A stretch of 28,153 nucleotides of DNA. It comes from a virus. Location: positions 1-28,153 of IMG/VR virus record IMGVR_UViG_3300044998_000451. One strand, written 5' to 3'. Positions 1 to 28,153 of the stretch are shown in pieces; position 1 is the first letter of the stretch; the number at the start of each line of letters is the position of its first letter. The translations under genes were made by a program, and so were the position numbers. Below the pieces are notes generated by a model, which saw only the letters and a program-made list of their open reading frames with translations, was not told the origin of the DNA and did not search any database.

Positions 1-439
1 CACTACCTGATAAGAAACCAGTAGTGAATGGTCTGAACCAATTAAATGATACATTGCCAACAGTATCTTTCTTAAACTTCACAATGATCGATTTGTCATT
101 TGAATCAATGTTTTCAATTTCAGCATTGAACCTAATGAATGATTCATAAACAAGATCGTTTGAGTGCTTCAAATCTTTAGCGAGTGTAATTCTGATTTTA
201 GCAATTGTCGGTGCATGAATAGACAAATCAGTTTGAATTTTTTTAACAGACTGCAATTTCACATATTCATCTGAAATTTCAATCAGACGTAAAAAATCTG
301 ATTTTTCTATGGTAACATACTCTGTGCTGACTTCGATTGCTTTTTGTGATTTTTGTTGAACATTTTGTTGCGCGTGCAAATTTGAAAAAATCATCGAAAG
401 TATCAAAATTGCCGCGAATGTTATTTTTTGTGTTTTCAT
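1..439 (-). CDS. Secreted phage protein with signal peptide (3' end cut off by window)
   Basis: The frame is open from ATG at 439 to the window edge (146 codons visible, no stop). The first 23 residues form a clear signal peptide: a Lys-containing start, a hydrophobic core AAILILSMIF, then SNLHA before Gln-Gln, so cleavage after Ala23 is likely. The mature part is lysine-rich, mixed alpha/beta and has no motif I recognise. The start follows a GAGGCG Shine-Dalgarno sequence and lies 8 bases after the stop of the upstream small membrane protein, so the two are probably co-transcribed. Its place at the end of the late region next to two membrane proteins fits a lysis (spanin-like), superinfection-exclusion or envelope role, but nothing in the sequence decides between these. 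Confidence 0.75.
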   Translation of the reverse strand, partial: MKTQKITFAAILILSMIFSNLHAQQNVQQKSQKAIEVSTEYVTIEKSDFLRLIEISDEYVKLQSVKKIQTDLSIHAPTIAKIRITLAKDLKHSNDLVYESFIRFNAEIENIDSNDKSIIVKFKKDTVGNVSFNWFRPFTTGFLSGS

Positions 440-447
440 GTTGCGCC

Positions 448-705
448 TCACAAATATTTGTTTTTCATTGCTTCAATGAAATTTTTTGTTGCGTTTGATT
501 TATCGTTGCCTGTATCAACTTTTTCAAACTGCTGAATTATCACTTGCGAATTTGCTTCATCATTTTTGAAACCAAAAAAGCGCAAAATCTTTATGATTGC
601 ATTTTTTGATTTAATGCCAAGTTTGATTATGATGATTGCAGATATTACAATCAATAGCAACTTGCTCCAAAATTTGATACGCTGCCATGTGGTTTGTTTT
701 TCCAT
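448..705 (-). CDS. Small single-TM membrane protein
   Basis: This 85-residue protein has a basic N-terminus (about 15 residues), one strongly hydrophobic helix at about residues 16-31 (LLLIVISAIIIIKLGI), and a charged Lys/Asn-rich C-terminal region of about 50 residues. It is the first gene after an intrinsic terminator and a candidate promoter, so it probably begins a new transcription unit with the signal-peptide gene at 439. The ATG at 705 is preceded almost directly by a run of seven G, with only one base between, which is an unusually short spacing for a ribosome site. It could be an inner-membrane spanin subunit, an antiholin or an exclusion protein; the family is not recognised. Confidence 0.6.
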   Translation of the reverse strand: MEKQTTWQRIKFWSKLLLIVISAIIIIKLGIKSKNAIIKILRFFGFKNDEANSQVIIQQFEKVDTGNDKSNATKNFIEAMKNKYL

Positions 706-770
706 ACCCCCCCAAAAATAGGCCGTCAGACCTCACCATTTGCCACCATTTGCGTTCTAAATGCCTGTGT

Positions 771-791
771 GGTAGGGTAGCATACCCCACC
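771..791. promoter_or_regulatory. Imperfect inverted repeat, possible operator
   Basis: A 21-bp dyad has 9-bp arms (GGTAGGGTA and the complement of GGTGGGGTA) that match at 8 of 9 positions around a 3-bp centre, GCA. It covers the -10 element of the candidate promoter that reads leftward into the gene starting at 705. Its symmetry and position are what a repressor or activator site would show. No regulator gene is in the window, so the operator role is inference. Confidence 0.35.
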
Positions 792-808
792 GTTTTACTG
801 GCTGTAAA
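779..808 (-). promoter_or_regulatory. Candidate sigma70-type promoter for the 705/439 gene pair
   Basis: On the minus strand TTTACA (5/6 match to the -35 consensus; top strand 803-808) is followed after 18 bases by TATGCT (4/6 match to -10; top strand 779-784). It lies just downstream of the terminator at 814-835 and about 75 bases ahead of the ATG at 705, where a new unit would need a promoter. An inverted repeat overlaps the -10 box. The match is moderate, and phage late promoters can differ from this consensus. Confidence 0.35.
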
Positions 809-813
809 GGCAT

Positions 814-835
814 AAAAAAAGCCGGTTTCCCGGCC
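814..835 (-). terminator. Intrinsic terminator closing the tail/holin-like operon
   Basis: On the minus strand a GCCGG stem, short GAAA loop and CCGGC stem are followed directly by seven T. It lies 27 bases after the stop of the two-TM gene ending at 863. It fits Rho-independent termination of the long leftward late transcript before the last small genes. Confidence 0.85.
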
Positions 836-862
836 AAGTATAAGACAACGCAAATGATTGCG

Positions 863-1336
863 TTATTCTTGCGCACCGCCCTCATCAGGCAAATCGCCTT
901 CGCTTTCTTCATGTTCAGTTTGCGGTGTTTTTCTTTTCAGACCCGGTATTGTTTCTACAAGTTTTTGATTTTCATTTGTAATGCTGCCAGCACTTGTGCC
1001 AAGTTTTTCAGCAGTGTTGTTTTGTTTGTACGCATCAGTGTATGTTGTTTGTATATTTTTCTTTTCATGTGAATAGAACCATTGAACAACACCTGCAAGT
1101 ATTGTAATCACACCGCCTAACGCAAGATATGATTGCAGCACATCATTTGTTAATTGTGGAACTTCCCACCATTTGAACAGCTTTAACCAAAACGCTGCAC
1201 AAATCAGCCATGATTGAACAAGCACAGCAATCATTGTCAGCGTGCGAAACGTTTTGGTGCTCGAAAAGATATAGTGTTCTGTTCCGTTCACTACCTTCAC
1301 GAAAAAAAAATCTTTGAACATTCTCAAAATCTTCAT
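863..1336 (-). CDS. Holin-like two-TM membrane protein
   Basis: This 157-residue protein has two hydrophobic helices, at about residues 34-54 (MIAVLVQSWLICAAFWLKLF) and 69-87 (LALGGVITILAGVVQWFY). They are joined by a short Trp-containing loop and followed by a hydrophilic C-terminal tail of about 70 residues ending very acidic. Size, two TM helices and the charged tail suit a class II-type holin, though holins are too diverse for this to be secure. ATG at 1336 follows AGAGGT 7 bases upstream. It is the last gene before the terminator at 814-835 and comes directly after the fibre genes, a common site for lysis genes. The alternative is a membrane protein of unknown role. Confidence 0.6.
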   Translation of the reverse strand: MKILRMFKDFFFVKVVNGTEHYIFSSTKTFRTLTMIAVLVQSWLICAAFWLKLFKWWEVPQLTNDVLQSYLALGGVITILAGVVQWFYSHEKKNIQTTYTDAYKQNNTAEKLGTSAGSITNENQKLVETIPGLKRKTPQTEHEESEGDLPDEGGAQE

Positions 1337-1378
1337 CTTGTTACCTCTTTGATGTTGTTTTTTTTTGTTAATATAGTT

Positions 1379-2488
1379 CTATAAAAAAACTAATTGCCCG
1401 TCATTACCTGATTGACCGGCATCGCCACTCACTCCACGTCTGCTTATTGTTGTTTCATCTCCCGCAGAAACTTTTGGCCCGAATAATCCACCCATACCAC
1501 CAACGCCACCGTTGATTTCAAATATTCCACTTCCTATAACACCCGGAACTTTTAATACCAATTTGCCTCCGCTGCCACCACTACCACCGCCACCGCCACC
1601 GCCTGAACCCGAATCAGAAGCGTTATTATATTCTGATCCACCATTACCACCTGCGCCGCCATCAAATCCTTTAACTGATATAATCCCATTAAGAATTAAC
1701 TTCGATGTTCGCATTTTTATATATACAGGAGCACCATGAGCACCGTTTGCGCCGCCGCCACCGCCACCGCCTGCGCCGCCGCCTGCAAAAGATGGATTCC
1801 CTGTTCCTTGATTGCCATTCATACCAGCGTTGCCATTTGCTGTTAATTGAAACAATCCACCTGCGCCGCCTGCGCCGCCCGCAGAAACACCTTGCGTGAA
1901 AACAATACCTTGCCCACCTAAACCGCCTGCGCCGCCGATTCCATTTAATCCGGACTGTCCTGCTGTGTTATTATCTGTGGCATTGGTGTTAATTCCACCC
2001 TGCCCGCCACCGCCACCGCCACCGCCGTTTTTACTTGATGCCCCGCCCGGCTCGCCAAATTCATAAGTTGGTGCAGGTGGCCCGCCAGATTCTACTTCTA
2101 CCCCTGCACCGCCTCTACCGCCAGCTCCACCAAAATTTCTTATTATTTGGTAATTTAATTCCGGGTGGCTTATTGATGGCACGCCAATGCCGTTTGGTAT
2201 CAAACCTGAAAAAGAATAATCACCACGTGTTTCACTGACAAATCTTAAAATACCATTTACAGTAAAAACATCGGAACAGCCTAAATAAAACCATTCATTT
2301 TCAGGAACAATAATAATTGCCGTTGCGTTATTGCCAATATAAATATTTTTGTAATCTTTGATAACCCCTATAGAAAAAATTTGAATACCTGAATTATCTG
2401 GGACTATAAAATTACCATCTTGACCAAAAGGCCAAGATGCTGATTGTATGTTTGCTGCTGGAATTGGTCGTATTAAAACATTAGGCAT
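1379..2488 (-). CDS. Polyglycine-rich protein, likely tail-fibre tip adhesin
   Basis: The protein is 369 residues from the ATG at 2488. That start follows AGGTGAG at good spacing and overlaps the upstream stop by 8 bases; an upstream TTG at 2512 has no such site. Roughly the first 110 residues look like an ordinary beta-rich attachment domain. From about residue 120 on there are many glycine-rich stretches (GGAGGRGGAG, GGGGGGGGQGG, GAGGLGGQG, GGGAGGGGGGGA, GSGGGGGGGSGGSGG) separated by variable loops. In T-even gp38-type adhesins such blocks form packed polyglycine-II helices that display receptor-binding loops. Its place right after the large fibre protein fits the same tip role. The assignment rests on composition and context, not on sequence match. 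Confidence 0.65.
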   Translation of the reverse strand: MPNVLIRPIPAANIQSASWPFGQDGNFIVPDNSGIQIFSIGVIKDYKNIYIGNNATAIIIVPENEWFYLGCSDVFTVNGILRFVSETRGDYSFSGLIPNGIGVPSISHPELNYQIIRNFGGAGGRGGAGVEVESGGPPAPTYEFGEPGGASSKNGGGGGGGGQGGINTNATDNNTAGQSGLNGIGGAGGLGGQGIVFTQGVSAGGAGGAGGLFQLTANGNAGMNGNQGTGNPSFAGGGAGGGGGGGANGAHGAPVYIKMRTSKLILNGIISVKGFDGGAGGNGGSEYNNASDSGSGGGGGGGSGGSGGKLVLKVPGVIGSGIFEINGGVGGMGGLFGPKVSAGDETTISRRGVSGDAGQSGNDGQLVFL

Positions 2489-4925
2489 CGTACTCACCTG
2501 CACTCGTTGCAAAATAATTTACACCATCAAATGTTAAAGTCACTTGTAGTGTTTTTTGCGCACTTACTGTTCCAACAACTGTATCATCAGGCCATTTTAT
2601 AGACACCGGCCATGTCAACGTAACTGATGTTGACGCATGAGAATTTTTTATCATCAACACATAGATTGCACCTTTTTGCGTTCCAGTTATAGTTATGTTC
2701 ACATTCGCATTTGTTGTGATTCTTTGCACGTTGTGACGTGAAAAATCAACAGCGCCTGCTGTGAGTTCTTTCAGATAAGGTATGAACGCGTATAAGTAAT
2801 CATCGATAAATGTTTGCAAACCTTTGTTGCCTGTTGGCTTGCTGTCCGTTGGCAGATTGTCATTATCAAGGTTATCGTAAAAAATTTGTGCATTGAAATC
2901 GCAGCGAATTTCTCTTTCTGGAAATCCATCAAGATAATTCGTTTTCAAACCTTCTGGAATTTTGATTCGACCGCGAATAGTGTCAACTGCTGCATATAGA
3001 TAATCAACACCATCACCAACAACTTTTTCAGGTTCAATGTACGGAAATACGTTTGGTGTATTTACATTCCATAATGCTGCGTCTGACAAATTTGCTGCAT
3101 AACCTTTGATTTGCTCAACAACAACTTCAAGTTCTCTGTCCCAAATATATAGCGACATGCCATTGTTTGTCGGCTCTGCCGTGTTTTGATACTCACCTGC
3201 TTCTGGCCTAAAATATGCACGGTAATTCAATGTTGCAGCCGCTGCTGCTGAAAGCACAAATGTTGGTGCGGCTTGTTTGAATTGCATTTTGTAATTCACT
3301 GCTGCATCAAGCTCTGTCGGTGGAATAGGTATCACAACATATTCACCGTTTGTCAGACTCGCAACGGGAATTTGTGTTTCAACTTGCAAGCTGTTGTCGC
3401 TTGATTTGATTATGCGAACAAACAGATTGTTGGTTGAAACACCTTTTGTGTTGCAATAAACAACAATTTGATTTATCCAAAATTTAGTTCTGTTCAAACC
3501 ATCAGGGTCTGATGCAAATTGAAATTCCTGCTCGCACGATGGCCCATAATTTGTCGGCACACTGATGACAGTGTTATGAACAAAATTGAACTGGCCTGCG
3601 CCAAATTTCGCCAACGCGTTTGGCCCATGTGCATAGTTCCCGCCAAATATATTCAGATTTGTTGTTCCGTCACCATTTGTTAATTGCATATCAACAATTG
3701 TGAATTTACGTTTCAGATTGTTTCCTGCATCGACTTCATCACCGACAATACGCTTCTTACGATAACGAGAAAAGCGTTTCAGGATTGCACTTGCAAGCAA
3801 TGATGGGTCTAAGTGATTTGCTTTGACTGAACCATCAGGATGGTCTAAGTCAGGTGCGTTTCTGTGATCGATATAACCGAAAAATCCTGCTCTGATTAAA
3901 TCAGCCGCTGCCGTGCTTTCCCAAAGATTTTTTTGGTATATATCGCGAATACGTGCAGGAACAAGATTTGTTTCATTTGCAAGCACGCTAATTTCTGCAA
4001 TTGCAAAAGCATCATCTACGCCAACTGCAATGATTTCATAATAGTTTGATTGAACGTGCGTTTTCAAAACTGTCAGCGGCATTGCGTCGTAATACTGCCC
4101 AAACAGAATTGCTGTTGCATCAACATTCATTCCTGATGGTGTCAGCGGTGGCGGCGTCATGCGCACTTCACCAACAAACTTTCCTTCGCGTGCTGATATT
4201 GTTAATAAATCACCTGCACCACTTGCTGCCGGGTCGCCACCAATCACCGTGTTGATTTTTGCGACAATTTCTGCGAGTGTTGTTGCAGCAGGGTTTCCGC
4301 CGCGCAGATCAATTTCTTTTGCAGGTTCGTCGTCGATCTGCAAGCGTATCATATATTTTTCGCTCAGATCAACTGTCGTTACAACAGACCAGTCCTGACT
4401 CGACATTATGAACGCATCATAACCTACGTCTGGTGTCGGTGCTGATGGTGTTGGTGCTGGCGTTCCTGATTTGACTGACAATTCGATTGTGTGCAAATTG
4501 CGCACTGTTTCATTTACCTGAACAGGGTCGTTCACACCTGAATTGAGCACAAAAATGTTTTCTGTTTGCGCTGGAACTTTTTTGTAACGCGCTTGAACAA
4601 TATCGATACGATCATTTACCGTATCTGCTGCTGGCACATTCAAATTTGTTTCAAGATTTACGGCAAAGTGTAACTGCGTTGATTCAGTTAAATCGTTTGG
4701 TATGGCAAGAATGCCATCTGCGACAGTAACTGTTCGTGCTGTGTTGTGCGTAACTTCAAGACCTTGAAACACTGTAACACGATCTTCACCGCCAAAAAAG
4801 TACAATGATATTTTTTCAAAATAACGCTGCATCAGCGTTATCAGTTTCATCATACCAGTGTCGTATGGCACACGTTCACCGTAATTGAATTTGCGCGATT
4901 TGAGTGCTGTTATTTTTTTTGCCAT
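2481..4925 (-). CDS. Large tail fibre / fibre-network protein
   Basis: The protein has 814 residues, starts at ATG 4925 behind AGAGGA, and lies 1 base after the preceding wedge gene. The N-terminal third has beta-rich segments with a Pro/Ala/Thr linker (PAPTPSAPTPD, about residues 154-165). A stretch DLDHPDGSVKANHLDPSLLA near residue 350 resembles segments seen in fibre proteins. The C-terminal ~80 residues (GAIYVLMIKNSH ... LTFDGVNYFATS) look like the repeating beta fold found at the ends of phage fibres. No enzymatic motif is visible. Its place between the J/I-type baseplate genes and the glycine-rich tip candidate supports a host-contact fibre. Confidence 0.6.
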   Translation of the reverse strand: MAKKITALKSRKFNYGERVPYDTGMMKLITLMQRYFEKISLYFFGGEDRVTVFQGLEVTHNTARTVTVADGILAIPNDLTESTQLHFAVNLETNLNVPAADTVNDRIDIVQARYKKVPAQTENIFVLNSGVNDPVQVNETVRNLHTIELSVKSGTPAPTPSAPTPDVGYDAFIMSSQDWSVVTTVDLSEKYMIRLQIDDEPAKEIDLRGGNPAATTLAEIVAKINTVIGGDPAASGAGDLLTISAREGKFVGEVRMTPPPLTPSGMNVDATAILFGQYYDAMPLTVLKTHVQSNYYEIIAVGVDDAFAIAEISVLANETNLVPARIRDIYQKNLWESTAAADLIRAGFFGYIDHRNAPDLDHPDGSVKANHLDPSLLASAILKRFSRYRKKRIVGDEVDAGNNLKRKFTIVDMQLTNGDGTTNLNIFGGNYAHGPNALAKFGAGQFNFVHNTVISVPTNYGPSCEQEFQFASDPDGLNRTKFWINQIVVYCNTKGVSTNNLFVRIIKSSDNSLQVETQIPVASLTNGEYVVIPIPPTELDAAVNYKMQFKQAAPTFVLSAAAAATLNYRAYFRPEAGEYQNTAEPTNNGMSLYIWDRELEVVVEQIKGYAANLSDAALWNVNTPNVFPYIEPEKVVGDGVDYLYAAVDTIRGRIKIPEGLKTNYLDGFPEREIRCDFNAQIFYDNLDNDNLPTDSKPTGNKGLQTFIDDYLYAFIPYLKELTAGAVDFSRHNVQRITTNANVNITITGTQKGAIYVLMIKNSHASTSVTLTWPVSIKWPDDTVVGTVSAQKTLQVTLTFDGVNYFATSAGEYDA

Positions 4926-4926
4926 T

Positions 4927-5868
4927 TTATCCTCTGATGTTTGTAATAATCACAGTGTATGTTACGCCCGCTGCGATAGTTGTCTTTAGAAAATTCAAAA
5001 CCTTTTGAACATTTGCGGCGTCAATTCCGTTTATTACAATAATAAATTGGAAAGGCAGACCGTAAATATTGCCAAGAATTGCCGGTGTCGTTCTGTTACC
5101 GGCGTTGTTGTATGTCCTATAGCTGTCCAAGCATGACGTATCACAATAGAAAAGCGCTTTGGCCCCTGCAATTACGTTCACTTCATCAGCATATCTACTG
5201 ATTGAATTTTTTACCGATGGATATGAAACCTGTGGATATTTGAATAGATTGTCTTTTGTACGATCAAAATAATCTTCATCTGTTTCACCAAACTCGCGTG
5301 CGATGCCAAAGTATTTTTTCAGAACAAAATCAAGCGGTATTATTCGCCGTGTCGTTCTGTATGACAAATCAAGCTGTTTAACAGCTTCACGTGACAACTC
5401 AACATCGTATTGAATCGCATTTGATATTGCACCCTCGCCAAAATCATTTGGCTCGCTTACAATCAACTCAACGTAGTAAACACCTGAGCCTGCCGATGTG
5501 ATGTTTATTTTAGCTGTGTTATTGAGCGCATCTTTTAGCGTTGGGTGCAAACTGAATTTGTTTGCTGGTTCTGCGGTGTCACGGCGTATGTGGTAACGCT
5601 GCATTTCAATGATCGGCGCAGGTAAAACAGCAGCATCTGATGCTCTATGAAACACAACGCTTGTTCCATCAATATAACCATGCCCTGTGCAAACAATCAA
5701 ATCGTTTACCTGCTCAACTGTTTCAACAACTTGTTTGTCAGCTTTTACGTTTGAAATCAAAGCATCTGGCTCGCCTATTAACAAAAGATTTTCTGCTGCT
5801 TTGCCATACATAGGCATTTGCAGATAAATTTTTTGCGCTATAATTTCTTTGTTTTCAAATATGCTCAT
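4927..5868 (-). CDS. Baseplate wedge / tail protein (gpI or Mu gp48-like position)
   Basis: This 313-residue protein begins at the ATG of a TAATG overlap with the J-like gene, so the two are translationally coupled. The middle holds a beta-rich segment. The C-terminal half has a mixed fold around DEDYFDRTKDNLFKYP and ends with an alpha/beta unit (NVQKVLNFLKTTIAAGVTY) reminiscent of the end of P2 gpI / Mu gp48-type proteins, where a helix is followed by a phrase like 'AGV-Y-V'. In the usual J-then-I order this protein links the baseplate wedge to the fibres. The similarity is positional and weak in sequence, and no enzymatic function is suggested. Confidence 0.5.
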   Translation of the reverse strand: MSIFENKEIIAQKIYLQMPMYGKAAENLLLIGEPDALISNVKADKQVVETVEQVNDLIVCTGHGYIDGTSVVFHRASDAAVLPAPIIEMQRYHIRRDTAEPANKFSLHPTLKDALNNTAKINITSAGSGVYYVELIVSEPNDFGEGAISNAIQYDVELSREAVKQLDLSYRTTRRIIPLDFVLKKYFGIAREFGETDEDYFDRTKDNLFKYPQVSYPSVKNSISRYADEVNVIAGAKALFYCDTSCLDSYRTYNNAGNRTTPAILGNIYGLPFQFIIVINGIDAANVQKVLNFLKTTIAAGVTYTVIITNIRG

Positions 5869-7031
5869 TAGTACACCGTTGTTGATGAAAGTGTCAGTGT
5901 GACTGCTGCACCTGTGCCTGCACCTGTTCTTATCACCTGACTTGGTGATGCAAGTATTTGCGCTGTTGGTGGCGCTGGCTCAATCACTTCAACATCAAAC
6001 ACTTCCTGATCGTAGTTTTGTATCAACGTCACCAATTCGCTGATAACGACATCTTCACCAATCTTTGCAGAGTTCACATATTTTTCAATTGTCGATTTCA
6101 GCGATAGTAAAAATGCCGGTACAAGTGATGGATTTTCAGCAAGCACTGACGCATCTTTGACAATGATGTTGAACTCGAAATTTGTTGGCACTGAAATTGG
6201 CGGTATCACATTGACAGACATGCCAAGCGCAACATAACCCGGATAATTTTCAAGATCGTTTTCATCACCAAGCATCACGCGTTCGATTTCGTTTTTCTTT
6301 GCAAGCGACAATGTTCCTGCACCATCTTCTGCATAAATTGTGATGATTCCCGCTGATGGATAATTTGGCACAACAGAAAATGAAACAAGGTCAGGTATCG
6401 TCTGCATTCCAGTCAAAATACCTTTCAGGTTTGCGCGTGATAATCCATTGATAAAATTACGAAAACGTTCTATGCGTTCTTCTTCTGTTTCACCATCTGT
6501 TCCACCCGCGAACGATACGTTATTTTTTGCAAACTCAATTCCACTTGGTGCATTAAGAATCGTTCCTTTGCCGTTTTTTGTATCGATGCGCAAAATAGCA
6601 ATGTTTGTATTGATGCCTGCCGTTGTTGCACGCGATGATATTTCACCTGATGATGTTCCGTTTGCAGGTATTTCACCATCTTCAAGAGTTTGAATGACGA
6701 TACCGTCTACTTGAATTTGCGTTCCTGCGGGTATCGGCAATGCAACAAGTGTCGGCTCGTTGTTGTAAAATTCTACTGTACCGACAGCACCTGTCCCTGC
6801 TTTCAAAACGAAATCAAATGCGCTATAGATAGCGACAGGTATTGCATTTTTCAGGCCATTAAAAAACTCAGCAGAATTTGTCCCAAGCGATGTGCTGATT
6901 GCTTCGATTAGTGTTAATAGACGTGAACCTGTGTTGAAATTGTTGAATGTGCTGTTTTTTGCTATCAGGTATTTTTTTATATCATCGATATATTGCTGTA
7001 TCGACCGCAAGGTATAAATTTCGACTGCCAT
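5868..7031 (-). CDS. Baseplate J-like wedge protein
   Basis: The protein has 387 residues and ATG at 7031. The order is typical of Baseplate_J (P2 gpJ, Mu gp47, T4 gp6): a helical N-terminus that recognises the wedge core, a beta segment with IPAGTQIQVDG at about residue 100, the family signature GGTDGETEEERIERFRNFI at about residues 175-193, then a PSAGIITIYAEDG strand and a C-terminal domain. Two copies of this protein normally form each wedge dimer around the tube. The neighbours fit: the gp25-like domain, its known partner, is encoded 1 base upstream, and the fibre-linking protein is coupled downstream. Confidence 0.93.
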   Translation of the reverse strand: MAVEIYTLRSIQQYIDDIKKYLIAKNSTFNNFNTGSRLLTLIEAISTSLGTNSAEFFNGLKNAIPVAIYSAFDFVLKAGTGAVGTVEFYNNEPTLVALPIPAGTQIQVDGIVIQTLEDGEIPANGTSSGEISSRATTAGINTNIAILRIDTKNGKGTILNAPSGIEFAKNNVSFAGGTDGETEEERIERFRNFINGLSRANLKGILTGMQTIPDLVSFSVVPNYPSAGIITIYAEDGAGTLSLAKKNEIERVMLGDENDLENYPGYVALGMSVNVIPPISVPTNFEFNIIVKDASVLAENPSLVPAFLLSLKSTIEKYVNSAKIGEDVVISELVTLIQNYDQEVFDVEVIEPAPPTAQILASPSQVIRTGAGTGAAVTLTLSSTTVY

Positions 7032-7032
7032 T

Positions 7033-8958
7033 TTAGATTCGTCTCCCTATTTGAATTTGCAAATCTTCTGCCGTTAATTCTGTTCCAACCGATAACGTGT
7101 AATACACTGTGTCCGCTTCAATGCGTACTGTATCGCGTAAAACTTTTGCTGTGATGACTCGCGGGTCTTTTTCTGCCTGATTTTCAATCGCTTCAAAAAG
7201 CAATTCAGATACATTTTCTGCAAAATTTGCAACGCCTGATAAATCAAGCAATCCCCAACCGGGATGCAAAAATCCTAAACTACCTTGATTGTTTTCAAGA
7301 CGATCTTTTATGTTTGCATCAAGTGCTTCGATACCGTTAATCCAACTAATGTCACCGCCCTCATCTGCAATCATCGCGCTTTTAACATCAAATTTGAAAT
7401 CGCTACCGAGCGATGCGATTTCGCGTTCTTTTTCAGATGCAAACAAAAATATTTGCGGATAAAATATCTGATTGCGTAGTTCTTTCGGTTCTTCAATCCT
7501 GTTGAGTAGCGCGATTTTGATTTTTTTGCCAACCATGTTGGCATTGTCAAAATCCGTTATCGTCAGTTTATTCAGTTTCAGAATTACATTGTATTTATTT
7601 GAATCACGGTAAAATCTGAATGCAAGATTGAATGGTGTATCGCCATATTGAACCTGATAATATTTTACTGGCACATTCTGCCGTGTTGCAAATCGCGGGT
7701 CTGTGCTATCAAAAAACTCACTGTCGGTTATTGTGACAATTTCATCTTCTTGCAAATCTTCATAACTGTTTGTTATATATGGCGCAAGATTTGCAAGAAC
7801 GTTATACGCTGAACCAAGCTGATTCAGCGTACTCGCAATTTCTGCGATTTGACCTGCTTGCTCTATTGCAATTTCTGTTTGTGTTGATGGCGTTAATTCA
7901 GGATTGGATGTTGCTGCGATATTTTCTTCAATGGCTTCTGTGACTTTTTGCTGATAAGCAAAAATTTTGTCAAATTCAGTTTTGAATCTTTGCCCTGCAA
8001 GATAAAATTTTTCACGACGTTCATTAAGCATCGTTTCGACGATGCCACCCGGCTCTGTTAGCTCACGATAACTCTGAATGATGTCTGCCATGCCTGTTGC
8101 AAGATCAATTGCATAGCCTGATATTCTGTCGATTGGCGCAAGCAGACTGTTCAATAATCCTGCCACATTCGATGCTAATGATTCAACACGCGGCTTTGTT
8201 CCAACATCACCGATAGCAAACGAATCCAAGCGTTCTTCACGAACCGCAACCATTGAAATATCATAATCAAAACTGAATATGTCATTTGCTGATCTGTCCA
8301 ATTTGAAATCATTAAAGATAACTTCAAAATGGTTGTTATCATCATAATCGCGATATATGACCATGATGTTGTCAAAATTACTTTTGCTGAATGGAAATTT
8401 ACGGGCGAGTGCATCGACACCGAGAATGTCTTTTGGAATTGGCGAACCATAAGGTGAACCATCGAATGCGTACTTATCACGCATTCTTGAAACCACCCAA
8501 CGCAGCCTGAACATTTCCTGCAAGCCAGTAACAAATTCAAATCCTGATATGCTGTTAGTGATGAAAGGCGGCAAAACTTTTGTTGCAGCATCTTTACCTG
8601 CTTCAACGGCTTGATTCAGCAATCTTTTACCGAATGCTTTTGCAGCATTGCCAAATTCACCGTCAGATGGTTTTTCACCACGGGGCGGGCGTCTTGCCAA
8701 AAAAAAATGTATGTTGCCTGTTAGATTGATTTGCTTAAAATCATTTCCGTTGTCCGTTACTTGAACACCGCTGATTGTTTTTGTTGTTGTGATTAAATAC
8801 CCTTCACGAATTGTATAGCGTTGCGGCGCGAGCATTAAGCGTATGGTTTCGATAGGTTCTTTCGATGCAGATTTTCTGTCATAAAATTCAAACGCGTATG
8901 CACCTGTCGGTTTGTATCCATTAAACAAGCTATTCGCAAATTTGCTCAGGAATGACAT
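7033..8958 (-). CDS. Baseplate protein with LysM domain fused to a gp25-like wedge domain
   Basis: The protein has 641 residues. Residues 1-240 form a beta-rich unit of unknown fold (LAPQRYTIREGYLITTT, then FSFDYDISMVAVRE). Residues 260-400 are a largely helical linker. A LysM module lies at about 433-484 (YYQVQYGDTPFNLAFRFY ... NMVGKKIKIAL). The C-terminus, about 545-630, reads as a gp25/GPW domain: DIKDRLENNQGSLGFLHPGW, then a helix, then KDPRV matching the conserved E-P-R motif, then strands TVYYTLSVGTEL. In T4 the LysM-bearing wedge protein gp53 and gp25 are separate; here both lie on one chain. ATG at 8958 has only a weak GGA site. The wedge-core role with the J-like protein is well supported; the N-terminal domain is unassigned. 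Confidence 0.8.
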   Translation of the reverse strand: MSFLSKFANSLFNGYKPTGAYAFEFYDRKSASKEPIETIRLMLAPQRYTIREGYLITTTKTISGVQVTDNGNDFKQINLTGNIHFFLARRPPRGEKPSDGEFGNAAKAFGKRLLNQAVEAGKDAATKVLPPFITNSISGFEFVTGLQEMFRLRWVVSRMRDKYAFDGSPYGSPIPKDILGVDALARKFPFSKSNFDNIMVIYRDYDDNNHFEVIFNDFKLDRSANDIFSFDYDISMVAVREERLDSFAIGDVGTKPRVESLASNVAGLLNSLLAPIDRISGYAIDLATGMADIIQSYRELTEPGGIVETMLNERREKFYLAGQRFKTEFDKIFAYQQKVTEAIEENIAATSNPELTPSTQTEIAIEQAGQIAEIASTLNQLGSAYNVLANLAPYITNSYEDLQEDEIVTITDSEFFDSTDPRFATRQNVPVKYYQVQYGDTPFNLAFRFYRDSNKYNVILKLNKLTITDFDNANMVGKKIKIALLNRIEEPKELRNQIFYPQIFLFASEKEREIASLGSDFKFDVKSAMIADEGGDISWINGIEALDANIKDRLENNQGSLGFLHPGWGLLDLSGVANFAENVSELLFEAIENQAEKDPRVITAKVLRDTVRIEADTVYYTLSVGTELTAEDLQIQIGRRI

Positions 8959-8992
8959 AGTTAATCCATTTGTTTATTTTTGAGGGCGTCAA

Positions 8993-9661
8993 TCATATTA
9001 AAAGAAACATACTTTGCGCCAAACAAGTTTTGAATTGCGTGCTCAATGCGCTATTTGGTATGCCTTTGCTATTCATCAAGCTATCAATTTTTGCCTGTAT
9101 TTGTGGCAGTAAAGGCGGCACGGGTGCCACCAACGGCGCAAGGCTTTGCGCTTGATGCAATTGCCAAAATATAGAGTGCGACACAGATATTAACACAGAT
9201 ACCATCTTCCAAAATGTTGTGCTATCTGCATCACTCACTAATTGCTGATACCACGCAGAATCATCACCGTATCTTTCAGGCTCTGAATTTTTTATGCCAA
9301 ACAAATCTTGCGCTGAAATATTTGCATCAAATGAGCCATCAATATCGAGCGTCAACGCAGGTATTGGATGTGGCAAATTATCAAAAAATTCCTGCTTGAT
9401 TATCGCATCGAAAAAATCTTGTTCTGTCTCAGTCTGCTGTAAAAACGCTGTGACTGTTGCAGGGTTTGGGGGCGCTTGCGATGCTGCTACAACGGCTGTC
9501 AAATCCTGTAACCAGTCAGAACCTGCTTTGAACGCTGCGAGCGCGGCCTTTACAAGACCCGGCGCGCCCGGCTTGTCTGCTGCTGTTGCAGGATGCGTAC
9601 CAAGCGGCACAGTATATTGGCAGCTAACGAATGATTGCAAACTTGTGTTTACATCACCCAT
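8993..9661 (-). CDS. Baseplate-associated protein of unknown function
   Basis: This 222-residue protein starts in a TAATG overlap with the spike gene, so expression is coupled. The N-terminal half is Ala/Pro-rich and helical. The middle contains an acidic stretch (TLDIDGSFDANISAQDLFG). The C-terminal third has an apolar run (FWKMVSVLISVSHSIFW) and a proline-rich turn (LAPLVAPVPPLLPQIQ) before the end. I do not recognise the family. Lying between the spike and the LysM/gp25 protein, it could be a small hub or wedge component or a baseplate-assembly factor. The apolar run is short and flanked by polar residues, so it is more likely buried packing than a membrane span. Confidence 0.6.
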   Translation of the reverse strand: MGDVNTSLQSFVSCQYTVPLGTHPATAADKPGAPGLVKAALAAFKAGSDWLQDLTAVVAASQAPPNPATVTAFLQQTETEQDFFDAIIKQEFFDNLPHPIPALTLDIDGSFDANISAQDLFGIKNSEPERYGDDSAWYQQLVSDADSTTFWKMVSVLISVSHSIFWQLHQAQSLAPLVAPVPPLLPQIQAKIDSLMNSKGIPNSALSTQFKTCLAQSMFLLI

Positions 9662-10293
9662 TATATACCACCAAAGAAATCATCGAATGTGACTGATTCA
9701 GGTATGCCTGTCGGGAAAATAGGGCCACCTAAATTGCCAACAACTGTTTGAAAAAATTGATTCAACTTTGTATAGCTTATCACTTTGTCAGGCGTTCGAT
9801 TTTTGTCGCCACAATAAACACCATTATCATTTATTGTTAATATTTTATCACCTTTACGAATTGTGATTTCATCAGGCTTTATTGATACTTTGTGTCCTGC
9901 ACTGTGGAATAATGCAACTTCATCACCAAGCAGTTTTGATGAATGTAGTTTTTTCATTTGTTCGTAATTCAACAGACCTGAATTACGCGTCGCCATTGGC
10001 GCTGCTGACACCATTGCAGGATAATCAGGGCGCTCATCAATGAATGTTATCATAACCGCATTGAATTTCTTTGGCGGTATCCAAATACCATGCGGCTCTT
10101 GTGTTTCAGGGTCAAACTGAATCCAACCTGAATAGATGATTTCTTCAAACTTTGCGTTTGTCGATGTTGTTACATCAACACACCAATAACCTAAGTTTGA
10201 TTCGTTAGGTGGAATAACACGTTCAATTCTACCAATAAGAGTTCTGTTTTCTAAATTATCATCAGGCGACATATCGTCATTAAAATGATTCAT
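9661..10293 (-). CDS. Baseplate spike protein (gpV / gp45-like)
   Basis: The protein has 210 residues, and its ATG overlaps the hub stop (ATGA). The order fits P2 gpV-type spikes: an N-terminal OB-fold (about residues 15-105, starting TLIGRIERVIPP and including WIQFDPETQEP and AVMITFIDERPDYP), then a short repetitive beta region (GDEVALFHSAGHKVSI, then KPDEITIRKGDKILTINDNG) that would fold as the trimeric needle. The C-terminal ~45 residues are less regular and contain no H-x-H iron-binding tip motif. It would form the membrane-piercing tip under the hub encoded just upstream. Confidence 0.85.
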   Translation of the reverse strand: MNHFNDDMSPDDNLENRTLIGRIERVIPPNESNLGYWCVDVTTSTNAKFEEIIYSGWIQFDPETQEPHGIWIPPKKFNAVMITFIDERPDYPAMVSAAPMATRNSGLLNYEQMKKLHSSKLLGDEVALFHSAGHKVSIKPDEITIRKGDKILTINDNGVYCGDKNRTPDKVISYTKLNQFFQTVVGNLGGPIFPTGIPESVTFDDFFGGI

Positions 10294-12110
10294 AATCCTA
10301 CCAATCCTTTGAACTCATCAAGTAATGATTTTTGATTTTTGACAGATGTGGATTTGTCGTTTTCGAGTTTTTCTTTTCTATTAAATTTCTTCATTCCGTG
10401 CTCGACAAACAGCTTTGTAACAAATTCGCCATTTACTGACCATGACTGCTCAAATCCATTACAATAGTAGAGGCGTTCTTCATCTGGAATGGATATGTTG
10501 CCAAATATGTCACGGGCGTACTCGACCGCTATCCCTTCGCGTGCGTTTTCATCACCTGCTATTTCAATGACTCCACCAAGCGCAAGATCATTATATCGAA
10601 ACCAAATCGCTAACGTTTTCTGCAACGCGTCTGTAATAAAAACACTTTCTGCTGCAATTATTTTCAGATTGTTTTTTGCGATAAATGATACATCAACAAT
10701 CAATGGATTGTAGCCATAAAGCCTGAGCACATTGATGTCCCAAATCGGTGTTGCTGCCGCCTCATCCATAGCAGGCGTTCCGGCAATACCTCTCTGCACA
10801 ACAAATGTTGAATATATTTTTGTCGCATCATAGTTGTTCAATTCTTTGTGGCGTATTATTACATCTGTGACAAGCAACGTTTCCAAATCCTCTAATTCAA
10901 GCAGACGCGGGTAAGCATTTGGGAAATCTTTTTCGTCTTGTGCTTTGTTGAATTTTGTGTAGTAAGGCGCTGGCCTGAAAACAAGATATGCTTTATCTTC
11001 ATCAAGCGATATTCGATCAACAAGTGTTGTTGATTCATATTTGAATGGCGATACCGCAAACCCTATTTCTTTGAACTTTGCGCTTAATGCTTTGGTGATT
11101 GCTTCACCTGCCGATAATGTAAAATTCAGCAATGATGATGTAAACCCTTCTTGACTGAAACGCTTTCCAAGCGTAATTTTTCTGCCGCCTGATGTGACAA
11201 ATATTTCGTTGAATGGCTTTGATGCAAACTGATTAAATATCGAAAAGAAATCACCAAGATTTGAAAGTTGATTCCAGTTTCTATATACTTCGTTTGTATA
11301 GAGTGCGCCGTTCACTGCAAATGCTGATGATGTGTCATCATATCTGCTTCTGTCTTTCACTACGAGAATGTCTTTTACTGTTAATATTTGTTCTTTCTCA
11401 TTGATTATGTACCAACCAAGTTCTTCAATACTTTGTAGTGTCGGTTTTTTTTCAGTGCGTTTTTTATAAATAATGTCAAACCATCGATTGTAAATTGCCG
11501 TAATAAGTTTTGGTGCAAGTTCGGTAAATGTAGTTAAGTTTGCATACGCACCAAGCGCACTTGTCGCAGATGTGTTGAATGGCGAATTTGAATACAGCGC
11601 CCACCATTGCTTATAGTCAAGCAACAACGCTCCCATATCACGACCTTGAACAGTGTATGTGTTTTCAAGTTTTGGGTTACGTGTTGCTGTGATCGTATCA
11701 ATTCTGCCAATCATCTGAACAACATCATTGATTTTTATTTTGACGTATGATTTGCGCACAAGCAAATCAGTTATTTTTGTTGTTCTGCTTTCAATAAAAT
11801 CAGGTCTGTTGCTTTCTTTAATAAAACTGAAAACCCTGTCTGTGATTTCGTTTGCTGAAATCACAAAGTTGAATGTGCCAGCTTGTTCAGCTAACGTCTT
11901 TCTGACGTTTAACGAAATCACATTTCCGCCAACATCACGATTCACAAACTGCATCTGTTTACCGTTAGGTGTTGTTATGAATATTTGTATTCTTGGCTTG
12001 CTCACAGATACATTTGAACGCTGTTGAGGCATTTGCCCTTGCGTTGTATTCAATAACGATTCAGGCGATGATTGATAGTAATTATTTGTTGCGTTAATGT
12101 AGAATGGCAT
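10290..12110 (-). CDS. Baseplate hub protein (gp27 / gpD-like)
   Basis: The 606-residue protein starts in a TAATG overlap with the tape-measure stop. The first ~35 residues are polar and flexible. The hub beta-barrel then shows as PRIQIFITTPNGK, GTFNFVISANEI, YVKIKINDVVQMIGRID and TYTVQGRDMGALLLDY: the strand-rich 'I-I-I-N-x-V-x-x-x-G-x-I-D ... GRD' pattern of late-control-gene-D/T4 gp27 hubs. The rest is long and mixed, with a second strand-rich part near the C-terminus (GEFVTKLFVEHGMKKFN). Position right after the tape measure and before the spike is the standard hub slot. The protein is longer than P2 gpD, so an extra insertion domain is likely. Confidence 0.82.
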   Translation of the reverse strand: MPFYINATNNYYQSSPESLLNTTQGQMPQQRSNVSVSKPRIQIFITTPNGKQMQFVNRDVGGNVISLNVRKTLAEQAGTFNFVISANEITDRVFSFIKESNRPDFIESRTTKITDLLVRKSYVKIKINDVVQMIGRIDTITATRNPKLENTYTVQGRDMGALLLDYKQWWALYSNSPFNTSATSALGAYANLTTFTELAPKLITAIYNRWFDIIYKKRTEKKPTLQSIEELGWYIINEKEQILTVKDILVVKDRSRYDDTSSAFAVNGALYTNEVYRNWNQLSNLGDFFSIFNQFASKPFNEIFVTSGGRKITLGKRFSQEGFTSSLLNFTLSAGEAITKALSAKFKEIGFAVSPFKYESTTLVDRISLDEDKAYLVFRPAPYYTKFNKAQDEKDFPNAYPRLLELEDLETLLVTDVIIRHKELNNYDATKIYSTFVVQRGIAGTPAMDEAAATPIWDINVLRLYGYNPLIVDVSFIAKNNLKIIAAESVFITDALQKTLAIWFRYNDLALGGVIEIAGDENAREGIAVEYARDIFGNISIPDEERLYYCNGFEQSWSVNGEFVTKLFVEHGMKKFNRKEKLENDKSTSVKNQKSLLDEFKGLVGL

Positions 12111-13741
12111 TATTTTGCTTTTTTCCCTTTTGTTGTTGATGTTGTTTTTGGCGCTGGAGTTACAGGAACTAAATACCCTTCGGCAGTAAACGCATAACCC
12201 GGTGGCGGTTTTACCACTCCGCCGGTTATCGGATTTTTTGTTTCACCGGGGCCGGGCTTTTTATCGCTGAAAAGCTCATCAAATTGTTCGACAAGTTTGC
12301 TAACACCTTTTGCTGTCGTACCTGCATAATCTAACATTTTATTTTGCAGATTGTGTCTTACGCTTGCTATATTAGCAGCTTGTTCACCAAGCAAAAGATT
12401 TTCGCTCTTAGCTTGTAATTTCGATGTTGCTGATGTTGTAGTTACAAATTCCCCTACGCCTTCTTTTGCTGTACCAAAACCCTGATCCGCAAAAGCGCGT
12501 GCTTCGCCAACACCCGTTCCGCCTAAACGTCGAATGAATAATGCTTTTTCAGTCTTATTCATTCCCATCGTATCCATTTGTGCGCTAAGTGCTGCCATGT
12601 TTTTGCCTGTCGCGCCTTGGCTAAGACGCTCCATCACATCAAGCACGTCTGCTTCCTTGCCAGTATCTTTTTCCATTTGGTTTTTTACTGCTGCAAAAAG
12701 CACAGACTGAACTGCATCACCTTCAAGATTTGACGCTTGTTGAAATTTACCAGTTATTGTACTGCTAATTGCACCTGCTCTGTCTGCTGACAATTGCTGA
12801 CCATTCACTTTGACGCCATAAAGTGCAGATAAGCCTCTGGCAACATCTTTGCCTAAATCAGAATCTTTCATACCAGACAAAACGCCTTGATGTGATGCTT
12901 CTTCAAGAATACTACCGAGTTGTTCAAAATATGCTTTTGCTTGAATCTTATCATTTGTTTGGCCGCGTATTATTTTTTCAGCACCGCTAACATCAAGTCC
13001 TGATTTATTTAGATACGCCGCTGTTTTACCCGCTTCTTCATCGCTAAGTCCGAAAGTTCCAGCAAGACGCGTGTATTGTTTAATGCCTTTCATTGACGCT
13101 TCATTGCCCATCGTCAGACCATAAGACAACCGTTGCTGTGCAACTCTTGATGATGAAAGTCCATAATCAACATCCGCTTTTGTTGTTGTGCTAAACAAAC
13201 GATATGTTTGCTCTTGCTGTGACATCAATTCATCGTGCCGCTTTCCAATTGAGTTTATCAATCCGAGTCCTGCGCCAACTACTGCGCCGACACCTGCAAG
13301 AGCCGGAGCAATTTTAGAACCAACACCGCCAACAACACCTTCATCACCACCACCACCGCCGCCACCACCACTTGCGTGTGCTGTTGCTGTTGGTTTGTTT
13401 GTAAACATTTTACCAATGCCACCAACAAATTTTGCGCCCATGTTGTATAGACCACCCATGCCAGCGCCTTGCATAACCGATTGCAAGCCTGATACGCCTG
13501 CTTGAACTATGCCCGGTGATGCAACTGCCGCTCTTGTGCCTGTTGCTATACCTGTTCGCTGTGCTCGTGCAACCTCTCTGTATGCGTTTTGCGCATACTC
13601 TTTTTGCATTCTGCCGATTAGCTGTTTTTGATTTTTTGCAGCTTTTCCAGCTTCTTCAACAACACTGCGAATATTTTTCTTTGCTGTGTTTGTCGATTGT
13701 GCTGTTAAATCTTTACCGCGAATTTCTATTTCGGCTTTCAT
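12110..13741 (-). CDS. Tail tape measure protein (short)
   Basis: The protein has 543 residues. ATG overlaps the chaperone stop as ATGA. The N-terminal ~65 residues are charged and helical. A Gly/Ala-rich part contains an uninterrupted run of eight glycines (about 125-132), followed by an apolar glycine-rich helix (about 144-163, IAPALAGVGAVVGAGLGLIN) that could insert into the host membrane. Residues 170-470 are helical and Gln/Ala/Ser-rich. The end is Pro/Lys/Thr-rich, as expected for the terminus threaded into the hub. No peptidase or lysozyme domain is visible. At about 0.15 nm per residue the tail would be near 80 nm. Identification rests on helical composition, the apolar segment and the slot between chaperones and hub. 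Confidence 0.85.
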   Translation of the reverse strand: MKAEIEIRGKDLTAQSTNTAKKNIRSVVEEAGKAAKNQKQLIGRMQKEYAQNAYREVARAQRTGIATGTRAAVASPGIVQAGVSGLQSVMQGAGMGGLYNMGAKFVGGIGKMFTNKPTATAHASGGGGGGGGDEGVVGGVGSKIAPALAGVGAVVGAGLGLINSIGKRHDELMSQQEQTYRLFSTTTKADVDYGLSSSRVAQQRLSYGLTMGNEASMKGIKQYTRLAGTFGLSDEEAGKTAAYLNKSGLDVSGAEKIIRGQTNDKIQAKAYFEQLGSILEEASHQGVLSGMKDSDLGKDVARGLSALYGVKVNGQQLSADRAGAISSTITGKFQQASNLEGDAVQSVLFAAVKNQMEKDTGKEADVLDVMERLSQGATGKNMAALSAQMDTMGMNKTEKALFIRRLGGTGVGEARAFADQGFGTAKEGVGEFVTTTSATSKLQAKSENLLLGEQAANIASVRHNLQNKMLDYAGTTAKGVSKLVEQFDELFSDKKPGPGETKNPITGGVVKPPPGYAFTAEGYLVPVTPAPKTTSTTKGKKAK

Positions 13742-14208
13742 GTAACAACCTCATTGAGACGCTTTGCGATTTCAACCATTTTGTCGCGTGCGCGTTCTGC
13801 TGCTATTTCAGGATTTTCCTGAATATCAATTCCAAATTCTTTTTTCTTTTCTGCAATCTGAATATTTTTGATTTGCTCGCACTTTTCAATAATGCGACTT
13901 TGAATTTCAGACTCTGTTAATTTTCCGTCGTGACGCAATTGCGAAGCAAGTGCCTCTCTGAACACAGGCGCAACAAATTCAAATGCTGCTCTGTTTTCCA
14001 TTTCTGCTATAATGCTCAATTGCGCTTTTCTGATCTTAATTGATTCTTCATCGTTCAACAACGCAAATCCATCAAACAGCGCCTCTTTTATTTCGTCATG
14101 TAGTTCGAGGAATCTGCTCTCTGTTGGCAGACAATGAAACTTGTGGCATATCCACAAGTCCCGTAAAAGATAACCATCAGGCTCAGGATTATTTACCTGA
14201 GCCGTGAT
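13738..14208 (-). CDS. Tail assembly chaperone, downstream (frameshift-expressed) part
   Basis: The reading frame is +1 (equivalently -2) relative to the ORF starting at 14560. It is open from just after a TAA at 14217-14215 to the stop at 13738. It lacks a credible start: there is no ATG before residue ~50 of the downstream part, and the TTG at 14157 has no proper ribosome site. It is therefore best read as the extension of the upstream ORF, giving a fused product of about 274 residues, like lambda gpG-gpT or the Mu gp41/gp42 pair. Content is helical and charged (HDEIKEALFDGF, EKCEQIKNIQIAEKKKE), with a Cys/His cluster (WICHKFHC) near its beginning. Its stop overlaps the tape-measure ATG. 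Confidence 0.82.
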   Translation of the reverse strand: MTAQVNNPEPDGYLLRDLWICHKFHCLPTESRFLELHDEIKEALFDGFALLNDEESIKIRKAQLSIIAEMENRAAFEFVAPVFREALASQLRHDGKLTESEIQSRIIEKCEQIKNIQIAEKKKEFGIDIQENPEIAAERARDKMVEIAKRLNEVVT

Positions 14209-14216
14209 TTTTTTTT
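14180..14216 (-). promoter_or_regulatory. Programmed frameshift element: A9 slippery run plus hairpin
   Basis: On the minus strand nine A (14216-14208) are followed by TCAC and then a perfect 8-bp inverted repeat, GGCTCAGG / CCTGAGCC with an 8-base loop (14203-14180), which spans the stop codon of the first chaperone ORF. From the likely slip codons AAA-AAA the stem starts 6 bases downstream, a typical distance for a stimulatory structure. Slipping back two bases (or forward one) enters the open downstream frame; slipping back one hits a stop within five codons. There is no T-run after the stem on this strand, so it is not a terminator. Confidence 0.8.
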
Positions 14217-14560
14217 AATTTCGCTTGTAGCGATTCTGTCAGTTCGATGTATTGTTCATATAGATACTCAATCAAGGATTCATCGTAACATTCAGACGCT
14301 TTTGTGAACCAGTCAGGTGCTTTTACAATCGCAATATCAAGTATTACGTTGCGCCTGACGTATTCAGCTTCTGTTGCGTACAGACCATTTCCGTCAGCAA
14401 TCATATTGCTGACGGCCCTGATTGCTGCTTGCTTCTGATATGGCAAAAGTGCCTTAATGACAAATTCGCCGCGCTCTGTTGGACAGGTACGCTGAACATC
14501 TGCTTCTGTGATGCCCAGCGTAACCGCTTGCTTTTCAAACTTACTGTCTATTGCTGACAT
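14189..14560 (-). CDS. Tail assembly chaperone, upstream part (gpG-like)
   Basis: This 123-residue protein starts at ATG 14560 behind a TAGGAG site. It is helical and acidic in its C-terminal half (YDESLIEYLYEQYIELTESL) and ends Lys-Lys-Asn-His-Gly-Ser-Gly-Lys. The slot between tail tube and tape measure, the small size, and the second ORF that can be reached only by frameshift mark it as the lambda gpG-type chaperone that coats the tape measure during tube assembly. The abundant short form would come from normal termination at 14189 and the rare long form from the frameshift near 14210. Confidence 0.85.
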   Translation of the reverse strand: MSAIDSKFEKQAVTLGITEADVQRTCPTERGEFVIKALLPYQKQAAIRAVSNMIADGNGLYATEAEYVRRNVILDIAIVKAPDWFTKASECYDESLIEYLYEQYIELTESLQAKLKKNHGSGK

Positions 14561-14580
14561 TCTGTTTTTCTCCTATTTTC

Positions 14581-15009
14581 TTATTTCGCGTAAACCATTT
14601 GCAAACGTGTTGCTTTCCAGCGTGAATTTTTTGTTGCCAATTGACCTGCTGTGAGTGAAAGACTGTTGCCATCGTTCACTGCATCAACAAGTTTCAGGAA
14701 TACTTTGTTTGTCACGTTGTCGATCAACTCAAACGTAAACGGTTCGATTGTATTAACATTATCACGCGTTGCAACAATCATGTTATCCTGAACCGGCTGT
14801 CCATCAACAACGGGGTCTAACACAAATGTGCCAACGGTAAAATCGCACTCATAATCGAGTGATTTGAAACCGATTGGCCCATGCTTACCAAGCACTTTGA
14901 TTGCTTGCTGCATCAGGTTCTCATCGATTTCAACGCTTGTTGCGTATCCGACAACGCGACCATTTTGCGTCACAATGCTGTCGATACCTGTTTTAACGGC
15001 TGTTTTCAT
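14581..15009 (-). CDS. Tail tube protein
   Basis: The protein has 142 residues, and ATG at 15009 follows AGGAAGGT. It is beta-rich (VVGYATSVEIDEN, ECDFTVGTFVLDP, EPFTFELIDNVTNKVFLKL), of the usual size for inner-tube proteins of contractile tails, and directly follows the sheath gene. The C-terminal part (NSRWKATRLQMVYAK) suits the final strand of the tube barrel. It would polymerise as hexameric rings inside the sheath. No sequence signature alone is decisive; the sheath-tube-chaperone-tape order makes the call strong. Confidence 0.85.
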   Translation of the reverse strand: MKTAVKTGIDSIVTQNGRVVGYATSVEIDENLMQQAIKVLGKHGPIGFKSLDYECDFTVGTFVLDPVVDGQPVQDNMIVATRDNVNTIEPFTFELIDNVTNKVFLKLVDAVNDGNSLSLTAGQLATKNSRWKATRLQMVYAK

Positions 15010-15023
15010 CTGTTACCTTCCTG

Positions 15024-16781
15024 TTATCGTGCGCCAAGCACGCTGAAACGGTGTGTTGCCGGTATAAAGTTTATCGGCAGTGTCACAATACCGTCGTATG
15101 AAATTTCATACACATCACCTGTGACTTTGACGACATGGTTTGTAATTGCAATTTCACCATTGGCGCGATTCTCTGTGAACCAACCACGTGCAAGCAATTG
15201 TTCAAGCACTTCAAGGCTGTATGATTCAAGCAGCGATTGCGCAAGCGGTGTACCTGCAACACCGATAAAGCGTTCTTGCAAACGCGCACGGTGTGTTTTG
15301 ATGATTGCGATAACAGTTCCCATCGCAGACCATTCATTTGCAATGATGTTCGCACCAAAATATGTCGTGACCGATCTTTCGATCTTGAACCCGCCACCGC
15401 CTTCGATTGGTGTTGAAATCATGCAACCAGCTTTGATGTACGCTTCGACTTGCGGCGTTGAGTACGTTTTTGCTGTTTTCACAATGTTGAATTGCTTATG
15501 TGTCAGTGGCGTTGTCGGGTCATTGCCTGCTGACATGCCAGCAATACCTGCACTCAACAGATAGCCGGGCATTTGTTTCAGAACACCTTTTGAGTCAAAG
15601 CGATAGTCATTGCCGCCATAAAAGCCAACAAACTGACTGCCGATTGATTTCGATTTTGCCTGAATCGCAGAATCTGTCACATCTGACAAATCACAGCCTG
15701 TGAAACCGCGCCTGTCGCGACGTGTTTTTGTTTGGTTTGCGAAATTGACGTGTGCTTGCAGCATTGCATGAATTGATGCAGAACCTGTCATAACACCAAC
15801 AAAATCAGCATCAAAATTCAGTGAAAAATCGAGCGCGTTTGACCACTCAGTGTTTGTTGTTACACCTTCAATACCACCTGTCAGATATTCAAACGATGTT
15901 GTGTTCGCGACATTTGTGCGTTCTGTTTCGCTTGCGATTGATGCAACAACAATCCCTGTTGTATTCAAATAATCGATAACTGCTTGCACATCAGCTTTCA
16001 GTGTCAGTGCTGCCGATTTAATATCGACCGCTGATACAACATCGAGTTCTGAACCGAGTGTTTCAGCAAATTCTGTGTTGACGATTTCTGCTGTATAACC
16101 CGGCTGCGCTGCAATGTAATCAACGATTTTCTGAATCGTATCATACGTTGCGAATGGCACACTCAGATTTTGCGAACCGTCTGTTTGCCCTGTTAGCGCA
16201 GTTGTGATTTCTGTCGCGTTTTTTGTTATCGTCGCTGCTGTTCCGTTTCCGATGTACTGAATCAGTATCACTGAACGTGTGATATTGTCTTGCGCAAATG
16301 TTTCACCATCTTTGCGAACCTGAACAAACTTACCTATCGTTCCTGTTGAAACGCTTACGGCAATTCCTGTTGTGTGCAAACCGTAATCATTGCTTTTTAC
16401 GAGAATTGCATTGTTCGCGCCGCTGTTCTTGATGTTCATTTGGCTGCGCGTTGCAGGGTTTACACGCAACACGGCAACTTCACTTGCGCCGGGGTTAATC
16501 CGCGCATCATTTGATGCGTTCAGCGCAATAAGCACTGCTTCAAGCGCATCGCCGCTGCGCAAAACGCGTTTTGCTTCTGAACTTTCACTGAAAAACATCA
16601 AGCGTTCTTCTTCTGGAAAATCTGTTGAACCAAAAGGAATACCACCTTCTGATTTCGCAATCACGATCATCGTTCCAAGCGGAACACCACCGACGCGGCC
16701 ACCCGCTTCGATGTCTTTCTTTGCATAGTAACCGGGGCGAAATATATTCGCGCCGTTAAATGTTAATGGTCTTACAGGCAT
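15024..16781 (-). CDS. Tail sheath protein
   Basis: The protein has 585 residues. ATG at 16781 is preceded by AAGGGAGAA. The N-terminus (FNGANIFRPGYYAKKDIEAG, then GGVPLGTMIVIAKSEGG) matches the opening of contractile sheath proteins. The middle is a variable alpha/beta insertion region. The conserved C-terminal domain shows the hallmark ERSVTTY at about 468-474, a helix (SLLESYSLEVLEQLLARGWF), and a final handshake strand (YDGIVTLPINFIPATHRFSV). This protein forms the contracting outer tube; its presence is what sets the morphology of the phage. Confidence 0.95.
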   Translation of the reverse strand: MPVRPLTFNGANIFRPGYYAKKDIEAGGRVGGVPLGTMIVIAKSEGGIPFGSTDFPEEERLMFFSESSEAKRVLRSGDALEAVLIALNASNDARINPGASEVAVLRVNPATRSQMNIKNSGANNAILVKSNDYGLHTTGIAVSVSTGTIGKFVQVRKDGETFAQDNITRSVILIQYIGNGTAATITKNATEITTALTGQTDGSQNLSVPFATYDTIQKIVDYIAAQPGYTAEIVNTEFAETLGSELDVVSAVDIKSAALTLKADVQAVIDYLNTTGIVVASIASETERTNVANTTSFEYLTGGIEGVTTNTEWSNALDFSLNFDADFVGVMTGSASIHAMLQAHVNFANQTKTRRDRRGFTGCDLSDVTDSAIQAKSKSIGSQFVGFYGGNDYRFDSKGVLKQMPGYLLSAGIAGMSAGNDPTTPLTHKQFNIVKTAKTYSTPQVEAYIKAGCMISTPIEGGGGFKIERSVTTYFGANIIANEWSAMGTVIAIIKTHRARLQERFIGVAGTPLAQSLLESYSLEVLEQLLARGWFTENRANGEIAITNHVVKVTGDVYEISYDGIVTLPINFIPATHRFSVLGAR

Positions 16782-16793
16782 TTGTTTTCTCCC

Positions 16794-17003
16794 TTACGCC
16801 GCCGCGTTCATAAATTGCTTAAACAATTCATCGAATTGCTCTTTCGTTCCTTTTTGAATTGTTTTGCTTTTTTCCTGCAACCAAATTTCAAATGCCCGGC
16901 GCAGTGTTACCGGCTTCATTTGCAGATATGTTTGCAGTGTAATATTATCTTTTGATTGTGCCGATTTTGATTTTTCTGCACCTTTTTCAGTTTCTTCTGC
17001 CAT
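16794..17003 (-). CDS. Small helical protein upstream of sheath, unknown
   Basis: The protein has 69 residues, with ATG at 17003 behind an AGAGGA site. The N-terminal ~20 residues are Glu/Lys/Ser-rich and likely disordered; the rest is two predicted helices (YLQMKPVTLRRAFEIWLQEK and KEQFDELFKQFMNAA). It lies 15 bases after the peptidase gene and 12 before the sheath. The clear ribosome site and tight spacing support a real gene. I recognise no family; it may be a neck or sheath-assembly factor. Confidence 0.6.
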   Translation of the reverse strand: MAEETEKGAEKSKSAQSKDNITLQTYLQMKPVTLRRAFEIWLQEKSKTIQKGTKEQFDELFKQFMNAAA

Positions 17004-17018
17004 TTTTTCCTCTTGCTG

Positions 17019-17795
17019 TTATTTGTGAGTGATAAGAATGCAATTAGACTTCTGCTTAAACGCATCGAACGGGTAAAGCAAATTTTCACCTTGTGCATGG
17101 TTGCGATAGTGTTCGTATTTGTTGCCATACGGGTCATTTACATAGAAACCGTTTTCATCAAATCCACGTATCACAATGACATGACCACCAAATCCGCCGC
17201 TGCGCAATGGTATGCGAATACCAACAACTACTGGCTTTTTTTCCGTGCGCAAATAGTGTTTGATTTCTTCAACAGTCATTTCTGCATGACGTGCTTTGAA
17301 ATCACCTAAACATCCAAGCACATTATTGTTAATATACCAAACCCAAAAGGAATAAAGCCCGCGAACCCACGTAAACTCTTTTGATGTTTCAATCCACTTT
17401 TCGCCCGTTACTGCTGCAAGTTTAATACGATAAGTCATGTTGTTTTTTGCAGTATCTTCAATAATAAGGTTGTCAAATCTTTCATTCGCAATCTTTGGAT
17501 TATTTTTTCCACCATAAATCGGTTGATTTAATGTACGCAACGCCATTGAAATACTTGTTGGAAAACAAGTAATATGCGGGTCAATAACGTCGTCTTTTTC
17601 CATTTGGCTGTTATGATTAACATAATTCAGCCAAATGCCGTTTTCGTTTTCTGTATAAAATGATGTTGCTGTATTTTTTGCTGCATCAAGCACGTTGCCA
17701 AACCAACCGTTGCCTGCGTCTGCGTCTGTTCTTTTACCGATATTAACAAATCGCGAAATGAATTTGAATATCGCTATTAAAATCGTTTGAATCAT
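17019..17795 (-). CDS. C39-like cysteine peptidase (papain-like fold)
   Basis: The protein has 258 residues and starts in an ATGA overlap with the upstream neck gene. The peptidase core shows Cys77 in ITCFPTSISMAL, His205 in GGHVIVIRGFDENGFYV, and Asp221 in VNDPYGN, spaced as the Cys-His-Asp triad of C39-type peptidases. Residues 1-17 form a hydrophobic or amphipathic helix (MIQTILIAIFKFISRF) that may anchor it. In phages such enzymes usually cut peptide bridges of peptidoglycan, either as part of the virion or as an endolysin. It is the only peptidoglycan-hydrolase candidate in the window. Its location in the neck region, not with the holin-like gene, leans to a virion-associated enzyme. Confidence 0.8.
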   Translation of the reverse strand: MIQTILIAIFKFISRFVNIGKRTDADAGNGWFGNVLDAAKNTATSFYTENENGIWLNYVNHNSQMEKDDVIDPHITCFPTSISMALRTLNQPIYGGKNNPKIANERFDNLIIEDTAKNNMTYRIKLAAVTGEKWIETSKEFTWVRGLYSFWVWYINNNVLGCLGDFKARHAEMTVEEIKHYLRTEKKPVVVGIRIPLRSGGFGGHVIVIRGFDENGFYVNDPYGNKYEHYRNHAQGENLLYPFDAFKQKSNCILITHK

Positions 17796-18586
17796 TGCCC
17801 TACCTCTTTGTAAATATCATCACCACCAGACTCTCTGAATCGTGGCGTTGAATCAATTTTGCTTAATGTGTCATTTATGTATGCGCCGGTATCGATTTCT
17901 GCAATTTTAGACACAAGTGTGTCGACAGGGATGTTCTCGTAAGTGCCAAGGAATTTCAAGTTCCAATCCCAACCGTACAGTATGCGCCCAAAATCAAAAT
18001 TGTAAAGATTCCCAACGCCTTCAAACGACATCAATATATAAGATTTATTGAGTGTGTTTTTCAGACCCTGAATTGTTGAGCGTGTGATATTTTTCAAGAT
18101 ACGTGCTGCAACAGGATGATGCGACCATACAGAAATTTTCACCGTTGTCATTCTTAGTTCACGATCTGTGAGTGCATCAAGCTCATTACCATCAAATAAA
18201 TCAAGAAACGCAGAAATTGTACTGAGTGTATCATTTGATGCAATTGTACCTTCGCGCCATCTGGCACGTGGCGACTTTGCAAGTTCTGCATCAATATTAG
18301 CTTTTATGATTTTCGTAACGCTTGTTGCCATCAAATTTTTTGGCGATTCATCATCGTCCATTTCAACAATGCCGACACACGGTATTCGTGCCATCAAATC
18401 TGCATCGTTTTCGTTCCATTCAGATGTAATTACGCTAATCGGATGTGCTTCGTAGATTGGAATTTTTTTGTTTATAGCACCATCAAAAATTTCATGGATT
18501 TTCATTGCTTCGATTTGCGCTTCGAGTTGCCCTTTGACGATTGTAATTATATCGCCACCAAATGTGTGAAATTGCACGTTTGCCAT
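17792..18586 (-). CDS. Neck / tail-completion protein, unknown family
   Basis: This 264-residue protein has its ATG in a TAATG overlap with the out-of-frame 3' end of the preceding tail-completion gene. It is alpha/beta in pattern. Notable stretches are KISVWSHHPVAARILKNI in the middle and FGRILYGWDWNLKFLGTYEN near the C-terminus. Location between a gp10-type tail-completion protein and the sheath is the usual place of the tail terminator or neck protein that joins head and tail. I cannot identify a signature, so the role comes from context. Confidence 0.6.
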   Translation of the reverse strand: MANVQFHTFGGDIITIVKGQLEAQIEAMKIHEIFDGAINKKIPIYEAHPISVITSEWNENDADLMARIPCVGIVEMDDDESPKNLMATSVTKIIKANIDAELAKSPRARWREGTIASNDTLSTISAFLDLFDGNELDALTDRELRMTTVKISVWSHHPVAARILKNITRSTIQGLKNTLNKSYILMSFEGVGNLYNFDFGRILYGWDWNLKFLGTYENIPVDTLVSKIAEIDTGAYINDTLSKIDSTPRFRESGGDDIYKEVGQ

Positions 18587-18720
18587 TACAGACCGTCCAT
18601 TTTAGCCGCCGCCAAATCTTTCAGCATTGCGTCCTTCAATCGCTTTTGAATTTGAGGCATCGCGCTCGCAAGCACTTTATTGAATACAGGGTGTGCCTTA
18701 AAACGGGATGAATCCATTTG
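18586..18720 (-). other. Out-of-frame true 3' end of the tail-completion gene
   Basis: After the WIHP motif of the gene starting at 19436, the -1 frame continues with FKAHPVFNKVLASAMPQIQ and runs to a TAA at 18588-18586 that overlaps the next ATG as TAATG, the junction style used across this operon. One extra base near 18700-18705 would join it to the main frame and restore a WIHPGF-K-A (or WIHPVF-K-A) sequence, giving a 283-residue protein. The current frame instead ends in a basic, Cys-containing tail. This segment is coding-like and is best treated as part of that gene. Confidence 0.65.
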
Positions 18721-19436
18721 AATGCAGGTGTTTTCTCGCTTACCGTCCTGAACGTCATGTATTGTGTGTGACGTGGGCTACCTGTTTTTACAAGACCGTG
18801 AACAACATTTGGTGATGATACACCACGCGGCCATTTTGTCGCAGGATTCTTTTTGCCTTCATTGCGGTATCGTTTCATACCACTTGCATCAAGTCTGCGT
18901 GCTGCCGGTCTATACATTGCGCGGCTGACAATTTGCCCGTCAGCATTTGTGTCTTGAAAATTTCCAGTGCGCATCATTCTACTTACGTTTATTCTGACTC
19001 CACCTGACGCTTCACTTGTTTCACGATCAAGATTTCTTGCTTTATTGTAAACACCTGCCGCTTTCAGCGATTTTACTGAGTGCCTAAATGGTATTCTGAT
19101 ATATCTGCCATTTTTTCCTTCGCGGGCGCGTGGTGACGCAAGCATTCCCGGTTTTAGATCGTATGGCTGCACACCTTCTTCAACACGACGTGTAAATTCT
19201 CCCTCTGAAAGAATTTTGTACGATATTCTGTCTGTATTAACAATTTGAATTTCACCTGCGTATCCTTGTTTGAAACGCGGCAATGCGCCGCTGCTCATCA
19301 CCATATCAATCCACTTGTTTTTTACAAGCAGCGGCGTTCTGTGAAATTCAGCCCAAAAATTTTCCATCAAACCTAAACGATCAAGAATATTGAACGTGTT
19401 TGTGAATTTTTTTGGTATCAGTGTTATCTGATTCAT
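18636..19436 (-). CDS. Tail-completion / minor structural protein (HK97 gp10-type motif), frameshifted 3' end
   Basis: The frame as it stands encodes 266 residues; ATG at 19436 overlaps the upstream stop (ATGA). The protein is basic, with many Arg and Lys in the middle. Near the C-terminus it carries FRTVSEKTPAFKWIHP (about 229-244), a motif typical of head-tail-connecting gp10/tail-completion proteins, where the next residues are usually Gly plus a helix. Here the frame instead turns into an Arg/Cys-rich tail and stops at 18636, while the expected helix continues in the -1 frame to 18586. The likely full product has 283 residues. Cause: a one-base deletion in the genome or a sequencing error. 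Confidence 0.72.
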   Translation of the reverse strand: MNQITLIPKKFTNTFNILDRLGLMENFWAEFHRTPLLVKNKWIDMVMSSGALPRFKQGYAGEIQIVNTDRISYKILSEGEFTRRVEEGVQPYDLKPGMLASPRAREGKNGRYIRIPFRHSVKSLKAAGVYNKARNLDRETSEASGGVRINVSRMMRTGNFQDTNADGQIVSRAMYRPAARRLDASGMKRYRNEGKKNPATKWPRGVSSPNVVHGLVKTGSPRHTQYMTFRTVSEKTPAFKWIHPVLRHTLYSIKCLRARCLKFKSD

Positions 19437-20689
19437 AAGTTATCAAGTTTGCTTTGATAATTGTCTGACGCATTTGGTTGCGTCAATTTTACATCCGTGA
19501 AAATATCAGGCTCTTGTTTTAGCGTCAGCCGCGTGTATTTTTTCATCATAAATGTTTTCGGCCAACGTTTGTTTTCATGCCCTGTAAATTTTGGCATTTG
19601 TGGTCTGAATGCAATGTATGATGGATAGTATTCATACTGTACTGAATATTTTGTACCGGGTGCAGGTCTTGTTGGTGTTAGCCATCTGATGAAATTGAAA
19701 TCATCAAGAATAAAATGTTCACCATAATAATATTTTGCTTGGTTCACATCAAAAATAAAACCAACAACTGAATCAATATCAAATTCAGTGAGTTCTTCAC
19801 GATCTGCTGTTGATTTTATTTTCAATTCCGATCTGCGCATCAATGTTGAAAGCAATGTAACGATGTCGCCTTCACCAAAATCAAGATATGATGGCGTCAC
19901 AACAGTGACATCACCACTTGACATTTCAGATAGTGTTGTATCGTTACGCAGTTCTTCTTCTGTGATGTCACGAACTGCAACAGTAAATGGACGTGCAATA
20001 TACAAATCAAACTCAATTGTTTGATTAACTGCTGGTGGCGTTGGCATTGCTACATCATCGATGACAATGAATTGTTTGTAGAAATTTTTTATTGGAACGG
20101 TGCTTTGCAATACTGCAACAATATCGTGATAGTAATTAAACACGTTTGAAATCTTTGTCACGTCGCGTAAACGCAACTGATCTTTCAGACTGATAAGGTG
20201 TGTTCCGTTTCCGTTTACAGTCAGCTTGATTTTGTCCCAATATTCATATTGATATGCAACAACGATTGCCTGCATCTCATTAGGCTGTTTATTTATTGTG
20301 TCGATGTAGATTTCTTTATCTGTATTGCTACGAACTTTCAATTCATCGTATGGCAGATATTCAGCAGTGTCAGGGTGTGACAATGCACGCACATGGTAGA
20401 CTTTTGTTATCGGTCTATAGTACGTTTCTACAACATTTGGGTGGATTCTGTTGTGCGGTGAATTTTCTTCATACACGTCAATATATCTTTGACGCGAATA
20501 GATAAACCCTTTACCCCAACAGATTTTGCAGTAAATGTCAGGGTGGCCGTCAGTGTTACAAGGGCAAATTTGCGCTTTAAGTATTCGCGCAAATTGCCCT
20601 TGTCTGTCGATTATCGCGTTCTGTTCGTCAGGCCGTGCAAAGACCGTGAAAGCATTTGTTCCAGCACCTTTGTTAATATTTTGGCCCAT
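19433..20689 (-). CDS. Structural protein with N-terminal zinc knuckle
   Basis: The protein has 418 residues. An N-terminal Cys cluster, Cys42-x-Cys44 and Cys54-x-x-Cys57 followed by WGKGF, has the C-x-C ... C-x-x-C-x-G-x-G form of a small zinc-binding knuckle. The rest is beta-rich and tyrosine-rich (YYRPITKVYHV, VQYEYYPSYIAF), like virion proteins, and the C-terminus is polar. No nuclease or ligase motif is visible. It lies between the helicase and the tail-completion gene, so a neck or adaptor role is likely. The ribosome site is weak (AGGAAA about 17 bases upstream), and the start is 6 bases after the helicase stop. Confidence 0.65.
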   Translation of the reverse strand: MGQNINKGAGTNAFTVFARPDEQNAIIDRQGQFARILKAQICPCNTDGHPDIYCKICWGKGFIYSRQRYIDVYEENSPHNRIHPNVVETYYRPITKVYHVRALSHPDTAEYLPYDELKVRSNTDKEIYIDTINKQPNEMQAIVVAYQYEYWDKIKLTVNGNGTHLISLKDQLRLRDVTKISNVFNYYHDIVAVLQSTVPIKNFYKQFIVIDDVAMPTPPAVNQTIEFDLYIARPFTVAVRDITEEELRNDTTLSEMSSGDVTVVTPSYLDFGEGDIVTLLSTLMRRSELKIKSTADREELTEFDIDSVVGFIFDVNQAKYYYGEHFILDDFNFIRWLTPTRPAPGTKYSVQYEYYPSYIAFRPQMPKFTGHENKRWPKTFMMKKYTRLTLKQEPDIFTDVKLTQPNASDNYQSKLDNL

Positions 20690-20695
20690 TTACGC

Positions 20696-22951
20696 TTATT
20701 CGTTTTCCTCGTTATTGCCTGTGTCAAGTTCTATGCGTTCACCAAACTGCATATTGAGTTCGTGAATCTGTTGTGAATACTGTTCACCGAGTTTTTCCCA
20801 GTCAATCAGTTCGAGTATTGACGCTTCACGTTCCGCACCAAACCTACCGCCTGTCGTCAGAGTTGATGTTGCCACGTTGATAAGCGGATTTCCGGCAACC
20901 ATTGCATTCGCGTTGCTTAGGCGTCTGCCAACACGTGTCGCTTCACGCTGATCTAATTGCGAATCTGTTTGCAGCCAATACATTTCTGTAATACGCAAAT
21001 CAGGTGTAAGACGGTGCGTGCGGCCAACAACCTGTTCATATTCTTTATCTGAATAAGGCAAAGTCATGTTGATTTGTACACGTGGTGAATCACCACGCAC
21101 ATCGTGAAAGCTGATACCAGTTCCACCTTTTGCCATTGAGCCAACAAGCACGCGCTTTTCGCCTTTTTGAAAAGCGCGATGTTCTTCAACAGTTTTTTTA
21201 TTGGTGTTGCCATGAATTTCTGCAACGACATTTGCACCACCAAGGCGCTTTGTCAGTTCACCAGTAATAGGTGGAATATTTGGTAAATTCTTCACTGCAA
21301 GATCAAACTGTCGCGATATTTGAGCCAATTGCGCTCTTTGCTTTTCGTTGAGCGCCTGCATTTCTCCACCCGTCATCACTTTGATAATGTCGTTGTAAAC
21401 TTTGTTGAATGCTGAATACAAATGTGTATGACCGCCAACATTATACGCGCTCAGAATTACAGGCTGTTTGCCGTTTTGAATGGCTTTCTTTGCGAGTGCT
21501 GCCGCAATAGGTATTTTTGTGTATTCAAGATAGTGACGATACCAACCTGCAAACATTGCACCAACAAACATTGATGTTTTGCCACCAAGTCCTGCTTGTG
21601 CGGCAAATGATTTCACCATAGTGAATGCTTCAATGCCTTTATTTAAGACTTTGATTTGTTCTTCTGTCAATTTGTGTGTACCGAAAAAGTTATGCAAACC
21701 GCGCAAATTTGCAACGCGCTGAATCATATAACCCTGCGAAACAAGAAATTTGTTAAGCAGTTTTGATTTACGAACGATTTGCGCTTCTGCTGTTTCAGGC
21801 GATTCGTTTTTCCTTTTTCTATAATCAAATTTTTTCTGAAATTCTTTCCAACCACCGAATGCTTCAAACAGACCTGTGTTTTCCATCCAGCCCATTTCTG
21901 ACACATCAGTGAATGGTGTGGCGCTCATATACAGAGTTTTCGTGCAGCGCCCGATCATCTTCATTGTGTTCTTTGTTTGTGTGGTTTTCTCTGCTGCGGC
22001 GTTATGAATCTCATCAAATACGCCATAATCAAATTGCAGTGCATCTGCGTTTTGCAACTTACGTAAATCATCATAACCAACAACATAAACACCTTCTGAT
22101 TCAGGCGAATCACTAAGAAGGTTTTTCACGTTTTTTGTCGCGATGCCAAAACCTGCTGCTTCTTGTTTCCAACTATTAAGCAAATTCTGTTTGCCGCGTG
22201 TCGGCACAACGACAAGAAAACGCTTTTTGCCATGATCGATCTGCATCGCTTTTATTGTCGCAAGCGCCGTTGCTGTTTTCCCCAAGCCGGGCGCGTTAGC
22301 GATAAGAAACCCATCTTTGTTTTGCAATTCAGAAAGTACGCGCTCTGCATCTTCAACCTGATAATCAAACAGTGTATTATAGCGCCTGTTGTAATTGCTT
22401 TCAGGTTCATTTTCGTTAAAGTAAGAGTTTTTGTATCGCTTTGCTTCATCTGGTAATCTGACAGTTATCGGTCTGCGTTGCACTTCAACGCGATTTGTCA
22501 CCATTGATGGTTGACCTTCAACAAGGCGACGTTCGCGGCGTTGTTGTTCGAGTTGTTTTTGCATCGCCTGTTCTGCCGTTACCCTTGGCATTTCAGTGCC
22601 TTCACGCTCAAAATGCAGCGGCAATGTGTTTGCGTCATTGATGTTATTGAACAGCGAATTTATACCTTGCTGTCGTCTGTATTCATCGACTTGACGTTGA
22701 AACCTGCGTTCTGATCGTTCTTCACGATTGCGTACACGATCTTCACGTTGACCAGCTTCTGATGTTTCATCAATACGGATATAATAGCGTTGCTGTCTGC
22801 CATCTGTGCGCGTTCTCACGACAGGTATAAGCGGTGTGCCATCTGCCGCTGTACGTGGTGCACCCGATGTCACTTTTACGACAGAACCGTTTGCAAGCGT
22901 CAAACGCGTTCCGACTTTAGGTTGTTGACTTTTTGTTAATACAAATTCCAT
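20696..22951 (-). CDS. SNF2 / strawberry-notch-like superfamily 2 helicase
   Basis: The protein has 751 residues. Residues 1-190 are Arg/Gln/Glu-rich, probably coiled and partly disordered. The ATPase core has motif I APGLGKTAT (Lys225), motif II DEIHN (313-317), motif III MSATPF (342-347), motif V GGTGISF (609-615) and motif VI VVGRTHR (641-647). The GRTHR form and the GxS-F-H phrase before it recall the strawberry-notch helicase C domain, also found in phage P1 DarB and in mobile-element helicase-methylases. No methyltransferase motif (DPPY/NPPY) is seen. It would translocate on or remodel nucleoprotein with ATP. Unusually, it is embedded between capsid and tail genes, 1 base after an 82-aa gene. 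Confidence 0.85.
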   Translation of the reverse strand: MEFVLTKSQQPKVGTRLTLANGSVVKVTSGAPRTAADGTPLIPVVRTRTDGRQQRYYIRIDETSEAGQREDRVRNREERSERRFQRQVDEYRRQQGINSLFNNINDANTLPLHFEREGTEMPRVTAEQAMQKQLEQQRRERRLVEGQPSMVTNRVEVQRRPITVRLPDEAKRYKNSYFNENEPESNYNRRYNTLFDYQVEDAERVLSELQNKDGFLIANAPGLGKTATALATIKAMQIDHGKKRFLVVVPTRGKQNLLNSWKQEAAGFGIATKNVKNLLSDSPESEGVYVVGYDDLRKLQNADALQFDYGVFDEIHNAAAEKTTQTKNTMKMIGRCTKTLYMSATPFTDVSEMGWMENTGLFEAFGGWKEFQKKFDYRKRKNESPETAEAQIVRKSKLLNKFLVSQGYMIQRVANLRGLHNFFGTHKLTEEQIKVLNKGIEAFTMVKSFAAQAGLGGKTSMFVGAMFAGWYRHYLEYTKIPIAAALAKKAIQNGKQPVILSAYNVGGHTHLYSAFNKVYNDIIKVMTGGEMQALNEKQRAQLAQISRQFDLAVKNLPNIPPITGELTKRLGGANVVAEIHGNTNKKTVEEHRAFQKGEKRVLVGSMAKGGTGISFHDVRGDSPRVQINMTLPYSDKEYEQVVGRTHRLTPDLRITEMYWLQTDSQLDQREATRVGRRLSNANAMVAGNPLINVATSTLTTGGRFGAEREASILELIDWEKLGEQYSQQIHELNMQFGERIELDTGNNEENE

Positions 22952-22952
22952 G

Positions 22953-23201
22953 TTAGTTTTCCGCCCATTTTCTGAATATCAGATATTCGATTTCTTTTTC
23001 GATTTTTTTGTCGCAGTTTTCTTTGATGTAATCAGAAACAATTTTGCTCAAATGCATTGGCGCTATCAATTTTACACCCTGCACGTCATTGAAAAAAGCA
23101 TCAGCGTATTTCTGCGCTTTTTTTAGATTTGCCTCGTCATACTTAAATTCTTTTCTCTGCTGTTCTTCTGGCTTTGTCGTTCCAAGTATTTTACGCGGCA
23201 T
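22953..23201 (-). CDS. Small basic helical protein, unknown
   Basis: The protein has 82 residues, starts at ATG 23201 behind TAGGAAAG, and ends 1 base before the helicase start. It is Lys-rich and predicted almost all helical (EANLKKAQKYADAFFNDVQG, then KIVSDYIKENCDKKIEKEIE). Spacing to both neighbours supports co-translation with the helicase. It could be a partner of the helicase or a small head-completion protein; I do not recognise a family. Confidence 0.6.
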   Translation of the reverse strand: MPRKILGTTKPEEQQRKEFKYDEANLKKAQKYADAFFNDVQGVKLIAPMHLSKIVSDYIKENCDKKIEKEIEYLIFRKWAEN

Positions 23202-23202
23202 T

Positions 23203-23493
23203 TTACTTTCCTACAATTTTGTTAAATTTATCAATCAAACGCAATTTGAATGATTTTTCCAGCACCATGCTGTTGTTTTCAACTTCAATGATTTCCTGTT
23301 CAGGTTCAACAACTTCATCTGAATCATCGTATTCAACATACACAGGCGCTTGCGGGTCAAACAATCTTTCGCCTTCTTCATCAGTTAGAAAATTGTTTAT
23401 CGCTTTTTGCTCATCAATCAACTGATTGATGATTGCAAGTTTCGCCCAGTAATCAAGTTCTGATTCCGGCAATGCGTTTACGTTTACTACCAT
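23203..23493 (-). CDS. Small acidic protein, unknown
   Basis: The protein has 96 residues from the ATG at 23493, which has a GAGGGT site at proper distance and lies 7 bases after the previous stop. An upstream in-frame ATG at 23529 would overlap that gene by 29 bases and lacks a site. The N-terminal half is helical (SELDYWAKLAIINQLIDEQK). The central part is very acidic (VEYDDSDEVVEPEQEIIEVE), and the end turns basic. Its place among neck genes suggests a small virion or assembly protein. No family is recognised. Confidence 0.6.
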   Translation of the reverse strand: MVVNVNALPESELDYWAKLAIINQLIDEQKAINNFLTDEEGERLFDPQAPVYVEYDDSDEVVEPEQEIIEVENNSMVLEKSFKLRLIDKFNKIVGK

Positions 23494-23500
23494 TTTACCC

Positions 23501-24790
23501 TCACAGTGCTGCAAATTTGATACCGCCATATCTGTTGCGGTATTTTGAATAGAAAAACTTAATATACTTCATGTAATCGCTAATACGGCTACCGAAAAAG
23601 CCTGCTGTTGCAGACTGCGTTGTTGAAATACTTTCGCTGATACCTGACAAGCTGATGCTGCTTGATGCAATCGCTGCCGCAAGACCATCGCCAACATCTG
23701 TCAAAATCATAATTCCGATAATTGCCATAATGAACTGCCGCAATTCTGCTGGCACTTTATCTGCACGTTCAAATCCTGCGATGTAGTCAATTGCATACGC
23801 ATCGGGATACCTGCGCGTGTTAATTCCGGGGCCAACAACATTTGGTGACATGAATGGAACTTGCGCCAAATATCCTGATGTTGGATATGCTTCAAGCGAA
23901 CCTGTTTCAAAGTTCACTCTTGCATGTTTCATCAGATCGATAGCGACATCGCCATTTGTTGCAACAATTTTCCATTTAAGCAGTTTGATTATCGGTGCGT
24001 GATTCAAGCGCACATAGACAAAATTTTCATACTCTTTGAAATCGTAATCAAACAGATCAATCCATTCGTACCGTTCTTTTGACAAATCGACATCGGTGCG
24101 CGTATTATGTTGACCTGTCGATTGATTAATCATCGGATATGGTCTATGCCTGAAAACTTTTGGTGTTATTTTGATGTTCAGATCGTTTTCGACCATTGCA
24201 ATTGCAGTATCGATATACCACTGAAACATATCTTCGGTGAAATAATCACCGTTCTTTGCGGCAACATCATTACCGAAAAACAGAACATAACGCAACTCTT
24301 GCGGTGTCAGCAATCTACCCCAACCGGGGTAATAATGGTTTGATGTCAGGTCAGGATTATTGAACGCAAATCCAAGTCTGCGTTCATCTTTGAATGAATA
24401 ATGCAATTCCTGCGCTGTATCAAACTGTTCTGTGATTGCTATTGGCGAACCGTTTATTTTTGGATGCCAAACACACTTAAATGATTTTTCTGCATCATTG
24501 ACTGTTATCGTCAATCCTGATGGCATTTTGAAAATGAACTGATACGTTCCTTGCGAAACACGTGTCAGCACATTGTATGGATTCACAAGCGGAAATGAAT
24601 TTCCTGATATGCTCGTGTCGTATATTACCGTATCGTTTTCATCAAGAATCTGAACCTTTGGCAAATTTGCATTGTTCAGAATGTAATCTTCATCATCAAC
24701 AAGTTCGCCTGTATCAGGATTGCGTAATTCAATCTTGAATACGGATTGACTGCCAAGTGTTGCGACTTTCAGATTCTTTAATGTTTGCAT
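23501..24790 (-). CDS. Head-completion / neck protein with Ig-like N-terminus
   Basis: The protein has 429 residues, with ATG at 24790. About residues 10-110 form an Ig-like beta sandwich (VFKIELRNPDTGELVDD, then GTYQFIFKMPSGLTITV). The middle has beta and short helices. The C-terminal ~100 residues (AYAIDYIAGFERADKVPAEL, then helix, SSSISLSGISESISTT, and SDYMKYIKFFYSKYRNRYGG) match a conserved layout in large contractile-tailed phages of the SPO1/A511 type, where the gene follows the capsid gene and the product is a virion or neck component. The exact role is not known to me. It probably contacts the portal/neck ring. Confidence 0.65.
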   Translation of the reverse strand: MQTLKNLKVATLGSQSVFKIELRNPDTGELVDDEDYILNNANLPKVQILDENDTVIYDTSISGNSFPLVNPYNVLTRVSQGTYQFIFKMPSGLTITVNDAEKSFKCVWHPKINGSPIAITEQFDTAQELHYSFKDERRLGFAFNNPDLTSNHYYPGWGRLLTPQELRYVLFFGNDVAAKNGDYFTEDMFQWYIDTAIAMVENDLNIKITPKVFRHRPYPMINQSTGQHNTRTDVDLSKERYEWIDLFDYDFKEYENFVYVRLNHAPIIKLLKWKIVATNGDVAIDLMKHARVNFETGSLEAYPTSGYLAQVPFMSPNVVGPGINTRRYPDAYAIDYIAGFERADKVPAELRQFIMAIIGIMILTDVGDGLAAAIASSSISLSGISESISTTQSATAGFFGSRISDYMKYIKFFYSKYRNRYGGIKFAAL

Positions 24791-24791
24791 A

Positions 24792-25088
24792 TTACGTTGC
24801 TGATGCTATGAAATACACGATACCAAGGTTTGCACCTGTTATTTGAACAGTCTTATCAAACCGCAACGGGTGCTGCAATACGCCTGATGGCCGCAAAAAT
24901 GTTTCAACTCCATCTTCTGTGAGTGTGCTTATTGAACCGTATGCAGCAAGAATAAAAATAACCTGACCGTCAGATATTTTGATTTCAATTGGTGTACCTG
25001 TTGCAAGGCGTTGCCCATTGATGATTAAGTGTTTCAGGCTGCTTGCATCAATGATGCCTGTTTGGTTGCCTGCGAATGCTTTTATCAT
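24792..25088 (-). CDS. Small beta-rich protein after the capsid gene, possible decoration or neck protein
   Basis: The protein has 98 residues from ATG 25088, which has a strong AAGGGGA site. A TTG at 25106 is in frame but lies inside the terminator T-run and lacks a site. The content is nearly all strands (HLIINGQRLATGTPIEIKIS, QVIFILAAYGSI, VQITGANLGIVYFIASAT), with no cysteine and no membrane span. It is the first gene after the capsid terminator. Size and position suit a head decoration or fibre-like surface protein, but the sequence is not a recognised family. Confidence 0.6.
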   Translation of the reverse strand: MIKAFAGNQTGIIDASSLKHLIINGQRLATGTPIEIKISDGQVIFILAAYGSISTLTEDGVETFLRPSGVLQHPLRFDKTVQITGANLGIVYFIASAT

Positions 25089-25104
25089 ATTTTCCCCTTT
25101 ATGC

Positions 25105-25131
25105 AAAAAAAGGCGGGCAAAGCGCCCGCCC
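25105..25131 (-). terminator. Intrinsic terminator after the major capsid gene
   Basis: On the minus strand a G-rich 7-bp stem, GGCGGGC / GCCCGCC with a 5-base loop, is followed by seven T. It starts about 29 bases after the capsid stop at 25160. It would trim much of the transcript after the capsid gene and so raise capsid over neck and tail products, with read-through serving the genes below. No promoter is obvious after it. The T-rich stretch on the other side (CTTTTATTTT) would let it work on the plus strand too, though no plus-strand gene is present. Confidence 0.88.
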
Positions 25132-25159
25132 TTTTATTTTCCACTAAACCTGAACTTGA

Positions 25160-26623
25160 TTAGACATCAAGCAGCGGGCTTGTTTGTGGCTTACCAACGC
25201 CAACGTTGATGAACTGAACCATTTTGTTTGGTGCGTACCATTTTACACCGAGGTAATGGTTGACAGTTCCGCGAAGCGACGGGTCGGTTTTTGCGTACTG
25301 CACCTTATGAATTGGTGCGAGTTGCGAAATCGCTACGCTGCGCATATCGCCCATTGCAGTGAGGTCACACAAGAACGCCTTACCAGTTCCGGGAATGTAC
25401 TGATTGCGGTCTTGATACACAGTTGTTGGTGTTGCTTCACGCTTGATACGTGCAACCAGACGATATTTGCCTGTTGATACACCTGTTTCGCGATACACTT
25501 CAAAACCGAGTGCTGCATTTCCTGTACCTGCCGGGGTGATTGTCAGATCAACACGATCTGTCGATGTTGGTGCAACCGCTGCTGTTGCCGCTGATGCAAT
25601 CGACTTACCGTACTGATTGATTGCAGCAACACGGTAACGGATACCGGGCGCTGACACACCACCAACAAACAGCGCAGTTGTGTCATTGACGAGTGCTGCG
25701 GTGATTGCGGGCGCGTTTGGCGCTTTGGCAGATGTTGCGCCTTCGATCATTTCACGGCGGTTAGCAGGGTTACGAATCATTGGCACAGTGCGGCTTTCCC
25801 AGTTCAGGAAAATGTTTGGCACAAAATCAAAGTCACCAAAATCGCTGTCAAATCCGGTCACTTTGTTACCAAGACGCAACGCATTAACGCTATTACCCTG
25901 AATCACACGCTGTGTAGCGGGAATACCGAGAATGTCGTTGATGCCGGTCATCATTGACGGCGACAGATACATCTTTGACGGCGTACCGAAATTCACAGCA
26001 ATCAATTCGATTGCTTGCTTGATTGCGATTTGCGTTAGCGGATTGCCACGCAGGTCGATGATGTGATCGGTCGTTGCGTTTTTACGCAATTCTGCTTCGA
26101 GGCCGTGAATTTCCTGTGGGATGATTTCTTCATCACCGAAATAAAGAGCGTTTTCCAGACCGCGCATCAGGCGATATGTTGCCGCTTGTACTTGCAGAGC
26201 GTATGGGTCAGTGATTGTCTTTGTGTAAGACAAAACATCACCAACGCGCCACAATGCGCGAAGGAATTTCACCTTCATCGTGCCACGGAACATTTCAGCA
26301 TCATCTTCATCGGGATTTTCCAACTGATCGACAAAGACTTCTTCTTGTCCGTAACCGTCTTGCAGGGTGTATTCTTCAACCGTGCTGAACGCTTTTGTGA
26401 TACCGATGTCTTTCTGAAATTTCAGGTGTTTATCCTGCCATGTCAGAAGCGCAAGCGTACCTTCGAGCGATTGTGGGACAAGTGCCGCACCGCCTGTGTT
26501 CGTCGCGTAATCAGTATTGCCTGTATCGTCAGCAACAAGCGACTTTACGAGTTCACGCAATTCACTGTTTTTGACGTTAAGGGATTCAGCATCTTCTGCT
26601 GAAAAGTAATCAAAACCTTCCAT
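25160..26623 (-). CDS. Major capsid protein with fibronectin-III-like insertion
   Basis: The protein has 487 residues. ATG at 26623 follows AGGGAGAA. The N-terminal arm contains ELVKSLVADD and TGGAALVPQSLEG (about 43-55). The HK97-fold core follows: KHLKFQKDIG, AFSTVEEYTLQDGYG, VKFLRALWRVGDVLSYT, RLMRGLENALYFGDEEI and SKMYLSPSMMTGINDI, the pattern of SPO1/A511-type capsid proteins. Residues ~300-411 form an inserted FnIII/Ig-like beta domain (GIRYRVAAINQYGKS, then GFEVYRETGVSTGKYRLVAR), probably displayed on the shell surface. The core resumes at FLCDLTAMGDMRSVAISQLAP and ends with FINVG. A maturation cut in the first ~30 residues is plausible. Confidence 0.93.
   Translation of the reverse strand: MEGFDYFSAEDAESLNVKNSELRELVKSLVADDTGNTDYATNTGGAALVPQSLEGTLALLTWQDKHLKFQKDIGITKAFSTVEEYTLQDGYGQEEVFVDQLENPDEDDAEMFRGTMKVKFLRALWRVGDVLSYTKTITDPYALQVQAATYRLMRGLENALYFGDEEIIPQEIHGLEAELRKNATTDHIIDLRGNPLTQIAIKQAIELIAVNFGTPSKMYLSPSMMTGINDILGIPATQRVIQGNSVNALRLGNKVTGFDSDFGDFDFVPNIFLNWESRTVPMIRNPANRREMIEGATSAKAPNAPAITAALVNDTTALFVGGVSAPGIRYRVAAINQYGKSIASAATAAVAPTSTDRVDLTITPAGTGNAALGFEVYRETGVSTGKYRLVARIKREATPTTVYQDRNQYIPGTGKAFLCDLTAMGDMRSVAISQLAPIHKVQYAKTDPSLRGTVNHYLGVKWYAPNKMVQFINVGVGKPQTSPLLDV
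26459..26521 (-). repeat. Capsid copy of a protein-level motif shared with the protease tail
   Basis: This segment encodes capsid residues 35-55, from GNTDYA to QSLEG. Fifteen of 21 residues are identical to the protease-tail segment encoded at 27721-27783, with an upstream Lys-Ser also aligning after one gap. The DNA of the two copies is clearly diverged. Confidence 0.75.
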
Positions 26624-26649
26624 GTGTTTTTCTCCCTACCTTTTTTTTG

Positions 26650-27198
26650 TTACGCTTTGAGGGCGTTTTCGATGAAATCGACTTCTGATTTTGTCAGCGA
26701 GGCAATGCCGCCACTTTCAAAACGTGTAATCGCTGTGGCTTTCACCTGATTTGTTTCAACGCCTTTCATCAGAACGCTGACAATCTTTGGTTTGCCTGCT
26801 GATTTCATCAGCATTGCAGATTCGCTACCGCCAAAACGATTATCAAGCAGTTTCGAGAAACGCTCCATGGCTTCGCTTTTCATCAAAGCCCCACGACGCT
26901 CTGCGGGCGATTTTTCCAGCGCATCAACACGATCTGCAATCGATGTCAGTGCTTTTTCGATTGTGCCGAATACTTCTGACACTTCGCTATTGAGCGACTT
27001 CATCAGAGCTTCTGGCTGCGCGCCTGTATTCACTTTATTGCTGAGGTCTTTTACGACATCAACGATTGATTTCAGGACAGCTTCTGTTGCTTTCAATGAA
27101 CCAGTGACTGATTCAAGAAAGTCATTGCTTTCATATCCTTCAAGCACCTTTTCGGTTTCATCGATGGATTTTGCAAGCAGTTCAATTTCTTTTTCCAT
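26650..27198 (-). CDS. Scaffold-like coiled-coil head assembly protein
   Basis: The protein has 182 residues, with ATG at 27198 behind TATGGGAGAA. It is almost wholly helical, with heptad-like content (IDETEKVLEGY, IVDVVKDLSNKVN, TSIADRVDALEKS) and no Cys or Trp. The slot directly before the capsid gene and after the protease is the standard scaffold position. Lys-Ser occurs seven times, mostly as L-x-K-S (LAKS, LMKS at three places, LEKS, LTKS), a spacing that resembles the multiple cleavage sites of scaffolds degraded by the prohead protease. The final ~40 residues are more globular and may bind the capsid protein. Confidence 0.75.
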   Translation of the reverse strand: MEKEIELLAKSIDETEKVLEGYESNDFLESVTGSLKATEAVLKSIVDVVKDLSNKVNTGAQPEALMKSLNSEVSEVFGTIEKALTSIADRVDALEKSPAERRGALMKSEAMERFSKLLDNRFGGSESAMLMKSAGKPKIVSVLMKGVETNQVKATAITRFESGGIASLTKSEVDFIENALKA

Positions 27199-27268
27199 TT
27201 CTGTTTTCTCCCATATTTTTGTTGTTTGCTGTTAGTGATACGGATAGTCAATTATTTTTTCATGTTGT

Positions 27269-27553
27269 TCAATCCCCCTCTTCATCTTCATCGCCCTCTG
27301 TAGCTGCGCCGAATCCACCATCATCTGTTTCAGGCTCTTGTTCTTCATCTTCATCAGCAGATTCACTATACGCTTTTATCAGTTCTTTTCCGATTTCGAG
27401 CGCGATACGTTCAGACTCAGTAAGGAAAACGATTGTGCCTGTCTCTTTTTCAGGCATAAGGCTTTTTTCAAGGCGTTCTTCAAACGGCACTTGCCTCAGA
27501 TTATTAACATTTGCTTCTGCCTTTTCCAGCAATTCAATGGTGTTTATTTCCAT
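27269..27553 (-). CDS. Small acidic head-assembly protein
   Basis: The protein has 94 residues from ATG 27553, in a TAATG overlap with the protease stop and behind a GGAGG site. An upstream in-frame ATG at 27586 would add 11 residues but has no site and overlaps the protease. The first 60 residues are helical, with one L-E-K-S. The last ~30 are extremely acidic (ADEDEEQEPETDDGG ... EGDEDEEGD). It sits between protease and scaffold, so a core or scaffold accessory is the best guess. An acidic tail could also mimic DNA or bind the capsid interior. Confidence 0.65.
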   Translation of the reverse strand: MEINTIELLEKAEANVNNLRQVPFEERLEKSLMPEKETGTIVFLTESERIALEIGKELIKAYSESADEDEEQEPETDDGGFGAATEGDEDEEGD

Positions 27554-28153
27554 TAGCGGCCTCCAAACAAAATCAACTTTGCGCATTCACGGGCCAAATC
27601 AGCCGTAAAGCCTCTGTCTTGCAGATAGATTTTGATTGTTGTCATTTCAGGGTTCATTGCGCCGCTTTTCAGCAAATTCACAACACTATCAAGCGTTGCA
27701 ACCTTTTGCATTCTGTCATCGCCTTCAAGTGACTGTGACTGCAATGCTGCGCCGCCTGTTGACATTGCGTAATTCGTGCTGCCTTCATTTGCCGTGAATG
27801 ATTTTTCTGTCCACTCTACAAGGCCATCAAATGACTTTATCAGATGTATCGATTCAATGTCATCGCGACAGACTGCACCGTGGCAAATTGCGCCAAGGCT
27901 TTTTGTGATTTTTTCAAGAAACGTATCGCCGTTTACTGCTTTATACTTCGGTGTGATTGCATCATGTATCCAACGGATTTTTGTGATGCGTGCATATTTT
28001 TTTCCTGTATCTTTATCGACAATATCTTCACTTTTCTGCAAAGTCAATCCGCCGATTGATGCAGAAAATACTCCATTGCCGTGTTCCAGTGCAGGTATGA
28101 TTGCTTTTTCATTGTATGGATTGCCACGGAATAAGTTTACTTCAACAATAGCC
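27553..28153 (-). CDS. Prohead protease, C-terminal part (5' end beyond window)
   Basis: The frame is open from the window edge to TAA at 27553 (about 199 codons). The TTG at 28047 lies inside the domain and is not the start. The visible part begins in the catalytic domain: GNGVFSASIGG holds the expected nucleophile serine of caudovirus prohead proteases, followed by KKYARITKIRWIHDAITPKY, which corresponds to the family's strand 'I-x-E-I-S-L-V-x-x-P'. The catalytic His should be upstream, off the window. A C-terminal tail of about 130 residues follows, with several L-x-K-S sites and a segment copying the capsid N-terminal arm. Position before scaffold and capsid agrees. Confidence 0.8.
   Translation of the reverse strand, partial: AIVEVNLFRGNPYNEKAIIPALEHGNGVFSASIGGLTLQKSEDIVDKDTGKKYARITKIRWIHDAITPKYKAVNGDTFLEKITKSLGAICHGAVCRDDIESIHLIKSFDGLVEWTEKSFTANEGSTNYAMSTGGAALQSQSLEGDDRMQKVATLDSVVNLLKSGAMNPEMTTIKIYLQDRGFTADLARECAKLILFGGR
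27721..27783 (-). repeat. Protease-tail copy of the motif shared with the capsid arm
   Basis: This segment encodes GSTNYA ... QSLEG of the protease tail. It pairs with capsid residues 35-55 (encoded 26459-26521): TGGAAL and QSLEG are exact, and 15 of 21 residues are identical overall. The two copies lie about 1.2 kb apart in different genes. Confidence 0.75.

Follow-up and report, generated by a model that had tools for sequence, protein, structure and literature searches.

Recoded pairs of tail assembly chaperones, G and GT, are well known and come in -1, -2 and +1 versions (PMC5009743), with the lambda pair and similar recoded tail chaperones treated by Xu, Hendrix and Duda (2004), as cited in PMC5009743. 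For forward shifts no general motif is known (PRFect, PMC10885494), and a +1 shift has been demonstrated at the UCC_UUU_CGU site of influenza A PA-X (PMC3498833). A cassette of nine A's in another gene gave 40% frame change, with the responsible agent left unsettled in the part of PMC3711429 that deals with it. In the open-licence literature, we found no paper that describes a nine-A (A9) version of the pair for Leptospira phages, UUU_CGN within tail chaperone genes, or G/GT made by transcriptional slippage; such absence counts as weak evidence.

The locus studied here lies in virus record IMGVR_UViG_3300044998_000451, a stretch of 28,153 bases (the window). The phage has a contractile tail, and its structural genes are encoded on the minus strand. 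The structural block encodes a major head protein (a phrog_752 match), the tail sheath (15024..16781, minus strand; phrog_279, 1.9e-51), the tail tube (14581..15009, minus strand; phrog_3776 at 7e-15 and phrog_985 at 4e-5), G, T, a presumed tape measure protein and baseplate protein J. The G/T pair sits between the tube gene and the presumed tape measure gene (12110..13741, minus strand; 543 aa), which was assigned by synteny, from its position after G/T; its product had no match in the family search. Inside the same block, positions 20696-22951 encode a 751-aa helicase with a Strawberry-notch-like C-terminal domain, and a C39-like cysteine peptidase gene with a phrog endolysin match lies just upstream of the sheath gene (17019-17795). 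Rfam and tRNA scans of the window gave no match.

Using hhalign, we compared window G (14560-14189, minus strand; 123 aa, ending ...LKKNHGSGK before a TAA at 14191-14189) with the G profile of the SPO1/PHB04 clan, which takes in the SPO1 chaperones gp10.2/gp11.1, and obtained a probability of 95% (E 3e-8); T (13738..14214, minus strand; 158 aa, beginning KKITAQ) matched the T profile of the clan with a probability of 80% (E 1.4e-5). By these profile alignments, G and T are homologous to SPO1-type tail assembly chaperones. The AlphaFold model of G is of low confidence (pLDDT 62); comparison with a viral structure library likened it to LP65 Orf100 and to proteins annotated as tail assembly chaperones, which is weakly supportive, and a PDB search with it returned no significant match (top YqbN, E 1.8).

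T overlaps G in the +1/-2 frame and has no convincing start of its own. The cassette at the junction reads TTA-AAA-AAA-AAT in the G frame (14207..14218, minus strand), with the A9 run at 14216-14208. It creates a UAA in the T frame (14215..14217, minus strand; the same in all relatives), directly after which T is open for 158 codons, to 13738. Since the cassette's own UAA closes the T frame upstream, no frame change can fall before the A-run begins, and the crossing zone given in an earlier note on this DNA, from the TAA at 14217-14215 to the end of G at 14189 with A9 inside it, is confirmed. The same note held that a -1 shift would stop within five codons, and the -1 frame after the run does so (TCA CGG CTC AGG TAA). 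Near its 5' end, T offers a single in-frame start candidate, a TTG at 14157, which lies inside the T coding region and has no obvious Shine-Dalgarno sequence before it. As read from this arrangement, T is reached only by a frame change. T stands in the -2/+1 frame, and A9 permits -2 and +1 re-pairing alike.

To find relatives and to place them by tree we used the sheath protein, which shares about 25-29% identity with the sheaths of Leptospira phages and numerous other myophages. Searches of viral contigs with the sheath, G, T, capsid and helicase of the window found no near kin, and a search of genome contigs with the sheath found none either. The relatives examined for the A-run comprised Leptospira phages LE1, LalZ, LbrZ and LnoZ, 19 viral-contig records and three Leptospira plasmids; one record (L009 in our numbering of loci) stops short of the site, and the 26 complete loci represent 21 distinct sequences, window included. 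All 21 have exactly YTAAAAAAAAAT at the site, followed by KKI in T, and the 20 other distinct relatives show YTA-AAA-AAA-AAT in the same phase, with T always in the +1/-2 frame. The frame relation described in the earlier note is thus shared wherever the locus is complete, with T in no case fused to G or in another frame, and no G-T fusion is annotated in any of the annotated Leptospira records examined.

Codon usage around the site points to constraint on the nucleotides themselves. In the G alignment upstream of the site, every one of the 14 other conserved codon-degenerate columns shows synonymous variation, with two or more codons in use across the 21 sequences, and Leu at other conserved G positions is written with several different codons. 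By comparison, the third base of the four cassette codons never varies in the 21 sequences; only the first base of the Leu codon alternates between C and T, and its wobble base, which supplies the ninth A, is fixed throughout (21/21). Outside this site, A9 runs number about five in 108 kb of coding sequence of these phages. Directly after A9, substitutions in the relatives are biased to position 3 of the T frame, and this bias from the motif onward indicates that the T frame is translated from there. KKI, the first T residues, are among just six invariant T columns, although part of that invariance is owed to the same nucleotide constraint acting in the other frame.

Further features of the overlap were recorded in the Leptospira group. 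In 17 of the 21 distinct A9 sequences the -1 frame meets UAG or UAA immediately past the run, and this immediate stop is absent from L017, L018, L037 and the window. Where it is present, a -1 slip or a transcript with ten A's would end ...LKKK, so that a G without its long tail is a possible third product in this group, as far as the reading frames indicate. In loci such as L002, L005, L006, L015, L017, L020, L036 and L037 the G frame reaches about 280-315 nt past A9, and this extension of roughly 100 codons over the start of T is uninterrupted in every one. Substitution rates are lowered in the shorter overlap of LE1 type (L007 vs L025). The long overlap is probably dual-coding sequence with an overprinted G tail.

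Downstream of the run, the window has the perfect 8-bp stem noted earlier, six bases after the AAA-AAA codons: GGCTCAGG-TAAATAAT-CCTGAGCC at 14203-14180 (14180..14203, minus strand), with the G stop codon in its loop of 8, and the 60 nt downstream of A9 fold with z = -2.6. None of the 20 other distinct relatives has a matching stem at the site; their z values run from -1.1 to +1.6 and they share no common stem. The hairpin is therefore not a conserved stimulator, and of the earlier proposal of a -2 (or +1) programmed event with a stimulatory hairpin, the programmed change at A9 into the +1/-2 frame stands and the hairpin falls away; the suggested alignment with relatives likewise bore out the A-run in 21 of 21 sequences and the stem in none of 20. 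The hairpin may assist in the window phage itself, outside the conserved signal. Perfect stems of at least 8 bp are common in the window, with 20 distinct ones, or 30 under shuffle-style counting vs 2-16 in shuffled sequences; such hairpins are in excess on the coding strand (14391-14415, 14139-14159, 21151-21178 and 16 other places), and one 11-bp stem lies inside G itself. Viewed on the plus strand, the stem after A9 looks like a terminator followed by T9, a reading of A9 as a terminator's T tract that we rejected because the relatives keep A9 without the hairpin. An upstream Shine-Dalgarno-like stimulator was not found as a common feature either: GAG precedes the motif in many Leptospira sequences, and not in LE1, L020 or the window.

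Among wider kin, the T ORF again lies in the +1 frame, and A9 is missing. These kin include phages Bordetella PHB04, Aeromonas ST4, Pseudomonas Dolphis and Touem01, Yersinia Yen8-01, Enterobacter T5282EW and Morganella Mecenats66, a Rhodovastum plasmid, SPO1, Lactobacillus Semele and Thermus Lalka27a, as well as Exiguobacterium, Listeria, Enterococcus and Aerococcus representatives. NNN_UUU_CGN occurs in the G frame near the end of G in 15 of the 16 resolved non-A9 relatives, a count conditioned on that string being found beside a long +1 ORF; the one resolved exception is LP65, with UUU_CUC. The hosts behind the 15 loci (L003, L004, L027-L035, L039, L041, L043 and L044) are Gram-positive bacteria, Gram-negative bacteria and Thermus. 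Two phages, Bacillus Mater and Staphylococcus PSU5 (L040, L042), were left out of the counts, as their chaperone genes were not found in the stretch examined; after the tube gene, Mater has an HNH endonuclease gene and PSU5 an endonuclease-like ORF. The Phe codon is UUU in all 15 loci, even where UUU makes up 8-16% of Phe codons, whereas other conserved columns use many codons. The SPO1 record carries an annotated +1 slippage; SPO1 and influenza A PA-X have the same site, UCC_UUU_CGU. The earlier note had set this locus against the usual -1 shift, a contrast that loses its force here, since the +1 frame is the rule in this clan of contractile phages.

The window has no NNN_UUU_CGN in the G frame inside the overlap. 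In the G profile alignment (E 3e-8), UUU_CGN faces CTA CAA of the window at the alignment's end, and most of the Leptospira group have, by position, a Phe codon opposite it. It thereby stands four codons, or nearly so, upstream of the YTA of the A9 motif. One Leptospira relative (L002) retains UUU_CGA, where a +1 shift would meet the UAA of the A9 motif. The sheath tree places the window as sister to the Leptospira phages (support 100/98) with the UUU_CGN phages outside that group; neither the root nor the placement of the Thermus phage is certain. From this distribution, the slip signal was probably exchanged once, in the ancestor that the window shares with the Leptospira phages, and the frame relation was retained. 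Most likely A9 took the place of an older +1 signal, UUU_CGN, in the window lineage; we favour UUU_CGN as the older state because it is spread over several clades and persists as a relic in L002. Judged by the sheath tree alone, with its unsure root, the exchange may have run in the reverse direction.

The exact cassette, the unvarying +1/-2 relation, coding in the T frame from the A-run onward and the homology of G and T together argue for a programmed slip cassette, and we regard a programmed frame change at A9 that makes G and GT as very likely. Most products would terminate as G, while a minority would switch frame within YUA-AAA-AAA-AAU into the T frame to give a GT fusion, the two forming the usual short and long pair of tail assembly chaperones. 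We infer both the production of G and GT and the step at which slipping happens; our high confidence covers the frame change itself, not the polymerase step. As to the agent, RNA polymerase and the ribosome each come to a little under an even chance, with the polymerase slightly favoured and a small remainder for anything else.

In the favoured step, RNA polymerase would slip on A9, so that transcripts carrying 8 or 11 A's would lead directly into T and those with 10 would end at once or soon after. This candidate, to which we give not quite an even chance, was named as an alternative in the earlier note and accounts for the conserved features no less well than ribosomal -2 or +1 shifting. At nine A's in all 21 sequences, the homopolymer at the junction reaches the minimum of 8-9 A or T expected for such slippage; bacterial RNA polymerase is reported to slip efficiently on a run of exactly this length (PMC5009743), and the A9 tract of Yersinia tssM3 slips at 15-25% (PMC4256274). 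No downstream structure or ribosomal stimulator is conserved, the A-site codon AAU is not a stop and is not known to be slow, and the ninth A, which is the Leu wobble base, stays fixed even though a single-tRNA -2 or +1 step would not need it. Polymerase slippage would, however, permit longer runs, other phases and another relative frame, whereas all 21 sequences keep one length, phase and direction, a constancy that favours the ribosome by the rule given in PMC3711429 (a tendency rather than a strict requirement). The window's own 3' hairpin could act on the ribosome only, and these phages tolerate further A9 and T9 runs within coding sequence, which limits how harmful slippage at nine can be. 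The fuller scenario, in which GT would arise by polymerase slippage on a frozen A9 swapped in for a ribosomal +1 UUU_CGN with the frame relation kept, is tentative and a shade less probable than the polymerase step by itself.

The two ribosomal routes are each rather unlikely when taken singly. In a -2 shift, the better of them, tRNA-Lys on the second AAA would slip back two bases to give ...L-K-K-K-I, as proposed for Mu, whose gpGT offers a precedent at about 2.2% (PMC3498833). Constant direction and phase in all relatives agree with it, as do the window hairpin at 6-nt spacing and the -1 stop right after A9 in 17 of 21 sequences, which makes a -1 slip alone a dead end; yet the hairpin is absent from all relatives, natural -2 events are very rare, and a single P-site tRNA would need only A3-A8 paired, while A1, the Leu wobble base, is also fixed. 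Somewhat less probable again is a +1 shift, in which P-site tRNA-Lys would move forward one base on A9 to give ...L-K-K-I; the whole clan would then have stayed +1 with just the P-site codon altered, from UUU_C to AAA_A, a version we likewise consider improbable. The 15 of 16 resolved non-A9 relatives with NNN_UUU_CGN in the same relative frame, and the +1 annotation of SPO1, speak for it, but AAU is neither a rare codon nor a stop where +1 events usually need a slow A-site, and four A's would suffice rather than nine.

That T is a separate protein with its own internal start and A9 incidental is very improbable: the TTG at 14157 and an internal ATG about 22 codons into most Leptospira T ORFs could serve as starts, but conservation in the T frame begins at the A-run, KKI and A9 are invariant (the latter in 21/21), and no obvious Shine-Dalgarno sequence precedes 14157. 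Homopolymers are error-prone in general, but a misread A-run length or a defective gene can practically be set aside, because A9 and the frame relation are identical in 20 other distinct phage, plasmid and viral-contig sequences.

These phages thus provide a natural comparison, in which homologous chaperone genes in the same overlapping frames carry two quite different slip signals, UUU_CGN and A9, and the pair makes an interchange between ribosome and RNA polymerase in setting the G to GT ratio testable. UUU_CGN also supplies a clear signal for +1 shifting in tail genes, and it is the signal worked out for influenza PA-X. If the polymerase does slip at A9, this would be the first G/GT pair made by transcriptional slippage, and a recoding mechanism would have been swapped between ribosome and polymerase.

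Set beside the known systems, the window shares with lambda G/GT the overlapping ORFs between tube and tape measure genes and a startless second ORF reached by frame change, but lambda shifts -1 and the window's target frame is +1/-2 with A9 as its cassette. The target frame is identical to that of Mu gpGT (-2), a likeness by frame alone. Systems of transcriptional slippage (the A9 of Thermus dnaX, Shigella spa13, and Citrobacter and Yersinia tssM) have a run of at least nine A's or template T's and no other conserved signal; unlike these programmed systems, the window lineage keeps the slip direction constant. SPO1 gp10.2/gp11.1 and the rest of the UUU_CGN clan (Herelleviridae, PHB04/ST4-like phages, Thermus Lalka27a and the Rhodovastum plasmid) have G and T homologous to the window's, in the same gene order and relative frame, but carry an NNN_UUU_CGN four codons upstream, with no A9, where the window has A9.

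Follow-up and report, generated by a model that had tools for sequence, protein, structure and literature searches.

Head genes of the analysed contig

The window analysed here is a viral contig fragment of 28,153 bases that carries a myovirus head/tail gene cluster on its minus strand. The prohead protease gene (P0001; 27553..28152, minus strand) runs off the contig, leaving 199 residues and placing the N-terminus, the first ~100 residues, beyond the contig end. Its end is overlapped by the gene of a small acidic protein with one LEKS site (P0004; 27269..27586, minus strand), for which the choice of start codon is uncertain. Next comes a scaffold-like protein (P0003; 26650..27198, minus strand), recognized by its location between the protease and capsid genes and by its KS dipeptides, of which it contains seven against 2.2 expected, including the sites ALMK↓S (twice), LMK↓S, LEK↓S and LTK↓S (the arrow marks the bond that would be cut). 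The major capsid protein (P0002, 487 residues; 25160..26623, minus strand) has an SPO1-like HK97 fold and was assigned to PHROG 752 by a full-length profile match (E 9.9e-76, residues 19-476). The closest solved capsids are those of SPO1 (9vel, best by both sequence and fold; Foldseek E 2.3e-35) and phage 812 (5lii, 9row). A 751-residue helicase with ResIII, SNF2-like and Strawberry-notch-type domains is encoded inside the structural cluster as well (20696-22951, minus strand).

Single-protein searches gave no direct relatives of the window protease in phages or viral contigs, and none of the window capsid in viral and genome contigs. Aligned with its counterparts in the relatives L017-L021, L010 and L008, the window protease is 25-30% identical to them; the S-x-G-G around the active-site serine is invariant in this alignment, and a protease HMM scores the window protein at 30.7 bits. 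The serine region reads FSASIGG (28048..28068, minus strand; translation checked), with the Ser and the two Gly invariant in alignment A9. The active-site histidine, invariant in relatives as H62, falls beyond the contig end. Pfam S78 matches the proteases of L139, L015 and L013, and gives no match in the close group of the window protease.

A copy of the capsid arm in the protease tail

The original prediction held that capsid residues 35-55 (GNTDYATNTGGAALVPQSLEG) and protease residues 124-144 (GSTNYAMSTGGAALQSQSLEG) match at 15 of 21 positions, and both the match and its coordinates proved correct. An upstream Lys-Ser, said to align too, does so at the cost of a one-residue gap (capsid K27-S28 with protease K117-S118). 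With flanks included, the local alignment of capsid and protease scores 81, whereas 5000 shuffles gave a mean of 27.3, a standard deviation of 4.6 and a maximum of 57 (Gumbel p 1.9e-7). When all six frames of the window were searched with the capsid, only the capsid itself and the protease segment matched (E 3.8e-5). The claim that this is not a recent duplication also holds, because the two genes are only 51% identical in DNA across the aligned block and use the same codon at 7 of 21 identical residues, against 8.9 expected.

The shared feature is wider than the 21 residues first noticed and begins, family-wide, at the P1 lysine of the capsid cleavage site. In the window capsid, this predicted site is K27↓S28 (26540..26545, minus strand), equivalent to K23↓S24 of A511 and K24↓S25 of phage 812, and the copied N-terminal arm segment, as aligned to the protease tail, is KSLVADDTGNTDYATNTGGAALVPQSLEG (26459..26545, minus strand). 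Its counterpart in the protease tail is KSFTANEGSTNYAMSTGGAALQSQSLEG (27721..27804, minus strand), opening with a predicted self-cleavage site, K117↓S118 (27799..27804, minus strand), which aligns with the capsid P1 Lys. The C-terminal region after the copy (27556..27720, minus strand) corresponds to a predicted helical hairpin in relative L139.

Occurrence across related phages

The protease and capsid families of SPO1/A511-like phages were searched for the shared motif, as had been proposed with the original prediction; the shared segment was found, and the observation is general. The copy was seen in SPO1, phage K/812-like, A511, Enterococcus, Brochothrix, Lysinibacillus, Lactobacillus, Thermus, Morganella and Pseudomonas phages, and most proteases of 14 annotated relatives carry their own version of the capsid arm. 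Examples are the pairs of SPO1 (LEAGYEVDPEKMEGGDVFRKESLD vs LEAGHTVNPLDLEGGGAFRVESLE), an Enterococcus phage (TTGYGITPETQTDAGALRRE vs TTGYGITPDTQTDAAALRRE) and a Thermus phage (TAGDPHALDPKSGLTGVPAIRRES vs TAGDPHALDFKAGLTGVPAIRLES). The A511 pair scores 119, against 28.4±4.5 for shuffles, and the sole PDB sequence match of the SPO1 protease is the SPO1 capsid, reached via the copied segment (E 2.4e-6).

Capsid relatives were then fetched from IMG/VR using capsid subset alignments, and capsid and protease were paired in 142 distinct loci. Among the non-fused protease-capsid pairs, 93 of 115 exceeded z 5. A score of 50 was reached by 79% of own protease tails, by 0 of 846 other capsid windows and by 0 of 1658 other ORFs. 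By these alignment scores, the match is confined to the mature capsid arm and is absent from the rest of the capsid and from neighbouring proteins.

Little or no copy was found in some pairs, namely those of the Bacteroides phages DAC16 and SJC03, Leptospira and L185, and another route must therefore exist there. Inspection by eye often still reveals a shortened core, G-x-x-[LV]-x-x-[EQ]-S-L-E, in pairs scored negative. The two Bacteroides phage loci (L003, L004) encode a capsid of the PHROG 752 family, with no arm copy detectable in the protease or any other ORF of the locus; next to their head genes stands the gene of a NUDIX-like protein, and a tRNA-Lys directly upstream.

Boundaries of the copy and the cleavage site

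Residue identity between the two proteins jumps at the capsid P1 Lys, which is shared in 80 of 90 relatives, while position -1 is shared in only 7 of 90; the identity fades near +29. The lysine itself (K27 in the window) is invariant in 15 annotated capsids and kept in 191 of 196 loci. In the A511 record, the annotated mature peptide starts at S24, after ALK, and the phage 812 chain in PDB entry 9row starts at S25, after K24. Because both start right after it, the conserved lysine can be taken as the P1 residue of maturation. In the SPO1 capsid chain 9vel_B, 445 residues are modelled, which equals 468 minus 23, the count expected after a cut at K23, and the residues missing from it are probably the first 23. 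SLE↓G was also considered as a cleavage site of the phiKZ-like SxE type and was ruled out, since A511 and phage 812 cut at K↓S.

As delimited by these alignments, the copy is the first ~30 residues of the mature arm and stands behind a likely self-cleavage site; the removed capsid propeptide is not shared. Most of the 90 relatives have K[SAGT] at the corresponding position of the protease. We predict that the protease is cut at the K↓S/A bond before the copy, which would turn the rest of the tail into a C-terminal propeptide.

Matching of the tail to its own capsid

In 90 selected pairs, the similarity of a protease tail to its own capsid arm was ~0.41, against 0.20-0.25 between the tails of phages whose capsid bodies are <50% identical. 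At that divergence, own tail-arm similarity exceeded tail-tail similarity in 98.7-100% of comparisons. These pairs had been picked for having the copy, and the test was repeated on 19 lineages chosen by capsid body identity <45% alone. The own-pair scores of these lineages summed to 1469, compared with 773±68 for permuted pairings and 1146 for the best of 100,000 permutations (z 10.3). Control segments from the same 19 lineages showed no own-capsid matching (capsid propeptide, z 0.30; capsid +34..+70, z 0.28). By this permutation test, the protease tail changes in step with its own capsid arm across deeply diverged lineages, a clear-cut case of coordinated evolution between two proteins of the same virus.

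At the DNA level, identity averages 58%, and over all pairs the same codon is used at 861 of 1960 identical residues, with 795 expected. With codon agreement this close to chance, it is mainly the protein sequence that is kept alike, and gene conversion accounts for at most a small part of the match. One position is consistently different: the residue before [EQ]-S-L is V/I/M/L in 80 of 88 capsids and in 21 of 88 proteases, where Lys is the commonest.

Predicted structures

The AlphaFold2 model of the relative L139 protease shows a confident catalytic domain, an unfolded copy (residues 158-198 at very low confidence) and a C-terminal helical hairpin (residues 207-250, block pLDDT ~64-90). Its best PDB matches are herpesvirus proteases (E 4.9e-5), an assemblin fold seen for L139 only. 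The copied segment has no fold in single-chain models of either protein, with a block pLDDT of ~43-46 in the protease tail and of 35-39 in the window capsid (residues ~31-60). The capsid arm is probably ordered only by its neighbours, because it lacks a fold in these models and yet 9vel_B has 445 modelled residues. Both segments fit a peptide that would become ordered on a partner, though single-chain models do not themselves show docking.

Cleavage motifs in scaffolds and fused proteases

The motif LxK[SA] was counted 485 times in scaffolds (47 expected), 366 times in proteases (46 expected), 213 times in other ORFs (121 expected) and 29 times in capsid bodies (30 expected). The scaffolds of 116 loci thus hold ~10 times as many LxK↓[SA] sites as chance would give; P3 is Leu or another hydrophobic residue, P2' is Leu or Phe, and the sites are never followed by the copy. 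The copy is therefore probably not needed for cutting, given that scaffolds are full of predicted sites without it. This bears on the second reading offered in the original prediction, in which capsid and protease present the same peptide to the protease for cutting: it would hold only for the K↓S/A bond with which the copy opens, and the following ~28 residues are probably no general cutting signal. The LxK↓[SA] rule could in turn be used to predict, and annotate, the mature ends of head proteins in the SPO1-like group.

In ~26 loci (L011, L026-L029, L042-L048, L060 and others), the protease and a long scaffold-like tail form one ORF. The copy was found at z>5 in 6 of 26 of these fusions, a lower share than in the non-fused pairs and the direction that targeting would predict. 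As proof of targeting, the loss was rejected: Fisher's test gives p 4e-8, but the fusions represent 4-5 independent events, and the trend is not significant with phylogeny counted. Some fusion loci keep a weakened arm copy between the catalytic part and the scaffold; L156 has its copy close to the C-terminus.

Proposed role of the copied segment

We hypothesize, with a probability of about 0.6, that the copy belongs to a C-terminal propeptide that imitates the capsid, docks the protease on the inside of the prohead and is then removed by the protease itself. The protease would consist of a herpesvirus-assemblin-like catalytic domain, a copy of the mature arm after a K↓S/A site and a small C-terminal helical region, the last two together forming the propeptide. 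During assembly, the copy would occupy a site also used by the capsid N-arm, either in the shell or on the scaffold beneath it, and a limited number of protease molecules would thereby co-assemble on the prohead inner face, near their substrates. Once active, the protease would cut the capsid at LxK↓[SA], shred the scaffold at the same kind of site and sever its own tail, after which the capsid arms would hold the groove permanently.

The docking tail suggested by the original prediction is accordingly the best-supported reading of a segment that is conserved, arm-specific, tracks its own capsid and lies in a presumed self-removed propeptide; self-cleavage, docking and the identity of the partner are what we infer from the sequences. 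What counts against docking is that Prohead I of HK97 and D3 has a disordered N-arm (PMC10275583, PMC12749128), so that the arm groove may be unavailable when the protease would dock. Prohead protease has been detected in virions of the Twort-like phage fRuSau02 (PMC5618024) and of the Listeria phage CKA15 (PMC12282133), so some of it stays inside.

The arm and the tail might instead both be ligands of the scaffold, which would bring both into the prohead. This would explain the tail-arm matching and the less frequent retention of the copy in protease-scaffold fusions, and HK97 has scaffold density where the N-arm later sits (PMC10275583). The fusion trend, however, loses significance with phylogeny counted, and in HK97 removal of the scaffold frees the arm to bind the shell, which suggests that the shell is the arm's lasting partner; we regard this explanation as possible but rather doubtful. 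Somewhat less probable still is an autoinhibitory pseudo-substrate: the copy would sit in a docking groove on its own protease molecule or on that of a partner, and this groove would later receive the capsid arm as substrate. Since one groove would serve both ligands, copy and arm would have to match each other, and this shared constraint would account for the own-capsid matching; the copy also starts at the K↓S/A bond of the protease, which would be the first bond cut. Against this role, the tenfold enrichment of scaffold sites without the copy indicates no general need for an extended P' docking sequence, and the L139 model, as a weak test, leaves the copy unpacked on the catalytic domain, at very low confidence. 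Such a role is possible, and less likely than that of an address peptide, as scaffolds are rich in likely sites without the copy.

It is very improbable that the segment has no present function and survives from an ancient duplication or fusion of genes, its two versions held alike by gene conversion between genes that lie close together. The protease and capsid genes are indeed separated by ~1 kb, and the same codon is chosen slightly more often than expected, both overall and in a few loci (e.g., L081, L179). The low average DNA identity and near-chance codon agreement argue otherwise, a segment without use would decay, and conversion would erase the residue difference kept before [EQ]-S-L. 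Returning to a docking propeptide that mimics the arm, we lean slightly towards a general statement: this capsid family, comprising Herelleviridae and relatives that include phages of Gram-negative and Thermus hosts, may recruit its maturation protease by arm mimicry, with a mimic that co-evolves with the capsid and removes itself.

Comparison with known assembly systems

The nearest precedent is gp245 of SPN3US, a phage prohead protease whose C-terminal propeptide is removed by self-cleavage and, from truncation mutants, was proposed to target the protease into the prohead (PMC7411985, PMC10052503). Judged by these descriptions, gp245 differs in cutting after a T4-like motif rather than Lys, and no capsid-arm copy is reported for it. 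What would be new beyond this precedent is what the C-terminal peptide is. In T4, proteins are guided into the core of the prohead by short peptides that can be removed (PMC7411985), and the protease gp21, with a distinct P1 residue, shreds the core; these targeting sequences, however, are N-terminal and bind the core. We found no copy of the gp23 (p 0.076) or gp24 (p 0.73) arm in gp21. The HK97 capsid gp5 is cut at K103↓S104 (PMC10275583), the same K↓S bond, by a protease of the same class, gp4, but the HK97 scaffold is a domain of the capsid protein. The gp4 tail has no capsid-arm copy, the only alignment being a weak one at the N-terminus (p 0.026). With T4 and HK97 lacking the copy, it is a feature of the PHROG 752 capsid family and not of prohead proteases in general.

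In the herpesvirus protease-scaffold precursor, the protease has a tail shared with another assembly protein, and both are brought in by one interaction. The protease fold is related, as seen in the L139 model, and the likeness extends to the sharing of a tail with an assembly protein; the herpesvirus tail is that of the scaffold, whereas SPO1-like proteases carry the capsid's own arm. Our search of the openly available full-text literature gave no earlier description of a capsid-arm copy. For most phages, little is understood of how a restricted number of prohead proteases comes to enter the shell, or of how their entry is timed; sequence may supply the answer here, in the form of a short portable address peptide for SPO1-, A511- and phage K-like phages. 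By eye, HK97 gp4 (L199) and the L015 protease also carry similar C-terminal motifs, GLTKSQAVGLI and GLSRQQALDVI, perhaps reflecting a helical hairpin shared by prohead proteases.
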